Virus record (IMG/VR): IMGVR_UViG_3300030060_008569
Coordinates: 1-64,000 of that record
Length of the DNA stretch: 64,000 bases
Direction: 5' to 3' (one strand)
Origin: a virus
The notes below the pieces were generated by a model. That model did no database searches. It saw only the letters and a program-made list of their open reading frames with translations, and was not told the DNA's origin. Made by a program: the position numbers and the translations under genes. This document shows, in pieces, positions 1 to 64,000 of this stretch (position 1 is the first letter of the stretch; each line of letters begins with the position of its first letter).

Positions 1-534
1 CACACCACGCTTGAGCAAATCGCGCACGGTGGCATCGCTGGTGTTTTCGCTGCGCGAGAATGTCAGGTGGTAATTGCTTGGCAATTTGCCATTGGCAAAC
101 GCAACCGCCCTGTCGAGATGCTTTGTGTAGTCGTAGAACTGCAAATCCTGAAAAGATTCAAAGATGTTTTGCCCTTCGAGCTTGTAATCTTCCCACCTTA
201 AATCAGATGTCCCGTTGAGACGTTCGCACGGTATCAATTCCTTTTTGTTTGATAGTTTAATATGATTGCTTGTCTCTTTCCAGAGTTGGCGCAAAAACTT
301 TTCCTCCTCATTGACAAGGAATTTTGTTTTGTTGATTCGTGCCTCTCTGATTGGATTCATGCGACCACGGCCAGAAGTAAACAGGCAAGCAGCACGACAC
401 CCACGAGACGCGCTCGTGCAAGTGTTGGTCACGCCGCTCGCGTTACTTGGCGCAAGGTAAATGATGGCGGTGGAGTATTGTTTTTTACGGCCCTTGACCG
501 TCTTTGCGTTGTTGTCTATGCCTAGTATCTTCAT
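1..534 (-). CDS. GP88-like phage protein (3' end beyond window)
   Basis: Open frame running off the window edge; 178 residues are visible from an ATG at 534. The Cys-containing stretch at residues 39-58 (GCRAACLFTSGRGR), RLNGTSDLRWE near 105-115, FYDYTK near 133-138 and NYHLTFSRSE near 154-163 are typical of the GP88 family first named in mycobacteriophages. The biochemical role of that family is not known to me. It has its own strong promoter (551-579) and a leader of about 12 nt. The C-terminus is missing only because the window ends. Confidence 0.85.
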   Translation of the reverse strand, partial: MKILGIDNNAKTVKGRKKQYSTAIIYLAPSNASGVTNTCTSASRGCRAACLFTSGRGRMNPIREARINKTKFLVNEEEKFLRQLWKETSNHIKLSNKKELIPCERLNGTSDLRWEDYKLEGQNIFESFQDLQFYDYTKHLDRAVAFANGKLPSNYHLTFSRSENTSDATVRDLLKRGV

Positions 535-546
535 GACGTTTTGTTG

Positions 547-963
547 TTACAATATAGCACACTTTCCCGCGTTTGTCAAGTCATCACTTACAGAATAATC
601 TGATAACATTGCCCGCCGATTGTGTGGGTTCGGGCCTTGGGTTTGGTTCAAGAGATTCCATCTGCCAAAAGAAATTCTTTTTATTCTTTGGCTAACCTCT
701 GGGCCTGTTGTCGCATCGCCTTCCCAATCCTCGCCCAATTCGTTTAATACTATTGCTCGGGATGAGTTTTTAAAATAGCGTTTCAGCCTTTCGTCGGTAG
801 TCCAAAAATAGCCTTCTGTTGGGCTTGTCCAGTGTAAATCGTCTGCGCCTGTCGCGCCGTGATTCCAAAAGCTCCAATAGTTTTCTAGGGCTTCTTGTCG
901 TGTTTCTGCGTCAATCCATACGGCAATGACGCTTCCGTTTTTGTATAATGAGTTCTTAACCAT
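547..963 (-). CDS. hypothetical protein, 138 aa
   Basis: Not recognised. ATG 963 is chosen over the upstream TTG at 981 because AGGAG lies 8 nt before it. Acidic and Trp-rich, with a central segment (WSFWNHGATGADDLHW) suggesting a small globular protein. Its start lies 8 nt inside the end of the gene ending at 956, so the two are probably co-translated. Confidence 0.75.
   Translation of the reverse strand: MVKNSLYKNGSVIAVWIDAETRQEALENYWSFWNHGATGADDLHWTSPTEGYFWTTDERLKRYFKNSSRAIVLNELGEDWEGDATTGPEVSQRIKRISFGRWNLLNQTQGPNPHNRRAMLSDYSVSDDLTNAGKCAIL
551..579 (-). promoter_or_regulatory. sigma-70 promoter for GP88-like gene
   Basis: On the minus strand: TTGACA (574-579), 17-nt spacer ending in GTGTGC, TATATT (551-556). 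It overlaps the 3' end of the upstream gene. The TGTGC before the -10 box recurs in many promoters of this window. Confidence 0.85.
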
Positions 964-1162
964 TTTTTTTCGCTCCTGCAATTTCTACTAATCCTTCGTC
1001 AATTAAATAGCGGCCAAGCGCTTCTGCCCTGTCGCTGTATTCGTTTGGAACCATAATTTTCTGATTTTTGTATTCAATTCTAATTGGTACTCCGTTCACT
1101 TCTAGTTCTAGTGGGTCGGGCCATTCTTTTCCTCTTGGTTTTTTTATACTGCCTAAAGCCAT
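956..1162 (-). CDS. hypothetical protein, 68 aa
   Basis: Not recognised. The N-terminus is basic and Pro-rich (KKPRGKEWPDP); the rest looks like a short alpha/beta unit. Its ATG overlaps the stop of the 44-aa gene upstream (1153-1287), indicating translational coupling in a three-gene unit from the promoter at 1294-1322. Confidence 0.7.
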   Translation of the reverse strand: MALGSIKKPRGKEWPDPLELEVNGVPIRIEYKNQKIMVPNEYSDRAEALGRYLIDEGLVEIAGAKKNG

Positions 1163-1287
1163 GCTTTTGCCTTGTGTTTAGGGTTGCGACGAAAAGAGCC
1201 TTTGCCCTTTTTTACTTTATGCTCACGGGATGCGCTACCCATAAAGCCGTCAGGATTAACTCGTGCTTTTGTTTGTTTCATTTTCAT
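1153..1287 (-). CDS. small basic protein, 44 aa
   Basis: ATG-AAA-ATG start 6 nt after the -10 box of the promoter at 1294-1322, so the mRNA is probably leaderless. The product is very rich in Lys and Arg (KVKKGKGSFRRNPKHKAKAW), compatible with nucleic-acid binding. Stop overlaps the next ATG. No family recognised. Confidence 0.65.
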   Translation of the reverse strand: MKMKQTKARVNPDGFMGSASREHKVKKGKGSFRRNPKHKAKAWL

Positions 1288-1293
1288 GTTGTA

Positions 1294-1322
1294 AATATAG
1301 CACACTTGGCCGCGATTGTCAA
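1294..1322 (-). promoter_or_regulatory. sigma-70 promoter, leaderless type
   Basis: TTGACA (1317-1322), 17-nt spacer ending AGTGTGC, TATATT (1294-1299); 6 nt separate the -10 box from ATG 1287. Confidence 0.85.
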
Positions 1323-1331
1323 GGATTTTTT

Positions 1332-1421
1332 TTAGTCCTCGCGGCTTTGGTCAATGGCCCAGCACAAACCCACGCCAATCACGATGCAAGGTGCGGCTAC
1401 TATTAATATCGCGTTAATCAT
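1332..1421 (-). CDS. single-pass membrane microprotein, 29 aa
   Basis: One hydrophobic segment (residues 4-22) followed by a short charged tail (DQSRED). A TATAGT box preceded by ATGC ends a few nt upstream of the ATG, but the -35 is poor. Function unknown; coding status rests on the promoter and the membrane-protein composition. Confidence 0.45.
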   Translation of the reverse strand: MINAILIVAAPCIVIGVGLCWAIDQSRED

Positions 1422-1479
1422 GGGTCTACTATAGCATAGAGGGTAGGACATCCGCAGTCCCACCAACTAAAAACTTTTT

Positions 1480-1528
1480 GCTTGACTTTTCCAAGGGGGG
1501 GGCTGCCCCCCGCGAAATTTTGTCAAGG
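1480..1528. repeat. 49-nt palindromic element, left copy
   Basis: GC-rich hairpin (GGGGGG-CT-CCCCCC type core) bounded by TTGAC and GTCAA. An almost identical copy lies in inverted orientation at 2805-2853, so the pair brackets the DUF932 gene and the small gene upstream of it. Confidence 0.8.
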
Positions 1529-1547
1529 AAAAAGTTTCAACAAATGC

Positions 1548-1586
1548 AAAAAAAACCCCCGCCCCGATGAACAAACAGGGCGAGGG
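1548..1586 (-). terminator. intrinsic terminator of DUF932 gene
   Basis: On the minus strand a 9-bp GC stem (CCCTCGCCC against GGGGCGGGG, loop 12-13 nt) is followed by a run of 8 T. It begins 16 nt after the DUF932 stop codon. Confidence 0.85.
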
Positions 1587-1601
1587 ATTGGGCTGGGTAG
1601 C

Positions 1602-2498
1602 CTATGCAGTAACCACAACTGCGTCCGACTCCGCAGGAGTCCAGAGCGTGTTGAGAGTTGCCTCATCCTTGGCGGCAGCGAGCAGCCGCTTGGTGATGTT
1701 GCTGTTCATAGTCTCACTCATGGTGAAGTTGGTTTCAGCAACTTCGTGAGTCGTGAACTCAGTCACAGCGTTCAAAAGGTTGTACAGGTTGCGCCCGTTG
1801 TCCTCTTGGTAAGTTGGCTTGTTCCAAACGCGAGCGATACCCTCGCGGCGAACCTCAGAGATGGTTCCCTTGCTGGTGAGGTTTTGCAGGATGTTCAGCC
1901 CTTGCTCTTGGGTAACTTCGCGGGAAGCCATCAGAGTGAAAGGGTTGTCAGCCTTGCCCAAATCCTCAAAGGCTTGGAGCGCATCCTCAACAGCGCGAAC
2001 AATATTCTTCACGTTGAACTTGTTAGAGTGCTTGCAGGAAATGCCATGCTCCTTGTCGAGCGTAGTCATTCCGTTGGTGCAAACCAAGCGCAACGCGCCG
2101 CCCATTGCAATAATGCGCTTTGTGGCGTTGAACGAGTTGTCCAAATCCATACGGAAGCCCAGAGTGTCGCCCACTTTGGGAATCTCCACCTGAGTGTCCT
2201 TGAACTCGAAACGAGCCTTGAAACGCGCCCCGTTGTTCATAACGTAGTGGCTGGTTTTGGTAGGCTCAAGGCCGAGGTCAGACAAGACGTTCAGCACGGG
2301 TTCCATCAGGTCGCGATTCTGAACCACGTTGTAGTCCTTGGAAACGCCGTCCTTCAAGTAGCCTTTGTTTATCCCTTGGCGGTCAACGCGGCGGGTGGAG
2401 TATCCTCCCGTCCAGTCGCCTTCGGGGCCGTAGGTTTTGACCTTTTCTACTTCGTAGTTCCAGTCAGAGGAGATAGGGGTTTTTGCTGTTCTAGACAT
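1602..2498 (-). CDS. DUF932 phage/plasmid-type protein, 298 aa
   Basis: The central motif LRLVCTNGM (about residues 136-144), the preceding GDTLGFRMDLDNSF region and the length match the DUF932 family found on phages and plasmids. Its molecular function is not established. It is a monocistronic unit with a strong promoter (2540-2568), a long A-rich leader without a clear Shine-Dalgarno sequence, and a strong terminator. An inverted pair of 49-nt elements lies just outside. High expression early in infection is an inference from the promoter. Confidence 0.85.
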   Translation of the reverse strand: MSRTAKTPISSDWNYEVEKVKTYGPEGDWTGGYSTRRVDRQGINKGYLKDGVSKDYNVVQNRDLMEPVLNVLSDLGLEPTKTSHYVMNNGARFKARFEFKDTQVEIPKVGDTLGFRMDLDNSFNATKRIIAMGGALRLVCTNGMTTLDKEHGISCKHSNKFNVKNIVRAVEDALQAFEDLGKADNPFTLMASREVTQEQGLNILQNLTSKGTISEVRREGIARVWNKPTYQEDNGRNLYNLLNAVTEFTTHEVAETNFTMSETMNSNITKRLLAAAKDEATLNTLWTPAESDAVVVTA

Positions 2499-2539
2499 AA
2501 TGTTTTTTTTCTTTTCTTTTCGTTGTTAAGTTATACCTT

Positions 2540-2568
2540 AATATAGCACAGTTTTGGTGGTTTGTCAA
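2540..2568 (-). promoter_or_regulatory. sigma-70 promoter of DUF932 gene
   Basis: TTGACA (2563-2568), 17-nt spacer ending CTGTGC, TATATT (2540-2545). Gives a leader of about 35 nt that is A-rich. Confidence 0.85.
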
Positions 2569-2582
2569 TAGCGTAAGACGAT

Positions 2583-2747
2583 TTAATTGCAATTTTTTTC
2601 GCGGTACTCATCCCAATGCTTTTGCATTTCCCACGCTCCAAAATTTTTCTTGCTTTGATTCATCTGTTCGCGGCGTTCGTCGCGTTCCTTCTTGCGCTTA
2701 CCCCACTCGCGCCACTGCTCTTTAGTCCAATTCTTTTTCCCACTCAC
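2583..2747 (-). CDS. charged small protein, 54 aa, leaderless GTG start
   Basis: GTG start lies 6 nt after the -10 box, so transcription should begin at or next to the start codon. The product is highly charged (KKNWTKEQWREWGKRKKERD) and predicted helical. No family recognised. Too short for ordinary gene callers. Confidence 0.6.
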   Translation of the reverse strand: MSGKKNWTKEQWREWGKRKKERDERREQMNQSKKNFGAWEMQKHWDEYREKNCN

Positions 2748-2753
2748 AACCCA

Positions 2754-2782
2754 ATACTAGCACACTTTTTGCTTGAAGTCAA
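2754..2782 (-). promoter_or_regulatory. sigma-70 promoter, leaderless type
   Basis: TTGACT (2777-2782), 17-nt spacer ending AGTGTGC, TAGTAT (2754-2759). Confidence 0.75.
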
Positions 2783-2804
2783 GAATAAAAAAACCTAAAT
2801 ATAT

Positions 2805-2853
2805 CCTTGACAAATTTTTCGGGGGGCAGCCCCCCCCTTGCGCGAAAGTCAAG
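2805..2853. repeat. 49-nt palindromic element, right copy (inverted)
   Basis: Inverted copy of 1480-1528: outer TTGAC/GTCAA arms and inner GGGGGGCAGCCCCCC core are conserved; differences are confined to a few positions between arm and core. Confidence 0.8.
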
Positions 2854-2962
2854 TTAAAAAAGTCAATATATATACTTATTTGTAGTTATTTGGGGTATTA
2901 TTTGTTTGTTATTTGTATATTGTTTATTTGTCAATGGATAAAGTGTTATTTGGGTGTAAATA

Positions 2963-3117
2963 AAAAAGAAGGCCGCTGTGTTCAAAACAGGCAGTGTAAA
3001 GCCCGTGAGAGGTTCTCCCTCCCCTCTAATCAGCGACCCCCTTTAGGGATGTGGTGTTCAACGCCCGTACTAGACTTACGGTGTGCAAGGCTCTCCCTTG
3101 CCTCTATTCCACTAGAT
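2963..3117 (-). ncRNA. candidate structured small RNA, ~150 nt
   Basis: No convincing ORF. On the minus strand there are successive hairpins: CAAGG/CCTTG, CCGTA/TACGG, CCCTAAAGGG, GAGG/CCTC. A final GC hairpin is followed by CTTCTTTTTT, consistent with an intrinsic terminator. A TATAAT box (3124-3129) lies just upstream, without a good -35. Two hairpin loops share GGGAGA. No known RNA family recognised. Confidence 0.5.
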
Positions 3118-3149
3118 TTAATAATTATACAAAGAGCAAATTATTTATT

Positions 3150-4232
3150 CTAATTTTTTTTGGGTATGAAGCCGTCAGGCATTGGGGTAGGTTTTGATAA
3201 AGATTTTGGCAATTTTAATCTCATTACTTTTTTAATTGCTTTTGTCTTTGTCTCTTCTACCTTGGCTACCTCTTTTACTTTGTCAAGCTCATCAAGGTAA
3301 TCTTTACCCTTCTTGGTGATGGCGCGACCCGCAGTAGTAATCTGCATCAAGTCCATCTTCTGAAGGTACATCTCAAAGTCACGTTGCACACACGCCTTGG
3401 TAAGACCTGTCTTAGCAGCGAGGTGAGTGAGCGAGCAGTCCTTGACCTTGCCCAACTCACCGAGAATCTGAATCTCGATAGGTGAAAGGCCCAGAGGAGC
3501 AATCCCAAGCTCATGCTGAATCTTTGACCAATCAGCACGACTGAACGCCTTGCGACCCTCTGCCTTGAGGTAGACTGCCATGTTGTTTGCCATCTTCTGA
3601 GCAGCGCGAGCATTGCCGCGAAGCACCGTAGCAATCTCGTCGAGCAAACCATTGTCGAACTTGACACTAGGCAAGGTCAGGTTAACAATCTTACCCAACT
3701 CACTGAACGTGTACTCCTCAAGGTCAACACGCTCGCACCTATCCATCAACGCATGGAATACAGTCTGAGCCTCGGTAGTGGCAAACATAAATGTATGGCG
3801 AGTAAAATCAAAATCTAATACATAATCATCATAAGAAAATGTAGTTTTATTCTCAGGGTTGGGGTTGAGTATGGTCAATAGTGCCATAGTAATGTCACGC
3901 GGTAGCTCGCTACACTCATCAAATAAGATAGTAGCTTCTTTGTGCTGAACGTGCGGGATAAGCACTTGGTTAACGAGTTGCTTGACATTCTTGAGTGTCG
4001 AGCAGTTAATCTCTAGGAAAGGCTTGGGCTTGGACTCGTCCTCCTCAGAGGTGAGCAACTTGCCCATCGCTTTGGCAAGGGTGGTTTTGCCGCAGCCCTT
4101 GGGCGCAACAAACATTAGGTGAGGGCAGATGCCTGTGGCGTTGTAGCCCTTGAGGTAAAAGTTGAGTCGGCGTTTTGCTTTGTCTTGACCGATTAGACCG
4201 TCGAATGGAACACTTTTGTCGTTGTTTTGCAT
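3150..4232 (-). CDS. RuvB-like AAA+ ATPase, 360 aa
   Basis: Starts with FDGLIGQ, as RuvB does, then Walker A (PKGCGKTT, about 44-51), Walker B (ILFDEC, 102-107), sensor-1 ATTE (151-154), a likely arginine finger near R165 and a C-terminal winged-helix region ending in a Lys-rich tail. Closest in architecture to the RuvB Holliday-junction motor, but no RuvA or RuvC is seen here, so a role in recombination or replication is inferred. The mRNA is predicted leaderless: 6 nt from the -10 box to ATG. A clamp-loader-like role is the main alternative. Confidence 0.75.
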   Translation of the reverse strand: MQNNDKSVPFDGLIGQDKAKRRLNFYLKGYNATGICPHLMFVAPKGCGKTTLAKAMGKLLTSEEDESKPKPFLEINCSTLKNVKQLVNQVLIPHVQHKEATILFDECSELPRDITMALLTILNPNPENKTTFSYDDYVLDFDFTRHTFMFATTEAQTVFHALMDRCERVDLEEYTFSELGKIVNLTLPSVKFDNGLLDEIATVLRGNARAAQKMANNMAVYLKAEGRKAFSRADWSKIQHELGIAPLGLSPIEIQILGELGKVKDCSLTHLAAKTGLTKACVQRDFEMYLQKMDLMQITTAGRAITKKGKDYLDELDKVKEVAKVEETKTKAIKKVMRLKLPKSLSKPTPMPDGFIPKKN

Positions 4233-4238
4233 GATTCT

Positions 4239-4267
4239 AATATAGCACGTTTTTGCTGTCTTGTCAA
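4239..4267 (-). promoter_or_regulatory. sigma-70 promoter, leaderless, for RuvB-like gene
   Basis: TTGACA (4262-4267), 17-nt spacer ending ACGTGC, TATATT (4239-4244), then 6 nt to ATG 4232. Confidence 0.85.
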
Positions 4268-4284
4268 ATCTTTTCTTAAATAAC

Positions 4285-4605
4285 TTACCAGTCGATTACC
4301 TCCGGTTTGTCATCGTTTAAATCGTGTGACTTTATTCCTACGTCTCCTTCTGGCTCTTCTGCAAGGTTGCTTACTTGCACATCTACTTGGGCAGAGTCGG
4401 CCACTACGTTTTGGGTGGTGGCATACACGCGCTCACCCTCCATAGATACTGGCTCGAACTTGAACCCGACACCAACCTGTTCGGCCCACCGTTTGTTGAC
4501 CATTACAGTAGCATCTTTAGATAATAATGACATTAATTCTTGTAAAGATACACGGATACAACTTGTAGCACCTTTCTTACGTCCTGAATTTCCTTTGCGT
4601 GGCAT
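4285..4605 (-). CDS. hypothetical protein, 106 aa
   Basis: The longest frame extends to 4656 but would cover the promoter, so the ATG at 4605 (MPRKGNSGRKKG) is the likely start. Basic N-terminal tail (PRKGNSGRKKG), then a segment with VSLQELMSLL that could be a small fold, and an acidic C-terminus. DNA binding is possible but unproven. Confidence 0.7.
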   Translation of the reverse strand: MPRKGNSGRKKGATSCIRVSLQELMSLLSKDATVMVNKRWAEQVGVGFKFEPVSMEGERVYATTQNVVADSAQVDVQVSNLAEEPEGDVGIKSHDLNDDKPEVIDW

Positions 4606-4614
4606 AATATATAT

Positions 4615-4643
4615 AATATAGCATACTTTTGGTGGGTTGTCAA
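4615..4643 (-). promoter_or_regulatory. sigma-70 promoter, short leader
   Basis: TTGACA (4638-4643), 17-nt spacer ending GTATGC, TATATT (4615-4620), 9 nt to ATG 4605. Confidence 0.8.
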
Positions 4644-5371
4644 GTAGTTTAGGCAAATAAAAAAAATTAAATACCTTAATATATATTCTAATAAGATTAA
4701 ATAAACCTAATATTAATTAAATAAAGGCAAAAGAAATCAAATAAATAGCCCTAAATATATAAAAAATAATCTAATATTATTCGGCGCATTATTCTTATTG
4801 AATTGCCGGTGGCTCTCAGGCTTATTTGCGGCGAATATGACAAACTTCAAGTCTTTTATATTATATTTATTTGGCAAAATATATGGCAAACTTGATTGAG
4901 TATTATTCTTATATTATTTCGGCCCTATACCACAAACTTGGCGACCATTTGTTTTAAAGTCAAGTAATTATTTGCAAAAATATCTGGCAAACTTCGCCCC
5001 ATATTAAGAACTAAATATATATTATATTAAGACCATAATATTTCGCGGCCCTCCATTTATTTGGTTTTATTTCAATTAAACTTTGCATATATTTATTAAT
5101 ATTTATGTAGTTTTTTCTTGACCCACTCCCAAATATATATTAATATACCTAGAATCCAATATAGGGGTAATAGTAAACGGGACATAATACAAATATAAAT
5201 AGGTTTTTTTAATTATTTATTTGACTAAATATAAAAACTGGGTACACCCTTTGCCACACTTCGCTCCACCAAGCCCCACTAGATTATATATTAAAATTTA
5301 AATATAATTTCTATATATGTTCTTTATATTTGCCGTATAGTATTTGGGTATTGTGTATTAGTAAATAAAAG
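4644..5371. other. AT-rich non-coding region with short repeats; candidate origin
   Basis: About 730 nt without a plausible gene on either strand. It is strongly AT-rich and contains repeated short words: GGCAAACTT or ACAAACTT near 4840, 4888, 4935 and 4990; TATTATTCTTAT blocks near 4790 and 4905; TTTCG(CG)GCCCT near 4918 and 5041; and CTAAATATATA-type words throughout. This composition fits a replication origin or a large regulatory region. No DnaA-box array was identified. Confidence 0.45.
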
Positions 5372-5395
5372 AAAAAGCCCCCTAAAAGGGACTCT
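5372..5395 (-). terminator. intrinsic terminator
   Basis: Minus-strand hairpin AGTCCC/GGGGCT with a loop of about 6 nt, followed by TTTTTC. It lies directly after the small ORFs downstream of rIIB. Confidence 0.6.
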
Positions 5396-5401
5396 TTTTG
5401 T

Positions 5402-5485
5402 TTATTCTTCGGGTTCTTTAACTAGGAACAATGTCATTCTGATTGCACCGTAGAGTATTATCAACCCTAGTATTAGTTCTCCCAT
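5402..5485 (-). CDS. possible membrane microprotein, 27 aa
   Basis: AAGG lies 7 nt before the ATG. The product is hydrophobic in its first half (LILGLIILYGA) with a charged tail (KEPEE). It overlaps an alternative frame (5418-5531) that also has a ribosome-binding site, so only one of the two may be real. Confidence 0.4.
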   Translation of the reverse strand: MGELILGLIILYGAIRMTLFLVKEPEE

Positions 5486-5531
5486 ATTTACCTTTCTTCT
5501 GGTTAAAATACATGGGGTTTTTGTATATCAT
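5418..5531 (-). CDS. possible small basic protein, 37 aa
   Basis: GAAAGGAAC lies just upstream of the ATG. The product is polar and basic with no recognised motif. Overlaps 5402-5485 in another frame; coding status uncertain. Confidence 0.3.
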   Translation of the reverse strand: MIYKNPMYFNQKKGKYGRTNTRVDNTLRCNQNDIVPS

Positions 5532-5589
5532 CAGTTCCTTTCTTTTATATATTAGCAGGTTCGGTTTTATATATAAATAGAGTTAAATA

Positions 5590-5634
5590 AGTGAGAGGCG
5601 CGGCAGAACCTATAAACAACCAACGCCTCCCACT
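5590..5634 (-). terminator. long hairpin downstream of rIIB
   Basis: AGTGGGAGGCG pairs with CGCCTCTCACT (11 bp, one G-T), loop of about 23 nt, 16 nt after the rIIB stop. It lacks a clean T-run, so it may be an mRNA-stabilising 3' hairpin rather than a full terminator. Confidence 0.5.
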
Positions 5635-5650
5635 TTGGGCCTCCACCCTT

Positions 5651-6520
5651 TTAATCGTCATCGCCGTAGCCGAGGTCTTTCTTGGCTTGTTCGTAGCCTT
5701 CGTTGTACGCCTCGGATTCTTCGTCGTCAGAGTACGGGTCGTTGAACTCGTTATATTCTTCCTCCTCATCATACTCGCCGTAGATGCCTTCGTCGAGAGG
5801 AGTCTCGATAGTCTCATGGAGTGCCACTACCTTGTATTTGGCAGTACGCAACTTCTGGCAGTCGCAATCCTTGGGTACGCTCACCACATCGGATGGGTCG
5901 ATTTCAACCCGTAGCAGATGTCCACCGCCGTGGCTATATCCCTTGGCATACTCGTAGCTGCCAGCGTGGAAACCATAGCTGCAACCAACGTCAGCATCGT
6001 CGCACACTTGGTTACGCCTCATGCTCAAGGTTTGCCCAACCGAGTTGTCAAACTTACCAGAGTAATGGTCTTTGAAGTCGTGCTTCACACCCTTGTAGGC
6101 AATGAAGTTGCCATCTGGAGTGATGGGCATACTTTTATGCTCTAGGAACGTGTATAGCTCGTCGATAGCGCGTCTGGAGGGGTTGTTAGCCAATTTGCCA
6201 ACAAAACGCACCAGAGGCTTATATGGGAGCTTATTCCGCATGAAATGGAGTATCTTGTCAACCACTACCCCGTGCAGGGCTTCACGTTGACCGTCAGTAG
6301 TATAAAATACCGCGCCATCTTCGACAGATACGCCCGATTCATGGTCAAAATAGTCCTCGACAGCCTTGGATTCGTCGAAAAGGTTAGGCAATGCGTCCCA
6401 ATCTTCATTGTTGAGGGCATCTAGCGTAGCTTGCCAGTTAGCATTGTCGTTACGCATGGTGAGAGCTTTACCGTCGATTACGATAGTGAGGGAGTCGTCC
6501 GTTAGTATGTATGGGTTCAT
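5651..6520 (-). CDS. rIIB: rIIB-like protein, 289 aa
   Basis: Matches the T4 rIIB pattern. The middle contains NPSRRAIDELYTFLEHKSMP then ITPDGNFIAYKGV; later come CSYGFHAGSYEYAKG and IDPSDVVSVPKDCDCQKLRTAKY. The C-terminus is strongly acidic. In T4, rIIA and rIIB act together at the membrane in lysis inhibition and exclusion responses; the exact chemistry is unknown. The rIIA homologue lies 0.85 kb upstream under a separate promoter. Its leader contains AGAAAGAACT close to the ATG, as the rIIA leader does, suggesting coordinated translation. Confidence 0.85.
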   Translation of the reverse strand: MNPYILTDDSLTIVIDGKALTMRNDNANWQATLDALNNEDWDALPNLFDESKAVEDYFDHESGVSVEDGAVFYTTDGQREALHGVVVDKILHFMRNKLPYKPLVRFVGKLANNPSRRAIDELYTFLEHKSMPITPDGNFIAYKGVKHDFKDHYSGKFDNSVGQTLSMRRNQVCDDADVGCSYGFHAGSYEYAKGYSHGGGHLLRVEIDPSDVVSVPKDCDCQKLRTAKYKVVALHETIETPLDEGIYGEYDEEEEYNEFNDPYSDDEESEAYNEGYEQAKKDLGYGDDD

Positions 6521-6559
6521 AATTTAGTTCTTTCTTCAGAGTTTGCTTTCTATATTACT

Positions 6560-6588
6560 AATATAGCACATTTTTGGCTCTCTGTCAA
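6560..6588 (-). promoter_or_regulatory. sigma-70 promoter of rIIB
   Basis: TTGACA (6583-6588), 17-nt spacer ending TGTGC, TATATT (6560-6565); leader of about 33 nt. Confidence 0.85.
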
Positions 6589-6605
6589 GGACTTAATTAA
6601 GTTTT

Positions 6606-7106
6606 TTATACTTCGGGCGCATCATAACCTTCATTCAATTTGGTTACATGAGTATATTTATTGCGTTTTTTGGAAGCTACTCCTGCCATGTTATTAATAT
6701 TGTCGGGGTTGTTTATATCTACCATGAACATTTGAAAGGCGTGGTCATCTACTTGTTCGACGATTCCAAACGCTTCTTTTGCGAATTGTTTTATCCATTC
6801 ACGCGCTTGAAGCTGCGTTACATCTGAAGCTCTAATAAGTTTAAGTCTTTTTGCTAACTCTTTCTTGAAAGCGTTGTCTAATTCCAATGGACAATTATCT
6901 AATAAACTCAGTTTATTGGGGTCTTTTGCAATTTCACTTAAAACCCACATTGCCTCTTGGTTTCCTAATACAATTTTGTTTAATTTTGTACTAAAACTAA
7001 AGCGAGGTTTTTCTGGAATTTTTGAATATGGATTACCAAATGAATCTTCATTTTTGGTTTTCATTTGGTCGATAATTTTATCGTGATTATCTAAATTGTC
7101 TTTCAT
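6606..7106 (-). CDS. hypothetical protein, 166 aa
   Basis: Not recognised. Charged and mostly helical by composition; a segment near residues 43-110 (IVLGNQEAMWVLSEIAKDP onward) looks like a compact helical domain. It sits between rIIA and rIIB with a Lys-rich tail near the C-terminus. No cysteine motif or membrane segment. Confidence 0.7.
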   Translation of the reverse strand: MKDNLDNHDKIIDQMKTKNEDSFGNPYSKIPEKPRFSFSTKLNKIVLGNQEAMWVLSEIAKDPNKLSLLDNCPLELDNAFKKELAKRLKLIRASDVTQLQAREWIKQFAKEAFGIVEQVDDHAFQMFMVDINNPDNINNMAGVASKKRNKYTHVTKLNEGYDAPEV

Positions 7107-7112
7107 AATAAT

Positions 7113-7157
7113 TTAAAAAACTACTTTCCGCAGGAAAGAAGTAATAAACTTATTCAT
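7113..7157 (-). CDS. possible 14-aa peptide
   Basis: GGAGG is 5 nt before an ATG that opens a 14-codon frame (MNKFITSFLRKVVF). It overlaps the end of the 39-aa gene. It may be a leader or coupling peptide, or just a ribosome relay to the 166-aa gene; weakly supported. Confidence 0.25.
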   Translation of the reverse strand: MNKFITSFLRKVVF

Positions 7158-7269
7158 TTATACCTCCGCGATGCCATGCGTTAATAGTTTCATAAGATTT
7201 TACAGGCTTCTTAACAGTTTTTACACCTTTTTTCGGATACGAACGCTTCTTGGATTTGGACTTTTTCAT
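7150..7269 (-). CDS. small basic protein, 39 aa
   Basis: N-terminal half is almost entirely Lys, Ser and Arg (KKSKSKKRSYPKKGVK). The ATG directly follows the sequence TATATTTAGACCTAAAA, which also precedes the starts at 11776 and 57100, so it may be expressed from a -10-only promoter. Function unknown. Confidence 0.5.
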   Translation of the reverse strand: MKKSKSKKRSYPKKGVKTVKKPVKSYETINAWHRGGINE

Positions 7270-7298
7270 TTTTAGGTCTAAATATATTTTGCAAAGTT

Positions 7299-7340
7299 AA
7301 AAGGTTGACCCCTCCTGAACTGAAAAAGGAGGAGCCAACC
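7299..7340 (-). terminator. intrinsic terminator after rIIA
   Basis: 13-bp uninterrupted stem (GGTTGGCTCCTCC with GGAGGGGTCAACC, two G-T pairs) followed by TTTT, 28 nt after the rIIA stop. Confidence 0.85.
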
Positions 7341-7368
7341 GTGGCAGACGCGCTTTCTCGATAACCCC

Positions 7369-9588
7369 TTAACGAGATGCGTCACAAACATCTACTACAT
7401 TTATGTAATTAATCAACACCTTGTGATTCTTTTCTCGGTCACTGTCACGGTAGCAGTAAGCATCGTACCAATTAATAATGTTAAGCATCGAGTATTTTTC
7501 AAGAACCTTCGTGAACCAATCGCTCAAATCGTAGGACGGTTCAGCATTGAACTTGATTTCGATTTGCAGTCGGTCATCAATTAGTTCTTTCATGGCGAGC
7601 AATTCCTCGCGTTGCTTTTCTGTACCGTACATACGCTTGAAGTTTTTCATGCCCTCCAGTACGAGACTATCCTTTGAAGCAAAGTCAGAGTCTTTGATAC
7701 TTTCACGAACTCGCTCATGCAGTAGGTTGCTGTTATGATTGCAAGCATGGCTGAAGTCTACGAACTTCTGTTCGATGTTGTTGGCGGCGAGATGGTTCTT
7801 AACCTCCTGTTCCATCCAAACATTTAGCTCGACCCAGCCCTTTGCAGCTTCAGGCTTTTCACGCTTGGCAACCTTCCAAGCATAAACATTCTTTGGGAAC
7901 TTCAGTCCGAGCTTTTCAAACTGAGCCTTCAAGTTACCGATGCGACGAGGTTCGTTGTAACCGTAACGACTGGACGTAAACATTGGCTTGAACTTGTCGA
8001 GGATGACATAAACTCCTTCACCGCTCTCCAAGTCTACGCTGGCAGCTTTCCAGTAGTCGGATGCCTTGTGATTCCATGATGAACCCTTGCACTCCCAATC
8101 ATACTCGAAAGCAGGACTCGCTAGTTTTTTAGCGTGTTTACGTTCTTCGGCAGTAGCATTGCCTTTGGTGGTCGTGCTGCTACCGTAGAAATCTGACAAT
8201 GGGCGTTTGTCCAACTCGGAGAGTTTTAACATTTCGCCATCGTACTTCTTCCGCCACTCTTTGCGAGCTTGAGGCTTTTCAAATTGCAGAAGGTAAACTT
8301 CCTTATTCTCCTCCATTGCCATGCCAAGCAGTCGGCCCAAGATGCCGCGACGATGGCCAAGGTCGTTCTCTACAATTACTACCTTACTATCGGCAGTAAT
8401 GTTGCTCCAACCTTCTTCGAGACGGTAACGAATAGCACCGTGCCGACTTGGCTTTTTGAGTACCCGCATATCGACATCACTTGGAATTGATACGCCAATA
8501 CCTTCAATCGGCTTGCCTTTCCATTTGACATTCTCTTCGATAACCTCACGCAACTCATACAAGCCACTAGCGAAATCACGAACATCACCGAGCAACTGCT
8601 TTGCCGCCCAGAGGGTTGGCTTTTCAGCAAACTGCTTTTCAGCTTGAGCTACGATTCCATCTTTTACTTCACGCAGTTTTGCGATGAGAGTTTTACGAGT
8701 CGCCTCAGTGAACTGCAATTTCTCACGGGATGCAGAGATGTCCAAGTCACCGATGTCACACTTCAAATGAAGATTACCCTTGACCATATCACTGAGTCCT
8801 TCGATGCGTTCTTCGTCAGTGAAGTTGAGGTCTTTGGCAGAGAACGGATAAGCAATGTTACCCATGACCGCTTTCGGTTCTTCGTAGCGACTGCTCCACC
8901 TATCCCCATCATTCTTGAACCAAGTCCAGTTATCACCCATGAACATTGCTTTCTTCTGAGTGTATTCAAACTGGTTAGTACCCTTAATGGTTGGGGTAAC
9001 TTTAAAATACCTAAATAAACCTTCGGCTTTACTAACGAACTCCTCGGTATCTTCTTCTCGTACCGGAATAACAATCTCAATACCGTTTTCTTCGTCGGTC
9101 TTTTGAGTGCCTATCTTGGAGATTTGACCAACCTGAGATGGGTCGATGAATGCGTTCCAAATGTGTTTCTCACCGTCGATGTAAGAATTAATCACAAAGT
9201 TATCACCGTATGCAAACGCTGACTTGGAACCAATGCCAAGCATACCTGTTTGCTCATTGGTGTTACGCTTGGTGGACTCACCATAAAATGCGTAGACATC
9301 GTGAATCTCTTCGTCGTTTAGTGCTGGCCCAAAGTCCCGCACCTTAAACTCTAGTTTTAATTTAGATGGAAGAGTAACTTCAATCGGACGGTCGCCAATT
9401 CCTGCTTCTACATGAGCGTCAACCGCATTACATGAATACTCACGCAGCACCGCAGTAATCTTGTCAGAGTAAAGCTGATTGCGTAGTACGTTAAAGATGT
9501 GAGCAAGTCCGGTACTCTTGATTCCAAACTTTACGGAATCTTGTACGCCTTTGCTTTCGAGAGAGGTTTGATTTACATTAGGTTTCAT
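7369..9588 (-). CDS. rIIA: rIIA-like GHKL ATPase, 739 aa
   Basis: A GHKL ATP-binding fold is clear at the N-terminus: N-box REYSCNAVDA (49-58), G1 DFGPAL (85-90) and G2 TGMLGIGSKSAF (114-125). This and the length of about 740 aa match T4 rIIA. In T4 the protein works with rIIB in membrane-associated exclusion and lysis-inhibition responses. It is transcribed alone from a strong promoter to a strong terminator. Its leader carries AGAAAGAACT before the ATG, shared with rIIB. Confidence 0.88.
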   Translation of the reverse strand: MKPNVNQTSLESKGVQDSVKFGIKSTGLAHIFNVLRNQLYSDKITAVLREYSCNAVDAHVEAGIGDRPIEVTLPSKLKLEFKVRDFGPALNDEEIHDVYAFYGESTKRNTNEQTGMLGIGSKSAFAYGDNFVINSYIDGEKHIWNAFIDPSQVGQISKIGTQKTDEENGIEIVIPVREEDTEEFVSKAEGLFRYFKVTPTIKGTNQFEYTQKKAMFMGDNWTWFKNDGDRWSSRYEEPKAVMGNIAYPFSAKDLNFTDEERIEGLSDMVKGNLHLKCDIGDLDISASREKLQFTEATRKTLIAKLREVKDGIVAQAEKQFAEKPTLWAAKQLLGDVRDFASGLYELREVIEENVKWKGKPIEGIGVSIPSDVDMRVLKKPSRHGAIRYRLEEGWSNITADSKVVIVENDLGHRRGILGRLLGMAMEENKEVYLLQFEKPQARKEWRKKYDGEMLKLSELDKRPLSDFYGSSTTTKGNATAEERKHAKKLASPAFEYDWECKGSSWNHKASDYWKAASVDLESGEGVYVILDKFKPMFTSSRYGYNEPRRIGNLKAQFEKLGLKFPKNVYAWKVAKREKPEAAKGWVELNVWMEQEVKNHLAANNIEQKFVDFSHACNHNSNLLHERVRESIKDSDFASKDSLVLEGMKNFKRMYGTEKQREELLAMKELIDDRLQIEIKFNAEPSYDLSDWFTKVLEKYSMLNIINWYDAYCYRDSDREKNHKVLINYINVVDVCDASR

Positions 9589-9630
9589 GTTCAGTTCTTT
9601 CTATTAGGGGTTTGTCTTAACTATGTTTCT

Positions 9631-9659
9631 AATATAGCATAATTTTGCCTCCTTGTCAA
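9631..9659 (-). promoter_or_regulatory. sigma-70 promoter of rIIA
   Basis: TTGACA (9654-9659), 17-nt spacer ending TTATGC, TATATT (9631-9636); leader of about 36 nt. Confidence 0.85.
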
Positions 9660-9688
9660 ATACTTTCTTAAAAAAGTTTTAAAATCTT

Positions 9689-10591
9689 TTACCATTTTGG
9701 TAAAAAGAAGTTTTCTCCATACAATTTACCCATAACAGTTCTTAATTTTCTCATGGCTTTATATTGAATCTGTCTTATTCTTTCTCTTGAAACTCCGTAG
9801 CTTTTGGCAATATCTTCTAAAGTTTCTGGAGCTTTCCCGCCAAGGCCAAACCTTCTTCTAATAATTTGCTTTTCTCTACCTTTTAATTTGTTTATAAATA
9901 AAGTTAAATGTTTAACATTATCATGGAATCCAGTAGTCTTATCTGGAGTTGTCATTTGATTATCTTCTAACACATCTCCAAAAGTATCAGAATCAGAATC
10001 ATCACCAAGGGGGGCGTCAACTGATTTTAAATTTAAAACGCCCCCATTAACTAAATCATTTATAGTTTTTTTTGAAACACTTTTTTTTAATTCTTTATAT
10101 ATCTCATCCACTGAAGGCTCATTCCCAAACTCGCTTTTGTATTCACCAATGAATGTTTTAATTTTTCCAATTTTACCTTGAGCTAAATGGTCTGGTATCC
10201 TAATAGTCCTAGATTTATTAGAAAGACATCTTCTTATTTTTTGTTTAATCCAAAGGGAAGCGTAAGTAGAAAATCTAGCACCGTTATTAACATCATATCT
10301 ATCTACGGCATCAAGTAGTCCCATCGCACCTTCATTAATTAAATCTTCTGGCTCCATTCCAGCAAACTTATATTGATGCGCTATTTTAACAACCAATTTT
10401 AAATTATGTAATACTATTAGGTCGTAAGCCTCTTTACCTTCACGGCGTTGCTTTGAGCTACAATTTCTCTTGTTCTTATTCCACTTGTTATATTTAATAA
10501 AAAGCTCATTTAATTCTTTAGTCTTAAAAACTTTTAATTCTCCAATCCTTCCGTGAAGCTGGTCGATTGCGTTTGTATATGTAGTGTGCAT
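9689..10591 (-). CDS. RNA polymerase sigma-70 family factor (primary-type), 300 aa
   Basis: Start taken at ATG 10591, 8 nt after the upstream stop; the longer frame would overlap that gene. Region 2 spans about 54-130, including DLINEGAMGLLDAVDRYD and FSTYASLWIKQKIRR; a region-3-like segment follows; region 4 near 230-290 ends with LEDIAKSYGVSRERIRQIQ. This is a primary or RpoS-like arrangement without region 1.1. It probably redirects host RNA polymerase to phage promoters. Two other sigma-like genes (43282-43989 and 57100-57702) suggest a cascade. Confidence 0.92.
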   Translation of the reverse strand: MHTTYTNAIDQLHGRIGELKVFKTKELNELFIKYNKWNKNKRNCSSKQRREGKEAYDLIVLHNLKLVVKIAHQYKFAGMEPEDLINEGAMGLLDAVDRYDVNNGARFSTYASLWIKQKIRRCLSNKSRTIRIPDHLAQGKIGKIKTFIGEYKSEFGNEPSVDEIYKELKKSVSKKTINDLVNGGVLNLKSVDAPLGDDSDSDTFGDVLEDNQMTTPDKTTGFHDNVKHLTLFINKLKGREKQIIRRRFGLGGKAPETLEDIAKSYGVSRERIRQIQYKAMRKLRTVMGKLYGENFFLPKW

Positions 10592-10599
10592 AATAAATT

Positions 10600-10896
10600 T
10601 TATTTTAAATCGTCTATTCCTTCTACTTGGTATCCGTCCCAATACCAAGTGCCGTCATATTCTTCCGATACTTTTCCTTTCTTGTCCATTCGGATATAAG
10701 AAAAATCTCCCGATACACCTTGGAAGCAGCCAAAATCCTGCAATGGTAAAGTTGCGATTTTAGGACTACCGTTATCGTAAGTGGCGTTAATGCAAGTTAA
10801 ACGCGCATGAGTAGCGTGTTTTGGAGGGCGGGGTATGTCTACCGCCCAATCTGCTCTGCCCACTGTTACAACGGGCTTCTTTTGAAATCTTGACAT
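10600..10896 (-). CDS. hypothetical protein, 98 aa
   Basis: Not recognised. Beta-rich composition with many aromatic residues towards the end (YDGTWYWDGYQVEG). Its ATG overlaps the stop of the 48-aa membrane gene (TAATG), so it belongs to the coupled microprotein operon running from about 12.4 kb down to the sigma factor. Confidence 0.7.
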   Translation of the reverse strand: MSRFQKKPVVTVGRADWAVDIPRPPKHATHARLTCINATYDNGSPKIATLPLQDFGCFQGVSGDFSYIRMDKKGKVSEEYDGTWYWDGYQVEGIDDLK

Positions 10897-11042
10897 TAGT
10901 TAAATAACTCCTGTTCCTTTTTAGACCTTTTTATATTTGACTCGCTTAACAACATTACAATCTCATATACTAAATACGCAAATGCTAACGGTACAACAGC
11001 GAACACCATTAAATATAATGGCAATATTAATAAGTAACTCAT
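10896..11042 (-). CDS. single-pass membrane protein, 48 aa
   Basis: A hydrophobic stretch from residue 3 to about 31 is followed by a charged cytoplasmic-type tail (KRSKKEQELFN). ATGA overlap with the gene upstream and TAATG overlap with the gene downstream give strong support for translation. Function unknown. Confidence 0.65.
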   Translation of the reverse strand: MSYLLILPLYLMVFAVVPLAFAYLVYEIVMLLSESNIKRSKKEQELFN

Positions 11043-11257
11043 CCAATAAAAACTTTCCCCGTCATCTGTTGGTAAATGGTTTTGTAATCGTCTAATACTA
11101 ATAGAGTTCCCGCTCCTTTTGACAACTGTATTCTAGTGTGATTTTTTCCATCGGGCGAAAATTTAATAATATGATTTTTATTTACGGTAAGTGGAGACGA
11201 GCTTTTATGTTCACCAAATATTTTTACCTCATTTAATGTTATGAATTCATTTTCCAT
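11039..11257 (-). CDS. hypothetical protein, 72 aa
   Basis: Not recognised; predicted beta-rich. Overlaps its neighbours by 1 and 4 nt, so part of a tightly coupled series. Confidence 0.65.
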   Translation of the reverse strand: MENEFITLNEVKIFGEHKSSSPLTVNKNHIIKFSPDGKNHTRIQLSKGAGTLLVLDDYKTIYQQMTGKVFIG

Positions 11258-11481
11258 TATTTTAATTCCTTTACTGTTCCATCTTCGCCAATTTCTAATC
11301 CACGATGCCGTTCCATTTCTTGTACGTCTAAATGATGAAAAGAATGATTGTATTTGTCATCTTGTTTCATCCATTCTTGCTCGATAAAAGACTTGAGAGC
11401 GCGACCTGTGGTATTATTATTAGCCTCTAGCATATTACAAAGGCGGTTGTAAACCTCATCTAATATTTCTCGGTCAGTCAT
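11257..11481 (-). CDS. hypothetical protein, 74 aa
   Basis: Helical, with an acidic start (MTDREILDEVYNRLCNML) and a His-containing middle (HSFHHLDVQEMERHRG). Four-nt overlap with the gene upstream. No family recognised. Confidence 0.65.
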   Translation of the reverse strand: MTDREILDEVYNRLCNMLEANNNTTGRALKSFIEQEWMKQDDKYNHSFHHLDVQEMERHRGLEIGEDGTVKELK

Positions 11482-11723
11482 TTCTTTTTCTCTTTCTTTA
11501 ATTTACTCTTATCCTCTTCGCCGTATTTTTTACAAATTTTTTCCCAATCGCTGTCTTTTTTCTCATACTTATAGGGATTGCTCATGGAAACCTGCTCTAC
11601 TGGCCGAATAGTACCACGATAGCTGCCATGAGTATTGGTTTTGTGGAGCTTGCTCATATTTTTGATTAAAACATATTTTTGATTTCGAGTCAAGGACTTT
11701 CTTCGTTTTCGTCTAGCAGCCAT
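11478..11723 (-). CDS. small basic protein, 81 aa
   Basis: Arg/Lys-rich at both ends (AARRKRRKSLTRNQK and KSKLKKEKKK), compatible with RNA or DNA binding. It overlaps the 28-aa membrane ORF upstream by 34 nt in another frame. Function unknown. Confidence 0.6.
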   Translation of the reverse strand: MAARRKRRKSLTRNQKYVLIKNMSKLHKTNTHGSYRGTIRPVEQVSMSNPYKYEKKDSDWEKICKKYGEEDKSKLKKEKKK

Positions 11724-11776
11724 GCAACTGCAACCATAGCGGCGAAAATTACTGCAAGATAAATTAAAGTCTCCAT
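11690..11776 (-). CDS. membrane microprotein, 28 aa
   Basis: A single hydrophobic helix (residues 3-21) followed by an acidic tail (DENEESP). The ATG follows the TAGACCTAAA element. It overlaps the 81-aa gene, so it is only moderately supported. Confidence 0.45.
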   Translation of the reverse strand: METLIYLAVIFAAMVAVAWLLDENEESP

Positions 11777-11788
11777 TTTTATTTAGGT

Positions 11789-11965
11789 CTATTTATATCT
11801 TTGTTTACCATTAGCTTCAAACTCTTGAGCTATTGCTGGACGTTCTCGTTCAATCATTTCCCGAATGTCTTGGCATCGGTCAAAGCATTGGTCAAGCGTA
11901 ACTTGATTGGTTGTGAAGTCGGGGCATCTATCGTAGATTGCTTTAATTAATTCGTAGTTTCTCAT
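11789..11965 (-). CDS. hypothetical protein, 58 aa
   Basis: Helical and charged; contains three Cys (CPDF, CFDRC) without a clear metal-site pattern. Starts 1 nt after the stop of the 77-aa gene. Not recognised. Confidence 0.6.
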   Translation of the reverse strand: MRNYELIKAIYDRCPDFTTNQVTLDQCFDRCQDIREMIERERPAIAQEFEANGKQRYK

Positions 11966-11966
11966 A

Positions 11967-12200
11967 TTATCCTAAATAATCATTTTCTTCGGCATCGCCT
12001 TCGTTTGTGTCGCCATCTAAATCCCAATCGTCCATTGCAACTTGGACTGCCATTTCCATTGGGTCGTTTGGGTAGGTTCTAATGTGTGTTGCCAAGCTCC
12101 ACGCAAACTCCGCTTGTAACCCCCAAGGCTTCGCTTTCTCAAGTCCTTGAGCAATGAGTTGAATGTCGTGTGGTCGTGCGCTATTTGAATTAGTTTTCAT
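11967..12200 (-). CDS. hypothetical acidic protein, 77 aa
   Basis: N-terminal helical part with Trp-Ala-rich segments, then a very acidic tail (DDWDLDGDTNEGDAEEND). ATGA overlap with the gene upstream. Function unknown. Confidence 0.65.
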   Translation of the reverse strand: MKTNSNSARPHDIQLIAQGLEKAKPWGLQAEFAWSLATHIRTYPNDPMEMAVQVAMDDWDLDGDTNEGDAEENDYLG

Positions 12201-12373
12201 CGTTCTATTCTTTCAAAATGTTTGTCTACGATTGCATTGATTGAATCTACTAGCTCTTGAGCTTCGGCTTGATTCATTTGCTGTTGATTATCTTCATCAC
12301 AATATTCGCCAATAATCCAATCACTTACATTATCTTTAATAGCTTCTTTAACATCTAGTATCTTGTATCCCAT
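12197..12373 (-). CDS. hypothetical acidic protein, 58 aa
   Basis: Predicted helical and acidic; ends with ATGA overlap onto the 77-aa gene. Not recognised. Confidence 0.6.
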   Translation of the reverse strand: MGYKILDVKEAIKDNVSDWIIGEYCDEDNQQQMNQAEAQELVDSINAIVDKHFERIER

Positions 12374-12376
12374 AAT

Positions 12377-12547
12377 TTAATTGTCCTTTCCTTTGCTTCT
12401 ATCTAACCTTTTGGATTTATAATGTTCCACGCCATCAAATGAGTCTGTAAAGGTATTAACTCTTGTACGCTTTTGCCTTTTATGCTTATCTTGTAATATC
12501 TTTGCTTTTTTAAAACGGCTTTTAGTTTTTTTAAAAGGTGTTCTCAT
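12377..12547 (-). CDS. small very basic protein, 56 aa
   Basis: The frame is open further upstream, but GGAGG 6 nt before ATG 12547 fixes the start. About 40 percent Lys/Arg (KKTKSRFKKAKILQDKHKRQ), suggesting nucleic-acid binding. Follows the 31-aa membrane gene. Confidence 0.6.
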   Translation of the reverse strand: MRTPFKKTKSRFKKAKILQDKHKRQKRTRVNTFTDSFDGVEHYKSKRLDRSKGKDN

Positions 12548-12549
12548 TT

Positions 12550-12645
12550 TTATCCTCCGTATATTAATACTCTCATTTCTTTTGCTACGTTCACTATGAT
12601 GAACCAATCAACACTAATTAATAACATTTCTACTGCTGTTTTCAC
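12550..12645 (-). CDS. membrane microprotein, 31 aa, GTG start
   Basis: GGGGAGGTGG lies just upstream of the GTG. Hydrophobic core (MLLISVDWFIIVNVA). The last codons also supply the Shine-Dalgarno sequence of the next gene. Confidence 0.45.
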   Translation of the reverse strand: MKTAVEMLLISVDWFIIVNVAKEMRVLIYGG

Positions 12646-12810
12646 TTAATCCACCTCCCCGTAGATTTCGTTGTATCGTTCTTCAATGTCTGCGTCAGTC
12701 ATCTGGTTGAACCCCAAGACTCCATCCATCAGCATCTCACGAATGTCTCTGTCTCCAATCTGCTCAAATACAGATTCCATTAATTGTTCTCGCTTCTCGT
12801 TTGTTGTCAT
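12646..12810 (-). CDS. hypothetical acidic protein, 54 aa
   Basis: GAAGGA precedes the ATG. Helical, acidic (DADIEERYNEIYGEVD). Its start overlaps the stop of the 225-aa gene by 1 nt. Not recognised. Confidence 0.6.
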   Translation of the reverse strand: MTTNEKREQLMESVFEQIGDRDIREMLMDGVLGFNQMTDADIEERYNEIYGEVD

Positions 12811-13487
12811 TATATTCCTTCCCCGTAGGGTACTGCTTGTATTCTACGGATTTCATTTTGTAGGTTATCAATGTGGTATTCTTTTACCGCTTCATTCTTC
12901 TGCTCTACGGAGTCAAACTCTTTGTAGAGATAGATTGTCTCCAGATGCAAGTCATCTTGAGTAAGGTCTTGAGCCTTGATAATATCTAGCGGGGTTGTAC
13001 GCCCACTCCATTTATCGGCTAAATTGTTGTATGGATTTGTGAGTTGCTTCCACACGCTTTCCTCCATCATTGCCTTGGCAGTCCACCATATATCAGAACG
13101 CTGCTCCCATGCGTTAGCTTCCCAAAGCATATACTTATCAGCACGTTGCCAGTAGGATTTAGAGTTGGGGTGAAAAGGGTAGTCGCCGTAGCTGTCGTCA
13201 AAGTAAAGACCATACCCGTCAAAGTCATAACGTGGACTCCACCAATCGTTACAATTAAAATCACACTGTTCAGTAAGGCCGAGGTTGGCTCCAGAAAATT
13301 GTCGCTTCTTTCGTGCTGGGCCGAGAGTTCTCTCGTTGTCCCAATCGTATGTGTACCCCTCGAAAGATACAGCCCATGTGCCGAGCCTCATGTAAAGTAA
13401 TTCGGACTCATCTATGCGGAAGGCTGGGATACCTGTCTCGACTACCTTTAGTGGGTCGCGTTCTCTTGTCGTTTCTTGCGCTATCAT
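12810..13487 (-). CDS. hypothetical aromatic-rich protein, 225 aa
   Basis: Remarkably rich in Trp, Tyr and Asp (WWSPRYDFDGYGLYFDDSYG), with a helical C-terminal half. No family recognised. The -10 box ends 6 nt before ATG, so the mRNA is predicted leaderless. It heads the microprotein operon that follows. Confidence 0.75.
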   Translation of the reverse strand: MIAQETTRERDPLKVVETGIPAFRIDESELLYMRLGTWAVSFEGYTYDWDNERTLGPARKKRQFSGANLGLTEQCDFNCNDWWSPRYDFDGYGLYFDDSYGDYPFHPNSKSYWQRADKYMLWEANAWEQRSDIWWTAKAMMEESVWKQLTNPYNNLADKWSGRTTPLDIIKAQDLTQDDLHLETIYLYKEFDSVEQKNEAVKEYHIDNLQNEIRRIQAVPYGEGI

Positions 13488-13493
13488 GTTTTT

Positions 13494-13522
13494 AATATAG
13501 CACGTTTTTTAAGAAATGTCAA
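13494..13522 (-). promoter_or_regulatory. sigma-70 promoter, leaderless, TTTCTTAAAAAA spacer
   Basis: TTGACA (13517-13522), spacer TTTCTTAAAAAACGTGC, TATATT (13494-13499), 6 nt to ATG 13487. The spacer sequence recurs at 16358, 17279, 44434, 53772 and 55513. Confidence 0.85.
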
Positions 13523-13532
13523 GAGTTAATTT

Positions 13533-14087
13533 TTACTTATAGTAATCGTCCTCATCTTCATCCTCATCTTCGTCGATAAAGATGTCTTTTCCTTCTGGGT
13601 CGAAAGAGATGTTAGGTTCGTATCCCTTATCAATTTTACCCATTAAGTTCTTAATATATTCGTGACTATCTATACCGCGCAAGTTTCCTTCTTCATCTAA
13701 TAAAGCTGATTTTAATGCGGGGTGACTGTAATGAAATATAGTCATATTATACATTTCATAATCAACAGGTTTATTTTGAGTGCCTTCTTCTTTATTTATG
13801 ATGTGCCAAGTTTCTAGCCACTCTTTCTCCCACTCTTGTCCTTTAATATCAGTAAAATAAGATTCGTATTCTATTTCTGCAACTTTAAAACGCATTTTTT
13901 CTGATACGACATAGTATAGTTCTAATGTGCTTTGATTGAGTTCGTATTTGCTTTGGTCTTCGCCATAGCTACGGCAAACTAATTCATCTGCCCAATTAGA
14001 ATCGTACTGCAAAACCTTCCTATCGTCTTTCCAACAAGGGAGAGGAAAGGTTTCTTCGTGTTTGAAGCTACCAGTTATTGTTCGCAT
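13533..14087 (-). CDS. hypothetical acidic protein, 184 aa
   Basis: Ends in a long acidic repeat (DEDEDEDEDD) typical of DNA-mimic or hub proteins, but no fold is recognised. Follows the 83-aa gene by 5 nt, so is co-transcribed from 14351-14379. Confidence 0.7.
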   Translation of the reverse strand: MRTITGSFKHEETFPLPCWKDDRKVLQYDSNWADELVCRSYGEDQSKYELNQSTLELYYVVSEKMRFKVAEIEYESYFTDIKGQEWEKEWLETWHIINKEEGTQNKPVDYEMYNMTIFHYSHPALKSALLDEEGNLRGIDSHEYIKNLMGKIDKGYEPNISFDPEGKDIFIDEDEDEDEDDYYK

Positions 14088-14092
14088 TGACT

Positions 14093-14344
14093 TTAGTATT
14101 TGCCTGTGAACATCGTGTAGATAATTGCGTCTGCATCTTTAGACGCTTGGTGAGCGGCCCAGTCGGCAATTTCAGCATCTTTTCTATTTGCATAAACGTG
14201 CCTACCATTCTCATCCACTTCAAAGTTTTCAGTAATAACTTTCTGCTTCCAAGGGGCCATTTTACTTACAACTTCATTCCAGCACTTTTCATAGACTAAT
14301 GCTATTTTCTTTTTTGTGTTTCTGGGTGTCTTGCTCATAGTCAT
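14093..14344 (-). CDS. hypothetical protein, 83 aa
   Basis: The first ATG (14344) lies 6 nt after the -10 box, but AGGAG is well placed for the second ATG (14338), so either leaderless or short-leader initiation is possible. Basic N-terminus, then a helical Ala-rich part. Not recognised. Confidence 0.7.
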   Translation of the reverse strand: MTMSKTPRNTKKKIALVYEKCWNEVVSKMAPWKQKVITENFEVDENGRHVYANRKDAEIADWAAHQASKDADAIIYTMFTGKY

Positions 14345-14350
14345 GCTCCT

Positions 14351-14379
14351 AATATATCATACTTTTTGTATGAAGTCAA
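14351..14379 (-). promoter_or_regulatory. sigma-70 promoter
   Basis: TTGACT (14374-14379), 17-nt spacer ending GTATGA, TATATT (14351-14356). Confidence 0.8.
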
Positions 14380-14419
14380 GTCTAAAATAGATTACACTAA
14401 TTTTAATGAGCTTTTTTAA

Positions 14420-14617
14420 TCACTTTTTCATTTTAACGAGCTTTAAATCACCGTGAGATTTCTTATAGAATTTTATATACTCAAGAGCATCCGATTTGTC
14501 ATTTCCCGTGTATAGGTGCATGGTTCCATCTCCATCTGGCCCACCTAAATGGACTTGGTATTCGTAATCGGGTGTTGAACATCCCGCCAATATTAATAGA
14601 GCTAAATATTTTTTCAT
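14420..14617 (-). CDS. small lipoprotein, 65 aa
   Basis: MKK start, short hydrophobic segment and lipobox LAGC (Cys at about residue 13) define a bacterial lipoprotein signal. The mature part is hydrophilic with a Lys-rich end. 1-nt overlap with the gene upstream. Role in the envelope unknown. Confidence 0.7.
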   Translation of the reverse strand: MKKYLALLILAGCSTPDYEYQVHLGGPDGDGTMHLYTGNDKSDALEYIKFYKKSHGDLKLVKMKK

Positions 14618-14829
14618 TATTTATTCTTTCGGTTTAATCTTTTTGCTTCTCTCGCTACTTCTCTTTTTCTTAATCGGCGCATAAATCTGGACTCATTCAT
14701 CATCGGCTGCAAAAAGCCCCTGCTTGCGCCTTGGTGTCCAAGCCGATGTTTGCCATCACCGTTATCGCTTCTTAAAAAAGTTTCTTCTTTTGTTCCTTGA
14801 CGAACTCCTCGTATTCCCTTGCTTGGCAT
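14617..14829 (-). CDS. small basic protein, 70 aa
   Basis: Strong GGAGG before the ATG (the element lies inside the end of the 50-aa lipoprotein gene). Arg-rich C-terminus (RFMRRLRKREVAREAKRLNR). Not recognised. Confidence 0.65.
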   Translation of the reverse strand: MPSKGIRGVRQGTKEETFLRSDNGDGKHRLGHQGASRGFLQPMMNESRFMRRLRKREVAREAKRLNRKNK

Positions 14830-14830
14830 C

Positions 14831-14983
14831 TTAACATTCCTCCTTTATTGTATAGTCTTTTATTGTCGTGCTTTTGTAGGCGTAATTGTCATCTACAAAA
14901 AGTAAATCAATAGTTTCTTGGTCGCTTTTATTTGTCGAGCATCCAACAAATAGTCCAATAATAATTAATATAATATATTTCAT
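14831..14983 (-). CDS. small lipoprotein, 50 aa
   Basis: Hydrophobic signal (IILIIIGLFVGC) with lipobox VGC at residue 15 and a hydrophilic mature part. Its 3' end carries the ribosome-binding site for the next gene. Second lipoprotein in this operon. Confidence 0.6.
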   Translation of the reverse strand: MKYIILIIIGLFVGCSTNKSDQETIDLLFVDDNYAYKSTTIKDYTIKEEC

Positions 14984-15184
14984 TTAATGTATCCAATCTA
15001 ATACTTGCTCATGTACCCATTCAGAGTCAAGATTATCTAATTCATCCTTCGTTAAATCTCTGTATTTGCCATCTTCGTATTCGTATTTGGCAGCGACAAC
15101 GTAAGCGTCTGTGAAACGCCATGCGTCATTGTAATTGACACCTTCAATTTCAAGGTCTGTTATTTTACTATAATCTAATTTCAT
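14984..15184 (-). CDS. hypothetical protein, 66 aa
   Basis: Acidic, Tyr-rich; ends WVHEQVLDWIH. ATGA overlap with the gene upstream; abuts the lipoprotein start. Not recognised. Confidence 0.65.
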   Translation of the reverse strand: MKLDYSKITDLEIEGVNYNDAWRFTDAYVVAAKYEYEDGKYRDLTKDELDNLDSEWVHEQVLDWIH

Positions 15185-15348
15185 TTCAACTCCAATCCCA
15201 TTTTAGATAATGCTTCTGTCCAGATTTTTTTCTGGGCTTCCATAATATCATCTGCAATTTGTTCTCTTGCAAAGTCAGAGGTTAGGTTTGCTTGTTTCAA
15301 CCCATAGGATTGTAACACTTTCATTATGGCTTCTTTTTCTTTGGTCAT
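15181..15348 (-). CDS. hypothetical helical protein, 55 aa
   Basis: Charged helical composition; starts 15 nt after the previous stop, with GGAG upstream. No family recognised. Confidence 0.6.
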   Translation of the reverse strand: MTKEKEAIMKVLQSYGLKQANLTSDFAREQIADDIMEAQKKIWTEALSKMGLELK

Positions 15349-15363
15349 TTTAATTCTCCAATT

Positions 15364-15537
15364 TTAACTCAATTCGTGTTGAAAGCATTCTACTTCACCA
15401 CTTCCGTCTTTCATCTTTAGAATGTAAATTTTATGCTTACCATTTCTCCCGTGCTTATCAACTATCGTGCCGTAACCAGAGCAAACACCTTCGTCTGGGT
15501 CATTCCAATATGCTTCATCTCCAATTTTATACTTCAT
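15364..15537 (-). CDS. hypothetical protein, 57 aa
   Basis: Looks like a small beta-barrel (KIGDEAYWNDPDEG, GTIVDKHGRNGKHKIYIL), possibly SH3-like. The start is part of a GGAGGACTAAATG junction. Function unknown. Confidence 0.6.
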   Translation of the reverse strand: MKYKIGDEAYWNDPDEGVCSGYGTIVDKHGRNGKHKIYILKMKDGSGEVECFQHELS

Positions 15538-15666
15538 TTAGTCCTCCAATCCCTTTTCAAGTTCAATAACCGCTTCTACAAGTTGGTCATGTCTCAATAG
15601 TAATTTAGTTATTTCTTTTCGCATTAATTCTACTGCAACCCTTTTTGCTTCTGTCTCGTCCATCAT
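15538..15666 (-). CDS. small coiled-coil protein, 42 aa
   Basis: Heptad-like helix through most of its length (VAVELMRKEITKLLLRHDQL). Starts and ends with the same GGAGGACTAAATG cassette, where the last codons GAG GAC TAA also form the Shine-Dalgarno of the next gene. Confidence 0.6.
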   Translation of the reverse strand: MMDETEAKRVAVELMRKEITKLLLRHDQLVEAVIELEKGLED

Positions 15667-15813
15667 TTAGTCCTCCATTACATCGTTGCAATAATCTTGC
15701 ATTTGCCAAACTGCTGCTAGGATTTTCTCTTTCCTATCGTTTTGGGGTGCAAGAATATCCGAACTGTGTTCTGCCGCCTCTAATACTATTTCCATTGCTT
15801 CTTTGTTAGTCAT
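15667..15813 (-). CDS. hypothetical protein, 48 aa
   Basis: Helical, acidic; ends with GGAGGACTAA directly before the next ATG. Its start lies inside the end of the 121-aa gene. Not recognised. Confidence 0.6.
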   Translation of the reverse strand: MTNKEAMEIVLEAAEHSSDILAPQNDRKEKILAAVWQMQDYCNDVMED

Positions 15814-16171
15814 TCGCTGCCTCCAGTGTTTTCTTTACTTTAGTATATGCTTTGTGAACATCTTCAAAGGTTAGTTCTTCGCTTAATTCACCGCTCAAGC
15901 TGGCTCCAGCTTTATAATCCAAGCCGAACGACGCTCGCATCGTAGTCGCCGCGAGGATGTCATTCCCGCTCCAATCTTTTACGGTTTTACCCTTTCCTCG
16001 GATATGTACCGTGACCCAAGGACTAGGGTGGGCAACTTGTTGTAATCTTACCGTAGCAAATCCCGCTGGGAATTTGTCTGTGGTTGTGCGCTTAATAACA
16101 TCATTAGAATCAATGATACCATCTGCGGCCATTTGTTTTACTCTACTATTTGATTCCCATTTAACTTTCAT
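15806..16171 (-). CDS. hypothetical protein, 121 aa
   Basis: Mixed alpha/beta composition (FATVRLQQVAHPSPWVTVHI). Follows the 58-aa gene by 3 nt and overlaps the 48-aa gene by 8 nt. Not recognised. Confidence 0.7.
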   Translation of the reverse strand: MKVKWESNSRVKQMAADGIIDSNDVIKRTTTDKFPAGFATVRLQQVAHPSPWVTVHIRGKGKTVKDWSGNDILAATTMRASFGLDYKAGASLSGELSEELTFEDVHKAYTKVKKTLEAAND

Positions 16172-16174
16172 AAT

Positions 16175-16351
16175 TTATCCTATTGCTAAACTTAATTCGC
16201 ATTTGTCTTTGAGAAGGTCGGAGCCGTGAAGCTCGCAATCTTCTATTCTCGTTGGAAAGAGTTTCTTGAGTTCTTCAGAGGTCGCAAAGCATTCGTGACC
16301 ATAAGAATCTTCAAACCAAACTCCATTGTCTGTTTCTTCGATTAACTTCAT
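16175..16351 (-). CDS. hypothetical protein, 58 aa, leaderless
   Basis: ATG lies 6 nt after the TATAGT -10 box. Acidic; first gene of the operon down to 15.4 kb. Not recognised. Confidence 0.65.
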   Translation of the reverse strand: MKLIEETDNGVWFEDSYGHECFATSEELKKLFPTRIEDCELHGSDLLKDKCELSLAIG

Positions 16352-16357
16352 GTTCTT

Positions 16358-16386
16358 ACTATACCACCTTTTTTAAGAAATGTCAA
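16358..16386 (-). promoter_or_regulatory. sigma-70 promoter, leaderless, TTTCTTAAAAAA spacer
   Basis: TTGACA (16381-16386), spacer TTTCTTAAAAAAGGTGG, TATAGT (16358-16363). Overlaps the end of the UV endonuclease gene. Confidence 0.85.
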
Positions 16387-17272
16387 GTGCTAAAATTGCA
16401 TCGTCTTTGGACTTGAGTTCGATGTCGTAGTCAACGGGGAAGGACATACCGTAGTCATCTGGCTTGGACACTGGCATATCTGCATGGCTACGGGGATTGG
16501 ACTTGTCTGGATGCGACTCTGAATAATGGAACAGAGGCTTGAAATAACCCGTGCGATGCCAAGTCCGATAACACAACTTGAATGCTGATTCAGCAGTAAG
16601 GCCGTCAGGTAAACATTTGTGATGCAAATTGTCGTAAGTAATTGGAATATTGAAATGCTTTGCAAGTAACTTGGGAGTCCAAATACCCTTGTCCTCGTTC
16701 TCTACAACAAGGCGAGACTGAACTGATTCGTCACACTTGGCAAGGTTAGACATGAAACGTGCAGCAATGTCAGCAGGGTCGCCCTTGGTGTTGTTGACAT
16801 GGATATTGATGGGCGCACGATAGTCGCGGGCCGCACCAAGCATATCCATGAGCCAACCGTGATGATTGAGTTCTTTGATGGTTTTGGCGACATTGTGTTT
16901 GCCCTCGCTTGCAAGAACATTGAACTGGTCAGGATGACAAGAAACGCGAACGCCCTTGCTCTTGATGATGTAAGCGCAATCTGCAAGCGTAGCCATGATG
17001 TCAGCATAGTCGGGGTAATCCTCTAGCTTGAGTTCTGCTACATCGTATGTAAGCAATGGAAACAAATTGGAGCTAACACGATAACCCCAGCCACTAAAAT
17101 AACATTGCTCGATAATCTTACGGGTAACACGCAGGTTATTGAGGGTGCGCTCTGAAACGGTGGCAATAGCCTCTTCGCGAGGTAGCTTGGAAAACCGCGC
17201 CCAAGTCATTGTCTGAAACTTACTACCCTCGGCGGCAAGGGTATTTGAAATACAGCAGAGATTGTACGACAT
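16373..17272 (-). CDS. uvsE: UV damage endonuclease (UvdE/UvsE family), 299 aa
   Basis: A TIM-barrel AP-endonuclease-like enzyme that nicks DNA 5' of UV photoproducts. Family motifs are visible: GYRVSSNLFP near 63-72, SCHPDQFNVLAS near 109-120, INIHVNNTKGD, VVENEDKG, then TYDNLHHK and a His/Glu-containing LFHYSESH, which carry the metal ligands. Normal length for bacterial UvsE. It is expressed alone with a predicted leaderless mRNA. Likely protects phage DNA or the infected cell in sunlit water; the setting is an inference. Confidence 0.93.
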   Translation of the reverse strand: MSYNLCCISNTLAAEGSKFQTMTWARFSKLPREEAIATVSERTLNNLRVTRKIIEQCYFSGWGYRVSSNLFPLLTYDVAELKLEDYPDYADIMATLADCAYIIKSKGVRVSCHPDQFNVLASEGKHNVAKTIKELNHHGWLMDMLGAARDYRAPINIHVNNTKGDPADIAARFMSNLAKCDESVQSRLVVENEDKGIWTPKLLAKHFNIPITYDNLHHKCLPDGLTAESAFKLCYRTWHRTGYFKPLFHYSESHPDKSNPRSHADMPVSKPDDYGMSFPVDYDIELKSKDDAILALDIS

Positions 17273-17278
17273 GAAATA

Positions 17279-17307
17279 ACACTAGCACGTTTTTTAAGAA
17301 ATGTCAA
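17279..17307 (-). promoter_or_regulatory. sigma-70 promoter of uvsE, leaderless
   Basis: TTGACA (17302-17307), spacer TTTCTTAAAAAACGTGC (same as at 13494), TAGTGT (17279-17284), 6 nt to ATG 17272. Confidence 0.8.
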
Positions 17308-17322
17308 GTGCTAATTTAATTC

Positions 17323-17351
17323 TTGACTTATTTTAAAAAATGTAGTAGTAT
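17323..17351 (+). promoter_or_regulatory. sigma-70 promoter of tRNA-Arg
   Basis: TTGACT (17323-17328), 17-nt spacer, TAGTAT (17346-17351), 9 nt before the tRNA. The only plus-strand promoter in the first 39 kb that I could support. Confidence 0.75.
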
Positions 17352-17360
17352 TAATTCTTT

Positions 17361-17437
17361 GGGCGAGTAGCTCAGTTGGATAGAGCAACGGTCTTCTAAA
17401 CCGTGGGTCGCGGGTTCAAGTCCCGCCTTGCCTACCA
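17361..17437 (+). tRNA. tRNA-Arg (anticodon UCU)
   Basis: Complete cloverleaf: acceptor GGGCGAG/CTTGCCT, D-arm with GCTCAGTTGGATAGAGC, anticodon stem ACGGT/ACCGT with loop CTTCTAA (anticodon TCT), T-arm GCGGGTTCAAGTCCCGC, discriminator A and an encoded CCA. It reads AGA, a common codon in AT-rich phages. It is transcribed against its neighbours from its own promoter. Confidence 0.95.
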
Positions 17438-17446
17438 TGACATTTA

Positions 17447-17827
17447 TTAAGCCTCTAATATTTCTTTTATGAAATCTTCCATATTTACTTCTTCATTCTG
17501 GCCATGCTCGTCCTCAGAGAAAAATTCAGAAGGTTGAAAGTCTAACTGTAATTCAGTCTCTTCTGTCAAAATATAAAAAACTAGCCCCTCATCTTGAATT
17601 TCGCTTTCTTTAACTACTTTATTTAAGTTGTCAAAAAAACACTCATGGCAGAGGACAGAGTAAGAGTATTCTACTTCGGTTGAATAAGTATTAAAGTAAA
17701 TAAGTTTATGATTGTCAATTAATTTTTTGTAAGAGCCGTGGGAGTAGGAGAGGTCACAACAATCACATTTAATTTTTGAACGTGGTTTTTTAACATCTGG
17801 ATAGCTAACTTCACCGACAATCATCAA
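17447..17827 (-). CDS. zinc-ribbon-like hypothetical protein, 126 aa
   Basis: A CDCC motif near residues 21-24 and CHEC near 60-63 could form a four-Cys metal site; the C-terminal half is acidic. Start uncertain between two adjacent ATGs. It converges on the tRNA. Function unknown. Confidence 0.65.
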   Translation of the reverse strand: MMIVGEVSYPDVKKPRSKIKCDCCDLSYSHGSYKKLIDNHKLIYFNTYSTEVEYSYSVLCHECFFDNLNKVVKESEIQDEGLVFYILTEETELQLDFQPSEFFSEDEHGQNEEVNMEDFIKEILEA

Positions 17828-17859
17828 AAATACTTACACTCTTATTTGGCCTTTTGGCA

Positions 17860-18033
17860 TTAGTAAATCTTACTATCAAAACTCCAACGTGTATCGTCTT
17901 TATTTGCCTCTTTTTTATCCACTATTTCGTATTTAAGTATAGAATCTTTGCACATTGATTTAAATGTATTATCATCCATATAATAGACATTCTCATCGCC
18001 TCGGCTACCTGTGACTATAACTTTATATAGCAT
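17860..18033 (-). CDS. hypothetical protein, 57 aa
   Basis: Opens with LYKVIVTGSRGDE, suggesting a short beta-alpha unit. AGGA lies just before the ATG; overlaps the previous gene by 11 nt. Not recognised. Confidence 0.55.
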   Translation of the reverse strand: MLYKVIVTGSRGDENVYYMDDNTFKSMCKDSILKYEIVDKKEANKDDTRWSFDSKIY

Positions 18034-18250
18034 CCTGTTTTAATGCTTTATAATTCCTACGCAAAGAACCAAGCACATCTTCTGCTGCTGCTAGGTTTTC
18101 CATTTGTTTTGACATTTCCTCTACCACTTGAGGATGTTCGCCAATACCAACAGAGTCGCTTAAATAAACTTCTAATGTAGCTAATGCTTCAGCACGTTGG
18201 CCTTCGTATTTTTTTTCGAGGGCATCTAATAATAATAATCTTTTACTCAT
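18023..18250 (-). CDS. hypothetical helical protein, 75 aa
   Basis: Mostly amphipathic helix (RLLLLDALEKKYEGQRAEAL). The upstream sequence AGTTTTTTAAGAAAT is shared with the start region of 32578-32931. Not recognised. Confidence 0.65.
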   Translation of the reverse strand: MSKRLLLLDALEKKYEGQRAEALATLEVYLSDSVGIGEHPQVVEEMSKQMENLAAAEDVLGSLRRNYKALKQDAI

Positions 18251-18264
18251 TTCTTAAAAAACTT

Positions 18265-18639
18265 TCAATTATTTTTTGGTTTCGGGGGGGGTTGTTTTTT
18301 TGTATGTTTTAAATCAAAAAGTTCATCGTTAACTTTAATAATCTCATTTTTATAGTAGTTGCTAATTACTTGTATTTGCTGTTCTAGTTGATAGTTAGAT
18401 GTCTGGCTCCCTTCGTACATCGCTTTCCAATGGTCAACAGCCTGTTCTAATAGCGTAATCTTTTGTGCTAGTAACGCATTTAATTCGACGTATCTTACGG
18501 TTCTTTTATTGTGCATTTCAAGAACGCTGTCGATTTCTTTGTCATGCTGATAAAGAAAATAGAATTGGTAACAGTACGCACACATCATAGTGATAGCTGC
18601 GAACAAGAAGAATCTCTCTTGCATTGTATATTTAGTCAT
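18265..18639 (-). CDS. membrane-anchored coiled-coil protein (possible inner spanin)
   Basis: N-terminal membrane segment (about 10-29), then a long coiled coil (38-110) and a Pro/Lys tail (KKQPPPKPKNN). This layout is like phage inner-membrane spanins, but no overlapping outer-spanin lipoprotein gene is seen, so the assignment is tentative. Confidence 0.5.
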   Translation of the reverse strand: MTKYTMQERFFLFAAITMMCAYCYQFYFLYQHDKEIDSVLEMHNKRTVRYVELNALLAQKITLLEQAVDHWKAMYEGSQTSNYQLEQQIQVISNYYKNEIIKVNDELFDLKHTKKQPPPKPKNN

Positions 18640-18913
18640 TTTTATTTTTGAGTTCTTTTTTAAGTTTAATTATTTCTCTTCGCAAATTCTTTTCACACAT
18701 CAATGCCCTGTAATATCGCTTTGCAATATCTTCACTGTAAGGCAAGAAATCTTCTTCAAAGCTCACCATACCGTCGCTCTCAAGAGATTTAATAAACATC
18801 ATACTTTGGTTGTAGTTACCTGTAAAGGCTACCTCGCCATCCACCTCGACACAATAATGTGAGGGTGGGCCGTCATGCTTCCAATACTTCTTCGTGACGC
18901 ATTTATTTGGCAT
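18632..18913 (-). CDS. hypothetical protein, 93 aa
   Basis: N-terminal part resembles a small beta fold (HYCVEVDGEVAFTGNYNQS), then a basic coiled-coil tail (RREIIKLKKELKNK). Overlaps the membrane coiled-coil gene by 8 nt. Not recognised. Confidence 0.65.
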   Translation of the reverse strand: MPNKCVTKKYWKHDGPPSHYCVEVDGEVAFTGNYNQSMMFIKSLESDGMVSFEEDFLPYSEDIAKRYYRALMCEKNLRREIIKLKKELKNKND

Positions 18914-18915
18914 TT

Positions 18916-20028
18916 TTACATTCCTAATCCGTTGAGAAACCTATCGTCAATTCCCATTCCCCACAACTTGCGTTTGTCTACTTTTGATACAGATAACACT
19001 AAAAAGGTATCGTCACTTCGGTGCGCCCATTGCATCTTTTCTAAATCTAAATCATCCATATTTGCTAAACCAGTATTACTTATCTCACTTTTTATTCTAT
19101 TTATTATTGAGCTTCTAAATTGTTTAGCAGTTTGTGCTTTACCCACTGGTACTATCACGCGGGGTACTTTAAGTTGCTCTACATCTTCGTCTGTAAGAAA
19201 AGACTTAAATAAAACTACATATTTGTAAAAATTACCTCCATTTTTTAGAACAAATTCTCCTGAAATTAATTTTCCATCTATTTTATTGTTCTCTGTATTC
19301 CACCTCAGTAAGAGCGTCCTAGATAGATTTACATGGTCTTTTTCCCATTCCCACCAAAAATAATGTTCATTATGAACGGAGTCTTCTGACAAATCCTCGC
19401 AAACAAGACTGTTGTATTCACATATAAGCTGCTGCGCCTCATACTCTAATTCGTCGTGTCGTTCGGGGTCTTCATGTAGAATTTGCGTGGAACACCATTC
19501 ATCCTCCCCTTTTAAATCTATATTAGAGTATCGTGATTCAACATAGCCCTCAATGATGTCATACCATTCAGGAGAGCCTTCTCCCCCACCTACAAAGCAA
19601 GTTGCATTAATGCCCATGTTTTCTAGCTCTTCGATTCTTTTGTGCTGGGCGTTTATATAATCTGAAGATTTAGGGTTAAAATAAGCTGGTATTGCTTTAC
19701 CGTCATTGCGTTTAAACTCGTATGTAGCTGTTTGGCATTTTTCACATACCGGATTCACAACGTCTTCGCATACTGCATTACAGTAAACGCAATGAAGTTT
19801 ATGCTCAAGTACCATTTTAAACTTCATTTTTACTTCCCTCGGCTTTAACCCGCCATGCGTGGGCTGACCGTTAGTCATATTGTGTGAATAAAAGGGGGCG
19901 CGAATCTGCTTATTTTCAGCAGTTTTAAGCGCATGGCTAGTAAAAATCAATGTTAGCTGCTTATTTTCAGCGCGAAAATTGGGCTTGCCGTCATTGATAT
20001 TAAATCTGAGTTTATTTTCTTTCGACAT
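18916..20028 (-). CDS. hypothetical protein with zinc ribbon, 370 aa
   Basis: A CVYC...CEKC motif (residues about 80-97) suggests a zinc ribbon; the rest is acidic with conserved-looking Trp-rich segments. Two copies of AENKQ occur in the first 45 residues, so a later start (MKFKMVLEHKL, about residue 68) is possible. 17-nt overlap with the Myb-like gene upstream. Function unknown. Confidence 0.65.
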   Translation of the reverse strand: MSKENKLRFNINDGKPNFRAENKQLTLIFTSHALKTAENKQIRAPFYSHNMTNGQPTHGGLKPREVKMKFKMVLEHKLHCVYCNAVCEDVVNPVCEKCQTATYEFKRNDGKAIPAYFNPKSSDYINAQHKRIEELENMGINATCFVGGGEGSPEWYDIIEGYVESRYSNIDLKGEDEWCSTQILHEDPERHDELEYEAQQLICEYNSLVCEDLSEDSVHNEHYFWWEWEKDHVNLSRTLLLRWNTENNKIDGKLISGEFVLKNGGNFYKYVVLFKSFLTDEDVEQLKVPRVIVPVGKAQTAKQFRSSIINRIKSEISNTGLANMDDLDLEKMQWAHRSDDTFLVLSVSKVDKRKLWGMGIDDRFLNGLGM

Positions 20029-20527
20029 TGGATTTTTCTTTCAGGTATTTTTTTCTACTAATACCCAAACCTTTAAGAACTTTAGCTCTAATCTGGTCGG
20101 ACGTTTTATTTGGCACAAATCGTTTCGCAATTTCTTTTGGACTTAACTTGCCACCATACTCTACCAACAGGTCTAATTCTTCATCAGTCCACATAGACTT
20201 GGTAATTCGCATTCTTCTGAGCTTGTCTTTTATCTGTGGTACAGACCTATTTGGTAAAAAGTCACTTGCAATTTGCTTTGCAGTATGATTTTTATATTTA
20301 GAAGTTAAAATTTTTGTTTCTTCTGGAGTCCAAAACCTCGGATGGGTTAAGGCTTTTTTAATTTTGAGACTGAGGCGGCGATGTTGAACTGCGTATTCTG
20401 TCCTGCCTAATGCTTTAGCTATTTGTTTGTCTGTATTGGTTTTGTAATATTTCTTAATGACATCATCTTCCGATTTTTTCCAATCGTCATTTCTGCCAAA
20501 CTTATTTCTCCATGATTTAGTAGCCAT
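20012..20527 (-). CDS. Myb/SANT-like DNA-binding protein with three repeats
   Basis: Three tandem units of about 50 aa begin with WKKSEDDVI, WTPEETKIL and WTDEELDLL and each ends in a recognition-helix-like segment (IAKALGRTEYAVQHRR, IASDFLPNRSVPQIKDK, IAKRFVPNKTSDQIRAK). These are SANT/Myb-type helix-turn-helix repeats, which occur in many large phages. A regulator of transcription is likely. The -10 box is 8 nt from the ATG. Confidence 0.8.
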   Translation of the reverse strand: MATKSWRNKFGRNDDWKKSEDDVIKKYYKTNTDKQIAKALGRTEYAVQHRRLSLKIKKALTHPRFWTPEETKILTSKYKNHTAKQIASDFLPNRSVPQIKDKLRRMRITKSMWTDEELDLLVEYGGKLSPKEIAKRFVPNKTSDQIRAKVLKGLGISRKKYLKEKSNVERK

Positions 20528-20535
20528 CTACGAAT

Positions 20536-20564
20536 ATATTAGCACATTTTTTATTTAAAGTCAA
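20536..20564 (-). promoter_or_regulatory. sigma-70 promoter, short leader
   Basis: TTGACT (20559-20564), 17-nt spacer ending TGTGC, TAATAT (20536-20541), 8 nt to ATG 20527. Confidence 0.8.
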
Positions 20565-20565
20565 G

Positions 20566-21015
20566 CTATTTCCCCACTTGCATTTTTTGGTAGCGGCGAA
20601 TGATTCTCCGCACGGAATTTCTGCACCATTTCTTGCCCGTCTTGCTGGGAATATTTTTACTGTTTAGCATTTGCTTTATTGCTTCGTAAGTCCAACCTTG
20701 TTCCCGATAGTGAAGTAAACGGGATATTACCTCCTGTTCTTTCTTAACTTTGACTAGCTTTCCTGTGGCTTTGATAAGGCGAAAACCATAAGGTACTGTA
20801 CCTCCGGTCTTAAAGCCATTAGCCTTTTTGAGAGCAAGGGCTTCACGAGTTAACTTACTAATAGTTGTCTCTTTTCTATCGTGAACTTTTGAATGGCAAG
20901 ATGAACATAAAGGGATTGTTCTGGTTCCGCCTAGAACCTGTGGTACAACATGGTGATGTTCTATATTTTTAGTGGAATCACATTCAAAGCATTTTATTTG
21001 CTTTTTATTTTTCAT
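20566..21015 (-). CDS. HNH endonuclease fused to recombinase-type domain, 149 aa
   Basis: Residues 9-46 form an HNH zinc finger (CFECD, EHHHVVPQ, PLCSSCHSKVH). Residues about 72-140 resemble the Recombinase domain of large serine resolvases (VPYGFRLIKATGKL, YEAIKQMLNSKNIPS, KWCRNSVRRIIRR). The catalytic resolvase domain is absent. It is probably a homing-type or DNA-nicking enzyme that borrowed a DNA-binding module. Confidence 0.75.
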   Translation of the reverse strand: MKNKKQIKCFECDSTKNIEHHHVVPQVLGGTRTIPLCSSCHSKVHDRKETTISKLTREALALKKANGFKTGGTVPYGFRLIKATGKLVKVKKEQEVISRLLHYREQGWTYEAIKQMLNSKNIPSKTGKKWCRNSVRRIIRRYQKMQVGK

Positions 21016-21427
21016 TCGTCAACCAACTGCTACTTTGTATCTTGTCTCCAAGACCGTAGACAGACTTAATTCCTATTTTTTTACAAATCTTGTGTTCAGG
21101 CGTGTCGTCGCCGTTCGTTCTGTCTCCTCCATTACAGAAGAATAACTCATAATCATCTGATGAAGCCTTTTTAAGTTTTTGTAAAGTCTTACAAACCGTT
21201 TGGTCTTTATCAATACAGGTAACAACTACATCAACTACGCGCAAACTTTTAACTATCTTTTTTCTTTCATCGAAAGGCATAAAGGGCTTACCCTTTTTAT
21301 TTGTTAAAAATTCATCAGTATTTAAAATTACCCAAAGCTCATCTGAAATTTCTCTGGCTCTTTCAAAAAGTTCTATGTGACCAACGTGTATGGGGTCAAA
21401 GCCGCCGCTTACAATGCTTATTTTCAT
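21005..21427 (-). CDS. cytidylyltransferase-like (RfaE/TagD type), 140 aa
   Basis: Start at ATG 21427. HxGH motif (FDPIHVGHIELFERA, near 10-24), then a nucleotidyltransferase Rossmann-type fold. Such enzymes transfer a nucleotide to a sugar phosphate or polyol phosphate. The neighbouring glycosyltransferases suggest a role in sugar activation. The ISSTK-type motif is not obvious; SSSWL near the end may replace it. Confidence 0.75.
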   Translation of the reverse strand: MKISIVSGGFDPIHVGHIELFERAREISDELWVILNTDEFLTNKKGKPFMPFDERKKIVKSLRVVDVVVTCIDKDQTVCKTLQKLKKASSDDYELFFCNGGDRTNGDDTPEHKICKKIGIKSVYGLGDKIQSSSWLTNEK

Positions 21428-21684
21428 GTAGACCAACTAATATATCCGTATATATTTAATAAAGCAATCCCAAATGATAACATCGCGGGTGGATAAGTTT
21501 TCTTCAAACAGCAATAAGTTCCCATTAAAATATTACCAAAAAACCAAACCGGAAAACAACTAATCATTTGGTTTGCATTGAGATAATAGCCGATGACAAT
21601 GAAAACCATACTGCCCCAGCCAATAAACTCAGAGTAATCTTTGGCTTTCTGGGCTATCTGGGAAACATTTTTTTTCAACTTCAT
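21424..21684 (-). CDS. small integral membrane protein, 86 aa
   Basis: About three membrane segments (residues 22-37, 43-60, 66-84) in an arrangement recalling SemiSWEET/PnuC-like small transporters, but no diagnostic motif. It overlaps the upstream gene by 56 nt, so an internal start is possible. Confidence 0.55.
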   Translation of the reverse strand: MKLKKNVSQIAQKAKDYSEFIGWGSMVFIVIGYYLNANQMISCFPVWFFGNILMGTYCCLKKTYPPAMLSFGIALLNIYGYISWST

Positions 21685-22213
21685 AGCAATATTTTAAGAG
21701 CTTTTTATCTATGTCTAAAAGTTTTCTAACGTAATCTATTTTAAAATTTTTGAGTTTAAAGCAATCTGCTTTTGACAGGTCTGCCGAGCATTGACTACCA
21801 GCCATTACTCCCATATTAAAAACAAATCTTTCTTGTTCCCCAAAGCTATAACCTTCGGGAAATAAATATTTAGCACAAAACATATAAAGATTACGCCGCC
21901 AACGCCACATCTTTTTTGTGCTTCCCATCGTGAAGCCTATGACAAACGCCTCATCTTTTACTCTGAGTCCTCTACCAAGAAGCAAATGAATGCTGTCATG
22001 GTTATAAAGAGAAACATTACCAGCAAATAAACCAATATCATATTTAGGGTTCTCTACAAGTTTTATAATAAGCGGAACATCCTCCGCTTCTAACTTGAAT
22101 CCCCCCATCGAATCCAAACCGTCTTTTAGTGTTAAGCCTGTTGTGCTTAACGGTATGTGCCATTCGTTTATTTGGCGTTCAGTGTTAAGTTTATGGTCAT
22201 AAGGCGTTGCCAT
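21629..22213 (-). CDS. Coq4-like protein, 194 aa
   Basis: A HDSIH motif (H72, D73, H76) followed by E88 (LLGRGLRVKDEAFVIGF) resembles the HDxxHx11E zinc signature of Coq4, which in ubiquinone synthesis acts as a scaffold and decarboxylase. Length is close to bacterial Coq4-like proteins. A link to quinones is only suggestive; it sits among glycosyltransferases. Confidence 0.55.
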   Translation of the reverse strand: MATPYDHKLNTERQINEWHIPLSTTGLTLKDGLDSMGGFKLEAEDVPLIIKLVENPKYDIGLFAGNVSLYNHDSIHLLLGRGLRVKDEAFVIGFTMGSTKKMWRWRRNLYMFCAKYLFPEGYSFGEQERFVFNMGVMAGSQCSADLSKADCFKLKNFKIDYVRKLLDIDKKLLKYCYEVEKKCFPDSPESQRLL

Positions 22214-22919
22214 TTTTAAGTTCCTCTTCTAAAGCCCCTGCATACATCTGCCACCAAATAGATTCTGCGCGTGGATGTGGGTGAGGTGGATAAGAAAATT
22301 CTTTAGGGTATGGTTTCCAAGGTTGCCAATCCATTTGTGTGTAGTGCAGTAAACAAGTTTTTTCTCTATCGTAAGGTTCACAAACAAATTTATTTTTTTG
22401 GTCGCTTGCTATACCTCCATCATTGCAGCACCATTTGTGAGGTAATGGATGCCAATATTTTGAAAGCCTACCTGAGAAATGGCCTATATGCTCTCCATTC
22501 TCATTCTTTTTCATCTCTTCCAAAGAGGGCCAATGGGGTAAACTTTTAAACCTTTCGCATTCGTAAACAATAACATCTGTTCTTTTAGTGTCCAAAGAAG
22601 TCCAAACTTTTCCCTCTGGAATTTCTATATTAAATAAATCCTTCGGGTCTTTAAGAAATATTTGGTCTACGTCTAAATATATGGCGCGACCTTTAAACCC
22701 GTGAACTTCTGGTATTGCAAACCTAAAGTGAGAAAACTTTGTGTACCAATCTTTTTTATTCCAGCCTTGCCAATTCTCAGCACCTCTGGCTGTATCCATC
22801 CACTCTATAACATAAGGAACTGAGCAGTATTTTTTAATGCTATACTCTAATGCTTTTTCCGCTTTGCTATTGGCCCCGCCATCAGTACCAACGTAAATGT
22901 AAACAGTTTCTTCGCTCAT
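22197..22919 (-). CDS. GT8-like glycosyltransferase, 240 aa
   Basis: GT-A fold with DxD (YLDVDQIFLKD, near 79-89), an N-terminal VGTDGG nucleotide-binding strand and late HYTQMDWQPW (typical HxxGxxKPW-like position). Expected to transfer a sugar from a nucleotide-sugar donor. Overlaps the next glycosyltransferase by 4 nt. Confidence 0.8.
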   Translation of the reverse strand: MSEETVYIYVGTDGGANSKAEKALEYSIKKYCSVPYVIEWMDTARGAENWQGWNKKDWYTKFSHFRFAIPEVHGFKGRAIYLDVDQIFLKDPKDLFNIEIPEGKVWTSLDTKRTDVIVYECERFKSLPHWPSLEEMKKNENGEHIGHFSGRLSKYWHPLPHKWCCNDGGIASDQKNKFVCEPYDREKTCLLHYTQMDWQPWKPYPKEFSYPPHPHPRAESIWWQMYAGALEEELKNGNAL

Positions 22920-23683
22920 AGAATATTATTTCTAATATGTATTCCTTTGTCGTGTTCTATATATTCCGAAAGTTCAGAAAAAGGTATTATCTGATTATTT
23001 GTCGCATGACCATTTGAATTTGTATGTTTATTTGCACTTTTACCCTCGGCAAAATCATGAAACCATTCTTCTGGGCAAGCCTCCGCCAACTTAGTCATCA
23101 AATAACCATCATCCCATCTAGTGTGAGTTTTAAAATTGCCAGACAAAAATAAATCCATAAAATAGCCATAGAATTTTTGGGGTTTGAGGCTATTGGTATC
23201 TATCACGATAAAACCAGAATCAATCGCTGGCCTATCACCTCTCATAAATCCTATTGGTTTGCCACCCATAAGGCTACGCAACGTATCATCTCCAAAGGGT
23301 TTTTTTATTCTTATGTCGCTATCTACAAATATTAAATAGCCCCCAAACTGTTCGCCATACTCTTTTATGCAAATCGCATGGTGCGCCATTGCTACTTTTT
23401 TAAACCATCCAAACCAGCGTTTGTTCCAAAATTCCTCTCCTGATACTTTGTCTGCGTCACCTCCGAAAGATTTATGAATTACATCTTTATTGGCTTCAAA
23501 AACTTTTTTTACATTCATCAATGTGGCGGTGTTTATTGAAGAAACCCACTTGTCGCAGTCTTTACTAACAAAGTCAACGTAAGTTACAACGCCAGCAAAA
23601 GGTAGGTTTTTTCTAATGCTTTTTATTAAACCTCTACCTGAAAATTGGTACTGTTTATCATTGAATGTGCTAAATATTGTCAT
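22916..23683 (-). CDS. GT-A glycosyltransferase-like, 255 aa
   Basis: Start at ATG 23683 (ATGA overlap with the gene upstream). DxD motif in LIFVDSDIRIKKPF near 119-132, and a later DDGYLMTKLAEACPEEWF. A likely nucleotide-sugar transferase, operonic with two other transferases. Acceptor unknown. Confidence 0.75.
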   Translation of the reverse strand: MTIFSTFNDKQYQFSGRGLIKSIRKNLPFAGVVTYVDFVSKDCDKWVSSINTATLMNVKKVFEANKDVIHKSFGGDADKVSGEEFWNKRWFGWFKKVAMAHHAICIKEYGEQFGGYLIFVDSDIRIKKPFGDDTLRSLMGGKPIGFMRGDRPAIDSGFIVIDTNSLKPQKFYGYFMDLFLSGNFKTHTRWDDGYLMTKLAEACPEEWFHDFAEGKSANKHTNSNGHATNNQIIPFSELSEYIEHDKGIHIRNNIL

Positions 23684-24510
23684 TTTAAGTGTTCCCAAGT
23701 TTTACCTGAGCGCATCTCCTTTAAAGTCCACTGACTATAAGCTAAATCATAAGCCCACTGTTGTCTATCATATAATTCTGGGTGTTCTAAATCAACAATT
23801 TTATTTGAAACAAACCAAGCCATTGACCCATTATTCCAAGCAAAGATAGGAATACCCTCAATAATTGCCTCAACCAAGGAGTTAGAGTTATAACCCACTG
23901 CCGCCCAGCAATTTTCCAAATCTTCTTTCAGAGTTTTTTTATTTGAAATAGTCACCCCAGTTAACGATTCATAAAAGTTGTCTCCAGCAAGAGGGTGTGG
24001 TCTAAAAATGATAGGTCTTTCGCTGTACCTTTTAATTTCATTTACAATAAACTGACACCACGTTTTGTAATCTATATGCTGAACTGATGTATCCCAAGGC
24101 ACTTGCCCGCAAATTAATATGTGGTTGCCTTTAGTTCTATAATCTTTTAACTCTACCCCCAGTGCCTCCCACCTGTCTTTAGGCATACCCACATTCTTAA
24201 AGTCAGCCCAGCCATTTTGAGAACCATACCCAACTGAAAAATATTTATCTCTTTTTATATAACCCTTTTCAATTACTATAGTTTTTTTATTTTTTAATTT
24301 TTGTTCAACGGCTAGTATGTCTCTTATTTTAGTCCATTTAAATTTCTTTTTATATATCCCCCAAGAAACCGCTATGTCACATTCTTTAAGTTTACAATCG
24401 TATTCAATAAAAGAATTTTCATATTTTGAAACACCCCTATACATAGCTTTTAAAGCTAGTCTATGTTCATCCTGTTGATTAGGAGTATAAAAGAATCCGA
24501 CTGTTTTCAT
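23680..24510 (-). CDS. capsule-synthesis-like glycosyltransferase, 276 aa
   Basis: Start at ATG 24510 (TAATG overlap). The C-terminal half has IIFRPHPLAGDN and GYNSNSLVEAIIEGIPIFAW, the pattern of GT-B enzymes related to capsule polysaccharide proteins. A similar domain occurs in 48911-49954. It may modify host or phage glycans. Confidence 0.7.
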   Translation of the reverse strand: MKTVGFFYTPNQQDEHRLALKAMYRGVSKYENSFIEYDCKLKECDIAVSWGIYKKKFKWTKIRDILAVEQKLKNKKTIVIEKGYIKRDKYFSVGYGSQNGWADFKNVGMPKDRWEALGVELKDYRTKGNHILICGQVPWDTSVQHIDYKTWCQFIVNEIKRYSERPIIFRPHPLAGDNFYESLTGVTISNKKTLKEDLENCWAAVGYNSNSLVEAIIEGIPIFAWNNGSMAWFVSNKIVDLEHPELYDRQQWAYDLAYSQWTLKEMRSGKTWEHLK

Positions 24511-25088
24511 TAGTCGGTGGGCTTGCCTTGGAAGTCTGATGGGTTTAGCTCGTGAAATTGCCAATCTGTTTTTTGAGACTCGCTACCATCTCCATCTTTT
24601 TGGGAGTTTCCTTCTTCACCTTTCGGGCCGTTTTTCGGCTCCCCTCTTTTAAGTTTACCCAATGTGGGCTGACCTTTCTTGAGTTTTGGTATTAAACTTT
24701 TTTCAAGTTTTTCGTGCAATTCCCTATTATAATCTAGTGAAAATAATCTAGGTTCTATACCTTCGTTTGCATAGCCAAAAAACCTACCAATAGTATTAGC
24801 TTTATGTTCCTCGGCAGTTTCTAAAAGAACGTAAATCTTTCCGTCAAATTCTTTTAACTTATTTGGCTCTTTTATAATTACCCAATGAATCAACACCTTT
24901 TCAGGCATATCATCTTGAAGCGCGGGCCAACCTAAAAAGGTATGAATTGTAGTCCAGAATATAACTGTAAAAGCGCAGAAAGTTGCGATACAGGCTGTCT
25001 TTATATACCACTTAACATTTGATTCGGTAAGTATCCAGAAGCTCAAGCCTCCAAATATTAATAATAAAATTGGTAATGCTATATTCAT
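24510..25088 (-). CDS. membrane protein with charged C-terminal domain, 192 aa
   Basis: GGAG upstream fixes ATG 25088. Two membrane helices (about 3-20 and 28-48), then a hydrophilic region ending with a Gly/Lys/Glu-rich low-complexity stretch (GKLKRGEPKNGPKGEEGNS). Not recognised. Confidence 0.65.
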   Translation of the reverse strand: MNIALPILLLIFGGLSFWILTESNVKWYIKTACIATFCAFTVIFWTTIHTFLGWPALQDDMPEKVLIHWVIIKEPNKLKEFDGKIYVLLETAEEHKANTIGRFFGYANEGIEPRLFSLDYNRELHEKLEKSLIPKLKKGQPTLGKLKRGEPKNGPKGEEGNSQKDGDGSESQKTDWQFHELNPSDFQGKPTD

Positions 25089-25306
25089 TTCTTGTTCTCC
25101 ATTATCCAATGATACAAGGTGCTACTTCCATGTCCGTAACCATAAGGTAGCGGGCGATAATCCTTTGTCTGCATCTCTGGCGGCTTTCCCCACTTGGCAG
25201 GGAAAGGTTTGCCACTTGGACTATAATATGTAGTTGGCTCGCAGTCTAAACAGCAGCACCCAACTAAATAAAAACTCATTATTAATATGGTATTTTTAAG
25301 CATCAT
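25085..25306 (-). CDS. Cys-rich small lipoprotein, 73 aa
   Basis: Start at one of two consecutive ATGs near 25306. Signal LIMSFYLVGCCCLDC carries a lipobox VGC and a CCCxxC cluster. The mature part is Pro/Tyr/Gly-rich (YYSPSGKPFPAKWGKPP). ATGA overlap with the next gene. Function unknown. Confidence 0.6.
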   Translation of the reverse strand: MMLKNTILIMSFYLVGCCCLDCEPTTYYSPSGKPFPAKWGKPPEMQTKDYRPLPYGYGHGSSTLYHWIMENKK

Positions 25307-25331
25307 CAGATTCAAATAATTTTTGCAATCT

Positions 25332-25799
25332 TCATCTTGCATGGTTGACCTTCATTCCCAACCTAGAGACACTAATAAATGCCAGCAAACGCTCCCAACT
25401 TTTCTCTACATTATCATCCGTGTTCATATTTACGTCAGGATTCCCTATTTCAAAATTTTCAACGTGATACTCTTTTCTTAACACCCTGTTAGACTGCAAC
25501 AAAATTTCAATTACCTGACCCATGTTGTGTTGTTTTAGTTCCGCCCTTAAATGCTGATAAGGGTTTACTAAACTCATAATTACATGTCCATCGGGGTTAG
25601 TTTTTTTATTTAAATAGGTTGCAACGGCATTTGCATTTCTAATATTTAGCTCACGACCATCCTTGCCGTAATTCAAATTTGAAAACATTGCCCTAAACTC
25701 GTCGCCGTCTATAACAAAAGGGGTTTCAAAATGTTCTGCAAGCAAATTTCCTAAAGTAGTTTTGCCAGAAGCGGGCTGACCATATAAAACATAAATCAT
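25332..25799 (-). CDS. adenylylsulfate-kinase-like P-loop kinase, 155 aa
   Basis: Walker A GQPASGKTT (7-15), then IDGDEFRAMF and LNYGKDGRELNIRNANAVA, the substrate signatures of APS kinase (CysC). Length is slightly short for CysC. It would phosphorylate APS or a related nucleotide or sugar; sulfated glycans are a possible use given the nearby transferases, but this is inference. Confidence 0.8.
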   Translation of the reverse strand: MIYVLYGQPASGKTTLGNLLAEHFETPFVIDGDEFRAMFSNLNYGKDGRELNIRNANAVATYLNKKTNPDGHVIMSLVNPYQHLRAELKQHNMGQVIEILLQSNRVLRKEYHVENFEIGNPDVNMNTDDNVEKSWERLLAFISVSRLGMKVNHAR

Positions 25800-25802
25800 T
25801 TC

Positions 25803-26393
25803 TTATCTTAAGGAGTTTACTAATTTTGCGGGCAACTCATTAGTTTCTAAAACATTTCCAAGGTCATCTGTTTTAAATCTAAAAGCAGTCTTTTCCTGTC
25901 CGGTAGATTCAAACATTATTTCTTTTTTAACAATCTCTTTGTAGGGTTTTACTTTTATTAAAGTAATAGTAGCCTTAACAGGTGCGTCATCCATTTTTGA
26001 ATAAACGTGGACAGTAACTATGTTTTCTCCTTGTATGACACCTCTAAAAGAAACAACCTCTTCATTGTAATTTACAACAGTTCCCGCCACGCCTTGTCCT
26101 AAACTGTTATTTCTACTTTTACCTAAAGCATCATGGTCTAAGCTAATTAAACTTCCATCTCCACCTTCCCTATTATTAAAGCTGACTATATGACCTGATG
26201 CAGCTTTAACATAAATATCTAAATCATCATTACTTTCCCCATCCCAAGTTAAGACAACCTCATAAATAACATTGGGTGGCCTAGCCTTAGTCTTTTCCTC
26301 CTCGGTTTTTAAAAGAAATAAAATTGCCACCAACATCAGAAGGCAACAAAACAATACATCAATAAACGGCCTAAATGAAAAGAACCTCCTCAT
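25803..26393 (-). CDS. ExbD-like membrane protein with periplasmic beta domain, 196 aa
   Basis: N-terminal RPFIDVLFCCLLMLVAILFL matches the single ExbD/TolR helix, with an Asp at residue 12 in the position of the essential proton-path Asp. After a short linker comes VLTWDGESNDDLDIYV and GGDGSLISLDHDALG, resembling DUF2135-type extracytoplasmic domains. An ExbB-like partner lies two genes upstream. Together they may form a proton-driven motor. ATGA overlap with the ferredoxin gene. Confidence 0.7.
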   Translation of the reverse strand: MRRFFSFRPFIDVLFCCLLMLVAILFLLKTEEEKTKARPPNVIYEVVLTWDGESNDDLDIYVKAASGHIVSFNNREGGDGSLISLDHDALGKSRNNSLGQGVAGTVVNYNEEVVSFRGVIQGENIVTVHVYSKMDDAPVKATITLIKVKPYKEIVKKEIMFESTGQEKTAFRFKTDDLGNVLETNELPAKLVNSLR

Positions 26394-26617
26394 CCGTCAT
26401 CACCTATCGCCTCTACTGGACAGTTTTCCAAAGCCTCTGCACAAAGGTCTGCTTCACCCTGCTCTTCAGGCTGCTTGTAAACGTAAGAATAGCCATCCTC
26501 ATGGTTGGTGAAGTTGTCTGGTGCTAGTTCACGGCATAAATTACAATCAATACACTCAGTATCGACATAGAACTTACCAGCTACATTATCTTCGTATTTA
26601 TCTTCTTTAGCTGCCAT
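26390..26617 (-). CDS. ferredoxin, 75 aa
   Basis: CxxCxxC (C22, C25, C28) and a CP motif (C66-P67) near the end define a single-cluster ferredoxin; an extra Cys at 59 lies close to C66. Acidic throughout. It lies between ExbD- and ExbB-like genes and near proline dehydrogenase. Electron partner unknown. Confidence 0.88.
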   Translation of the reverse strand: MAAKEDKYEDNVAGKFYVDTECIDCNLCRELAPDNFTNHEDGYSYVYKQPEEQGEADLCAEALENCPVEAIGDDG

Positions 26618-27092
26618 TTGAATTTTCCTCTAACTTAAACTTTAATATCATAAGTTGAACTTGCAAGGGTAAACTAAAAATAATGCCACAAATTGTTGTG
26701 TAAAAGGCGGTATTTAACCCCTCTTTCAGCCCCGCAACGATTTCAGAAGTAGGCATGGAACTGTCCAAGCTACCTTTTGTTGCTATCACCAAACCAATAA
26801 TTGTACCTAAAAGTCCCAAAGAAAAGAAATGCTCCGCCGTAAACCAGCCCATGTCTGCCCTTTTTGTTAAATAAGTTACAGCCTCTTTCTTCTTTCTTTT
26901 ATTTATCTTATCTGATAAGAAACATAACCTTCCAACATATAAAGACATAATTACATATAAAGACATAATTAGAATTGAAAGATGAGAAAGGTCGTTTGTT
27001 ATTATTTCGCTGATTATTTTATTTTGCTCTGCAAAGAATATAGCAGTAGCTACAATAGCATTTAAAAGGAACCATTTGGTAAAAGTGTTCAT
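26607..27092 (-). CDS. ExbB/TolQ/MotA-like proton channel protein, 161 aa
   Basis: Three hydrophobic helices. The second includes FFSLGLLGTIIGLVIA and the third LNTAFYTTICGIIFSLPLQV, the family signature. The length is short compared with ExbB (about 240 aa), with a reduced cytoplasmic domain. Partner of the ExbD-like gene. Confidence 0.75.
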   Translation of the reverse strand: MNTFTKWFLLNAIVATAIFFAEQNKIISEIITNDLSHLSILIMSLYVIMSLYVGRLCFLSDKINKRKKKEAVTYLTKRADMGWFTAEHFFSLGLLGTIIGLVIATKGSLDSSMPTSEIVAGLKEGLNTAFYTTICGIIFSLPLQVQLMILKFKLEENSNGS

Positions 27093-27104
27093 GGTATTTC
27101 TTTA

Positions 27105-27944
27105 TTATTTACACCATTCTTTTACAATATTTTTAATTACAAAGGCTAAATTCTTCCATTCTTTAAGTCTCCGTAGAGTATAGGGGAGCCAATTTTCGCC
27201 AAAAGGCACATATATTCTAACTTTATGACCTTTATTTTTGTAATTTTCCTGCAAATCTCTTCTTATTCCGTATAAAAATTCGTAGTCAAAAAACTTGGGA
27301 TTCGGGATTAGCTCCTCTATATCTTCTAACAACTCTTCGTCATGGGTAGCTATGGCTGGTTTATTTGCCTTATTTGCGTACAAACTTGCAGCATAGTTAT
27401 AAAAACAGCCACTAATATCAAAATAGTGTTGGTAAGCTATTTTTTCACTCTCCTTGTACGCCCCTTTAACCAAGCGAACCGATATGTTACTTTTTATAAG
27501 TTTTTGCAGGTCAACTGCGGTTCTTAAAAGGTTGGCTTGAATGGCAACGCCAACATTTCCGAACCTTTTATTTAAAAGGATGGCTAAGTCTATGGTTATA
27601 TCGGTCACACGCGAATCTTCCATATCTAAACGAATTGTATGGCCTTTTTTATTTGCAAGTTTTGCTATGAAGGCCATGAGGCCAATAGCCATTTTCGGAT
27701 TTATATGTACGCCTAATTGTGAAGGCTTTATAGATATATCAATTTTTTCATTTGAAAAAGAATTTATAATTCTTATGTATTGATGTTTCGCTTTGTAACA
27801 GTCTAACGAGTTTTTACTTTCTTCCCCCACATAATCAACAGACACTTCGTAACCATCTTCAATCAGTTTATTTATTACTGGCTTGGCCGATTCAAGGGTG
27901 TGACCAGCAATAAACCTCTTTGCCAGTGGATACAAAAATCTCAT
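27105..27944 (-). CDS. proline dehydrogenase (PRODH), 279 aa
   Basis: FAD-dependent oxidation of proline to P5C. Visible motifs: IRLDMED, VRLVKGAYKES, FEFLYGIRR-type (YEFLYGIRRDLQ) and RIYVPFGENWLPYTLRRL, which bind the substrate. Length equals a stand-alone bacterial PRODH, and no P5C-dehydrogenase domain is fused. ATGA overlap with ornithine cyclodeaminase, which makes proline, so the pair would run ornithine to P5C. Confidence 0.9.
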   Translation of the reverse strand: MRFLYPLAKRFIAGHTLESAKPVINKLIEDGYEVSVDYVGEESKNSLDCYKAKHQYIRIINSFSNEKIDISIKPSQLGVHINPKMAIGLMAFIAKLANKKGHTIRLDMEDSRVTDITIDLAILLNKRFGNVGVAIQANLLRTAVDLQKLIKSNISVRLVKGAYKESEKIAYQHYFDISGCFYNYAASLYANKANKPAIATHDEELLEDIEELIPNPKFFDYEFLYGIRRDLQENYKNKGHKVRIYVPFGENWLPYTLRRLKEWKNLAFVIKNIVKEWCK

Positions 27945-28876
27945 TTTAATTGATTCCTCAAGTAAAGATTGTAAACTAAAATTCCAATAGCAATATCTTC
28001 TAGTGATACTCCAGTAGAATCAAAGACAGATACTCCCGCCTCTAAACTAATTTGCTTGTTGTTTTTAATAACGTGTCGCAAAGACCAAGTGTTCAAGTCT
28101 TGCCCAAATCTATATTGCAATTCTCCAGAATGAAACGCTTGAGCAGGGTCATCACATATTATATTTGAAGCTCCAGCAATTACATTTTTCATAAGTTCCC
28201 TTTTTCCTACTGCATCTGCACCTACTGCATTAACATGACAGTTATCTTTTAGGTAATTAAAATCTAAATATGGCTCTGTAGATGGAGTAAGTGTTGTTAC
28301 CAAGTCTGCTTGCCTGACAGCTTCTTTTACGTTTGATGGGTATTTAATTACATTTAAACTTTTTGGAATCTTATCAGCAAGTTTTTGAATTGCTTCTTCG
28401 TTTTTATCGTAAAGAGAAACTGTTTTAATATCTGGGAAAACGCTCCTGTAAGCTAAAAAATGATAGTAAGCCTGAAGGCCGCAGCCGACAAATGCAATTT
28501 CTCTTATATTATTTGGCAAACAATACTTAGCAGCTATGGCCGAGGTGGCCGCAGTTCTATAAGCAGTAAGGGTGGTGCAATCCATAGCCATTAATGGCTG
28601 ACCCGTCTCTCTATCGTTAAGAAGAAGTGTTCCTAGTGTTGTTGGTAAAGAGTTAACTAAATGATTGTTTGGATAAACCCCAATCCATTTTAAGCAAGCA
28701 TAATCTCCTAAAGCCGCTGGCATTGCACGAAAATCTCCTTGTGTGTGAGTATCTAGGTAAATCTTGGGAACCATCTTTGCAGACTCATCTAGGAAAGCGC
28801 TTTCGATAGAAGGTATTATTTTACCCCACTCTTTGTCGAGTAAGTGTGCAACTCCCAAGTCGTTTAATTGCTTCAC
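27941..28876 (-). CDS. ornithine cyclodeaminase / mu-crystallin family, 311 aa
   Basis: NAD-binding Rossmann fold (VGCGLQAYYHF, near 130-140), MDCTTLTAYRTAATSAIAAKY and DSTGVSLEDIA are family hallmarks. OCD converts ornithine to proline and ammonia; related family members are alanine dehydrogenase or tauropine-type enzymes. The coupling to PRODH argues for the ornithine activity. Confidence 0.88.
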   Translation of the reverse strand: MKQLNDLGVAHLLDKEWGKIIPSIESAFLDESAKMVPKIYLDTHTQGDFRAMPAALGDYACLKWIGVYPNNHLVNSLPTTLGTLLLNDRETGQPLMAMDCTTLTAYRTAATSAIAAKYCLPNNIREIAFVGCGLQAYYHFLAYRSVFPDIKTVSLYDKNEEAIQKLADKIPKSLNVIKYPSNVKEAVRQADLVTTLTPSTEPYLDFNYLKDNCHVNAVGADAVGKRELMKNVIAGASNIICDDPAQAFHSGELQYRFGQDLNTWSLRHVIKNNKQISLEAGVSVFDSTGVSLEDIAIGILVYNLYLRNQLK

Positions 28877-29061
28877 GATTTGTACCTCTTATAGCCCCAC
28901 CAACTATTTCTTAATTTAAATTCTAAATTGGTGGCTTCGGCCCACTTTCCCTCTGTTTTAAGTAATCTAACTTTATTTTCTGTAGCTCTAATTTTGCGCG
29001 TAAAATATTTTCGCAGCCAGTATGCGGGAACCCAAGGGGGTAAATAATTTTCTTCACTCAT
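28873..29061 (-). CDS. hypothetical basic protein, 62 aa
   Basis: Trp and Arg/Lys-rich with a helical middle (RKYFTRKIRATENKVRLLK). Four-nt overlap with the OCD gene. Not recognised. Confidence 0.6.
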   Translation of the reverse strand: MSEENYLPPWVPAYWLRKYFTRKIRATENKVRLLKTEGKWAEATNLEFKLRNSWWGYKRYKS

Positions 29062-29470
29062 TTTGCCAGTGCCTATTAATATTATTTACACTTGCATTTC
29101 CTAAATGCCACACCTGACAATTGAATTTCCCTAATTCGGGCCAATCCATTACATTTTGTATTAAAAATACGTTATTTAACTTTTCATTATCGTATACATG
29201 AGTATAGATGCACTCCATTTTGCATTCGGAGTCTTCTAATACTTTAACAATAATTGAAGGCTCTATATTTAAAAAGCCACCGAAAACTCTTGCAACAAAT
29301 TTATCAGAATATTTTGGGCCTTTAACGAATTTTATTTGCTGCAAATCAGAACCTTTAGCAGCGGTTCCATTACACACTAAGATAGGGGAAAATTTATTAT
29401 GAAATGAATCAAACTTTTCAAAAAACAAATCAGTTACGTCACCGTTGAATATGTAAGTTTGTTTGTTCAC
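29054..29470 (-). CDS. hypothetical protein, 138 aa
   Basis: GTG 29470 is preferred because AGAAGG lies 5 nt before it; a longer GTG start at 29491 exists. Beta-rich composition. Overlaps the small coiled-coil gene upstream. Not recognised. Confidence 0.6.
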   Translation of the reverse strand: MNKQTYIFNGDVTDLFFEKFDSFHNKFSPILVCNGTAAKGSDLQQIKFVKGPKYSDKFVARVFGGFLNIEPSIIVKVLEDSECKMECIYTHVYDNEKLNNVFLIQNVMDWPELGKFNCQVWHLGNASVNNINRHWQNE

Positions 29471-29564
29471 GAATCCTTCTGGCTCTTTCACAAGCGAGAC
29501 TTTTTTTGAGTCTTTTATTTTCAGACTCTAAAGAATTTATTTTAGACTTAATCTTTCTGTCCAT
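29439..29564 (-). CDS. small coiled-coil protein, 41 aa
   Basis: Predicted continuous helix, Lys/Arg/Glu-rich (KINSLESENKRLKKSLACER). Start ambiguous; ATGs at 29588 and 29585 would give longer versions. Overlaps both neighbours. Confidence 0.45.
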   Translation of the reverse strand: MDRKIKSKINSLESENKRLKKSLACERARRIREQTNLHIQR

Positions 29565-29865
29565 TGTGGTACGCTTGCGCTTCATCATAGTCTGTATAGT
29601 CTCTTCTGGTTGTGTATGTTTTACCCCTGAGAGGCTTGCCTTTGTAATAAAGCTCTCTTTGCCTTGCACTACTTAACCATTCAAAAGTTTCTGTTCTTGG
29701 TCGTATGCAAGCATCCTTTTCTTTTTGCCTCTCTTGGCACTTGGTATAATTCTCCTCGGCTTCAATATGTTCTAGATAAATTTCAAATATTTTATCTACG
29801 CGATTTTTATTTGGAGCCAACCACCAAGTAAGTTTAAATAAAATTTTAAATAAAAAGACTCTCAT
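29548..29865 (-). CDS. hypothetical protein with N-terminal helix, 105 aa
   Basis: Start at ATG 29865, overlapping the previous stop (ATGA). Hydrophobic first 17 residues (FLFKILFKLTWWLA) suggest a membrane anchor; the rest is charged. Not recognised. Confidence 0.6.
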   Translation of the reverse strand: MRVFLFKILFKLTWWLAPNKNRVDKIFEIYLEHIEAEENYTKCQERQKEKDACIRPRTETFEWLSSARQRELYYKGKPLRGKTYTTRRDYTDYDEAQAYHNGQKD

Positions 29866-30083
29866 ACCCCACCACTTTCCCACTCTGATGAAACATCTTC
29901 TTCGTCGCTCCCCTCTCCATAAGCGTAATCTAAAAATTGCCTAGTAATTATTTCAACTGGATACAACCCGCCCTCTATTTCTGTTCTAAATTCGGCGGCG
30001 CACCTTTCGGCAGCATCCCTTTCTTTAAAGAATCCTGCGCTACGTCCTCTATGGGTAATCTCATAAAATACTTCTTTTTTCAC
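29862..30083 (-). CDS. hypothetical acidic protein, 73 aa
   Basis: KEVFYEITHRGRSAGFF then RDAAERCAAEF, a small alpha/beta unit, with an acidic tail. Starts 1 nt after the previous stop. Not recognised. Confidence 0.65.
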   Translation of the reverse strand: MKKEVFYEITHRGRSAGFFKERDAAERCAAEFRTEIEGGLYPVEIITRQFLDYAYGEGSDEEDVSSEWESGGV

Positions 30084-30084
30084 A

Positions 30085-30654
30085 TTATGCGCTTTCTATT
30101 TTATTAAAATCAGAATATGGCGGCTTGGCTTGCCATTGAACCTGCCTACCATTTTCATTATACCAATGGTGGGCAATGTGTATCTCCACTTCTTTTGTAG
30201 GCTTGAACCGATACGCTCCAGCGACAAGCTGGGGGCTGTCGTTTGTATCGTTTTCAGACCTAATTACATGATAGACATCATAAATAGAATCTATCACATC
30301 GGTGTCATCTCTATCTCTGATATGGGAATCAATAAAGTTTTCCGCCGCTTCCAAAGACGGAAAGTGCAATTTTCCGCCATCCATGAAGCCATGATAAACA
30401 GTCTCTTGCTCCTGTTCAAAAGTCATGTACTCTCTTTCGGGTGCGAAAGAATCAGAAGTGTTTTTACTAAAGACCCACTGGCCCTGCCCACGCTCGTAAC
30501 AATAAACCCTGTAATTCCAATTAAAGCCAACCTCTCCGGTTTCCCCCTCGTGCCCCTTCGGGTCTTGCTCCCCCTCTTCGTATTGACAAGTCACCGTCCA
30601 AGTGGTTAAAGCTCCCATAACAGAGGCCCCTTTAATAAAATCCCTTCTATTCAT
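30085..30654 (-). CDS. Tat-signal protein, possibly lipoprotein, 189 aa
   Basis: N-terminus MNRRDFIKGASVMGAL fits a twin-arginine signal (RRxFxK), followed by TWTVTC, which could be a lipobox-like Cys. The mature part is acidic and Tyr/Trp-rich. Export of a folded protein by the host Tat system is implied. The -10 box is 7 nt from ATG. Confidence 0.65.
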   Translation of the reverse strand: MNRRDFIKGASVMGALTTWTVTCQYEEGEQDPKGHEGETGEVGFNWNYRVYCYERGQGQWVFSKNTSDSFAPEREYMTFEQEQETVYHGFMDGGKLHFPSLEAAENFIDSHIRDRDDTDVIDSIYDVYHVIRSENDTNDSPQLVAGAYRFKPTKEVEIHIAHHWYNENGRQVQWQAKPPYSDFNKIESA

Positions 30655-30661
30655 TACTAAT

Positions 30662-30690
30662 ATTATATTTGGGTTTTTTTAGAAAGTCAA
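30662..30690 (-). promoter_or_regulatory. sigma-70 promoter, leaderless, for Tat protein
   Basis: TTGACT (30685-30690), 17-nt spacer, TATAAT (30662-30667), 7 nt to ATG 30654. The -35 abuts the T-run of the structured RNA upstream. Confidence 0.8.
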
Positions 30691-30757
30691 AATAAAAAAG
30701 CATCGTTAGTATCTGGAGGGAAGAAAACAATGAAAACCTCCTGAGAAATCTAACGAT
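30689..30757 (-). terminator. intrinsic terminator of the structured RNA
   Basis: Hairpin ATCGTTAG (30750-30757) with CTAACGAT (30702-30709), plus an inner CAGGAGG/CCTCCAG stem, then GCTTTTTTATTTT on the minus strand. Confidence 0.75.
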
Positions 30758-31060
30758 AACTTTTAGGTTTACTGAGTGTTCAATGCGGGTGGAAGACCTA
30801 ATTACCCAGAGTATTGAAGCAATTAGGAAAAGTACCCTGTCCGTAGCTCTCTTACGGCTCTATTCTCAGAAATTAATGGGAAGGAGGGTTCTCATTTACC
30901 TCCATCGTTTTGGGGTCACAGCTTGAGTTTCAAGTCAAAACCCTACTTTGAGCCAACCCTCATCAGCCCCCAGACTTGGTATGTCCTGCTAATGAGCATT
31001 GCACGTTAACTGCCGCGACAGCAGTTTATTCCGTCATTCCCTTTGCCGCTCCGTCGAGCA
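30690..31060 (-). ncRNA. candidate large structured RNA, ~370 nt
   Basis: No credible ORF. Minus-strand helices include GCTGCTC/GAGCGGC, AACTGC/GCAGTT, CTTGA/TCAAG, GGAGG/CCTCC, CCGTA/TACGG and CCTAATT/AATTAGG. A long terminal hairpin (ATCGTTAG/CTAACGAT with an inner CAGGAGG/CCTCCAG part) is followed by CTTTTTTATTTT. The strand follows from the T-run. It lies just downstream of the 114-aa gene and may be processed from its transcript. No known family recognised. Confidence 0.6.
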
Positions 31061-31071
31061 GCAAAATTATT

Positions 31072-31416
31072 TTAAAGAACAAAAATCTTAGAGTCTTCTA
31101 AGAAAAGTTTTAAATGATATTGCTTGGGGAGTGCTTTCTTAGTTCTTGAATCAAAGAACCTAAAGCCATTTTCCTTGCAATTATCTACATACACTTGCTG
31201 TTTCCATTTTGGTCTTGGAGTCTTCTTTTGCTCCAAGGCGTTGACCTCATCTAAGTCTACAGCCCCTTTTAGCCATCCGCCTTTTTCAAAGGAGCTGAAG
31301 GTCATACTAAAAGCGTGACTCTTCTTTAGTCTATGCTTGTTTCCGCGATAGCTTTCCTTAAAGCCCTTAATTTGTATGGACTTTTTCTTCGGGATGTATT
31401 TTGCTATTACGTTCAC
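31072..31416 (-). CDS. hypothetical basic protein, 114 aa, GTG start
   Basis: GTG start 9 nt after the -10 box. Lys-rich (KYIPKKKSIQIKGFKESYRG), predicted beta-rich. Not recognised. The structured RNA follows its stop codon. Confidence 0.65.
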   Translation of the reverse strand: MNVIAKYIPKKKSIQIKGFKESYRGNKHRLKKSHAFSMTFSSFEKGGWLKGAVDLDEVNALEQKKTPRPKWKQQVYVDNCKENGFRFFDSRTKKALPKQYHLKLFLEDSKIFVL

Positions 31417-31425
31417 TGTACAATT

Positions 31426-31454
31426 ACTATATCACATTTTTGATTCGGAGTCAA
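31426..31454 (-). promoter_or_regulatory. sigma-70 promoter, GAATCAAAA spacer
   Basis: TTGACT (31449-31454), spacer CCGAATCAAAAATGTGA, TATAGT (31426-31431). The spacer is shared with the two promoters upstream. Confidence 0.8.
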
Positions 31455-31457
31455 GCT

Positions 31458-31625
31458 TTAATTGCTTCTGGTGTTCATTTTGTGAATGTTCCAGAAACCA
31501 AGAATACTTGGAACCCACAGGCCAACATAAATGCCCGCCTCTTTTGAACCGTTAAACCAGAGTAAAACACTGGCGGTTAAACTTGCAATACTTGCTACGA
31601 GATAAACTACATCTAATTTGTTCAT
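31458..31625 (-). CDS. two-helix membrane protein, 55 aa
   Basis: Two hydrophobic segments (about 5-23 and 31-47) with a short polar tail. The ATG is 9 nt after the -10 box. Not recognised. Confidence 0.6.
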   Translation of the reverse strand: MNKLDVVYLVASIASLTASVLLWFNGSKEAGIYVGLWVPSILGFWNIHKMNTRSN

Positions 31626-31634
31626 GGTGATATT

Positions 31635-31663
31635 ACTATATCAGAGTTTTGATTCGGTGTCAA
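31635..31663 (-). promoter_or_regulatory. sigma-70 promoter, GAATCAAAA spacer
   Basis: TTGACA (31658-31663), spacer CCGAATCAAAACTCTGA, TATAGT (31635-31640). Confidence 0.8.
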
Positions 31664-31681
31664 GAACTTTTTAGTTATTAT

Positions 31682-31972
31682 TTATACTTTTGAAGTTTTG
31701 AAAGAGATATTATAATTATAGCGAGGGACATCTGGAAATCGGCCAGCCGAAGGGTCATCAGACTTGAAGCCAGCAATTTCCGCAGCTTTTATAAAAGAAT
31801 GTTCATGTATATAACTACCCATGCGACCATCGCGGCGGCTCCACCATTCTACTTGATGTTTTAAACCATAAGAGGTTATTTTACGATTGAATCCTTTTGT
31901 TTTTTTTGTCATTGATTCCATCCACTTCAAGCAGACTTCTACTTCTTTTTCTTTGTAATTTAATTTATTCAT
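31682..31972 (-). CDS. hypothetical protein, 96 aa
   Basis: Start set at ATG 31972, 10 nt after the -10 box; the frame remains open upstream through the promoter. Contains KITSYGLKHQVEWWSRRDGR, which looks like a small DNA-associated fold seen in phage microproteins. Not assigned. Confidence 0.65.
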   Translation of the reverse strand: MNKLNYKEKEVEVCLKWMESMTKKTKGFNRKITSYGLKHQVEWWSRRDGRMGSYIHEHSFIKAAEIAGFKSDDPSAGRFPDVPRYNYNISFKTSKV

Positions 31973-31982
31973 TCTAAGATTT

Positions 31983-32011
31983 AGAATAACAGGATTTTGA
32001 TTCGGGGTCAA
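31983..32011 (-). promoter_or_regulatory. sigma-70 promoter, GAATCAAAA spacer
   Basis: TTGACC (32006-32011), spacer CCGAATCAAAATCCTGT, TATTCT (31983-31988). Confidence 0.65.
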
Positions 32012-32021
32012 GAACTTTTTT

Positions 32022-32195
32022 TTACCAAAATGGGCCATACTCACCCCAAAAAGAATCCCCCGTTAGAACGCACCATATCATCCGCCCCCCTAAATAAACA
32101 ATAGCACCTATAACGGGTAAGGCTGGTATTAAGATGCTAATACCAATGACAACGAGAGTAATAATAAGAATTGCTGATAGAATATCTTTAAGCAT
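32022..32195 (-). CDS. small membrane protein, 57 aa
   Basis: ATG 32195 overlaps the last codons of speD. Two hydrophobic segments with a Gly-rich turn (ILSAILIITLVVIGISILIP, then IGAIVYLGGRMIWCVL). Role unknown. Confidence 0.6.
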   Translation of the reverse strand: MLKDILSAILIITLVVIGISILIPALPVIGAIVYLGGRMIWCVLTGDSFWGEYGPFW

Positions 32196-32574
32196 GAAGT
32201 TTAACAACCTCGTCAATATTTTTAGCTCTATTTAAAACTATAAACTTATAGTCATCAAAATCAAATTTTGAATTTAACATTTCAACGGCTTTATCAATAT
32301 CTAATTCTCCGCAAGTGTAAAAATCAAACTGTATTAGCGCGGGGTCTTGCTCGTCCCATATATGAAATGCCATGTGGCTTGTTTTAAGTAAGCAACAGGC
32401 AGTCACGCCTTTATTTCCCTCGTCCTCTACATAAGAAACTACAGGCTTGGATGCAAGCTGCATGCCATTGCCCATAATAAAATCTTCTATCCAAAGACTG
32501 GTTTCAACAAGGTCATCAGCGGTGGGAACTTTTTTAATCGTTCCTTTTAGTATTAGGTGATTATGTTGTAGCAT
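32188..32574 (-). CDS. speD: S-adenosylmethionine decarboxylase (SpeD-like), 128 aa
   Basis: TSHMAFHIWDE (65-75) and FDFYTCGELD (84-93) match the prokaryotic SpeD pattern. Ser66 would be the self-cleavage site giving the pyruvoyl group, with His71 and Cys88 catalytic. Makes decarboxylated SAM for spermidine synthesis. No spermidine synthase is seen here, so the phage would use the host enzyme. Cyanophages also carry speD. Confidence 0.82.
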   Translation of the reverse strand: MLQHNHLILKGTIKKVPTADDLVETSLWIEDFIMGNGMQLASKPVVSYVEDEGNKGVTACCLLKTSHMAFHIWDEQDPALIQFDFYTCGELDIDKAVEMLNSKFDFDDYKFIVLNRAKNIDEVVKLHA

Positions 32575-32577
32575 ATT

Positions 32578-32931
32578 TCACCTGTCGTCAGGAGACTTCC
32601 ATAAAACCTCCAGCTTCGCAAGCTGGGCCTTTGCCACCTCTGGGTGTTGACACATGAGCCAAGCAGCGGTCCAACGCCTTTCAAACTCTTTTACCTTTTC
32701 CTCTGTGGGAAAAACCTCTGAGTTGCGTTTATCAAACTGCGTCCTATCGTCCACTACTGGCTCAAAGTCAGGGTGAACAATATGCTGCGCTCTTGAAGGA
32801 GAGCATCTAATGCACCTACGCTTGGCGAAAAGCCCAACGTATGGCTCGTCCCATGCAATCGCGTGCATGGTTACCGAACAGTTTTCAGTGGTGACTTCGC
32901 AGTCACATTTATCGCAAATTTCTTTGGTCAT
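32578..32931 (-). CDS. zinc-binding hypothetical protein, 117 aa
   Basis: CDKCDC near residues 6-11 and CIRC near 40-43 probably form a zinc site; the C-terminal half is helical and acidic-basic mixed. Upstream sequence repeats that of 18023-18250. Not recognised. Confidence 0.65.
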   Translation of the reverse strand: MTKEICDKCDCEVTTENCSVTMHAIAWDEPYVGLFAKRRCIRCSPSRAQHIVHPDFEPVVDDRTQFDKRNSEVFPTEEKVKEFERRWTAAWLMCQHPEVAKAQLAKLEVLWKSPDDR

Positions 32932-32955
32932 ACTTATTTCTTAAAAAACTCTAAT

Positions 32956-34551
32956 TTATTTTTCAGTTTCGGGGAAAGTTTTGTTTTTTTCAAGTTCAGA
33001 AATGAAATCTTCTACCATTTCTGATTTAGGGTTTACGTTGTAAATTATCTTTTGGTGTTGTTGCGCGCCGCCATTAACTTTTATTCCGTCTTCGCTACCT
33101 ACCATTACAGTTTTACCTTGTAGCCCGCTTGCTGCGTATTTTTCATGCCTGTATGTCCTTGAGTATTGGTTCCTATCGTGACCTTTCGGAGATGCATGTG
33201 TACCTCCTTTGCCTGTTGTTCTCATAGAATTAAAATACTCTTTTCTAGGTATATCTATGATTTTTTCACTAGTCAATTCTTTATAGGATGCTTTTTCTTT
33301 TTTAAGCGGAAGCCCCTTGGCTGCTTTCCTTTGGTTTATCGTAAGTGATTTATTATTTGTCACAAACTCTCTTTTGTGAGAAAAATTCAAAAGAGACAAG
33401 CACATAAGTAATTTATTTAAAATCGACCCCTCAATTCTTGAGTCCTCTCTTTTACCGCGATTTATCAAAACTTCAAAGTCTTCGTAACTATTAAAATAAA
33501 GCCAGCCTATCATTCCGCCTCGCTCTTTATATTTGCTATCAGGAATCTTTTCTTCATATAAAAAATGCAAACTTGAAGAAAACTTTGACCTTAATTGTTG
33601 CATAGCAAATCTATTAAAACCCTCTCGTTTTTCTTTTGGTATTTTACTGTACGCCACAGCCCCCTCTGACTGAGGGTTCGAATCAGCCGCCTTTGAATAT
33701 AAATCAATGGCATCCAAAACCAACTTCCTTAAAAATTTATAATTAATATTGAAGTAATCTGACTCTTTGGGAGAGGAAAAGGTTAGCAAGAAAGAATATT
33801 TGTTTCCAAATTCAATTGTATATGCATCTGATAAATGAAAAAACTGCTTCTTCCAATCTTGTTTAGCTATTTTAGGGTCTATTGACACCTCATCCATTCT
33901 TCTTGCATGACTCTCATCTATTCGCACTGTTACATTTCTTTCTTCTGCTTTCAAGGCCGCCCAGTATTTAAGTAACTCTAGGCTTTCGTGGGTTGTTACT
34001 CTAGCATGGCCATCTGTCTCGTTGTTAAGTCCAGTCTGCCTCATCCAGTCTTCGTGCGCTTCAAAATCAGGAACACTACAGTAAGCTTTAACTAGAGAGT
34101 CAACGTATGGGATTATGTAATTTTGATTTAATATGGACAAAGAGTATTTGTTGGCGACATTCGTTCCAGAGATGCCTAATTTTTCAAAATTTCTTGGGAA
34201 TGTTTTAAATTTATCTAACTCAATTAAAGCATCATCGAAAATAAATTGACTATGACATGTCCTTTTCTCTTGTCCGCTGGCAAGGGCAGATGCTGGGGAT
34301 TTAGTGTTAAACTTACCTTCGGTAGCTTCATGAGCTTTTATCTCGTTTTCTTTGAACCACTGTTCAGTGGCAACCGAGCCGACTAGTTCAACAGCCGCAG
34401 CACGCTGCTGGTCTTTCGTTAAATTCTCGTTACCAATCGCGTGCATTATTACATTTGTCACATCCCCTTTACCGGACAAAGCTTTTTGAACATTTCGTAG
34501 TTTTGAAACTACCTCTCTAACCCTTTCGTCATGTTGGCTTTTATCTTTCAT
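32956..34551 (-). CDS. hypothetical phage protein, 531 aa
   Basis: Large soluble protein, mostly helical, with a basic C-terminal segment containing RNQYSRTYRHEKYAASGLQG, of a kind seen in other phage proteins of unknown role. No nuclease, polymerase or ATPase motif is visible. Overlaps the zinc-ribbon gene upstream by 11 nt, so it is translationally coupled. Confidence 0.7.
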   Translation of the reverse strand: MKDKSQHDERVREVVSKLRNVQKALSGKGDVTNVIMHAIGNENLTKDQQRAAAVELVGSVATEQWFKENEIKAHEATEGKFNTKSPASALASGQEKRTCHSQFIFDDALIELDKFKTFPRNFEKLGISGTNVANKYSLSILNQNYIIPYVDSLVKAYCSVPDFEAHEDWMRQTGLNNETDGHARVTTHESLELLKYWAALKAEERNVTVRIDESHARRMDEVSIDPKIAKQDWKKQFFHLSDAYTIEFGNKYSFLLTFSSPKESDYFNINYKFLRKLVLDAIDLYSKAADSNPQSEGAVAYSKIPKEKREGFNRFAMQQLRSKFSSSLHFLYEEKIPDSKYKERGGMIGWLYFNSYEDFEVLINRGKREDSRIEGSILNKLLMCLSLLNFSHKREFVTNNKSLTINQRKAAKGLPLKKEKASYKELTSEKIIDIPRKEYFNSMRTTGKGGTHASPKGHDRNQYSRTYRHEKYAASGLQGKTVMVGSEDGIKVNGGAQQHQKIIYNVNPKSEMVEDFISELEKNKTFPETEK

Positions 34552-34735
34552 ATTCTTTTCTCTTTCCCATTAAGTAGTGATGATGTAATACTTTATAAGG
34601 TGGGCAATCAGGACATTTTCCGTCAATCAATTTGTATCCACAAACAATGCATTCTTCATCTTCGGTTTTTGGTTTGGCTCCTAGAACTTGCTGTTCTAAT
34701 TCTAGAATAACTTTTTGGCGTTCTTCTTCAGTCAT
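34541..34735 (-). CDS. zinc-ribbon protein, 64 aa
   Basis: CxxC at 29-32 (CIVC) and CPDC at 41-44 form a zinc ribbon in a protein that is otherwise helical. Function unknown; possibly an adaptor for the 531-aa protein with which it is coupled. Confidence 0.65.
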   Translation of the reverse strand: MTEEERQKVILELEQQVLGAKPKTEDEECIVCGYKLIDGKCPDCPPYKVLHHHYLMGKRKEYER

Positions 34736-34754
34736 ACTTGCCTTGCCCCCAAAG

Positions 34755-35294
34755 TTATCTTAATTCCTTTCTTAGTAATCTCCACCTGTCACTATCAATA
34801 GCCTTTTTGCCATCATTTATTTGGTGAATCATTTCTAATACTTCTTCTATATTGTTATAAATGTAATGGTGTGGGAGCATTCCCATAATCCATAAAGGGG
34901 TTTGACTCTTACCCCCTTCCATAGACACAAATACGGGTTTCTTCGCTCGAACTGCGGTAACAAGTTCCTCTGCGCTACCCCAGCTTGCTATATCTGGCAA
35001 AATGTGAGCAATAATGAAGTCAGACCTATCAACAAGATTAAGGTCATAGTTGCGAACAGTTCTCATCCTTTCGGCTACGTCATTGTAGTAACCGCTGGCC
35101 ATATCTTCGGCCATCTTTTGGCGAGCACCCTCGTCCTCTTCTACGTCTTTTACGAAAGGCTTACGATAAGGGTTGAAAGTGATAATGTTGAGCTTTTCTA
35201 GCTCATCTTCAACATATTTTCTCCAATCACGGCCACTTGCATATTGCATATGGCCCACTAGATATGTCCTTGTCTTCTCTAATACGTTTGACAT
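34755..35294 (-). CDS. nucleoside 2-deoxyribosyltransferase-like protein, 179 aa
   Basis: YLVGHMQYASGRDWRKYVE at the start, then VRNYDLNLVDRSDFIIAHI and ASWGSAEELVTAVRAKKPVFV resemble the NDT fold; the WGSAEEL Glu is in the usual nucleophile position. Could salvage or modify nucleosides, or make or hydrolyse nucleotide signals as related phage-defence proteins do. Leaderless promoter 6 nt upstream. Confidence 0.75.
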   Translation of the reverse strand: MSNVLEKTRTYLVGHMQYASGRDWRKYVEDELEKLNIITFNPYRKPFVKDVEEDEGARQKMAEDMASGYYNDVAERMRTVRNYDLNLVDRSDFIIAHILPDIASWGSAEELVTAVRAKKPVFVSMEGGKSQTPLWIMGMLPHHYIYNNIEEVLEMIHQINDGKKAIDSDRWRLLRKELR

Positions 35295-35300
35295 GCTATG

Positions 35301-35329
35301 AATATAGCACGTTTTTGATGGGTTGTCAA
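35301..35329 (-). promoter_or_regulatory. sigma-70 promoter, leaderless
   Basis: TTGACA (35324-35329), 17-nt spacer ending ACGTGC, TATATT (35301-35306), 6 nt to ATG 35294. The -35 overlaps the stop codon of the bS21 gene. Confidence 0.85.
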
Positions 35330-35529
35330 CCCCAATATTCGCGTTCTTGCTTGGACTTTAGTTTTTGGATATATTTAGCTTTTCTTTCTTTCTTATATTT
35401 CTTTCGGGTGGGCTTTTCGTAGTATCTTTTTTCTCTAGCGTAATCTAGAGTTTTCTCTTTCAATAGTTTTCTCTTGAGCTTTTTGATGCCCTTCTCTACA
35501 TTTTCCCCTTTTTTTAGTTTTATTTCCAT
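35326..35529 (-). CDS. rpsU: ribosomal protein bS21 homologue, 67 aa
   Basis: Near-standard bS21: IKLKKGENVEKGIKKLKRKLLKE then LDYAREKRYYEKPTRKKYKKE. bS21 sits by the anti-Shine-Dalgarno of 16S rRNA and helps initiation. Phage copies are known from some marine and huge phages and may bias ribosomes to phage mRNAs. It starts 1 nt after the lysine-dehydrogenase-like gene, so is at the end of that operon. Confidence 0.92.
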   Translation of the reverse strand: MEIKLKKGENVEKGIKKLKRKLLKEKTLDYAREKRYYEKPTRKKYKKERKAKYIQKLKSKQEREYWG

Positions 35530-35530
35530 T

Positions 35531-36679
35531 TTAAAATTGAATCCCTAATTCTTTCATGTTCTCATTAAATTTATCAAAAGGTACATCCGAATAGTTTAAT
35601 ACTATTGGCAGCGAAATATCACCCCCTCGGTTCTGAACCTTCCTTTCGTCAAAGAATCCCTCTGCCATTAATTTAGCCACTGAAGATATGGAAAATGCGG
35701 TTGACTTTTGCATGGCGGTAAATTGCAAGTCGTAGCCTACAATGATTTCTTTTTTCCAAGTAACATTGCCACCACTCACCTCTACCTTTAACAGCACGAC
35801 ATCTCCAGTGTGATTTTCGCAGTTGTTAAAAATATCTTGTAAGCATTCTTTAGACAGTTTGGTATTTCTAATTAAAAGCCTAACCATATCTCTGTGGCCT
35901 TTATATCTTATAGTTTTATAAGAACAATTAGACACATCTCTTTTTGCCATGCTGGCGATTGAATGGGAAGCTCCTCCACTTGTGTAAAAGGCCTCTAGCT
36001 CTTCATCCCCCAGTAAATCAAAAGTCACTGGCTCTAGCCCATCCATGCCCTTTACCTTTTCTATGAGTCCGTTATTTAAAACCTCACAGTCGTCTTCATA
36101 TTCATTTATAAGCCCATCTACAGACCAAGTACAAGCATAATTTAAAGGTGGGTTTATTTTTATAGCAGGGATGCCACCGACCATCATCTTAACATTTTCA
36201 ACCTCGTGATGTAACTCTGAATAACCTTGCTCTGCTAAAATATTTACCCAACCGGGGGCCAATCCCAAGTCTGTAAAGATAGGTTTAGTTGCGTTCTCTT
36301 TAGCGTAGTCATTTATGTTTTGAGAAACGTCAACTCTACCCCCCAAGTCACAGTAGCGAATGCCGTTGTCTATACAATACTTTGCTACAGTTTCAGTTTG
36401 ATAATAAGGTAAACTACTGATAACAATATCTGGTTTTACTTGAGCCTCTAAACCTTTACAAATATCTTCTGAGTTACTAACAATAAAAAACTCATTGCGA
36501 GGTGCTCCCACGATGTTATTACCCTCTTCGTCTTGCGTCTGTTCGTAATTGACTTTTTTAGGAATGTTCTCTGCCGCATCTGGATTAGTGTCCATTCCAA
36601 CCACATGAAATCCGAATTTGTCCATTGCATAAGCAATGGCGGTTCCCATTCTTCCAACACCTAATACTATAGCTTTCAT
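35531..36679 (-). CDS. saccharopine/lysine-6-dehydrogenase-like enzyme, 382 aa
   Basis: NAD(P)-binding GxGxxG (VLGVGRMGTAIAY, 6-18), then SSLPYYQTETVAKYC, TDLGLAPGWVNILAEQG and CTWSVDGLINEYED, all typical of the saccharopine dehydrogenase family and closest in style to lysine 6-dehydrogenase. The expected reaction oxidises lysine to piperideine-6-carboxylate. It shares an operon with an aldehyde dehydrogenase able to take that product. Carboxynorspermidine or saccharopine activities cannot be excluded. Confidence 0.78.
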   Translation of the reverse strand: MKAIVLGVGRMGTAIAYAMDKFGFHVVGMDTNPDAAENIPKKVNYEQTQDEEGNNIVGAPRNEFFIVSNSEDICKGLEAQVKPDIVISSLPYYQTETVAKYCIDNGIRYCDLGGRVDVSQNINDYAKENATKPIFTDLGLAPGWVNILAEQGYSELHHEVENVKMMVGGIPAIKINPPLNYACTWSVDGLINEYEDDCEVLNNGLIEKVKGMDGLEPVTFDLLGDEELEAFYTSGGASHSIASMAKRDVSNCSYKTIRYKGHRDMVRLLIRNTKLSKECLQDIFNNCENHTGDVVLLKVEVSGGNVTWKKEIIVGYDLQFTAMQKSTAFSISSVAKLMAEGFFDERKVQNRGGDISLPIVLNYSDVPFDKFNENMKELGIQF

Positions 36680-37044
36680 ATTTCTTCTATCCTTTTTGAC
36701 TTATCATCAATCACCAAATCGCAAGCTGGTTTAATATACTTACCTTTGGAGCCGGTAGACAAGTCATTAAACTTGCACCCCCAACCTTCTAGCTGGTTCC
36801 AAGTAAAATCATAGTAACATCTGCCAGCCGCTTTAGATTTTTCAGAGCCTCCGCGAGCTGTCCAATAAATAATGTACCAACCTTCGTCGTACATTTTGTT
36901 TATTTTAGCTATGTTTTCTTGATGAGGTTTCGCTAAATCATAACGCCTCTTACCTTCTTCGTAAAAACATACCGTTTCATCTATGTCTACCAACGCCACT
37001 TGTTGGTCATCCGCAGCAAACTGCTTCGAATCGTGAAATTCCAT
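36676..37044 (-). CDS. HAD-family phosphatase-like, 122 aa
   Basis: Start at ATG 37044 just after the previous stop. DIDETVC (near 20-26) is the HAD nucleophile motif DxDxT; IIYWTARGG and DLVIDDK supply motifs II and III-like parts. Comparable to phage polynucleotide-kinase 3'-phosphatase-like small HADs. Substrate unknown. Confidence 0.75.
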   Translation of the reverse strand: MEFHDSKQFAADDQQVALVDIDETVCFYEEGKRRYDLAKPHQENIAKINKMYDEGWYIIYWTARGGSEKSKAAGRCYYDFTWNQLEGWGCKFNDLSTGSKGKYIKPACDLVIDDKSKRIEEI

Positions 37045-37048
37045 TTTA

Positions 37049-37252
37049 TTATTTGTAAACTTTACGAGTTCTTGGTCCGGATTCATCATCAGCTTCAGCA
37101 GACTCTTGTGAATCTCTGTATTGGTGAATTTCAGAAACCCTAGCCATTAAAAACTCCCTATCCTCTTGGGATAATTCTTTGGTATCTGACCAAGGCATAC
37201 CTAAAGTAGTCATAATATGCCAATTTTCTTCTTGTGTACTCATTTTACTCAT
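37049..37252 (-). CDS. hypothetical acidic protein, 67 aa
   Basis: TAATG overlap with the aldehyde dehydrogenase stop selects ATG 37252. Helical and acidic. Not recognised. Confidence 0.6.
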   Translation of the reverse strand: MSKMSTQEENWHIMTTLGMPWSDTKELSQEDREFLMARVSEIHQYRDSQESAEADDESGPRTRKVYK

Positions 37253-38787
37253 TATTTCATTCCTTGTGGAAAAGTTAATTTGTCTGCGTGGTTAACAGTC
37301 CAGCTAATTTCATGGGTAACAGCCCTGAATGTTCTTGCTGCACTAGGAAATCCATTGCCAGATTTTTTAACACCGCCGAAAGCTAAGTGCGATTCAGCAG
37401 CGATTGAACCTCCGTTCCAGTATATCATGCCAGCATCGCATTCGTCTCTCATTACTCTTGCTTTTCTAAAGTCATTTGTCAACACTCCAACAGCTAAACC
37501 ATATTCAGTATCATTGTAAATTCTAATAGCATCCTCGACTGTATCAAAGGGAATTATTGCTACATGAGGCCCGAACACTTCATTCCTTAGAAAACCTGCA
37601 TCGCAGTTAGTCCATTCTCTTTTATAAACCATTGGAGTGCTGTAGTATGCTCCGTTTTCACCAGTGTAAACAGGGTCAAGTAACACTTCAGCTTTTGGGT
37701 CTGAGTGTACCAGTTTATTCATGAATCTTATCTTACTAAACCCTTGCTCATTAATAATTGGGCCATAGTATATATCTTCGTTTGGTACTAGCTCTTCCCA
37801 AACCATTCCATCTGGACAACCAGATGAGCCAAGCATAGATTTGAATGGGTTCCCTGTTTTTATTTGTTTAGCTTTTGCAGCAAATTTCTCGGAAAACTCA
37901 TGGTATATACTTCGCTGTACAATCATTCTACCAGATGATACGCAACGCTGACCAGACAGCTTAAATGCACTAGCAATAGAAGCCTCAATGGCTAAATCAA
38001 TTTCAACGTCATCAAAAACAATGCAAGCGGATTTACTACCTAATTCGCATGAGGTAGTTTTGTGCCATGATTCAGCAGCAACTTTACGAATGTGTTGTCC
38101 GACATCAGCACTACCAGTAAAACAGATGTGGTCGCAATTACCCCTAACCAAAAAATCGCCAGTAGCACCATCGCCATGCACCAAGTTAATGACCCCACGA
38201 GGGATGCCAGCCTCCTCATAAATTTGAACAGCGGCTTGAGTTGACATTGGTGCGTCTTCACTTGGTTTAATTACAATAGTATTCCCCTCTACTAAAGCTG
38301 GGGCAGCGTTCCAAAACATGCCTATTGCCAGCGGAAAGTTAAATGGAGTTACAATAGCTATTACACCTTTAGGCTTTCGTAGCATATACGCATCTTTTTC
38401 AGCAATTTCTGAAGAAACAGCTTCGCCATGACTATAACGGCCAGAACCAAAAGCAAACTGTGCCATGTGCAAGGCTTCATTAACCTCTGCGATACTTTCG
38501 TTGTAGTTTTTCCCTGTTTCAAGTGAAATAATCGTAGCTAATTTATTTTTATCCCTTTCAATTATTTGAGCAACCTTATTTAAATAATCTGAACGGGTAA
38601 ATCTACTAACCTTTTTCCAAGTTTTAAAAGCCTCTCTAGCAGAAAGTAGCGCCTTGCCAACCTCATCCTTGCAACTTAAGGGGAACGCACCTTGCGCCTT
38701 TCCGGTTGCAGGGTTAATTTTAGTATACATGTCGGCGGTAGCTCGCCACACGCCATTGATATAGTTCCTACCTTCGAAATCCCTCAT
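37252..38787 (-). CDS. NAD(P)-dependent aldehyde dehydrogenase, 511 aa
   Basis: Start at ATG 38787 (ATGA overlap with the VOC gene). Classic ALDH: VTPFNFPLAIGMFWNAAPAL, FTGSADVGQHI, catalytic Glu in CELGSKS, catalytic Cys in SGQRCVSSGRM, EVFGPHVAI and a late FGGVKKSGNG. Its context suggests aminoadipate-semialdehyde or glutamate-semialdehyde oxidation, but substrate cannot be read from sequence alone. Complete length. Confidence 0.93.
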   Translation of the reverse strand: MRDFEGRNYINGVWRATADMYTKINPATGKAQGAFPLSCKDEVGKALLSAREAFKTWKKVSRFTRSDYLNKVAQIIERDKNKLATIISLETGKNYNESIAEVNEALHMAQFAFGSGRYSHGEAVSSEIAEKDAYMLRKPKGVIAIVTPFNFPLAIGMFWNAAPALVEGNTIVIKPSEDAPMSTQAAVQIYEEAGIPRGVINLVHGDGATGDFLVRGNCDHICFTGSADVGQHIRKVAAESWHKTTSCELGSKSACIVFDDVEIDLAIEASIASAFKLSGQRCVSSGRMIVQRSIYHEFSEKFAAKAKQIKTGNPFKSMLGSSGCPDGMVWEELVPNEDIYYGPIINEQGFSKIRFMNKLVHSDPKAEVLLDPVYTGENGAYYSTPMVYKREWTNCDAGFLRNEVFGPHVAIIPFDTVEDAIRIYNDTEYGLAVGVLTNDFRKARVMRDECDAGMIYWNGGSIAAESHLAFGGVKKSGNGFPSAARTFRAVTHEISWTVNHADKLTFPQGMK

Positions 38788-39341
38788 TTTCTTGTACTTT
38801 CCATTAATCCTTTTACGTTGTCCTTGCAAAACCCATCTCCAGTTCTATTTATAAGCTCATAAATGACTCCCGTCAACTCAGAAGGCTTTGTAAATACCTG
38901 AACTAAACCTTCGCACCTCAAGGGTGCGCTCGAATAAAATTCAGCATAACCAGCATTAAGCCACATTTTCATTGTAGCATCAACATCTTCTACTTGATAA
39001 GCTATATGATGAACTCCGGGTCCATTTTCCTCAACCCAGTCACCCACAATAGAGCCTTTGGGTCCGTCACTAACGAATATTTCAGGGGGAGAGTGGTAGG
39101 GGTGGAATTGAGCCTCAACTTTTTGACCTTTAGAGTCTGGAGCGTCAGCTAAAAGCACCTCCCATTCTGAGATTTCAGGATGCCTCTCTTCTGGTGGGAG
39201 TAAAGCTAGGCACTCCGCCTTAGTCCCATCACTGAAATCTATTTCAAATTCTGTGCCAAGCGTATACCCCAAGCACCTTTTAAGAAATTTGGCTGTTTTT
39301 TTCCTGTTTTTTACTCTGTAGGCTATATGGTCTAACCTCAT
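38784..39341 (-). CDS. VOC-superfamily (glyoxalase/HPPD-like) protein, 185 aa
   Basis: Start at ATG 39341, 7 nt after the -10 box. Two beta-alpha-beta-beta-beta repeats: LDHIAYRVKNRKKTAKFL near the start and VHHIAYQVEDVDATMKMW later, each with a metal-ligand His, then GVIYELINR with a Glu. Metal-dependent lyase, isomerase or dioxygenase-type chemistry; the exact substrate is unknown. First gene of the ALDH operon. Confidence 0.75.
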   Translation of the reverse strand: MRLDHIAYRVKNRKKTAKFLKRCLGYTLGTEFEIDFSDGTKAECLALLPPEERHPEISEWEVLLADAPDSKGQKVEAQFHPYHSPPEIFVSDGPKGSIVGDWVEENGPGVHHIAYQVEDVDATMKMWLNAGYAEFYSSAPLRCEGLVQVFTKPSELTGVIYELINRTGDGFCKDNVKGLMESTRK

Positions 39342-39348
39342 TTTAAAT

Positions 39349-39377
39349 ATTATATCATATAAGAAATGTTTTTTCAA
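39349..39377 (-). promoter_or_regulatory. sigma-70 promoter of the VOC/ALDH operon, leaderless
   Basis: TTGAAA (39372-39377), 17-nt spacer, TATAAT (39349-39354), 7 nt to ATG 39341. It drives VOC, ALDH, 67-aa, HAD, dehydrogenase and bS21 genes, which have no larger gap. Confidence 0.8.
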
Positions 39378-39409
39378 TTTTCTTTAAAAAGGGTGTAATA
39401 TATATTGAG

Positions 39410-39760
39410 ATGAATTTGATTATTTCGTCTACTTTATCTTCCGACCCTCCCTCCGAGGGCTTGTATTTTAGATTTCTTACGATGGTGGCGGCAAAAGACT
39501 TAGATTATTGCGTAATTGTAGAATCTGAAAAAGAGAAAATAGACCCACTTTACAGGTTTTTAAAACAAAAAGGGTGGTACGACTTTGTGAGTGATATAGT
39601 TGTTCCAGAATGGAAAATAGAAGGGGTTAGAATTGATACTAGGAACCAATACCCGCTGACAATTAAGACCGATTATATTAGGTGTGAAAATACGCCAAAC
39701 CTACTAGGACAAATCAAAACAATGAGGTCAATAAATGCAACGCTTGACGAAATCAGATAA
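39410..39760 (+). CDS. hypothetical protein, 116 aa
   Basis: Alpha/beta composition with LYRFLKQKGWYDFVSDIVVPEW and a later RIDTRNQYP, suggesting a small Rossmann-like domain, possibly HAD-related. A GTGTAATATATATT box lies just upstream. Not assigned. Confidence 0.65.
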   Translation: MNLIISSTLSSDPPSEGLYFRFLTMVAAKDLDYCVIVESEKEKIDPLYRFLKQKGWYDFVSDIVVPEWKIEGVRIDTRNQYPLTIKTDYIRCENTPNLLGQIKTMRSINATLDEIR

Positions 39761-39932
39761 AGAGTGGTTTATAAATTATCTAAAAGGACAATTACAAATA
39801 GAAGAAACAAACGCATGGAGATACAAAACAAAAGATTGTTACGAAAGGGTTGCCCAGCTTAAAAGAATTTATAATATATTAACCTATGAAAACCCCGAAG
39901 CAACCGCTGGAAAAGATAGGTTTAAAATCTAA
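39735..39932 (+). CDS. hypothetical protein, 65 aa
   Basis: Helical, charged; starts inside the end of the previous gene (26-nt overlap) and converges with the minus-strand gene ending at 39922. Not recognised. Confidence 0.6.
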   Translation: MQRLTKSDKEWFINYLKGQLQIEETNAWRYKTKDCYERVAQLKRIYNILTYENPEATAGKDRFKI

Positions 39933-40491
39933 ATGTTCCGCCTGTTAACCATCTTTCAAGCTTCCAAGTAAGTTTAACAATAAGGCCCAAGACCCATCTT
40001 AGCACAAATAGCGGAAGTCTCACCAAGGAGCACCAAAACTTAAACGATTTCCACCACCATTTATTTTGTTTAATCTTAGTATTTTCGGCAGCTTCTTTAA
40101 ATTTTTCCTGAGTTTCTAGCCTCGCTTTACTATCTTTTTTATGAAAATCAAAAACTTCTATTTGTTTTAAATCACCTTTCCAAACCAATGCTTTAAACTC
40201 TATCCAGTAGTCATACTCTTCTGTAAAAAAATCAAAGTAAAAGTTTAATTGCCCTGTCCAATCAATTTTTTCTATCCCCAATTCTTTTTCTTGCATTTGC
40301 CCTTTTTCATCTATAAACCTGTCTTTTCTTTCTGCGTATATTTGACCGTCATCTTCTATGGTATAAGTTTCTAGGTAACAATCTAAAGACTTTGTTTGAA
40401 AGTTTATTTCTGCCCAGTTTTCATCTGGGAACTGCTCCTTTATCTCATCTGTCAGGGGCAGGGGGTATTCACATTTTAAATAATCAAACAT
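39922..40491 (-). CDS. membrane-associated hypothetical protein, 189 aa
   Basis: ATG 40491 from TAATG overlap. Acidic N-terminal domain, then a C-terminal hydrophobic region (FWCSLVRLPLFVLRWVLGLIVKL) probably embedded in the membrane. Not recognised. Confidence 0.65.
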   Translation of the reverse strand: MFDYLKCEYPLPLTDEIKEQFPDENWAEINFQTKSLDCYLETYTIEDDGQIYAERKDRFIDEKGQMQEKELGIEKIDWTGQLNFYFDFFTEEYDYWIEFKALVWKGDLKQIEVFDFHKKDSKARLETQEKFKEAAENTKIKQNKWWWKSFKFWCSLVRLPLFVLRWVLGLIVKLTWKLERWLTGGTFRF

Positions 40492-40685
40492 TACATTGAG
40501 TACCATTCATCGCCGTTTTCTATAAGACACCGTAAAGCCTTGAGGTGATGAACCATAAAACTTTCCCCGACAGCCTGTTCAGCTTTATTTCTAGCTATTG
40601 CGTTAGCTTTGTGAGCCTCGTCATCTTTTTTGGCTTGCTCAATGCAATCGTCTAACAATCTCAATGCAGCTTGCTTATTTGTCAT
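40491..40685 (-). CDS. hypothetical helical protein, 64 aa
   Basis: Ala-rich helical protein (AALRLLDDCIEQAKKDDEAHK). Overlaps both neighbours. Not recognised. Confidence 0.6.
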   Translation of the reverse strand: MTNKQAALRLLDDCIEQAKKDDEAHKANAIARNKAEQAVGESFMVHHLKALRCLIENGDEWYSM

Positions 40686-41031
40686 CTGTTCCCCCGCAAT
40701 TCTCTCTGATTATATCCTTTTCGTTTAATTCTACCCAATAAATCTCGTAAGCTATAGTATCTTCCAAGGCTTCAAACTTGTGGTACTCTTTGGGTGGGCA
40801 GGTAGTTATTTGACCTGTTTTGACGAAAGTTTCATCAACTAAATTATAATCATTTTTCCAAGCTGTAATTTTTAAACAGCCGGACTCAACAAAAAAGGCA
40901 TTATACTTGTACTCGTGCTTGTGTTTTGAGCAGAATCCGCCTTTATTTACTTCTATTCTGTGTATTTCTACGTTATTTTTGCAGAATAATGGCTGAGTTT
41001 CTCCCCAAACTTTACCCTGTACGTTATTCAT
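40675..41031 (-). CDS. cupin-domain protein, 118 aa
   Basis: Single cupin beta-barrel: HKHEYKYNAFFVESG (metal His pair) and GQITTCPPKEYHKFEALED (second motif with His). Many phage and sugar-metabolism proteins have this fold, including sugar isomerases. Substrate not predictable. Confidence 0.78.
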   Translation of the reverse strand: MNNVQGKVWGETQPLFCKNNVEIHRIEVNKGGFCSKHKHEYKYNAFFVESGCLKITAWKNDYNLVDETFVKTGQITTCPPKEYHKFEALEDTIAYEIYWVELNEKDIIRENCGGTDDK

Positions 41032-41359
41032 CACCACTAAGGTAGGTGGGAATGTATTTTAAGTCAACGCTAGAAAAAATTTCACTACCTAACTTCTCAA
41101 CCATTTGGCTTCTAGTAAAGCCTTCTGCTTCGGCCCACTTCCACTTTCTTACGTTTATTGTAAAGCTGGTCATTACGTCCGTGCCGTTTACATCTACGCA
41201 CCCTACAAGCACAGCTAATTCCTTTTCCAAATCTGCATTGGCTAGTATGCAAGAGTCGTTGTCTTCTGTTTGGCTTACTGCTATATTATATCCAAGTTTT
41301 TTGGCCTTTCTTTTAATAGCAGTGACCTCTTTATTTAGTTTAGTTTGGCGTGAACTCAC
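41024..41359 (-). CDS. hypothetical protein, 111 aa, GTG start
   Basis: GTG 41359 is preferred since a TGTAATTATA box lies just upstream; the alternative TTG at 41401 would add a hydrophobic segment but would cover that box. Contains LAVLVGCVDVNG and WKWAEAEGFTRSQM. Not recognised. Confidence 0.55.
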   Translation of the reverse strand: MSSRQTKLNKEVTAIKRKAKKLGYNIAVSQTEDNDSCILANADLEKELAVLVGCVDVNGTDVMTSFTINVRKWKWAEAEGFTRSQMVEKLGSEIFSSVDLKYIPTYLSGDE

Positions 41360-41366
41360 ACATATA

Positions 41367-41389
41367 ATTACACAAAAAAATAGTGTAAT
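41367..41389. promoter_or_regulatory. palindrome between divergent genes
   Basis: ATTACAC (41367-41373) and GTGTAAT (41383-41389) are perfect inverted repeats separated by 9 nt. Each arm overlaps a candidate -10 box, one for each divergent gene (TGTAATTATA minus, TGTAATATTA plus). Could be an operator. Confidence 0.5.
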
Positions 41390-41403
41390 ATTATTTAACA
41401 AAT

Positions 41404-42165
41404 ATGGAAATATACTACGAACATTATTTTGGGAGTATGACGCAACATGATATGATTGTATGTTGGGTTCTCGCTAAGAATGTTTTGCCTCAAGAGGAGA
41501 AGTTCGCCTTAGAAAACGGCTGGCGAGAAGTTTATGAGACAGAACAAGGCGTATGGGTTCAAGCAAGAAGCGTAAGATTGAAGACTTCTTCGTTTAGAAC
41601 TAATAAAAAAGTTAGAAAAATGCTCAATCCAGCTACTGGTATTGAAAGTAATTTTAAACCCGCTTCTCAGTGTAATTTAGAGGAGCTTAATGAGGTATAT
41701 CACAAATATGCAAAATACAAAAATTTTCCAATAGAAAAAAACTACATAGAAGATTGTCTTGTGGATATAGACTCAAAAATAATAGGAGAGTATAGAGAAG
41801 ATGGACTGCTTAGAGCTTACGTAATATGTAGAATGCATGATGAGTCAGCAAAGGCTATGACATCGCTACAGTTTTGTTGGGACTACGATAAACCCCAGAT
41901 GTTTTTGGGCAAATTCAGCATGGTCAAAGAGCTACAATTCGCAATAGAAAATAAGCTAGACTGGGTTTACATAGGGGATGGGTATCAAAAAATTTGCGAG
42001 TACAAATGTAGTTTTCCGGGGTTTCAATTTTGGACGGGACGAAAGTGGATAAGTGATATAAACTTATACAAAGAACTTATAAAAAATGACGACAAAGTAA
42101 AAACAGTTCAAGAATTAGACAAGTTATCAAAAGATTATATGGAAAACAAAACATTTGAAAAGTAA
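41404..42165 (+). CDS. aminoacyl-tRNA-protein transferase-like (Bpt/Ate1 style) GNAT protein, 253 aa
   Basis: The C-terminal half has LDWVYIGDGYQKICEYKCSFPGFQFWTGRKW, which resembles the leucyl/arginyl-tRNA-protein transferase pattern in which an N-degron residue is added to protein N-termini. The N-terminal Cys-rich region of true Ate1 is missing. A FemX-type peptidyltransferase is an alternative. It is near PAP2 and tmRNA genes. Confidence 0.55.
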   Translation: MEIYYEHYFGSMTQHDMIVCWVLAKNVLPQEEKFALENGWREVYETEQGVWVQARSVRLKTSSFRTNKKVRKMLNPATGIESNFKPASQCNLEELNEVYHKYAKYKNFPIEKNYIEDCLVDIDSKIIGEYREDGLLRAYVICRMHDESAKAMTSLQFCWDYDKPQMFLGKFSMVKELQFAIENKLDWVYIGDGYQKICEYKCSFPGFQFWTGRKWISDINLYKELIKNDDKVKTVQELDKLSKDYMENKTFEK

Positions 42166-42173
42166 AATATAAA

Positions 42174-42869
42174 ATGGACTCAGACATCAACATAGATTTC
42201 ACCGACAAAATAAAAGCCAACGAAGCGGATAAGTTAACTTATCGTGGGCCAGATGGATTTCCGGGAGAAGACAAAAGAGAATTTAAATATTTAGATTTAG
42301 ATATTAAAAAACTTTTAGACTTTCCGCCTCCCGCTAATTCAAGTAAACAAACTTTAGAAGAACTTGCTGAGGTTAAAGAAATAACAGAATTAGAGCACCC
42401 CGAAAGCTTTACGTCTAAATTAAAAGAAATGGACAAAGAGCCGTATGCATTTGTATATGACTATTACGAAAAAATATCCGGAAAAAAAATACCCAAGAAA
42501 GCTTTTGAAATTATAAATAGCGGAGACATTGAAACATTCGTTATGAAGTTGAAGCTTCATTACAATAGACCAAGGCCGCACGAATTGGCTTTACATTACA
42601 AAACATATTTAAGGTATAATAAAAAAATAGCGAGTAAAAGCGGAACTGCCGCTTCGCCATCTTACCCTAGTGGACATACAATGGCAGCATACTTTGCAGC
42701 GCATATTGCCGCGCATATTAGACCAGACCTTAAAGAGCAGCTAATCAAAAGAGCAGATTTTGTAGCTTACTCAAGATTATACGAAGGACTTCACTTTCGT
42801 AGCGACAACGACTTTTCTGTTTATTTGGTTGAGAATGTTTTAATGCCAGCCTTTTTAAAGGCTATTTAA
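42174..42869 (+). CDS. PAP2-family phosphatase, 231 aa
   Basis: The acid-phosphatase signature is complete: KLHYNRPRP (near 123-131), SPSYPSGHTMAAYF, and SRLYEGLHFRSD, where His and Arg residues form the catalytic site. The N-terminal 75 residues are a charged extension. No clear transmembrane set, so a soluble enzyme is likely. Substrate unknown. Converges with the tmRNA gene. Confidence 0.88.
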   Translation: MDSDINIDFTDKIKANEADKLTYRGPDGFPGEDKREFKYLDLDIKKLLDFPPPANSSKQTLEELAEVKEITELEHPESFTSKLKEMDKEPYAFVYDYYEKISGKKIPKKAFEIINSGDIETFVMKLKLHYNRPRPHELALHYKTYLRYNKKIASKSGTAASPSYPSGHTMAAYFAAHIAAHIRPDLKEQLIKRADFVAYSRLYEGLHFRSDNDFSVYLVENVLMPAFLKAI

Positions 42870-42871
42870 AT

Positions 42872-43274
42872 TGGTGGAGGCGAGGGGAGTCGAACCCCTG
42901 TCTTTGGAGCCTATCGGCTCAGACTTCTACAAGCTTAGTCGGTGTTAAATACTCGCTTGGCATGTCACCGACAAACGGCCTACACGAGTTTTGAGCAACC
43001 TTTTATCCTAGTGCTGCTCGGCCCTAGTTTTTTGCCCGCTATCGACGCCCTAGCTCCTTAACGAGCATCCAGAGTAGGACGGGTAACTTACGCAGTTACA
43101 GCAGCTTCTTCAGCCCAGCCGAACTTAGCGAGAATCGCATCAGCTTCAGCAAGTGAAGGAGCCATATCAACATTATTGGCAGTTGAATTACCTTGATAGA
43201 TGATTTAAGAGGCCGACTATCATCCTCTGCTTGCTATCTGGCGTAAGAACCCAAATCGAATCCAGTACGCCCCC
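42872..43274 (-). ncRNA. ssrA: tmRNA (one-piece), 30-aa proteolysis tag
   Basis: tRNA-like ends are complete: 5' GGGGGCG with TGGATTCGAT, and 3' GGGGTTCGACTCCCC then CGCCTCC plus ACCA, with acceptor pairing. The tag frame from GCC (43180) to TAA (43088) encodes 30 residues beginning ANNVDMAP and ending EEAAVTA. Rescues stalled ribosomes and tags nascent proteins for proteolysis. Only 7 nt separate it from the upstream ECF sigma stop; a candidate promoter AATCAAAATGTGTAACAAT (43278-43296) overlaps that gene. Confidence 0.93.
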
Positions 43275-43281
43275 AAAATTG

Positions 43282-43989
43282 TTACACATTTTGATTATAG
43301 TTTTTAATGTTTTTACAAAGTTTCTGCGCTTTCTTCCTAGCGTAAAATAATCTAGACATAACTGTTCCTAGCGCACATTTTTGCATCTTTGCTATCTCTT
43401 CGTAAGAAAGGCCTTCCGCTACAGCCACTAAGCACTCTTTATGTTCAGGGGAAAGACTGCTTAAAACTTGCTCCAACTCTTTAGAAAGCTCTTCGTTGTT
43501 GTCGATTATCTCTAAAAGCTTATCTGGCTGCTCTGTTTTTTCAACAACCATTTCAAAAAGAGTTTTACCCCAGTCGTTAGACTTTGGCGTTTTTCGTATG
43601 TCCAAGCTGTTTTTCGCCGAGGGTATTTTCGTGTCGTCTGCTTGATTTTGGGGGCCATTGTTACCGTAGTGGCCAATGTACGCTTCAAAAGAAACTTCAG
43701 CTTTCCTTTTTTTCCAAGAGTTATAATCGAATGCCGCGCTCCTCATTACCCTGTATATCCAAGTTTTAAAATGGCAATCAAGTCTAAATTTAGGGAAAGC
43801 TTTCCAAGCTTTTAAGCAGCCTTTCTGAAAGATGTCTTGAGCTTCATGGTAGGTGTCGGTATACCTATGAGATATTGCCATCATATATTCACCATGCCTT
43901 TCTACAAGAATATCAAATGCTTTTTTGTTGTGTTCCGAGGCTAGAACAGATAATTCTTTATCAGACTTTTCACCCAAAGACGCGCTCAT
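43282..43989 (-). CDS. ECF-type RNA polymerase sigma factor, 235 aa
   Basis: Region 2 (AFDILVERHGEYMMAISHR, DIFQKGCLKAWKAFPKF, FKTWIYRVMRSAAFD) and region 4 (LSSLSPEHKECLVAVAEGLSYEEIAKMQKCALGTVMSRLFYARKKA) are clear, separated by a long linker. No region 3, so ECF class. Would direct part of phage transcription. Operonic with small genes upstream. Confidence 0.9.
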   Translation of the reverse strand: MSASLGEKSDKELSVLASEHNKKAFDILVERHGEYMMAISHRYTDTYHEAQDIFQKGCLKAWKAFPKFRLDCHFKTWIYRVMRSAAFDYNSWKKRKAEVSFEAYIGHYGNNGPQNQADDTKIPSAKNSLDIRKTPKSNDWGKTLFEMVVEKTEQPDKLLEIIDNNEELSKELEQVLSSLSPEHKECLVAVAEGLSYEEIAKMQKCALGTVMSRLFYARKKAQKLCKNIKNYNQNV

Positions 43990-44141
43990 TTCTCTACTAC
44001 TAAGTATTCACCGCCTTGTTTTTTCAAGGCCCTTGCATACTTCTTGGCTTCTTTTTCACCTTCTGGTGAAAACTTAAATGCTCCATGCACATATTTTTTA
44101 TCTGCCGAAACAACCACATAACACTTTTCTTTTTTAGCCAT
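43986..44141 (-). CDS. hypothetical basic protein, 51 aa
   Basis: ATG 44141 overlaps the previous stop. Small beta-alpha unit (KEKCYVVVSADKKYVHGAF). ATGA overlap with the ECF sigma gene. Not recognised. Confidence 0.6.
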   Translation of the reverse strand: MAKKEKCYVVVSADKKYVHGAFKFSPEGEKEAKKYARALKKQGGEYLVVEK

Positions 44142-44424
44142 CGTTTTTCTTTCTGCGAGACTCTGAAAAGTCTCCGTTAAAAGCTGCGTTTGCACATGCT
44201 TCATTAATTTCAGATTCAATCTTAGCCATTTCCACCTTCTCCATCTCCGCTCTTCTTAGTAAAGTTTTGATTTCGAGTGTTAGCTCGTCCATCTTTTCTT
44301 TATCATCTTTTCCTGTAGCGGATTCATACTGGTCTAAGGTTTCGGTAAGTTTAGACTCCCACCAAACAACACTTTTTTCAACTGCTTTTGCGCGAGACTC
44401 TAACTCTTTTAATATGTCTTTCAT
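44134..44424 (-). CDS. coiled-coil protein, 96 aa
   Basis: Long amphipathic helices (KELESRAKAVEKSVVWWESK, then LTLEIKTLLRRAEMEKVEM). The -10 box is 9 nt from the ATG. It leads the operon with the ECF sigma factor, so an anti-sigma or partner role is possible but unproven. Confidence 0.65.
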   Translation of the reverse strand: MKDILKELESRAKAVEKSVVWWESKLTETLDQYESATGKDDKEKMDELTLEIKTLLRRAEMEKVEMAKIESEINEACANAAFNGDFSESRRKKNDG

Positions 44425-44430
44425 TGTAGT

Positions 44431-44676
44431 TTAATTATTGCATACTTTTGAAGAAATGTCAAGAGATTTCATGCTCTTGTTGGTTTTGAAATGACCTGAA
44501 AGTATGGTGCATGGTAGGGTAATTGGGATAAGTAAAACGTACCATTTACATATAAAGACCATAAAATAAACTAACCAAGGAATTACGGTCCAATAAACCC
44601 AAGGAGTTGAAAATATACCCCAGTCATATTGAAAATGACTCCACAGAAAAGCGAAATATTCTTCTAATGCTTTCAC
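44431..44676 (-). CDS. integral membrane protein, 81 aa
   Basis: Two Trp-rich hydrophobic segments (about 18-42 and 43-64), with a Lys-containing tail. It overlaps the promoter of the next operon at its 3' end. Not recognised. Confidence 0.6.
   Translation of the reverse strand: MKALEEYFAFLWSHFQYDWGIFSTPWVYWTVIPWLVYFMVFICKWYVLLIPITLPCTILSGHFKTNKSMKSLDISSKVCNN
44434..44462 (-). promoter_or_regulatory. sigma-70 promoter, TTTCTTNAAAA spacer
   Basis: TTGACA (44457-44462), spacer TTTCTTCAAAAGTATGC, AATAAT (44434-44439). It drives the ECF sigma operon. Confidence 0.75.
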
Positions 44677-44693
44677 ATTAAAAGTCTATCAAA

Positions 44694-44903
44694 TTAAACT
44701 CTTTTTACAAGCTCGACTTTAGGAGCAGGCTTAAATAAAAACCCCTCTTCGTACAGGTAATTCACTATCCTAATAAGCTGGTAATCAGAAATATCGTCGT
44801 ATCTGTCAACGATTAATAAACGCTCTAGACCAACACTATAAGTGATGACTTTAACTTCAAATCCATTGACAGTTACTTCGACTGATTCGTAACTGTCGTT
44901 CAC
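44694..44903 (-). CDS. small protein paralogous to 50736-50939, 69 aa
   Basis: GTG start just after TGTAATATATTAT. Ends with IVNYLYEEGFLFKPAPKVEL, which aligns with IIEYLYSEGFIEDRRTQKEL of the gene at 50736. Winged-helix-like length but unassigned. Confidence 0.65.
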   Translation of the reverse strand: MNDSYESVEVTVNGFEVKVITYSVGLERLLIVDRYDDISDYQLIRIVNYLYEEGFLFKPAPKVELVKRV

Positions 44904-44975
44904 ATAATATATTACAGTTCAGCATGTGAAAAATACATAAAAAGATTGCCTTAAAAATTTAATTATGAAATTGAC

Positions 44976-46064
44976 TTAATTAGGTGTATTACAACAATCG
45001 CTGTCCGTCTGGAGATGTTTGTTGAACTCTGAATTGTATTTTTCCACAGCCTCTGGGCTTAATGGCCCTCTTGATTTAGACATAGGAGCACCACACATGG
45101 GGCATGGCATCTTTTGGTAAAGGTCGCAATCCATTTTTTTAAATTGTTTTACTTTCCTTTTTTTTGATGAATCTTTCATATAAGATTCATATACAAAGTC
45201 CCAACTATGCCCTAGAAAGTGGGGCCTACACATGTAGTAACAATCGTCTGTTTTGGGTTCTAACTGATACCCCATGCACAAAAATGCGCTATCAAGAACA
45301 AGTATTTTTTTTGCATTGAGCATTAACTTCTTGTAGCTCAGAACATTAGGTACATTTATAAATTGACTCGCTACATTGTGCCATTTATGACTTGGTTCGT
45401 AATGATTAAAATTGGGGTCAATAAATAAAACTTTATTTTTATCTTCTTGTATAAAGTCATTTATAAAAGACTCTTCCATGCAGTTGTTCCCGCCATAAAT
45501 GCCATAAGAGTTATGTAAAAAAACATAATCTTCTGACACATCTACTGCTTTTTTAAATAGATTTTCAGAAACTTCGGTGTCACGCACAAGAGCGTAATCC
45601 CAAAACGCAGACCTTGGTACTCCTACCGCATCATAATTTGATAAAGGTATTTCCATCTGGCTAACCGAGCCAAAAATAAGTCGGCTACTGTCGTGCAGCT
45701 TTCCAAAATTGGGAGATATAGGAAACTCATAAAGAACGTGGGACGCAGTTAAATGCCAATCACAATTTATAATATTTTTAGCAACCTCATGGTTCTTGAC
45801 ATCCCAAGCCCCCGCACCTCCCCATGCAGCAAGTTTTTGTTCCCCTCGCGGGCAAAGCAATACCTCTATATTTTTCTCCCCCTCAAACCAAGACGCGGCG
45901 TGAGGGTTGTGAGATTCCCAAGCAAAGAAATAAACCTTTTCATATTTAGTAGCAAGATACCTAACCATTCCTATGTGGTTAAAACTATCACCTACGCCAA
46001 AATTAGGTAAAACAGCCGCTATCTTGTTGTCAGGGTCTGGCGGTCTGGGTAAGGGATTTCGCAT
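44976..46064 (-). CDS. glycosyltransferase-like protein (GT-B style), 362 aa
   Basis: Starts LPNFGVGDSFNHIGMVRYLA, like GT9/heptosyltransferase proteins, with a central FLHNSYGIYGGNNCMEESF and later VLDSAFLCMGYQLEPKTDDCYYM. A CPMCGAPM motif near the C-terminus may bind zinc. Likely glycan modification. Neighbour of PMM and a secreted protease. Confidence 0.6.
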   Translation of the reverse strand: MRNPLPRPPDPDNKIAAVLPNFGVGDSFNHIGMVRYLATKYEKVYFFAWESHNPHAASWFEGEKNIEVLLCPRGEQKLAAWGGAGAWDVKNHEVAKNIINCDWHLTASHVLYEFPISPNFGKLHDSSRLIFGSVSQMEIPLSNYDAVGVPRSAFWDYALVRDTEVSENLFKKAVDVSEDYVFLHNSYGIYGGNNCMEESFINDFIQEDKNKVLFIDPNFNHYEPSHKWHNVASQFINVPNVLSYKKLMLNAKKILVLDSAFLCMGYQLEPKTDDCYYMCRPHFLGHSWDFVYESYMKDSSKKRKVKQFKKMDCDLYQKMPCPMCGAPMSKSRGPLSPEAVEKYNSEFNKHLQTDSDCCNTPN

Positions 46065-47030
46065 TTATTTTTTGGGCATTGTCTCTATCTGAAGAGATGG
46101 CTCGACAATTTTCTTCGGATAAATTCTAATCATGAAAGGGAAGTTTTTAGCAGAGTCCTCTTCATCAGCAGCCTCTTCAATATCACTCTTTTCCGTCTTA
46201 GATTCTTTAGGCTCGTTTTCTATGGGCATTTTTTTAAGCTCTGCTTCGGTGGGCATCTTTTCAGCAGGGTCCATCGCCCACATAATTTTATGCTCTTCAC
46301 AGTAATCCCTCATTCTTCTAACAGGAACAATTAGATTAAAACCTTCGCCAGCGCCACGAACAAGCATACCAATATATTTTGCGTCCGATTTTAAATATAC
46401 ACCTCCTCCCGAACTGCCGGGGAACGCCGTGCATGTTGTTTGGTCGAAAATAAACTTATTAATACTCTTCAGTATTCTGCCGTGTTGAGAATAAATTCCA
46501 TCAGTCATACTGTTCGCACCTGCTTGACCCAGTAAAGAGCCTACATGGAGCAGGTCTGTGCCTAGTTTTGGGATTTCATCCCCCAAGTAAAAAGTTGTAG
46601 TATCGCTTACGAAGTTAAATTTTCGAACCCTTAGTAAGGCCAAGTCGTGCCCGTCGTCAGCATCGCTATATTTTAAAACTTCCGCATCCATTTGGAGCCT
46701 ACCTACAGTGCGGCCACCTTGTCGAATTTCTTTTACAACCATTGGGTCTTTAAATTCAACTAGCGTTTTAGGAACTCCACCCTTAATTACTTTTCTTTCT
46801 TTTCTCAAGTTATCTATAACGTGAGCGGCGGTCCAAACAAAGTTCACTAAATTACCATCAGCGTCTTTTCTACTAAAAATAACGCCAGAACCCTCCCCGT
46901 TAGAGAATTGCCCTTCGGCTCTGATTGTAACAGAAACATCTTGAAGATGGTCTGCTGTAGTTTTTTTCTCTGCTTTCGCGGGCAAAACCGAGAAAACCAG
47001 CGCCGTAAGTATTAGTGCAGCATTTTTCAT
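46065..47030 (-). CDS. secreted trypsin-like serine protease, 321 aa
   Basis: Sec signal peptide (MKNAALILTALVFSVLPAKA). Catalytic triad is visible: His in WTAAHVIDN, Asp in GHDLALLRV, Ser in FPGSSGGGVY. After about residue 235 comes a Glu/Lys-rich tail and no PDZ domain. Acts in the periplasm or outside the cell. Related S1 peptidases are rare in phages. Only a -10 box (TATAAT, 47047-47052) is seen upstream. Confidence 0.85.
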   Translation of the reverse strand: MKNAALILTALVFSVLPAKAEKKTTADHLQDVSVTIRAEGQFSNGEGSGVIFSRKDADGNLVNFVWTAAHVIDNLRKERKVIKGGVPKTLVEFKDPMVVKEIRQGGRTVGRLQMDAEVLKYSDADDGHDLALLRVRKFNFVSDTTTFYLGDEIPKLGTDLLHVGSLLGQAGANSMTDGIYSQHGRILKSINKFIFDQTTCTAFPGSSGGGVYLKSDAKYIGMLVRGAGEGFNLIVPVRRMRDYCEEHKIMWAMDPAEKMPTEAELKKMPIENEPKESKTEKSDIEEAADEEDSAKNFPFMIRIYPKKIVEPSLQIETMPKK

Positions 47031-47046
47031 AATTAGAACTTAATAT

Positions 47047-47052
47047 ATTATA
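47047..47052 (-). promoter_or_regulatory. -10 box of protease gene
   Basis: TATAAT preceded by GTGT, 16 nt from ATG 47030; no clear -35. Confidence 0.5.
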
Positions 47053-47081
47053 ACACATTAATTTAAATAATTAAAATCTTT

Positions 47082-47807
47082 TTAATAGTTATTTAATAAT
47101 ACTCTTATAGTTTCTTGGGGCTCAGTTACCGGCCAGTAAAGGCCATCTCCATTTTTTCGTATGTCCTCACATATCTCGTAATCATTCCCGCCAGCATAAC
47201 ACTTGTCTCCAAAGAAAATAATTTCTGAGTCTTTGTTGTTTTCCCTTATCCACTGAGAAGCTTGAGATTTGTCGCTCCCCCTTGGGTTTATGTCTATACT
47301 TATTTGGCCTCCTATAGAAACATCTATATCGGGGAATTGAGACCTTACAAATGAACTTATGGCGGCCCTTTCTTTATTAGCCTTGTCCCAATCAAAATAC
47401 CTTTGTCTTTCTGGTTTATCTGCATTTCTGCCTACAATAGAAAAGTTAAGCATTCCAGAGCGATGCTCTATGTGGTTCCCTGTTTTAGTGTCGTAATTGG
47501 TTTCTAATAAAAAATCATTTAATATATTCAATAGTTTAGCTGGAACGTCCCATTTGTTTTTGTAAACGTAAGAATCTCTACTGCAATCGTAAAATTCGTT
47601 AGCCATAGAAGGAAATATACCGGCGCACCTAGACAAAATGCTATTGGGTAGTTGCTCTTTTATTTTTTTCATATCACTACCAGAAACTAAATAAACCTTT
47701 TTACCTGACATCCAAGTAACAAACTGCATTGTGAACGAAGTGCCTGCTTTACCTCTGGGTGGGGTTAAAGTTCCATCCACATCAAATAAAAAAAATCTAG
47801 AATTCAT
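47082..47807 (-). CDS. phosphomannomutase (eukaryotic PMM type, HAD fold), 241 aa
   Basis: DVDGTLTPP at the start, then SGSDMKKIKEQL, GNHIEHRSGMLNFSIVGR, GGQISIDINPRGSDKSQ and FFGDKCYAGGNDYEI are the PMM signature. It converts mannose-6-P to mannose-1-P for GDP-sugar synthesis. This family is mainly eukaryotic; bacterial and phage copies are less common. It lies with sugar transferases in this block. Confidence 0.88.
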   Translation of the reverse strand: MNSRFFLFDVDGTLTPPRGKAGTSFTMQFVTWMSGKKVYLVSGSDMKKIKEQLPNSILSRCAGIFPSMANEFYDCSRDSYVYKNKWDVPAKLLNILNDFLLETNYDTKTGNHIEHRSGMLNFSIVGRNADKPERQRYFDWDKANKERAAISSFVRSQFPDIDVSIGGQISIDINPRGSDKSQASQWIRENNKDSEIIFFGDKCYAGGNDYEICEDIRKNGDGLYWPVTEPQETIRVLLNNY

Positions 47808-48562
47808 TTGCTTGCCTTTTCATCAAAATTTAAAGTATGTTGCAGCTCGCCGCCCGTGGGGATACCTCTTTCAGAATTTGCGATAGCATTTTCAATGTCA
47901 ATATATTCCATAAAATTATTTATTTGAGAGTCTTTAGAGCAAGATTTTATTTGTATCCCGTATTTACTTGCAGTTTTGGTAAGCCACTTTATCCATCCGT
48001 ACAGTTCTTTGTATAGGCTTCTGTTCCATTCTTTTTCTTTCTCAGAAAGGCTTTGCTCGTGATGATAGTCGCTTTGAGTATTATCTAAATCGCAGCCTAA
48101 AAAGTATATATTCTTCGCACCCATCCAAATTAAAATGTGAAGGGCTGTTGCCATTACATTATTCTTCCATATGAAGTGAGTGTTGTCATTGTTATTTGTA
48201 AAGATGTGCTCATGGTTTTCATATTTTTTAACATCCGCATAAAATAAATTAAAATTATTTTTTATCTCCCTGTCAGAGCAAGCTCTGTTTTCGTAGCCAC
48301 CCCTCATTACTTTTATAAAAGGCTCCCAAAAAACCTGTCTAGAGTAGCAGTTGGGGTCGTCCATCCCAAACCAAATGTCGGGCTTTACAAAGGGGTAAGA
48401 GTTATTGACCGCTGCGACCAGCCTGCCAACGCCATTTAATTTTTGAGGTTCTATTTGTTTTAAGGAAGGGCCGGGACAGCAAAAGTAAACGTCTAGATTA
48501 CTGTTTAATTGATTAAAAGATACAGCCTTAAATCCTGAATTTGTGTTGTACCATAAGGGCAT
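47804..48562 (-). CDS. DUF115/MptE-like glycosyltransferase-type protein, 252 aa
   Basis: Start at ATG 48562. GPSLKQIEPQKLNGVGRLVAAV followed by PDIWFGMDDPN and MGAKNIYFLGCDLDNTQ match the DUF115/MptE-like sugar-transferase or sialyltransferase-type Rossmann fold. Substrate unknown. ATGA overlap with the PMM gene. Confidence 0.65.
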   Translation of the reverse strand: MPLWYNTNSGFKAVSFNQLNSNLDVYFCCPGPSLKQIEPQKLNGVGRLVAAVNNSYPFVKPDIWFGMDDPNCYSRQVFWEPFIKVMRGGYENRACSDREIKNNFNLFYADVKKYENHEHIFTNNNDNTHFIWKNNVMATALHILIWMGAKNIYFLGCDLDNTQSDYHHEQSLSEKEKEWNRSLYKELYGWIKWLTKTASKYGIQIKSCSKDSQINNFMEYIDIENAIANSERGIPTGGELQHTLNFDEKASK

Positions 48563-48566
48563 GCTT

Positions 48567-48842
48567 TTATTCAAATGGAAAGGTTCGGGTGTGGTCTTTC
48601 ATCCATAAGGCCATACTTACACCAATGTTTTTAGGGTCTACATATTTCATTTGAAGCATCTGATTTCCCCACATAACTAATTTTAAGAGATTACGTTTAC
48701 CCACTCTGCTTTTGTTATTTAAATCTTTTTTCTGAATCTCCAGTAGAATATCAGTAAAATTATTAAAACAACGATGGAAGTCTGCTTCTGGATTGCAGAT
48801 GTTTTCTTCAAAAACGCAAATTAACTCCTCCACTGGGTCCAT
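48567..48842 (-). CDS. hypothetical protein, 91 aa
   Basis: Helical, mixed charge; ends with TRTFPFE. Divergent from the plus-strand transferase. Not recognised. Confidence 0.65.
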   Translation of the reverse strand: MDPVEELICVFEENICNPEADFHRCFNNFTDILLEIQKKDLNNKSRVGKRNLLKLVMWGNQMLQMKYVDPKNIGVSMALWMKDHTRTFPFE

Positions 48843-48854
48843 CGCCTTATTTAA

Positions 48855-48883
48855 ATAATAATGTTTTTTTTGTAAAAAGTCAA
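48855..48883 (-). promoter_or_regulatory. sigma-70 promoter
   Basis: TTGACT (48878-48883), 17-nt spacer, TATTAT (48855-48860). Overlaps, back to back, a TGTAATAA-type promoter for the plus-strand gene at 48911. Confidence 0.65.
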
Positions 48884-48910
48884 AAATTTAATGTAATAAT
48901 TATTAGTCAG

Positions 48911-49954
48911 ATGAAAAAAGTCCTCTTATTGCAAAATGGCGAAGCACGCAAAAGCCAACAAGAAATAATTAAAAAGAGAGTAGAAGAGTCTGGCTATTCT
49001 TTTAGGGTTTTGGATATCAAAAAGGAAAAGGACTCCCCCACGCTTTTACAACAGATTGAAGCGTGGATTGCGGAAAATCAAAAGCCCATTGCGACTATAA
49101 GGTGGGATGAGCATTCAAATGTTTTTGGCAAAAGCCCGAGAATACGAGAGGTGTCTACTTGGGGCTGGAATAATGATGTTGCTCCTATAGCTATTGATTT
49201 TAGTTATTTCAATCATTACAGCGGATTCATTTTTGATTTACTCGACTCTCAGGGGCAGTCTTCTATAAAGAGAGAGTGGGATGAGGTTGAAAACGATTTG
49301 ATTCCTTTGGTTGATTTTGGTGGACCTCTTGGGGATTACATAAGGCTAATCAAAAGAATATATCAAAAGCATGATTACTTTAAGTCTTTAAGGCACACTA
49401 CCGCCAATTATGATGTACTTGCTTGGACTCAGTGTTTAGTGAATAACTGTAGAATACTTAAGACGAACAAGCCAGATGTTTGGATTGAGAAGCTACATGA
49501 AATTTTTGGAGCTAGTATTTTATTTAAAATTCAACCCTCACCTTTTAACGATAAAGAAATAAAATTAGATAAATATAGAACTTTATATTCTAACGCAGGT
49601 TCAAGAAAAATAATGAATCATAGTGTAGAATTAAACGCCTCTTTGGCTTGTAACGCTAGAGTTAACATAACCAACACCTCGGGAATAACTAGCGAACTTT
49701 TGATTGCTCAAAAACCTGTGATAACCACAGGGGAATCTTGGTTTACAGATTTAGGAGTTTTCTATGAAGCTAAAAGCTGGGGTCATCTCAAAGACTTATC
49801 TGATAACCATATTGAAGAAGAGATACCTGAGAGTCAAACTTTCAATAGACTAAAGTTAGCAAACTGGTGGAGAAAGCATCAAGTTTTACATAACGAAAAA
49901 AGCCGAATCATATCAGACTGCATCAAAGAATTTAAAGATAAAAAAATAACTTAA
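48911..49954 (+). CDS. capsule-synthesis-like glycosyltransferase, 347 aa
   Basis: C-terminal half ARVNITNTSGITSELLIAQKPVITTG matches the GT-B capsule-type pattern, as in 23680-24510. The first half (VLLLQNGEARKSQQEII) may be a donor-binding domain. Probable polysaccharide transferase. Confidence 0.65.
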   Translation: MKKVLLLQNGEARKSQQEIIKKRVEESGYSFRVLDIKKEKDSPTLLQQIEAWIAENQKPIATIRWDEHSNVFGKSPRIREVSTWGWNNDVAPIAIDFSYFNHYSGFIFDLLDSQGQSSIKREWDEVENDLIPLVDFGGPLGDYIRLIKRIYQKHDYFKSLRHTTANYDVLAWTQCLVNNCRILKTNKPDVWIEKLHEIFGASILFKIQPSPFNDKEIKLDKYRTLYSNAGSRKIMNHSVELNASLACNARVNITNTSGITSELLIAQKPVITTGESWFTDLGVFYEAKSWGHLKDLSDNHIEEEIPESQTFNRLKLANWWRKHQVLHNEKSRIISDCIKEFKDKKIT

Positions 49955-50163
49955 TCTTTTTTATTTTCTACTTGAATCAAAAAATTTTCAGCCTCTTCCG
50001 GCCCAATTCCAATAATTTCTATTAGTTTTATGTATGCCTTTTTATAGTTAAATAAATCGTCTACGTAAGAAGATTGAGTTTTCAGGTTATTTAATAGGCT
50101 TATATTTAGAAATAAACTTATTACAAATAAAATAACGAAAATTAATTTTAATAGTTTATGCAT
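49951..50163 (-). CDS. single-pass membrane protein, 70 aa
   Basis: ATG 50163 is chosen (MHKLL). Hydrophobic helix (LKLIFVILFVISLFLNISLL) then a polar domain. TGTAAATAC lies upstream. Not recognised. Confidence 0.55.
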   Translation of the reverse strand: MHKLLKLIFVILFVISLFLNISLLNNLKTQSSYVDDLFNYKKAYIKLIEIIGIGPEEAENFLIQVENKKD

Positions 50164-50188
50164 GTGCGTACTAGTATTTACACGCATT

Positions 50189-50680
50189 TTACAAGAAAAA
50201 TAATAAAGTTCTCCTTTCCCCTTCCCTTTTCTTATCGGAAGATTCAATCCCCCACCTTAGTCTATGCTCAACATCGCTACTATGCATGGTTAAGCCTAGG
50301 TAGTGCTTTTCTTTTGTAATTATGGTTCCGTCTCTATATTCTAATTCTGCACCTTTAAATGTTGTTGGCTCGCTAAGTAAAATTGAAATGCCATACTTGC
50401 ACCAACTCATATGATTTTTACTCCCAGTGTCTACGTGCCAAGGGTGGGTGCGTACACTCCCTTCGGTAGAGCTTTCGAGTCTAAAGTAGCTTTTATCGCT
50501 CCTATTCGGAACATCAACAATATTTAAAATTTTAATTATAATATTTGTAATATCATTTGTATTAGAAAGGTTAATATCTTTAAGTAGATGACTTCTATTC
50601 CATTTTATACTATTTTGGGTAGAATTTAATAAAAAAAGACTTTCTTCTCTTGATATTACGTTTGGAATAAATTTTTTCAT
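50189..50680 (-). CDS. 2OG-Fe(II) oxygenase, 163 aa
   Basis: HVD (in HPWHVDTG), a distal His (MHSSDVEHR) and RRTLLFFL give the HxD...H...R iron and 2-oxoglutarate ligands. Small prolyl-hydroxylase-type enzyme. Substrate unknown. A second, larger one is at 59133. Confidence 0.82.
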   Translation of the reverse strand: MKKFIPNVISREESLFLLNSTQNSIKWNRSHLLKDINLSNTNDITNIIIKILNIVDVPNRSDKSYFRLESSTEGSVRTHPWHVDTGSKNHMSWCKYGISILLSEPTTFKGAELEYRDGTIITKEKHYLGLTMHSSDVEHRLRWGIESSDKKREGERRTLLFFL

Positions 50681-50735
50681 TCGCTTTTAGTGTTTACACA
50701 TAAAAGGAAAATATCTCAGTGTAACTACAAGCGTG

Positions 50736-50939
50736 ATGACTACGCGCATAGAACTAAACAAAAGAATAGTGGAGGTTTATACTAGCCCGGAATCTTGGAC
50801 AAAAGACAAAGTTTATATATATGACCCGCAACTTAAAGTGTCAGAAAAAGAGGCGACTCAGATAATCGAATACTTATACTCTGAGGGGTTTATCGAAGAC
50901 CGACGAACCCAAAAAGAATTAGTACGAATCGAGTATTAG
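50736..50939 (+). CDS. small protein paralogous to 44694-44903, 67 aa
   Basis: YLYSEGFIEDRRTQKELVR aligns with the C-terminus of the 44694 gene. Start ATG 50736 follows GTG; TGTAACTAC lies upstream. Ends overlap the stop of the Cys-rich lipoprotein gene on the other strand. Confidence 0.65.
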   Translation: MTTRIELNKRIVEVYTSPESWTKDKVYIYDPQLKVSEKEATQIIEYLYSEGFIEDRRTQKELVRIEY

Positions 50940-51085
50940 TCGTTGCACTTGCAATCGCAATCGGCTACTAGGCATTTGTCGGACGAACAGCAATCTGCGC
51001 CACAGGCACAGTCGCAACATCCGGAATTTCCCCAGTTACAGCCGATTACGAGCATCGATGCTAAAGCTAGTAAATATTTTTTCAT
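50936..51085 (-). CDS. Cys-rich lipoprotein, metallothionein-like, 49 aa
   Basis: Lipobox LVIGC with Cys16, then ten more Cys in 33 residues (CCDCAC, CC, C, CDCKC). Spacing resembles metallothioneins, so an outer-surface metal- or redox-binding function is possible. No homologue recognised. Preceded by a 47-aa membrane gene in the same operon. Confidence 0.65.
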   Translation of the reverse strand: MKKYLLALASMLVIGCNWGNSGCCDCACGADCCSSDKCLVADCDCKCND

Positions 51086-51229
51086 TTATTTTTTCCTTTT
51101 ACATTTTTTAAGCAAGGCTTTTGATATTAAATAAGCACCCGCTATTGCTGGTAGAATCCAAACGAAAGCATTTACTGTATGCTCTGGATGTTCACATAAT
51201 CCGTTTACGCATTGTATTGTTTCGTTCAT
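51086..51229 (-). CDS. single-pass membrane protein, 47 aa
   Basis: Short N-terminal part with two Cys (CVNGLC), a hydrophobic helix (VWILPAIAGAYLISKALL) and a basic tail (KKCKRKK). Stop is directly before the Cys-rich gene's ATG (TAAATG). Confidence 0.6.
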   Translation of the reverse strand: MNETIQCVNGLCEHPEHTVNAFVWILPAIAGAYLISKALLKKCKRKK

Positions 51230-51231
51230 TT

Positions 51232-52428
51232 TTAAATATCACCATCTGCGGCTCTGTAGCTTTTCTTGACTTTTCCGCCGCGTTTCATTTTTAAAAACAT
51301 ATTAACTCTTGCCATTGCCCAGCCACCACGAGACATTCCCGGCCTGTGGCTTTGAGAAAACGCTCCGGCTCCTCGTCGGTAGACTTTCTTTAGTTGGGAC
51401 AGGGTAACTTTCTTTTTGTGTTTTGCATTGTGTTCTTTAATCTTGTTTTTCAAAGAACTCAAAACCTTGGCTGAAAAGGTTATCTTGCCTCCGCCCTTTC
51501 CGGCAGACCCTTTTTTATTTTTATCAGAGCCCTTTTTTCTTTCACTTGGTTTGGCTGGTGTCTGAGCGCCTGACTTACGTCCGGGCCTTTTCTTTGCAGC
51601 TTCAGCCTCTTCTTTGTAAAGGTTGATATCTTCAAGACTCATAACTTCATCGTATTCTTCTTGAGTCATTTCGTATGAAGCGTCGGCAGTTTTCTTTTGC
51701 CTTATGTATGGAAGAATTACAGGCTCTTCATCTTCGGCTTTTGATTTATTTTTGGCTTTTTTCAGTTGCTCTGGGGTAGGTGCACCTTTGTCACCCTTCT
51801 TCCTCATTTTTTCTCCAGAACCTTTTTTAATTCTCTCTCTTTTCTTGTGGATGTTTTCCCAAAGACTAGCCTCTGAATCCTCTTCTTTTTCTTCTTTGCC
51901 CTTATCTTTTTCTTCAGACTCACCTTCTTTTTTCTTGCCCTTCTTTTTCAAAATTTGTTTTTGAAGGGCAGGGGGGAGTTCTTTTTGCTTTTTTGTTAAA
52001 GCGGCCTCACTAGGCTCGCACTGACAATCATCATCTTCTGTAACTTCTTCTTCTACGAATGCTAAAGAGGGGTTTTGCTCCAAAAGCTTGTCATGGTCAA
52101 AGAAGGTTTCGCCGTCCCACTCGTAGTCAAGAACTTCGGAGCCTTCCACTTTTTTACCGGCCCTCCATTGGCGACACGACCAGTAGCGAGCTTTAGTTTT
52201 TGGGCCGGGATTGTCGCAGTTATGTCTGGCTCTGAAATTTTTTCTACGAGCTGGGTCATCCCTTTTGATTTCCATGTTAGGGTCGCCAAAGTTCACCTTA
52301 ACCACGTTGCCCTTCTCGTTCTTAACGTAAACAGAGAATTTTTTGGGGCCGCCGGGAGTTCTAAAGGGCTTGTTTAAAGTCTTCTTTTCCTTGGCCTCAA
52401 TAATTTTTTGAGTAAAATCAATTTCCAT
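51232..52428 (-). CDS. conserved phage protein with DUF5872-type C-terminus, 398 aa
   Basis: N-terminal domain KKFSVYVKNEKGNVVKVNFG and IKRDDPARRKNFRARHNC is widely seen in large and marine phages. A long, highly charged Lys/Glu linker follows, and the C-terminus has RRGAGAFSQSHRPGMSRGGW (DUF5872 style). May be a DNA- or capsid-associated protein, but function is unknown. GAAGGA precedes the ATG. Confidence 0.75.
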   Translation of the reverse strand: MEIDFTQKIIEAKEKKTLNKPFRTPGGPKKFSVYVKNEKGNVVKVNFGDPNMEIKRDDPARRKNFRARHNCDNPGPKTKARYWSCRQWRAGKKVEGSEVLDYEWDGETFFDHDKLLEQNPSLAFVEEEVTEDDDCQCEPSEAALTKKQKELPPALQKQILKKKGKKKEGESEEKDKGKEEKEEDSEASLWENIHKKRERIKKGSGEKMRKKGDKGAPTPEQLKKAKNKSKAEDEEPVILPYIRQKKTADASYEMTQEEYDEVMSLEDINLYKEEAEAAKKRPGRKSGAQTPAKPSERKKGSDKNKKGSAGKGGGKITFSAKVLSSLKNKIKEHNAKHKKKVTLSQLKKVYRRGAGAFSQSHRPGMSRGGWAMARVNMFLKMKRGGKVKKSYRAADGDI

Positions 52429-52429
52429 G

Positions 52430-52561
52430 CTATTTCCTTCTATTTGTAAATATACTAGCTTCCCAATAATCTCTAAAGAATTTTTTAATATTTTTTAGCC
52501 TTCTTCTACGCCACTGGCGACTAAATAAGTGTCTAAATAAATTTTTAATTCTTCGCCACAT
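52430..52561 (-). CDS. small Arg-rich protein, 43 aa
   Basis: GGAG upstream; very basic with Trp and Phe (MWRRIKNLFRHLFSRQWRRR). Ends 1 nt before the next ATG. Compatible with membrane or nucleic-acid interaction. Not recognised. Confidence 0.5.
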   Translation of the reverse strand: MWRRIKNLFRHLFSRQWRRRRLKNIKKFFRDYWEASIFTNRRK

Positions 52562-52596
52562 GCTTTTATCTCCACACCCGCATACAGCTAATTACA

Positions 52597-52628
52597 CAAA
52601 AAAGGCCCACAGGTGAAAGCCTGTGAGC
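52597..52628 (-). terminator. intrinsic terminator
   Basis: GCTCACAGG/CCTGTGGGC hairpin with TTTTTT tail, 30 nt after the 53-aa gene's stop. A common form. Confidence 0.85.
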
Positions 52629-52657
52629 TTGATAGTATTAAAATAATGTTTTTTAAA

Positions 52658-52819
52658 TTATTCTGTGACTTCGGTGCTCTCCGAGGTTTCCTCTGTAGGA
52701 GTCGTTGAGTCGATGTTGACTAGCCTAGTGATGGCATAGCCTGTGAATACGAAGTTTAGAGCGAGAAGAATAATAGCAATTCTCGCGTATGTAGTGCTGA
52801 TAGTTGTCATTTTTTCCAT
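52658..52819 (-). CDS. single-pass membrane protein, 53 aa
   Basis: Helix IAIILLALNFVFTGYAI near 14-30, then a Thr/Glu-rich exposed tail (STTPTEETSESTEVTE). Monocistronic with a terminator. Not recognised. Confidence 0.6.
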   Translation of the reverse strand: MEKMTTISTTYARIAIILLALNFVFTGYAITRLVNIDSTTPTEETSESTEVTE

Positions 52820-52873
52820 AATAGTATTATTTAATTAATACCCCAGCTAAAACTAGGGAATAGTAGGACTGTA

Positions 52874-53227
52874 CTAAGTGATTTCTAATTCAATTGATTT
52901 ATGCCTTTCTTGTTTTTTAAGTGTTAAATATAACATGCCGTTTTTATATTCAACGGACGCATTGCTCGGGTTTGATTTTTTTGGAATGTAAGCTGTGCTG
53001 CTATATTTGTGACCGTCCTGCTCGGCTGTGACCTTTAACAGCCCACCGTCTATTGACACGTTTATATTCTCCTTTTCAATTCCAGCCATATTAATCTGGC
53101 AAGAGTAAGAAGATTCATCTTCGCTCCAGTAGCTGTCTGGCTTTTTGTACCTGCCGTTAGTAACAAGTAGGTCGTTCCATGAGTCCATTACGTCCCACAT
53201 TCCATTGTCTAATAGTGATAATTTCAT
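52874..53227 (-). CDS. HSP20/alpha-crystallin family chaperone, 117 aa
   Basis: Alpha-crystallin domain: YSCQINMAGIEKENINVSID and GGLLKVTAEQDG, then VEYKNGMLYLTLKKQ. Short N-terminus. ATP-independent holdase, and cyanophages often carry one. Likely protects assembling virion or host proteins. Confidence 0.9.
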   Translation of the reverse strand: MKLSLLDNGMWDVMDSWNDLLVTNGRYKKPDSYWSEDESSYSCQINMAGIEKENINVSIDGGLLKVTAEQDGHKYSSTAYIPKKSNPSNASVEYKNGMLYLTLKKQERHKSIELEIT

Positions 53228-53258
53228 ATTGCCTTATAAAAGCACCTGTCATGCCAAC

Positions 53259-53281
53259 AAAAAACCCCCAAAAAATGGGGG
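53259..53281 (-). terminator. intrinsic terminator
   Basis: CCCCC/GGGGG stem with 7-nt ATTTTTT loop and TTTTTT tail, 44 nt after the 146-aa gene. Confidence 0.8.
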
Positions 53282-53324
53282 TATTACCTCAATGGTGAGA
53301 CCAGTTGACCCTTATCTAGATGAG

Positions 53325-53765
53325 TCAAAACTTCTCTTTGTTTACTTTTTCTTGCTCCTTGTGCCAGTCTACACCTTTAGGAAGCAGCTCGTAAAACGCA
53401 TCCCAGCATCTCCAAGGCCCTTTAGAGCCAATGGGCTTGCTAAAGTCGGCCTGAAAGTGCCAAACCATTCTGCCATCTAAAATCCACCTTTTGTCTACAA
53501 TGACCCATGTATATTTAGCTAAATACTCTTTTCCATTTGCGCTTGTTCTGAAAGTCCACAGCGGTAGTCCCGCTTCGTTTTTTTCATGGAAGTTTACTTT
53601 TTTCTTAAATTTCCTTAGAATAAAATCTGGAGTTTTATTTTCAAAGGCTTCTACAACTAAATGCTTATTGAAATTTCCATCACCTTTAAATCGAGGCTTT
53701 GCTAGCTCCGCCGAGCTGGCTAGAAATGTTAAAGTTAGTGTTGTTAGGATTATCTTCTTTATCAT
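53325..53765 (-). CDS. exported hypothetical protein, 146 aa
   Basis: Sec signal peptide (MIKKIILTTLTLTFLASSA). Mature part is Lys- and aromatic-rich. Predicted leaderless (6 nt from -10 to ATG) from a TTTCTTAAAAAA-type promoter. Not recognised. Confidence 0.7.
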   Translation of the reverse strand: MIKKIILTTLTLTFLASSAELAKPRFKGDGNFNKHLVVEAFENKTPDFILRKFKKKVNFHEKNEAGLPLWTFRTSANGKEYLAKYTWVIVDKRWILDGRMVWHFQADFSKPIGSKGPWRCWDAFYELLPKGVDWHKEQEKVNKEKF

Positions 53766-53771
53766 GCATAC

Positions 53772-53800
53772 ACTATAGCATGTTTTTTAAGAAATGTCAA
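53772..53800 (-). promoter_or_regulatory. sigma-70 promoter, leaderless, TTTCTTAAAAAA spacer
   Basis: TTGACA (53795-53800), spacer TTTCTTAAAAAACATGC, TATAGT (53772-53777). Confidence 0.85.
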
Positions 53801-53937
53801 GAACCTTTTTTCTTTTTACCCCAATCAATACTATCGTAATTATCTTTAAAATCTTTAGAGTAGCAGTTTCTTGGAGAATCCCCTTTACCGTTCAAAGGCT
53901 TCTTTTGTTTTGGCTTTTTAGGTTTTCTTTTTTTCAT
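53797..53937 (-). CDS. small very basic protein, 46 aa
   Basis: KKRKPKKPKQKKP start and KKKKGS end; stop lies inside the next promoter. Overlaps the 67-aa gene. Nucleic-acid binding is possible. Confidence 0.5.
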   Translation of the reverse strand: MKKRKPKKPKQKKPLNGKGDSPRNCYSKDFKDNYDSIDWGKKKKGS

Positions 53938-54121
53938 CACTTCCAGAGGACCGCACATCGTATATGCTTACCTTAAACGTGTCTCCAGTTTTGGGATTCG
54001 AAACTAAAAAAGTATCTTCATCTAACACAGAAACTACTTTGCCCTTCCATTGGCTTTCTTTTCCGCTCTCCACTAAAACGCTCTTACCAACCATTTTTTT
54101 ATTGTAGTCGATTTTGTTCAT
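53918..54121 (-). CDS. small SH3-like protein, 67 aa
   Basis: VGKSVLVESGKESQWKGKVVSVLD and DTFLVSNPKTGDTFKVSIYD suggest a small beta barrel. Basic tail. Not recognised. Confidence 0.6.
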   Translation of the reverse strand: MNKIDYNKKMVGKSVLVESGKESQWKGKVVSVLDEDTFLVSNPKTGDTFKVSIYDVRSSGSDEKKKT

Positions 54122-54123
54122 TG

Positions 54124-54426
54124 TTAAATCTCCAATAAATTTTCTTCGTCCTCTTCTGCGTATTTGAATATCAATTTGGCGGAGTCAAATTCTTTTTTTA
54201 GTATGCCCGCTGTATTGGGATTCTTCGCCACGATATTCTGAACAGCGTCTAAGTAAACCGCTCTTACATTAGCTAGTTTTTGCTTGTGCTTGCATTTACA
54301 ACCTTTACCAACGGCCTCTTGGTGAGACAAGATGTTCATAACCCAAGGCAAGCTATACTGAATTGTTGGATTTGCTTTGAACCAGTCGGTTAAACTTTTG
54401 ATAGTTATTACCTTCTCTTCACTCAT
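54124..54426 (-). CDS. hypothetical protein, 100 aa
   Basis: Helical; contains GCKCKHKQK, a possible metal-binding patch. Overlaps the previous gene by 8 nt. Not recognised. Confidence 0.65.
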   Translation of the reverse strand: MSEEKVITIKSLTDWFKANPTIQYSLPWVMNILSHQEAVGKGCKCKHKQKLANVRAVYLDAVQNIVAKNPNTAGILKKEFDSAKLIFKYAEEDEENLLEI

Positions 54427-54784
54427 ACGATTCCCTCATAAATTTTTTAAATTTAAAATAAAAGGATAGCGATAAATAAAATATTAAGAAAAATACTAAT
54501 AAATTTTCTAGATAAAAAGCAGCACCCGCAGATAGCCAAGTTGTTAGACATATAGGGCAAGAGATTAATTTAACTAAAAAGTTGTCGGCATATTTAACCT
54601 CTAAAAAATCAGAGTAATTTATGCCTACACTTTCTTGAATTTTGTAATCTTCAAATTTTGCACCCAAAAATGTGCGAGCATACTCAACAAAAGCGTTGGT
54701 GTCGTTCCATATAATGAGAATAAAACAAATTATAAGGGAGGCGATAGATGAGTCTAGTATCAAAATTGTTAAGTCAGTTGTCAT
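54419..54784 (-). CDS. DUF1360-like membrane protein, 121 aa
   Basis: Two or three membrane segments and CPICLTTWLS in the second, which is the DUF1360 signature. Function unknown. ATGA overlap with dCMP deaminase. Confidence 0.65.
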   Translation of the reverse strand: MTTDLTILILDSSIASLIICFILIIWNDTNAFVEYARTFLGAKFEDYKIQESVGINYSDFLEVKYADNFLVKLISCPICLTTWLSAGAAFYLENLLVFFLIFYLSLSFYFKFKKFMRESYE

Positions 54785-55200
54785 ACTTTTATTAGTTCAA
54801 TGTCATAAAATTTAAAAATATCGTGAGCGAGCGAATCTTTGTCGTACTCTTCCGCGTAAATAACTGTTGGGATTTTATAAGCCGCTATTAAGGTGGCGCA
54901 ATAAGAGCAGGGAAGAAGGGTTGATGCTAATATATTGCACTCATCTATTTTCACCATAGATAGACAATTTGCTTCAGCATGAATCATAAATGGCCTCCTT
55001 TTGTCCCTGTCGCCCCAGAAAGACGCCTTGTTCCAAGGATTTATTGTTTTTCCTGACGCTAGCCCATTGTACCCTAAAGCTAAAACTCTCCCATTTTTAT
55101 CTAAAGCGCAAGCGCCAACTTTTTTGTAGGGGTCTTCGCTTCTTAAGCTAGCTGTTTTGGCAAGCTCAAGAGCATACTCCTTCCAAGTTACTCGGCTCAT
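54781..55200 (-). CDS. dCMP deaminase, 139 aa
   Basis: Zinc cytidine-deaminase fold: HAEAN near 73-77 supplies the catalytic His and Glu, and PCSYC near 96-100 the two Cys ligands. YNGLASGK and DPYKKVGA are dCMP-deaminase features. It feeds dUMP to thymidylate synthesis, balancing with NrdAB and dNMP kinase. Confidence 0.9.
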   Translation of the reverse strand: MSRVTWKEYALELAKTASLRSEDPYKKVGACALDKNGRVLALGYNGLASGKTINPWNKASFWGDRDKRRPFMIHAEANCLSMVKIDECNILASTLLPCSYCATLIAAYKIPTVIYAEEYDKDSLAHDIFKFYDIELIKV

Positions 55201-55209
55201 TTGACTTGT

Positions 55210-55503
55210 TTAAGAATCGCAGGAATCTGAACCGCAGCAAGTTTCATTTTGGCACGGTAAGTCAGCTCTCCTGTAAACTGTTTTAGGTCGTCCAGTGCGA
55301 GGCTTAATTTTACCAACCGAAACTAAATCCCCATTTTTTACAGCCTTATTTATCTTGGCGTGGATAGAAACTCTAGACAGCTTCTTCTCTAAGCTATTGT
55401 ATATCTCTTCTGCGGTAAATTCATTTGTTGGCCACTCAACCAAGAATGACGGCCTTCCCCTCTTACTTTGAGTTTTTTCTGTACTATTGCTATTTTCGTT
55501 CAT
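55210..55503 (-). CDS. winged-helix-like protein with C-terminal Cys cluster, 97 aa
   Basis: Helix-turn-helix-like ATIGYNSLEKKLSRVS-type segment (FTAEEIYNSLEKKLSRVSIH), a GRPKTVYRR wing and a CQNETCCGSDSC tail. It is the first gene of the dCMP deaminase operon and may regulate it. Leader 9 nt. Confidence 0.6.
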   Translation of the reverse strand: MNENSNSTEKTQSKRGRPSFLVEWPTNEFTAEEIYNSLEKKLSRVSIHAKINKAVKNGDLVSVGKIKPRTGRPKTVYRRADLPCQNETCCGSDSCDS

Positions 55504-55512
55504 AACAAATAT

Positions 55513-55541
55513 ATCATAACCTATTTTTTAAGAATTGTCAA
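55513..55541 (-). promoter_or_regulatory. sigma-70 promoter, ATTCTTAAAAAA spacer
   Basis: TTGACA (55536-55541), spacer ATTCTTAAAAAATAGGT, TATGAT (55513-55518), 9 nt to ATG 55503. Confidence 0.75.
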
Positions 55542-55586
55542 AAACTTTTTTTAGAAAATAACAGTAAATTCAATTTACAATACATA

Positions 55587-56009
55587 ATGACAGTAACAGA
55601 CTGTACAAATAGTCTATTCGTATGGTTCCAGAACAACGATTCATTTGAAATAAATGAGGACTTCAATAAAGTAATACTTTTATCGGAGGATAAAGGTAGA
55701 GATTCCGCAGCCTTAGAGCTGGCCCTAGAGCGCCTAGAAACCGCTGAACTAATCAAGTCGAAAGAAATGGGTGAAAAAAAATATTGGATACTCAATAAAT
55801 CTTTTAACAATTTTGAGTCTACCGTTTCGATAGACGCAACTCTTTCATCTGAAATAGCAGAAGATATAAACCAATTTTGCGAAATTATTGGTGACGATAC
55901 CGACAAATGCGACTCGTCAAATATCACCTCTAAAGATATACAGAATTTACTTTTTATGTATAGGCAAGCTAAAAATATAGTTGGCAAGCAAGCTGCGGAT
56001 GAAAATTAA
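55587..56009 (+). CDS. hypothetical protein, 140 aa
   Basis: Acidic, Ser/Asp-rich, with AALELALERLETAELIKSK and YWILNKSF, resembling a winged-helix segment in the first half. Followed at once by the promoter of the structured RNA. The opposite-strand frame over it is a shadow. Confidence 0.65.
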   Translation: MTVTDCTNSLFVWFQNNDSFEINEDFNKVILLSEDKGRDSAALELALERLETAELIKSKEMGEKKYWILNKSFNNFESTVSIDATLSSEIAEDINQFCEIIGDDTDKCDSSNITSKDIQNLLFMYRQAKNIVGKQAADEN

Positions 56010-56011
56010 TT

Positions 56012-56040
56012 TTGACTTTGAATCAAAAATAGTATAAGGT
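56012..56040 (+). promoter_or_regulatory. promoter of structured RNA, GAATCAAAAAT spacer
   Basis: TTGACT (56012-56017), spacer starting TTGAATCAAAAATAG, then TATAAG (15-nt spacing) or TAAGGT (17-nt). Spacer matches the 31-32 kb promoters. Confidence 0.65.
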
Positions 56041-56405
56041 CATAAAAAATTTTTAAGCTCGCTGGGAACCATCAGTGGAGTTTACCTAAGATAGCTGAAG
56101 TAAAGTAAGCGTGGCAGTTGGCCTACTGCCGAATCAAGGGATGGCTGGTTACAGACTGCATGTAGCCAAAAGACACTCGGTTAGTTACCGAGGTTTACCC
56201 CATCGTTAGCGAAAGCTAGGTGGCCTAACGTAAGAGGAGTTTTCTGTGGTACGGTCTCTCCCGCCATTACGGTAGTTAGGTTCAGTTTTAAACTGATTTG
56301 CAGCGTGTGTGGAATATCCCATCCATTTAAAAAACATTGGGCTTCAAAGAAAAAGCAGCACACGTTACACAGCATCTCCCCCTTCATGGGGGGTGTTGTG
56401 TCTTT
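56041..56405 (+). ncRNA. candidate large structured RNA, ~365 nt
   Basis: No credible ORF on either strand. Successive helices: GGCAGT/ACTGCC, CTCGGT/ACCGAG, TTAGC-GAAA-GCTA, TCAGTT/AACTGA and CGTGTG/CACACG; the last hairpin is terminator-like (ACACAGCA...CCCCC with GGGGG...TGTTGTGT, 56367-56401) but with only a weak T-rich tail. It has its own promoter. No match to RNase P, 6S or group I intron core motifs was found by eye. Confidence 0.6.
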
Positions 56406-56440
56406 GCTTAAAGAAAAATTAACACACGCATATTAAAACA

Positions 56441-56469
56441 TTGAAATACTACCAAAAAAGTGATACTAT
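56441..56469 (+). promoter_or_regulatory. sigma-70 promoter of dNMP kinase, leaderless
   Basis: TTGAAA (56441-56446), 17-nt spacer, TACTAT (56464-56469), 6 nt to ATG 56476. Confidence 0.75.
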
Positions 56470-56475
56470 CAAAAA

Positions 56476-57045
56476 ATGGTTATTGGTTTAGCTGGAGTTG
56501 CCGGTAGTGGAAAGGATACCTTCTATTCTGTCCTATCTTCTAAGATTAAAGCTAATAGGTTCTCGCTGGCCGATAAGCTCAAGGAAGAAGTTAGACCTTG
56601 GTGTTGGAAGCATTACGGTATAGACCCTCTTAATTGTCACCGCCATGAGAAAGAACTCATTCGTGATTTTTTAGTATTTCATGCTAAACACATGAGAGAG
56701 AAAACCAATGGTCGATATTGGGTAGACAAGATAGATGATGAGGTTAGAAGTAGTACGGAAAAATATAAGATTATTACAGACATTCGTTATGATGATTACG
56801 ATAATGATGAGGTTAGCTGGCTGAAGAATGAGTTAGGGGGTGTCCTTGTGCATATATCAATGGTAAAGGGCGACGGCTCTCTTGTGCAACCTGCGAATTC
56901 GGAAGAGGCTAGGAACAACCCGAAGTTAATAGAAAAGGCAGATTATAAGATTAAATGGCCTTATAAGAGTGGTTATGATGATATTAATGTAGAGCTTTCC
57001 CCGTATGTTGAAGAATTCATGTTTCAGTCTCAGGTAGGGTATTAA
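56476..57045 (+). CDS. deoxynucleoside monophosphate kinase, 189 aa
   Basis: Walker A GVAGSGKDT (7-15) with RFSLADKLKEEVRPW and ITDIRYDDYDNDEV, as in T4 gp1-type dNMP kinases. Phosphorylates dNMPs to dNDPs, including modified ones in T4. Slightly short (T4 gp1 about 240 aa). Upstream of NrdAB in the same direction. Confidence 0.8.
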   Translation: MVIGLAGVAGSGKDTFYSVLSSKIKANRFSLADKLKEEVRPWCWKHYGIDPLNCHRHEKELIRDFLVFHAKHMREKTNGRYWVDKIDDEVRSSTEKYKIITDIRYDDYDNDEVSWLKNELGGVLVHISMVKGDGSLVQPANSEEARNNPKLIEKADYKIKWPYKSGYDDINVELSPYVEEFMFQSQVGY

Positions 57046-57099
57046 TAAAATAATTTAAATATAATATTTAATTAACCGTCTTTATATTTAGACCTAAAT

Positions 57100-57702
57100 A
57101 TGAACGACGAAGAACTAGTCCTCAAGGTAAAAGAGCACAAATGTAACGAAAGTTTAAAGAAATTAATAATAAAGCATTCCCCGCTTTGTTTTAATATTTA
57201 CAAAAGGTATTCGTCTACATTATCTAAATTCTCGGGCGGACTAAGCTCTTCTGAGATGAGAAACGAAAAAGACTTCATAATCTATAAATCTTGCATTTCA
57301 TACAATCCTGAAAAAAAGGTTAAATTCTCAACGTGGCTAGGTAATTTTGCTAGATACTATTGTCTCAACCAGATAAATAAAAATAAGAATTTAATCAGCA
57401 TGGAGGACTCTGATTTACAGTTCTACGTGGACAAGAAGAATGGGGAAGAGTCGATTAATTTACTTCAAGAAACACCCGAGGTATTCCGCGAGTATGTGTT
57501 GAATATTTTACTACAGATAAAAGACAAGAGGATTGTGGAGGTATTTAAACTTAGATATTTCAGCGGAGACTCTAAGAAAACTTGGAACTCAGTTAGCAGA
57601 AAGCTTGACATCAGCATACAAACAGCTATAAATTTGCACCAGAAAGGAATAGGAATCTTAAGAAATAAAATTAAATCAAAAGATTTATTAGATTCTATTT
57701 GA
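57100..57702 (+). CDS. divergent RNA polymerase sigma-like factor, 200 aa
   Basis: Region-2-like KVKFSTWLGNFARYYCLNQINK (near 73-94) and a region-4-like end (WNSVSRKLDISIQTAINLHQKGIGILRNK). Low similarity to ordinary sigma factors but typical of phage late sigma proteins such as gp55-like. It starts directly after TATATTTAGACCTAAAT, seen before two other genes. Confidence 0.75.
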   Translation: MNDEELVLKVKEHKCNESLKKLIIKHSPLCFNIYKRYSSTLSKFSGGLSSSEMRNEKDFIIYKSCISYNPEKKVKFSTWLGNFARYYCLNQINKNKNLISMEDSDLQFYVDKKNGEESINLLQETPEVFREYVLNILLQIKDKRIVEVFKLRYFSGDSKKTWNSVSRKLDISIQTAINLHQKGIGILRNKIKSKDLLDSI

Positions 57703-57727
57703 CTTTAAACCAAAAACTAAGTAATAT
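57699..57727 (+). promoter_or_regulatory. sigma-70 promoter, short leader
   Basis: TTGACT (57699-57704), spacer TTAAACCAAAAACTAAG, TAATAT (57722-57727), 8 nt to ATG 57736. Confidence 0.75.
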
Positions 57728-57735
57728 AAACACCT

Positions 57736-58041
57736 ATGAATAACGACTCAAGTAATACATCACAAGAGAACTCCACAAAGCAACAGAACGAAGAGTTGGG
57801 CGCGCTCTGGAAGCGTACATCAAGGAACAACATGACATATCTGGCTGGGCATATCAAAGTCACACAGCCCGATGGTACAGAGAAGACTGAAAAAGTTGTC
57901 GTGTTTAGTAATCAGCACAAGAAGGCTGATAATCAACCAGACTATAGGGTGTACATCTCTAACTCTAACCCGCGTCAGGATAGCGGAGTATCTCAACCAA
58001 GTCAGCAGCAGACTCAAGTCTCTGATGAAGAGTTAATGTAG
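57736..58041 (+). CDS. DUF736-like protein, 101 aa
   Basis: LGALWKRTSRNNMTYLAGHIKV and VVFSNQHKKADNQPDYRVYIS resemble the DUF736 pattern. Gln/Ser-rich ends. Function unknown. It is followed without gap by the glycosyltransferase. Confidence 0.55.
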   Translation: MNNDSSNTSQENSTKQQNEELGALWKRTSRNNMTYLAGHIKVTQPDGTEKTEKVVVFSNQHKKADNQPDYRVYISNSNPRQDSGVSQPSQQQTQVSDEELM

Positions 58042-59133
58042 ATGAGTAAACTCTGCATAAACGCACAAGTAAATCCACTCTCTATGGGGCAAATCACAAT
58101 TGCCCTCATTAGAGAGGTTTTACGTCAAAAACTAGACATCTCTTTATTTTTAAGGGGAGAGCAAAACCCTGAAACGGAAGGGGATGCCGAAGCCATTAAG
58201 AGGGCTATAGGTGAGCTGGCCGTACATTCCGAGCTAAACCATTCTTACAAAGACTCCTTTGAGTTAGATATATGGCATCTTAACACAACCGCGCTCTCTC
58301 GACTTTCAGAGCGAAAGTCTTTACTTTCTTTCTACGAGCTTGACAGTCCAACGAAAATGGAGCTTAATGTAGCGAAGAATCAAGATATATTATATTTTTC
58401 CAGTCAATACTCTTGCGATGTTTTTGAAAACGCTGGAGCAGATAACGTAAAGTACCTCCCTTTATTTTTTGACAGCGTTAACTTTAAAACGCTCAATAAG
58501 AAATACTTTTCAGACGATAGGGTATCTTTCAACCTAGCCGGTAAATTTGAAAACAGAAAGCATCACAAAAAAATTATACAAGCTTGGGCTAAGAAGTACG
58601 GAAACAATAAGAAATATTACCTGAATTGCGCTCTGTATAACACTTTCCTGAGTAATGATGATAATAGAAAATCTATAGTAGAAGCTCTAAACGGAGAGTC
58701 TTATTTTAATATTAACTTTCTCTCCAGAATGCCAACAAACGCCATCTACAACGACTATTTAAACTCATCTAATATTATGATTGGAATGTCAGGTGGCGAG
58801 GGGTGGGGTCTTCCGGAGTTTCAGTCAGTAGCATTAGGCAAACACTCGGTCATACTAAACGCTCATGGCTATAAGGGTTGGGCTACTAACGAGAACTCAG
58901 TCCTAGTAGAGCCTTGGGGTAAAACATCATCGGAAGATGGGGTGTTCTTTGCGCCCAATCGACCTACGAACCAAGGCCAACTTTTCGATTGGAAAGAAGA
59001 TGATTTCATAGATGGGTGCGAGGAGGCAATTAAAAGGGTGGAAAGCGACCCAGTAAACCATGAAGGACTTAAATTACAACAAGAGTTTACTACGGAAAAA
59101 ACGCTCTCAATCATAATGAAAGACATGTCATAA
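58042..59133 (+). CDS. GT4-like glycosyltransferase, 363 aa
   Basis: GT-B fold; C-terminal SGGEGWGLPEFQSVALG holds the EX7E-type donor-binding motif, and NLAGKFENRKHHKKIIQAW precedes it. Transfers a sugar from a nucleotide-sugar. Overlaps the oxygenase by 1 nt. Confidence 0.82.
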   Translation: MSKLCINAQVNPLSMGQITIALIREVLRQKLDISLFLRGEQNPETEGDAEAIKRAIGELAVHSELNHSYKDSFELDIWHLNTTALSRLSERKSLLSFYELDSPTKMELNVAKNQDILYFSSQYSCDVFENAGADNVKYLPLFFDSVNFKTLNKKYFSDDRVSFNLAGKFENRKHHKKIIQAWAKKYGNNKKYYLNCALYNTFLSNDDNRKSIVEALNGESYFNINFLSRMPTNAIYNDYLNSSNIMIGMSGGEGWGLPEFQSVALGKHSVILNAHGYKGWATNENSVLVEPWGKTSSEDGVFFAPNRPTNQGQLFDWKEDDFIDGCEEAIKRVESDPVNHEGLKLQQEFTTEKTLSIIMKDMS

Positions 59134-59852
59134 TGACTGAAGAAGAATCTAAAAACAATATAGAAATTCAGTCTCTCATCAAGGAATTGAATCCTGAGAC
59201 TTTGTTTTCACCGGAATGGAATAATAGGGTTTTTCAAAGCATCGTTCCAACAGGCGGAGAGAAGTATGATAGCGAGAAGATTAACATGTTTAAGATAGAA
59301 AACTTCTTAAGCAAGGCTGAATGCGAAGATATAATCTCTACATATAAAACTAAAACTGAAGTTGCTGAAACAACATCCGAGGACGAGGAGTACCGAACTA
59401 GTAAAACCTGCATGATTAACTCATTCACTGAGCATGAGCTACTCAAAAAGTCCATTTCACTTGACATCAAAATTAGCAACACATTGAACCTTCACCCATC
59501 AATGTCAGAAGGTATAGAGTTTGAATATTTCAAAAGCGGCGACTTCTTTAAACCTCACGTAGATTTTTTTGCCATAGAACCGCAAGGGCAAGCAGGGGCC
59601 GAAGAATTAATTTCTAGAGGCCAGCGCACTTGGACGGTTGCGATTTATCTTAACTCCCCAGCTAAAGGTGGAGATACTGTTTTCAGTAATTTAGATTTAA
59701 GAATCACCCCAAAGATGGGTACATTAGTATGCTGGAACAACCTAAATAATGATGGCGAGATAACATCCGATTACATACACGAAGAGGAGATGGTCGCTAA
59801 GGGTTATAAGGCTATACTAACTAAATATTACAGAGATAAAAGGTGTCAATAA
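59133..59852 (+). CDS. prolyl-4-hydroxylase-like 2OG-Fe(II) oxygenase, 239 aa
   Basis: ENFLSKAECEDII at the start; HVD (KPHVDFFA) and a later HEEE plus KGYKAILTKYYR carry the iron and 2-oxoglutarate ligands. P4H-type double-stranded beta helix. Could hydroxylate proline in phage or host protein; many marine phages have such genes with unknown substrate. Confidence 0.85.
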   Translation: MTEEESKNNIEIQSLIKELNPETLFSPEWNNRVFQSIVPTGGEKYDSEKINMFKIENFLSKAECEDIISTYKTKTEVAETTSEDEEYRTSKTCMINSFTEHELLKKSISLDIKISNTLNLHPSMSEGIEFEYFKSGDFFKPHVDFFAIEPQGQAGAEELISRGQRTWTVAIYLNSPAKGGDTVFSNLDLRITPKMGTLVCWNNLNNDGEITSDYIHEEEMVAKGYKAILTKYYRDKRCQ

Positions 59853-59853
59853 T

Positions 59854-60225
59854 ATGCCTATATACCTTTTCAAATCCCCAAAAACACAAGAGGTTATAGA
59901 GGTTGTTCAGAAAATGTCTGAGCCTCATGTGTATGTAGACGATGACGGCTTAGAGTGGCAAAGGATATTTCTAAACCCAAATATGTCTGTGGATTCAGAG
60001 AACGACGGCACTGAAGAGGGGTTCTTAAGGTATACAAGTAACAGAAAAGGAACGCTAGGGGATATCTGGGACGCTTCTCGCGAAGCAAGCGAAAAGAGGA
60101 AGCAAGCCACTGGCCACGACGCTGTTCAAGAAAAATACCACGAAGATTTTTCTAAAAAACGAAAAGGTAAACTGGCTCCAGAAGACAAAAAAAATCAAGC
60201 CGGTGGTCTCGACATTACACTGTAA
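59854..60225 (+). CDS. FmdB-derived hypothetical protein, 123 aa
   Basis: MPIYLFKSPKTQEVIEVVQKM and DDGLEWQRIF resemble a FmdB zinc-ribbon N-terminus, but the Cys ligands are absent. Charged C-terminal extension. Also found in other large phages. Function unknown. Confidence 0.55.
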   Translation: MPIYLFKSPKTQEVIEVVQKMSEPHVYVDDDGLEWQRIFLNPNMSVDSENDGTEEGFLRYTSNRKGTLGDIWDASREASEKRKQATGHDAVQEKYHEDFSKKRKGKLAPEDKKNQAGGLDITL

Positions 60226-60275
60226 TTAGGTGTTTCGATTTTAATTTCTTCTCTGAGTATTTTTTTCTTCCATCC

Positions 60276-60296
60276 AAATCAAAAATGATGTAATAT
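60276..60296 (+). promoter_or_regulatory. candidate NrdAB promoter, AATCAAAAATG type
   Basis: AAATCAAAAATGATG followed by TAATAT (60291-60296); no -35 consensus. Leader about 22 nt to ATG 60322. Confidence 0.5.
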
Positions 60297-60321
60297 AACT
60301 TTACATCGGGAATGGATTAGA

Positions 60322-62796
60322 ATGAGCTCCACACAAATAAATATCAAAAAACGCAACGGCAAACTTGAGAAGTTAAACATTAATAAAATAAATCTACGCG
60401 CAGAAATAGCGTGCGAGGGCTTAGAAGAGACATCCGCCAGTGAGATAGTGTTGGACGCACACGTTCAATTCTACGACAAAATCACTACTCAGGAAATAGA
60501 CAAGGCTCTCATTATGTCTGCCCGTCAGAAAATTGAAAAAGAGCCTAATTATGCGTATGCTGCTGGTAGACTTTTAGTTTCGAACATACATAAAGAAGTC
60601 TTCGGTGAAAGCCATGATAAAGATATTTTTCAAGCTCAATATAAAAACGCCTTTGTAAGAAATTTAAAGAAGTTAATTAAGTTCGGAACGCTCAGAAAAG
60701 AGCTTTTAGACTTCGACCTGAAAGCTCTGGCAGAAGCTATAGACCCAGACAGGGATTTAAAATTTAAATACCTTGGGGCACAAATAATCTACGACAGATA
60801 CCTTCTTCACATAGATGGAAAACGACTAGAGACACCTCAAGCATTTTGGATGAGAGTGGCAATGGGTCTGGCCATAAATGAAAAAGATAAAAATAATAAA
60901 GCTATCGAATTTTATAACGCGCTATCGCAGTTCCATCTTTGTTGCTCCACTCCTACCCTTTTTAATAGCGGGAGTGTTCGTAGTCAACTGTCTAGTTGTT
61001 ATCTCAATACTTTTGATGACTCTATTGACGGTATTTTCGAAGGGGCTTGGCAGGAAGCTAGGAAATCTAAATACGCGGGAGGGCTAGGGTTTGACGTTAC
61101 CAATTTTCGTTCGTCTGGCGCGTACATTAAGGGAACCAACGGAACATCAAGCGGTTTAGTTCCTTGGCTTAAAATTTACAACGACCTTTTAGTAGCAGTT
61201 AATCAAGGCGGAAAAAGGCCGGGAGCGGGTTGCGCTTATATTGAGCCTTGGCACTTGGATATTGAAGAGTTCCTTGACCTCAAGAAAAACACAGGAGACG
61301 AACGCAGAAGGTGTCACGATTTAAACACGGCTAACTGGCTACCAGACCTTTTCTTGAAAAAAATCAACAATGACGAGGATTGGTATCTATTCTCTCCCTC
61401 GGATGTCAGGGACTTGCACGAATCTTTTGGCTCTGACTTCGATAAGAAGTACAAGAAGTACTGCAAGCAAGCTGATGACGGGACCATAAAGAACTTCAAG
61501 GTAATTAAAGCCAAAGACCTATGGAAAAGAATGCTAAGAGTACTCTTTGAAACAGGTCACCCTTGGATGACCTTTAAAGACAATGCTAACATGCGTTACT
61601 CAAACTCTCATGAAGGGGTTGTCCACAGTTCCAATTTATGTACGGAAATCTTCCTACACACAAAGCCCTCTCAATTCGACAAGGGGGTGAAGACGGAGGT
61701 TGGAGAAACAGCGGTTTGCAATTTAAGCTCTGTGAACCTAAAAGAACACCTAAAAGATAATGGAGAATTAGACTTCAAGCTCCTATCAAAGACTATAGCA
61801 ACGCAGATGCGCATGCTGGACAATGTTATTGATTTAAACTTTTACCCAACCAAGGAAGCAGAAAACTCAAACCTAAAACACCGCCCAGTAGGAGCTGGTT
61901 CGATGGGGTGGGCCGATGTGTTTAACTCTTACGAGGTAAACTTTTCTAGCGATGAAGCTGTAAAGTTCTCAGACGAATTGTATGAGTTTATTTCTTATCA
62001 TTGCATCCTTAATTCTACTAAAATAGCAAAAGAAAAGGGAACCTACTCCACCTATGAAGGCTCCCTATGGAGTCAGGACACTCTGCCTATTGACACATAC
62101 AAAAATTTGATAGATTATTTAGGTGAGAAGCAAATGATTCACAGGGGTAAAAAATATTGCCCTGAATTAGATTGGAAAAAAGTAAGGAGTCATATAAAAG
62201 AACATGGAATGCGTAATAGTAATACTATGGCAATTGCTCCAACCGCAACCATATCTTATATCCAAGGTTGCTCTCCTTGCATTGAACCAGACTTTTCTGT
62301 ATTTTTCGTTTACGAGAATAAAAGCGGGAATCTGACCATTATTAATGAGTGGTTCGTGAAGAAGTGCAAAGAGCTAAACATTTGGACTCCCAGCTTGATA
62401 GAAGCAATTAAAGCTGTTGATGGAGACCTGTCTAGTATCAGCGACGAGGTTATTCCTAAAGACGTTAAAGAGCAGTTTAAGACCGCCTTTGACCACGACC
62501 AGTTTAAGCTAATTGAAGGTGCAGCCGCTAGACAGAAATGGATTGATATGGGGCAGTCCCTTAACCTATTCAACGACAATACGAGCTTGAAGTACCTCAA
62601 TGACTTGTATATGTTCGCTAGAGCAAAGGGCTTAAAATCTACATACTATTTAAGGAATAAAAGTGCGAGCAAAATTGAGAAATCGACTGCGAATAGCGGT
62701 AACATTAATAATAGTGAGTCAAGTGGTGTTGATGGTGATAACATTACTGCTGAGGCTTGCTCAATCTTAGACCCAGAATGTGAAAGTTGTCAATAA
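60322..62796 (+). CDS. nrdA: ribonucleotide reductase class I alpha subunit, 824 aa
   Basis: N-terminal ATP-cone (1-95) for overall activity control; QLSSCYL and ETAVCNLSSVNL hold the two redox Cys, NLCTEIF the active-site Cys; TYYLR near the end matches the Tyr pair of the radical path; C-terminal CESCQ is the reducible tail. Complete length for NrdA. Makes dNDPs for phage DNA. TAATG overlap with nrdB. Confidence 0.95.
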   Translation: MSSTQINIKKRNGKLEKLNINKINLRAEIACEGLEETSASEIVLDAHVQFYDKITTQEIDKALIMSARQKIEKEPNYAYAAGRLLVSNIHKEVFGESHDKDIFQAQYKNAFVRNLKKLIKFGTLRKELLDFDLKALAEAIDPDRDLKFKYLGAQIIYDRYLLHIDGKRLETPQAFWMRVAMGLAINEKDKNNKAIEFYNALSQFHLCCSTPTLFNSGSVRSQLSSCYLNTFDDSIDGIFEGAWQEARKSKYAGGLGFDVTNFRSSGAYIKGTNGTSSGLVPWLKIYNDLLVAVNQGGKRPGAGCAYIEPWHLDIEEFLDLKKNTGDERRRCHDLNTANWLPDLFLKKINNDEDWYLFSPSDVRDLHESFGSDFDKKYKKYCKQADDGTIKNFKVIKAKDLWKRMLRVLFETGHPWMTFKDNANMRYSNSHEGVVHSSNLCTEIFLHTKPSQFDKGVKTEVGETAVCNLSSVNLKEHLKDNGELDFKLLSKTIATQMRMLDNVIDLNFYPTKEAENSNLKHRPVGAGSMGWADVFNSYEVNFSSDEAVKFSDELYEFISYHCILNSTKIAKEKGTYSTYEGSLWSQDTLPIDTYKNLIDYLGEKQMIHRGKKYCPELDWKKVRSHIKEHGMRNSNTMAIAPTATISYIQGCSPCIEPDFSVFFVYENKSGNLTIINEWFVKKCKELNIWTPSLIEAIKAVDGDLSSISDEVIPKDVKEQFKTAFDHDQFKLIEGAAARQKWIDMGQSLNLFNDNTSLKYLNDLYMFARAKGLKSTYYLRNKSASKIEKSTANSGNINNSESSGVDGDNITAEACSILDPECESCQ

Positions 62797-63803
62797 TGAA
62801 GGATGGATTACTACTCGGAGAAGAAATAGCAGGGGTAAATCAAATATTACCCCACAAACATGAATTTGCTTGGGACCTGTTCCTTAAAGGCGTAGCCAAC
62901 AACTGGTCTCCCTCTGAAATTAATATGGGAGATGATGTTAATCAATGGAAAGGTGGCGAATTATCTAATGATGAAAAATTACTCGTTAAAAGATGTCTTG
63001 GCTTTTTTGCTGGAAGTGAGTCCTTGGTTGGCAATAATCTATTACTTACTGTCGCGAGGTGGGTAACAGACCCAGAGTGCCGCCAATACATTCTTAGGCA
63101 AGCCTACGAAGAGTCTCTACACAACTGGACCGTGGTTACATGTTGCGACTCTTACTCCCTTAAAGTTGCTGATGTGTACGAGGCTTACGTTAATATCTCA
63201 TCAATCAAAGCTAAAGATGATTTTTTGATGGAAATTACAACAGATGTAAACAGGCCCGACTTCTCCACCAGAACAATAGAAGGTAAAAGAGAATTCTTAA
63301 GGAACTTAATTAGCTACTACATTGTTTGTGAAGGTACATTTTTCTTCAGCGGATTTGCCATGCTACTTGCGCTTGGTAGACAAAATAAGCTGCCCGGACT
63401 TTCTGACCAAATTAGGTATACCCTCAGAGATGAGAGCTTACACATTCAATTTGGAACGTATCTAATAAATACTATCAAAGAACAGTATCCATCGGTGTGG
63501 ACGAAGAAGTTTGAGCAGGAAACTACTGAGCACATCAAAAAAGCTGTAGAGCTTGAGATACAATATGCTCATGACGTTCTCCCAAGAGGAATCTTGGGTC
63601 TTAATGCTGATATGTTTGTAGATTATATGCAATACATAGGCAACAGGAGGCTTGAAGGCATTGGCATCGACTTCCGTTTCGACAGCGACCAGAATCCATT
63701 CCCGTGGCTTGCTGAAGTTGTTGATACGGGAGCGATGACCAATTTCTTTGAAAGGAAGGTTAAAGATTACCAGAACTCTGGAGTGCTGGAGGATGATTTT
63801 TAA
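62796..63803 (+). CDS. nrdB: ribonucleotide reductase class I beta subunit lacking radical Tyr, 335 aa
   Basis: Metal ligands are all present (E75, E106, H109, E179, E213, H216), with the E75-E106 spacing of 31 as in E. coli. The residue that carries the radical Tyr in E. coli (Y122) is V113 here (ESLHNWTVV). The first ligand is Glu rather than Asp, as in class Ic (Mn/Fe) enzymes, where the Tyr is Phe. Ends with a C-terminal tail containing KDYQNSG. Start is ATG 62796 by TAATG coupling. Confidence 0.92.
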   Translation: MKDGLLLGEEIAGVNQILPHKHEFAWDLFLKGVANNWSPSEINMGDDVNQWKGGELSNDEKLLVKRCLGFFAGSESLVGNNLLLTVARWVTDPECRQYILRQAYEESLHNWTVVTCCDSYSLKVADVYEAYVNISSIKAKDDFLMEITTDVNRPDFSTRTIEGKREFLRNLISYYIVCEGTFFFSGFAMLLALGRQNKLPGLSDQIRYTLRDESLHIQFGTYLINTIKEQYPSVWTKKFEQETTEHIKKAVELEIQYAHDVLPRGILGLNADMFVDYMQYIGNRRLEGIGIDFRFDSDQNPFPWLAEVVDTGAMTNFFERKVKDYQNSGVLEDDF

Positions 63804-64000
63804 TCATTCTTTCATTTTTCCTATGATTGAATCCTCGTGAACAACACCGCACCAAGTCTCATCACGGTTGTCTCCGATTACCCAATACTCTTTTTCCTCT
63901 AACGTCCAAGGGTACATGGATACCCCTTCGGTGACATTTATGTGACTAAATTCATCAAGATACAAGTCTCCATTTACAAATATCCAACCCTCTATAATTT
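63804..64000 (-). CDS. signal peptidase I C-terminal part (5' end beyond window)
   Basis: The last 65 residues include WIFVNGDLYLDEF, then EKEYWVIGDNRDETWCGVV and IIGKM, which is box D/E of S26 signal peptidases (GDNRD). The catalytic Ser and Lys lie further upstream, beyond the window. Would cleave signal peptides at the membrane. It converges on nrdB. Confidence 0.75.
   Translation of the reverse strand, partial: IIEGWIFVNGDLYLDEFSHINVTEGVSMYPWTLEEKEYWVIGDNRDETWCGVVHEDSIIGKMKE

What the first reader, a model, noticed from the sequence alone, without database searches (positions are those of the whole stretch)
27105..28876. Phage ornithine cyclodeaminase - proline dehydrogenase pair
The genes overlap by 4 nt and would convert ornithine to proline and then to P5C, giving electrons to quinone. 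I know of no established phage auxiliary pathway with this pair. It may feed the respiratory chain or raise proline/glutamate supply during infection.
Basis: partly seen in the sequence, partly recalled or inferred. Interest (0 to 1): 0.75.

Follow-up and report, generated by a model that had tools for sequence, protein, structure and literature searches.

The report
Phage genes for burning amino acids
An uncultured phage carries a gene for burning the amino acid proline next to a second amino-acid enzyme that was first read as ornithine cyclodeaminase but looks more like an alanine dehydrogenase, and related phages carry a larger set of lysine- and arginine-degrading genes, which suggests that these viruses feed on their host's amino acids during infection.

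Summary
Two overlapping minus-strand genes (27105-27944, 27941-28876) lie on an IMG/VR phage contig between phage genes (rIIA/B, sigma factor, ribonucleotide reductase). The downstream gene encodes a complete monofunctional proline dehydrogenase: checked active-site residues are kept in 22 of 22 phage homologues, which form one viral clade.

The upstream gene is in the ornithine cyclodeaminase/mu-crystallin family but is probably not an ornithine cyclodeaminase. Arg45 and Glu56 of the Pseudomonas enzyme (Glu56 holds ornithine's side-chain amine) are Lys and Arg, as in Archaeoglobus alanine dehydrogenase, in 14 of 15 phage rows; profile and predicted structure agree.

The pair belongs to a larger set. 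Relatives carry a lysine-6-dehydrogenase-like enzyme downstream of an aldehyde dehydrogenase (52 of 76 ALDH loci); sister phages carry an ArgZ-type arginine dihydrolase and a lysine-6-transaminase-like enzyme. Best reading: phage-encoded amino-acid oxidation giving quinol, NADH and glutamate or aminoadipate.

Each pair gene also occurs without the other, so an obligate ornithine-proline-P5C route is unlikely. Ten literature searches found no description of this set in phages. Host, substrates and expression are unknown.

The parts
27105..27944 (-). Monofunctional FAD-type proline dehydrogenase (PRODH), 279 aa
   Evidence: PF01619 8e-28; best PDB matches Thermus 2ekg 4e-37 and Deinococcus 4h6q 7e-36; active-site columns identical in 22 of 22 phage rows; overlaps the upstream gene by 4 nt
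27941..28876 (-). NAD(P)-dependent amino-acid dehydrogenase of the OCD/mu-crystallin family, archaeal alanine-dehydrogenase type (Lys38, Arg50, Lys63, Arg107, Asp221), 311 aa
   Evidence: PF02423 5e-67; profile vs PDB: AlaDH 1omo 277 bits, OCD 1u7h 151 bits; signature and tree; AF2 model pLDDT 87.4, 1omo Z 40.2 at 36% id, OCD 1x7d Z 38.7 at 27% id
35531..36679 (-). Saccharopine-dehydrogenase-superfamily enzyme, most like L-lysine 6-dehydrogenase, 382 aa
   Evidence: PF16653 4e-25; profile vs PDB 3abi (PH1688) 142 bits, next 81; AF2 model pLDDT 88.3: 3abi Z 38.4 at 25% id, carboxyspermidine DH Z 34.6 at 13% id
37252..38829 (-). NAD(P)-dependent aldehyde dehydrogenase, proposed P6C/AASA and P5C/GSA dehydrogenase, 525 aa
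   Evidence: PF00171 6e-121; Cys296 and Glu262 (catalytic by recalled ALDH motifs) invariant in 17 of 17 aligned phage rows; LysDH-like gene downstream on the same strand in 52 of 76 ALDH loci
38784..39377 (-). Glyoxalase/VOC-family protein, overlaps the ALDH start
   Evidence: PF13669 1e-10; with ALDH in 53 loci
32188..32574 (-). SpeD-like (AdoMet decarboxylase family) protein, possibly an ornithine/arginine decarboxylase; not part of the conserved module
   Evidence: PF02675 1e-12; TIGR03330 47.4 bits, below cut-off 75.65; in 1 of 115 loci (weak 25-27% matches also in L008, L009)
26390..26617 (-). Small ferredoxin (single 4Fe-4S domain family), downstream in the same gene run; link to the pair unknown
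   Evidence: PF13370 3e-19
26607..27092 (-). MotA/TolQ/ExbB-like membrane protein directly downstream of ProDH; link to the pair unknown
   Evidence: PF01618 2e-6; matched in 20 of 115 loci

Best explanation
The pair encodes (a) a proline dehydrogenase that oxidises proline to P5C and passes electrons through FAD to the membrane quinone pool, and (b) an NAD(P)-linked amino-acid dehydrogenase of the archaeal alanine-dehydrogenase type, most likely alanine to pyruvate + NH3 + NADH, rather than an ornithine cyclodeaminase. They are accessory parts of a modular amino-acid-oxidation set. Its core is an aldehyde dehydrogenase fed by a lysine-6-dehydrogenase-like enzyme; in sister phages by a lysine-6-transaminase-like enzyme with an arginine dihydrolase. 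The ALDH would turn P6C/AASA into 2-aminoadipate and P5C/GSA into glutamate. During infection this would burn host amino acids for NADH and quinol while supplying glutamate. Shown: genes, families, conserved active sites, purifying selection, recurrence and linkage. Inferred: substrates, direction, expression, benefit.
For: ProDH: PF01619 match, Thermus/Deinococcus PRODH as best PDB hits; 12 checked columns identical in 22 of 22 phage rows, and phage rows on one side of a branch with SH-aLRT 100; dN/dS 0.13-0.36 in the 13 closest pairs with a finite ratio. OCD-family gene: Lys38/Arg50/Asp221 as in A. fulgidus AlaDH (Lys41/Arg52/Asp219), not Arg45/Glu56 of OCD; signature KRKRD in 14 of 15 phage rows, beside 16 bacterial/archaeal rows with the same signature and apart from the canonical OCD group; AlaDH best by profile and structure. 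Wider module: LysDH-like fold; LysDH downstream of ALDH on the same strand in 52 of 52 loci that have both, of 76 with ALDH; ArgZ in 18 and lysine-6-transaminase-like genes in 17 of the loci screened, next to ALDH (identities). A 595-kb huge-phage record, LR756511, holds both the ALDH (47% id) and the transaminase (58% id). ProDH + OCD-family and LysDH + ALDH lie on the same record in 6 (window, G001, G003, G004, G025, G031) of 9 records with ProDH + OCD-family; the other three are a fragment (G005, 31 kb), a 68-kb piece (G009) and G010, which begins about 16 kb upstream of its ProDH.
Against: No NCBIfam equivalog cut-off is met: AlaDH 197.5 of 409 bits, OCD 146.5 of 350, Thermus ProDH 169 of 500, lysine-6-transaminase 479.8 of 520.8, arginine dihydrolase 225 of 450; the ALDH scores similarly against many aldehyde families (alpha-KGSA 311, GSA 286, P6C 258 bits), so its substrate is open. 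ProDH and the OCD-family gene each occur without the other: 0 of 38 distant OCD-family loci have ProDH in the DNA held, and ProDH on the 100-kb G002 and 70-kb G008 has no OCD-family partner. The other ProDH phages (G011-G017, G020) show none of the other genes, but their contigs are 9-42 kb. Host, expression and enzyme activity are unknown. A. rhizogenes OCD also departs at Arg45 and Glu56 (PMC3840593), so the residue test is not absolute.
Confidence: 0.55

Rival explanations
1. One reading: the OCD-family enzyme makes proline from ornithine, ProDH oxidises it to P5C.
For: PF02423 membership; the two genes are adjacent or overlapping in the window, G001/G010, G003 and G009, in both orders; Lys63, Arg107 and Asp221 of the OCD active site are present; a SpeD-like gene hints at ornithine use nearby.
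Against: Arg45 and Glu56 of OCD are Lys and Arg in 14 of 15 phage rows; AlaDH is the best relative by profile and structure; each gene often occurs without the other.
Confidence: 0.15
2. The OCD-family enzyme is a cyclic-ketimine reductase (pyrroline-2- or piperideine-2-carboxylate to proline or pipecolate) that feeds ProDH.
For: Thermococcus Pyr2C reductase 6t3e is second by profile (193 bits) and ties with AlaDH by structure (Z 39.7 against 40.2); the product would suit ProDH.
Against: 6t3e lacks the Arg50 and GAD-x-x-GK-x-EL features that the phage proteins share with AlaDH; 26% against 36% identity.
Confidence: 0.15
3. The enzymes serve to remove proline, lysine or ornithine, or to make a special product (pipecolate, aminoadipate, P6C) for host takeover, stress protection or virion or DNA modification, not to gain energy.
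For: Lysine enzymes (LysDH, transaminase) and a VOC-family protein recur with the ALDH; the function of many neighbours is unknown.
Against: No modifying enzyme that uses these products was identified; ProDH and dehydrogenases give reducing power as an unavoidable product (inference).
Confidence: 0.1
4. The pair is bacterial contamination or a misassembly rather than phage genes.
For: Several 'phage' database hits to ProDH and OCD look like bacterial contigs (L002 by its annotation, L003 and L004 by their ORFs).
Against: The pair lies between phage genes; ProDH homologues form a viral clade and recur in other viral records, some with a terminase; GC of both genes (0.35-0.38) is close to the contig (0.387).
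Confidence: 0.02

Closest known systems
Monofunctional PRODH of Thermus (2ekg) and Deinococcus (4h6q)
   Same: Same family, length and active-site residues; best PDB hits of the phage ProDH
   Different: Phage rows form their own clade; no activity shown; Thermus equivalog cut-off not met
A. fulgidus alanine dehydrogenase AF1665 (1omo)
   Same: OCD/mu-crystallin fold, Lys41/Arg52/Asp219 set
   Different: 36% identity; TIGR02371 cut-off not met; substrate untested
P. putida ornithine cyclodeaminase (1u7h/1x7d)
   Same: Same fold; Lys69, Arg112, Asp228 equivalents present
   Different: Arg45 and Glu56 replaced by Lys and Arg; 27% identity
P. horikoshii L-lysine dehydrogenase (3abi)
   Same: Best profile and structure match of the phage SDH-family protein
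   Different: 25% identity; role in lysine to P6C not shown
PutA, bifunctional proline dehydrogenase/GSA dehydrogenase
   Same: Same two chemical steps as phage ProDH plus ALDH
   Different: Separate phage genes about 9 kb apart in the window; ALDH family assignment unresolved
Lysine 6-transaminase plus P6C dehydrogenase pathway; ArgZ arginine dihydrolase (pathways recalled)
   Same: Sister phages carry an ALDH-ArgZ-transaminase gene run
   Different: Below NCBIfam cut-offs; not found in the window
Viral polyamine enzymes (PMC9992855, passages read)
   Same: Phage-encoded enzymes on ornithine/arginine-derived metabolites; SpeD homologues
   Different: In that paper the terms cyclodeaminase, saccharopine and aldehyde dehydrogenase do not occur and proline only as 'proline-rich'

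Membership tests
Proline dehydrogenase (PF01619) | Pfam match above cut-off | tested here: met
   98.2 bits, cut-off 27
Proline dehydrogenase (PF01619) | Active-site residues (Lys73, Asp107, Gln136, Arg157, Lys160, Tyr163, His201, Arg258, Arg259, Glu262; roles recalled from PutA/TtPRODH) | tested here: met
   identical in 22 of 22 phage rows
Proline dehydrogenase (PF01619) | Proline:quinone oxidoreductase activity | not testable with these tools
   needs purified protein
Thermus-type ProDH (NF045947 equivalog) | score over the curated cut-off | tested here: not met
   169.1 of 500 bits
Ornithine cyclodeaminase (P. putida type) | OCD/mu-crystallin family match | tested here: met
   PF02423 226.5 bits
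Ornithine cyclodeaminase (P. putida type) | Arg45 and Glu56 | tested here: not met
   Lys38 and Arg50 in the window protein; KR in 14 of 15 phage rows; roles from PMC3497308 and PMC3840593
Ornithine cyclodeaminase (P. putida type) | PRK07589 equivalog cut-off | tested here: not met
   146.5 of 350 bits
Archaeal alanine dehydrogenase (AF1665 type) | Lys41/Arg52/Asp219 set (role of these residues recalled) | tested here: met
   aligned
Archaeal alanine dehydrogenase (AF1665 type) | TIGR02371 equivalog cut-off | tested here: not met
   197.5 of 409.15 bits
Archaeal alanine dehydrogenase (AF1665 type) | Alanine oxidation | not testable with these tools
   needs assay
L-lysine 6-dehydrogenase | closest solved relative is a lysine dehydrogenase | tested here: met
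   3abi first by profile and by structure
L-lysine 6-dehydrogenase | lysine oxidation to P6C | not testable with these tools
   needs assay
Phage auxiliary metabolic gene | on a viral contig, flanked by phage genes | tested here: met
   rIIA/B, clamp loader, sigma, RNR; terminase in relatives
Phage auxiliary metabolic gene | expressed and useful in infection | not testable with these tools
   no transcript or infection data

The most novel reading that the evidence does not exclude
An uncultured, probably marine phage lineage (and at least one huge phage) carries an exchangeable amino-acid catabolic module: an ALDH hub fed by lysine 6-dehydrogenase or lysine 6-transaminase, arginine dihydrolase, proline dehydrogenase and an alanine-dehydrogenase-type enzyme. 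By it the virus burns its host's free amino acids for reducing power and glutamate, a heterotrophic counterpart of cyanophage carbon-metabolism genes.
Probability: 0.4. Interest if true: 0.75.

Novelty: new variant of a known kind. Interest (0 to 1): 0.58.

Why it matters
Most phage metabolic genes that are well described serve photosynthesis, nucleotides, sulfur or central carbon (recalled). A viral clade of proline dehydrogenases, plus lysine- and arginine-degrading enzymes clustered around one aldehyde dehydrogenase, would show phages taking over amino-acid respiration in heterotrophic hosts. That would bear on carbon and nitrogen release from infected cells, and it can be tested directly with purified enzymes. 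It also warns that 'ornithine cyclodeaminase' as a family name is not a function: a residue check changes the pathway.

Tried and rejected
Single-sequence scans of viral contigs with ProDH, OCD and rIIA found no relatives; profile scans did. Hits in the annotated phage collection were set aside as evidence for phage origin: MaAM05 (L002) has murJ, bioD and pcnB beside its ProDH; L003 and L004 look bacterial by their ORFs (judged by eye); the remaining hit records, Staphylococcus, Listeria, Enterococcus, Acinetobacter and one further fecal 'Bacteriophage sp.', were not examined and are assumed to be host DNA or prophage.

OCD-ProDH neighbourhood in bacteria: of 80 bacterial/archaeal OCD-family loci, only L140 and L182 have a ProDH match in the flanks, both in long PutA-like frames, so bacterial synteny gives no support for the pair. 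Host: not resolved. The nearest cellular OCD-family proteins are mostly from Dehalococcoidia, but 0 of the 10 Chloroflexota genomes among the 32 searched had a ProDH match at E 1e-10, so no host is proposed. Foldseek-based tables are second looks; absence from them is not evidence. A carboxynorspermidine or homospermidine role for the LysDH-like protein was considered and ranked lower. The SpeD-like gene as part of the module was rejected: 1 of 115 loci, weak matches in L008 and L009. Gp23 search: 2 of 36 records, both in the ProDH-only group. That the contigs are marine is recalled from IMG data-set numbers and suggested by the gp23 kin, not tested.

Negative or contrary results: 0 of 38 distant OCD-family loci with ProDH; OCD-family matches in 15 of 50 and ProDH in 22 of 50 viral records, records that were themselves chosen for ProDH, ALDH or OCD; lysine-6-transaminase in 3 of 50. 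The counts include duplicates of the same phage (for example L042/L043, L087/L088, L092/L093), and includes L001 (the window itself) and L002-L004. Rows left out: bacterial rows were thinned from 80 to 30 before the tree, and phage OCD-family rows found later are not in it; phage ProDH rows found are not in the tree; both trees are 'quick' ones with long branches.

Full report
Observation. The two ORFs are real, at the stated places, and overlap by 4 nt. The contig is a 65.9-kb virus record with phage genes on both sides of the pair: clamp loader, rIIB, rIIA and sigma factor at 3-11 kb and RNR at 60-64 kb, plus a tmRNA and tRNA-Arg. The pair sits in a run of minus-strand genes that continues into a MotA/ExbB-like gene, a ferredoxin and further genes.

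Proline dehydrogenase. PF01619 scores 98 bits; Thermus and Deinococcus PRODH are the best solved relatives. Among 22 phage rows all 12 checked columns, which include the recalled substrate and flavin residues and the C-terminal Arg-Arg-x-x-Glu, are identical. The phage rows are one side of a branch with SH-aLRT 100 against 11 cellular rows (few cellular rows, quick tree). Closely related phage pairs show dN/dS of 0.13-0.36. Profile scans returned 33 and 75 viral loci, overlapping sets. They fall into at least two phage groups: the window's group, and phages without the other module genes, two of which (G017, G020) carry a T4-type gp23, that of G017 67% identical to Pelagibacter phage HTVC008M. 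In the 8 records of the ProDH-only group (G011-G017, G020) no other module gene was found. In some IMG/VR records (L309-L322) the more distant ProDH match lies in a frame that also holds an ALDH domain, as in PutA; the 8 such frames measured are 950-973 codons; whether those records are viral was not checked.

The OCD-family partner. Family membership is clear, specificity is not. P. putida OCD uses Arg45, Lys69 and Arg112 for the carboxylate, Glu56 for the delta-amine and Asp228 for the alpha-amine (PMC3497308 and PMC3840593, passages read). Aligned through 1u7h and 1omo, the phage protein has Lys38 and Arg50 in place of Arg45 and Glu56, which is the A. fulgidus alanine dehydrogenase set (Lys41, Arg52, Asp219). 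In the tree of 46 rows, 14 of 15 phage rows carry KRKRD and group together (SH-aLRT 90), next to 16 bacterial/archaeal KRKRD rows. The other viral-contig row, L115, lies with the canonical OCD rows (7 of 30 bacterial rows with Glu, plus L004); the remaining 7 bacterial rows have other residues. The profile prefers AlaDH (277 bits) over Pyr2C reductase (193), mu-crystallin (160) and OCD (151). The AlphaFold2 model (pLDDT 87.4) gives 1omo Z 40.2, rmsd 1.8, 302 aligned, 36% identity and OCD Z 38.7, rmsd 2.0, 304 aligned, 27%; Z values of 1omo and 6t3e are tied. No NCBIfam equivalog cut-off is met. The natural substrate is therefore open, with alanine the leading guess.

Linkage of the two genes. 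Among 50 viral records chosen for ProDH, ALDH or OCD, the OCD-family profile matched 15 and ProDH 22; 8 have both (G001 and G010 share identical ProDH and OCD-family proteins), plus the window. They are adjacent or overlapping in the window and G003 (OCD first) and in G001/G010 and G009 (ProDH first), and 1.6-9 kb apart in G004, G005, G025 and G031. Both orders suggest a link by function rather than one frozen arrangement. Against an obligate pathway, G002 (100 kb) and G008 (70 kb) have ProDH and no OCD-family gene, G022 (104 kb) the reverse, and of 49 OCD-family loci from the second scan, ProDH lies in the flanks of 8 of the 11 closest and 0 of the 38 others.

The wider module. At 35.5-39.4 kb the contig carries a lysine-6-dehydrogenase-like gene, an aldehyde dehydrogenase and a glyoxalase-family gene. 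A scan with the ALDH returned 74 viral loci. Over the loci held, ALDH matched 76, the glyoxalase-family protein 53 and the LysDH-like protein 52 of 115; in all 52 loci with both ALDH and LysDH the latter follows on the same strand, 3 nt to 8.9 kb downstream. In a sister group the ALDH is followed by an ArgZ-type arginine dihydrolase (18 loci) and a lysine-6-transaminase-like enzyme (17 loci); L088 has glyoxalase, ALDH, ArgZ, transaminase, a 141-aa protein, fructose-bisphosphate aldolase, LysDH-like and OCD-family genes in one run. A transaminase and a dehydrogenase that both make P6C from lysine, next to the same ALDH, are the best clue to the ALDH's substrate; by sequence alone it is unresolved. 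The huge phage record LR756511 has both ALDH and transaminase, though far apart, and another huge phage record, LR756504, has a weak LysDH-like match.

Phage status of relatives. Terminase matches over the family cut-off occur in 13 of 36 records, among them G001, G009, G010, G025 and G050 of the window's group; the G001 protein is a terminase large subunit by PHROGs and about 25% identical to isolates. The window's lineage has no close isolate in the collection searched; its rIIA too matches the listed isolates only at 27-36%.

Literature. Ten searches in the held open-access library found no paper that describes these genes in phages, going by listings and the passages named here; no paper held the terms OCD + phage + auxiliary metabolic or saccharopine dehydrogenase + phage + auxiliary metabolic. 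PMC10732071 (one passage read) reports a larger share of 'lysine degradation' AMGs in large Bay of Bengal phages; PMC13205691 (passages) lists aminoadipate semialdehyde synthase and lysine decarboxylase among gut phage AMGs. PMC11360552, PMC7029224 and PMC4053976 (term searches) do not mention proline, ornithine, saccharopine or lysine. Subscription journals and preprints are not covered.

Verdict. A confirmed observation with a corrected enzyme assignment and a much wider context. The kind (phage auxiliary metabolic genes) is known; this set of amino-acid-degrading genes appears not to be described in what could be searched.

Noticed in passing
26607-27092 and 25803-26393: An ExbB/MotA-like protein and a conserved partner without a Pfam match (N-terminal hydrophobic segment, ExbD-like only by gene position) recur near each other in many of these phages (20 and 21 of 115 loci); the first has weak ZorA matches. 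Function unknown.
   Followed up: partly
32188-32574: SpeD-like protein with Thr before the likely cleavage-site Ser, Phe before His and Tyr before Thr-Cys-Gly. PMC10407285 (passages) names Gln, Thr, Phe, Tyr as diagnostic of SpeD-derived ornithine decarboxylases, but I could not see the figure, so this is only a lead.
   Followed up: partly
42872-43274: Phage-encoded tmRNA (Rfam RF00023, 138.6 bits; ARAGORN tag AEADAILAKFGWAEEAAVTA).
   Followed up: no
L088:9523-16988: Co-directional run of glyoxalase, ALDH, arginine dihydrolase, lysine-6-transaminase-like, 141-aa protein, class I fructose-bisphosphate aldolase, LysDH-like and OCD-family genes in a 103-kb viral record.
   Followed up: partly
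L309-L322: Some IMG/VR records (up to 342 kb) carry a PutA-like frame with Pro_dh and Aldedh domains; viral status not checked.
   Followed up: partly
30085-30654: Protein with a twin-arginine signal-like start (PF10518 20.2 bits, TIGR01409 17 bits), recurring in 10 of 115 loci.
   Followed up: no
41404-42165: Protein with a weak arginyl-tRNA-protein transferase (ATE_C) match, 30.8 bits.
   Followed up: no
47082-47807: Eukaryote-type phosphomannomutase family match (PF03332, 122.7 bits) in a phage.
   Followed up: no
L002, L003, L004: Records labelled as phages that look like bacterial DNA.
   Followed up: partly

What the first reader, a model, noticed from the sequence alone, without database searches (positions are those of the whole stretch)
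30690..31060. Structured ~370-nt RNA between minus-strand genes
Many stable helices, no ORF, strong terminator. It does not fit tRNA, RNase P, 6S or tmRNA by eye. Large structured RNAs of unknown role (GOLLD, ROOL type) are known in phages, so this may be a new family.
Basis: partly seen in the sequence, partly recalled or inferred. Interest (0 to 1): 0.7.

Follow-up and report, generated by a model that had tools for sequence, protein, structure and literature searches.

The report
Divergent manA RNA in unknown phage
The structured RNA is real, and half of it belongs to manA, a phage RNA family known since 2010 and listed as a possible riboswitch; its neighbourhood in related phages suggests that it is instead a free-standing RNA made by the virus.

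Summary
In detail: on the minus strand lies a folded non-coding RNA of about 370 nt with an intrinsic terminator. It is not a new family. Its 5' half (30873-31063) is a divergent manA RNA (Rfam RF01745; 53.2 bits against a gathering score of 55.2, E about 1e-13). Twelve relatives show strong covariation: 20 of 45 pairs changed on both sides, 0 of 500 shuffles as good. A model built only from this clade recovers every complete manA RNA searched in other phage contigs, and no decoy. Eight of 13 clade members pass Rfam's cut-off.

New points: (1) the clade's constant partner is the gene upstream (window 31072-31416, basic, 114 aa; 13/13), while downstream genes fall into about nine unrelated groups; (2) a 16-mer found once per genome marks the 5' edge; (3) terminators often follow; (4) elsewhere manA starts right after strong promoters, sits in tRNA arrays, and precedes 39 unrelated gene clusters. 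This fits an autonomous phage RNA better than the accepted 'cis-regulatory, possible riboswitch' label, but no expression data exist. The 3' half (30694-30869) has no known relatives.

The parts
31067..31082 (-). Conserved element TTGTTCTTTAAAATAA at the 5' edge of the RNA; its TAAAAT lies where the -10 box of other manA promoters lies (promoter activity inferred). It overlaps the last codons (F-V-L-stop) of the upstream gene.
   Evidence: Once per genome (at most one mismatch) in 12 of 12 records, always just 5' of manA or of an RNA module before it; conserved also where it is not coding (L131, L132, L141, L151).
30873..31063 (-). manA RNA domain (RF01745), divergent clade; P1 31042-31065, closing stem GGGAA 31037-31041 with UUCCC 30878-30882, terminal hairpin GGAGG 30899-30903 with CCUCC 30883-30887
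   Evidence: cmscan 53.2 bits over model positions 1-192; covariation; reciprocal model search
30772..30869 (-). 3' structured segment enclosed by CUGAG/CUCAG, no known family
   Evidence: fold; no Rfam match; no counterpart in relatives
30694..30758 (-). Intrinsic terminator: interrupted hairpin and six U
   Evidence: about -20 kcal/mol; five relatives have a terminator at a similar place
30662..30690 (-). Promoter-like site TTGACT-17-TATAAT (11 of 12) for the next gene, after the terminator
   Evidence: consensus match only
31072..31416 (-). Upstream gene, basic 114-aa protein (pI 10), constant neighbour of this manA clade; candidate partner
   Evidence: homologue upstream of manA in 11 of 11 relatives and in L216; alignment A1; no family
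30085..30654 (-). Downstream gene with a weak Tat-signal match; not the conserved partner
   Evidence: downstream genes differ among relatives

Best explanation
Identity (shown): 30873-31063 on the minus strand is a divergent manA-family RNA, followed by a structured 3' segment of no known family and an intrinsic terminator. Mode of action (inferred): an autonomous phage non-coding RNA. Transcription probably starts at the conserved element at 31067-31082, the manA core folds at the 5' end, and transcription stops near 30694, giving a free RNA of about 370 nt that acts in trans. The nearly invariant unpaired stretches (UGACnGAAUAA, the ACC-containing loop, GGUAAAUGAGA) would contact a protein or another RNA; in this clade the basic 114-aa product of the upstream gene is the first candidate partner. 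Which process it serves (phage RNA stability, translation, host takeover) is not determined. Shown: homology, fold, covariation, conserved start element, constant upstream gene, variable downstream genes. Inferred: promoter activity, free RNA, action in trans, protein partner.
For: manA match E 2.2e-14; covariation; the clade-only model finds 32 of 32 complete manA RNAs of other contigs and 0 of 10 decoys. Upstream gene conserved in 13 of 13 genomes, downstream genes not. Genome-unique start element. Terminator after the RNA in the window and five relatives, then a separate promoter-like site in the window. Elsewhere: 104 of 143 manA loci begin directly after a strong sigma-70-like promoter, 6 follow a tRNA and 13 are followed by one; 39 unrelated downstream clusters among 115 loci, 30 with a terminator before the next ORF.
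Against: No transcript data. The start element lacks a clear -35 box. Seven of 13 clade members show no detectable terminator before the next gene, and 85 of 115 other loci show none, many with the start codon 10-40 nt after the RNA, as a leader would have. The conserved upstream gene could be simple synteny. The literature calls manA cis-regulatory.
Confidence: 0.5

Rival explanations
1. manA is a 5'-terminal leader module that protects or boosts whatever transcript it heads, for example by hiding the 5' end from RNase E, without sensing a ligand. In the window it would head the short terminated transcript or read-through into 30085.
For: The RNA begins at the predicted transcript start in at least 104 of 143 loci; the downstream genes are diverse and include presumably highly expressed ones such as the ssDNA-binding protein. 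RNase E is induced during a cyanophage infection (PMC10989914).
Against: Does not explain manA inside tRNA arrays, terminators directly after it, or the constant upstream gene in this clade.
Confidence: 0.25
2. Ligand-sensing riboswitch or other cis-acting 5' UTR element that controls the downstream gene (here 30085-30654).
For: Published view: potential 5' UTRs, complex structure (PMC2864571). In the window the manA core, a terminator and a gene follow each other.
Against: About nine unrelated downstream groups in 13 close relatives and 39 clusters elsewhere; tRNAs on either side in some phages; in the window the next gene has its own promoter-like site after the terminator; core and terminator fold side by side in the predicted structure with no visible competition.
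Confidence: 0.13
3. Structured 3' UTR or co-transcribed RNA partner of the upstream 114-aa gene, for example an RNP or an RNA-protein regulatory pair.
For: Gene and RNA are linked in 13 of 13 genomes, even where the reductases of the phages are only 35% identical; the protein is basic (pI 10).
Against: A conserved element separates gene and RNA; small ORFs lie between them in four genomes; no homologue of the protein was detected in the cyanophage-type manA loci held.
Confidence: 0.15
4. A new family of the GOLLD or ROOL kind.
For: Structured and phage-borne; some manA relatives lie in tRNA arrays, as GOLLD and ROOL often do.
Against: The 5' half is homologous to manA; no GOLLD or ROOL match; much smaller.
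Confidence: 0.02

Closest known systems
manA RNA, Rfam RF01745 (Weinberg et al. 2010, PMC2864571; alignment updated in Rfam 14.3, PMC7779021)
   Same: Full-length match to the model, same helices, same UGACnGAAUAA segment, same closing stem and terminal hairpin.
   Different: Below the curated cut-off; P5 has a short inner part instead of the longer branched insert of the cyanophage type; found in a phage group with no detected near relatives in the phage collection; constant upstream gene; terminator and extra RNA modules nearby.
GOLLD and ROOL RNAs (PMC12286853)
   Same: Structured phage RNAs of unknown function; often near tRNA islands, as some manA RNAs are.
   Different: No sequence or model match; GOLLD members often exceed 800 nt; no evidence here of oligomers.
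wcaG RNA, RF01761
   Same: Companion candidate from marine metagenomes and cyanophages described with manA; both occur in cyanophage S-CREM1.
   Different: No match in the window.

Membership tests
manA RNA (RF01745) | Consensus secondary structure of the model over its full length | tested here: met
   Model positions 1-192 aligned; 97.9% of cells paired on the clade alignment, 20 pairs with two-sided changes
manA RNA (RF01745) | Conserved segments: GGGnnUGACnGAAUAA at the 5' side, GGUA..CC terminal hairpin followed by CCC | tested here: met
   Sequence at 31041-31026 and 30903-30878; alignments
manA RNA (RF01745) | Curated gathering score of 55.2 bits (a search threshold, not a structural definition) | tested here: inconclusive
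   Window 53.2 (not reached); 8 of 13 clade members reach it, up to 60.8; reciprocal model recovers known manA
manA RNA (RF01745) | Located in the 5' UTR of the gene it regulates (published assumption) | tested here: inconclusive
   A gene follows, but after a terminator and a separate promoter-like site; downstream genes vary
Riboswitch | Ligand binding that changes the fold | not testable with these tools
   Needs in-line probing or SHAPE
GOLLD / ROOL | Match to the Rfam models | tested here: not met
tmRNA, RNase P, 6S, tRNA | Match to the Rfam models or ARAGORN in this region | tested here: not met
   None in the region; the window's tmRNA and tRNA lie elsewhere

The most novel reading that the evidence does not exclude
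manA is not a riboswitch: it is a free-standing phage RNA, expressed from its own start site or cut out of tRNA arrays, joined in some phages by other structured RNA modules in a variable RNA island, and in the window's phage group paired with a dedicated basic protein.
Probability: 0.4. Interest if true: 0.75.

Novelty: new variant of a known kind. Interest (0 to 1): 0.5.

Why it matters
manA has been listed since 2010 as a candidate riboswitch, and no ligand or tested function turned up in the papers searched here. The contexts collected here (constant upstream gene, variable downstream genes, tRNA arrays, terminators, own start element) make a specific alternative testable: a trans-acting phage RNA, possibly with a protein partner. 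The family also reaches a phage group that the current Rfam threshold partly misses.

Tried and rejected
Close relatives through the downstream protein 30085-30654 or ornithine cyclodeaminase 27941-28876: none. Pattern GGGANTGACGGAATAAA: 3 hits, rejected as chance because none matches manA. Direct blastn of the region against phages: only short matches. Upstream 114-aa protein and the 531-aa protein 32956-34551 against the phage collection: no match. The window 3' segment as a divergent member of the module found downstream of manA in relatives: alignment scores no better than shuffles, although both begin with a GAG stem and AUAG. The 16-mer as merely conserved coding sequence: rejected, it is conserved where it is not coding. 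The cyanophage hairpin after manA as an abiF RNA (reported near manA in S-CREM1): no Rfam match in L022. Function of the 114-aa protein by fold: model of moderate confidence (pLDDT 74, pTM 0.62) without a significant Foldseek match. Apparent tandem manA copies (for example L142): they look like one long-form RNA matched in two pieces. Promoters after the terminators of relatives: scores of 8-10 of 12 are common in shuffles, so only the window's 11 of 12 is quoted.

Full report
Observation. On the minus strand it folds better than shuffled sequence (z -2.9); the 5' half is the stronger part (z -3.5; 3' half z -2.5). No minus-strand ORF of 20 aa or more lies inside 30731-31063. A terminator-like hairpin with six U ends it at 30694.

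Identity. A scan of the whole window at gathering thresholds missed it. A permissive scan of the region gave manA, RF01745, over all 192 model positions at 30873-31063, 53.2 bits, E 7.8e-13, against a gathering score of 55.2; in the whole 65.9-kb virus record E is 2.2e-14. The next best family had E 0.49, so manA stands out clearly.

Relatives. Degenerate patterns from the UGACnGAAUAA segment brought in more than 100 manA loci from viral contigs and a group close to the window: L131, L132, L136, L141, L150, L151, L153, L162, L166, L170, L224, and the more distant L216 from a contig binned as Woesebacteria. Eight of these 13 clade members (window included) reach Rfam's own cut-off. A structure written by hand from the window sequence and the Rfam alignment was counted on the clade alignment: 97.9% of cells paired, 20 of 45 pairs changed on both sides (shuffles 8.0, 0/500 as high), and at most 3 when the partners are slid by 1-3 columns. 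A covariance model from these 13 RNAs alone found all 32 complete manA RNAs searched in other contigs at E <= 8e-4, the five long forms at E <= 0.03, and none of ten contigs that merely carry the sequence pattern. On the fitted alignment of 34 distinct RNAs 30 of 44 pairs change on both sides (such an alignment leans towards its model).

Neighbourhood in the clade. A homologue of the upstream gene 31072-31416 is present in all 11 relatives and in part in L216, 38-85% identical, upstream of the RNA on the same strand, even where the ribonucleotide reductases of the phages are only 35% identical. The 16-mer TTGTTCTTTAAAATAA occurs exactly once, with at most one mismatch, in each of 12 records, always at the 5' edge of the RNA or of an extra RNA module before it. 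In eight genomes it overlaps the codons F-V-L-stop; in L131, L132, L141 and L151 it is conserved outside the gene, so it is a nucleic-acid element. Its TAAAAT lies where the -10 box of cyanophage-type manA promoters lies. Downstream, the first ORFs form ten groups in 13 genomes; the L136 ORF in that list lies inside an RNA module and is probably spurious, which makes nine. Five relatives and the window have a terminator between manA and the next gene; in the window a promoter-like site of 11 of 12 follows it.

Neighbourhood elsewhere. In 143 non-redundant pattern-matched loci (a few of them chance hits), 104 have a sigma-70-like promoter of at least 10 of 12 matches; in the loci with at least 9 the -10 box ends 20-32 nt before the GGG, that is, directly before P1. 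In six loci a tRNA ends 19-25 nt before the GGG, and in 13 a tRNA starts within 320 nt after it, at 175-195 in the rows listed, directly after the RNA. Among 115 loci of other phages the next ORFs form 39 unrelated clusters, the largest (23) resembling the T4-type ssDNA-binding protein and the second (13) transaldolase; one singleton looks like a mannose-6-phosphate isomerase, which recalls the family's name (names by sequence inspection, not tested). In 30 loci an intrinsic terminator precedes the ORF. These counts hold only for RNAs that carry the searched pattern.

Interpretation. The 2010 description (PMC2864571) placed manA in potential 5' UTRs and rated it a probable riboswitch candidate; the S-CREM1 paper (PMC9964418) notes that a regulatory role remains to be verified. 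The contexts above speak against a metabolite switch for one class of genes, and in the window's clade the constant partner is upstream. I judge an autonomous RNA most likely (0.5), a non-sensing 5' leader next (0.25), then a 3' UTR or RNA-protein pair (0.15) and a riboswitch (0.13). The identity as a divergent manA RNA I hold at about 0.97. No expression data were available, so start, end and stability of the transcript are inferred.

The 3' half. The segment 30772-30869 plus terminator has no Rfam match and no counterpart downstream of manA in the relatives. Relatives carry other modules in the same place, so manA seems to be the constant element of a variable RNA island. In L131, L136, L151, L153 and L224 the module shares an internal loop (AUAGCGAU opposite CGCCGUGAC) inside stems with unrelated interiors and has no Rfam match. 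In L131, L150 and L162 another module of about 135 nt precedes manA.

Limits. Relatives are contigs of uncultured viruses, mostly fragments; the host is unknown. E-values from model R1 are rough. Promoter calls are consensus matches.

Noticed in passing
L131:2025-2132(-), L151:66-156(-), L153:3093-3196(+), also downstream of manA in L136 and L224: Recurrent RNA module: outer stem, internal loop AUAGCGAU opposite CGCCGUGAC, unrelated interiors; no Rfam family. Possibly a new small motif.
   Followed up: partly
L131, L150, L162, between the 16-mer and manA: Extra structured module of about 135 nt (GCUUGCAUCUU..GUGCAAGC type closing stem) inserted between the start element and manA.
   Followed up: partly
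L020, L021, L022, L024, L029, L033 and others, 178-183 nt after the GGG of manA: Conserved hairpin ACCTAAGATGCAA..GGGCAGATGGT directly after manA in 23 of 140 loci; no Rfam match in L022.
   Followed up: partly
L135, L142, L144, L152, L163: Long-form manA of about 390 nt, matched by the Rfam model in two overlapping or adjacent pieces.
   Followed up: no
L140, L143, L161, L164, L167, L116, L137, L146: manA inside or at the edge of phage tRNA arrays, with tRNAs directly before and/or after it.
   Followed up: partly
window 42872-43274 (-): Phage-encoded tmRNA with tag AEADAILAKFGWAEEAAVTA.
   Followed up: no
window 27105-38829 (-): Auxiliary metabolic genes: ornithine cyclodeaminase, an AdoMet decarboxylase-like protein and a saccharopine dehydrogenase-like protein; by sequence inspection also a proline dehydrogenase-like and an aldehyde dehydrogenase-like protein. 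Suggests manipulation of host proline or polyamine metabolism.
   Followed up: no
window 9689-10648 (-): Sigma-70-type factor with regions 2, 3 and 4 encoded by the phage; it might recognise the unusual start element of the RNA.
   Followed up: no
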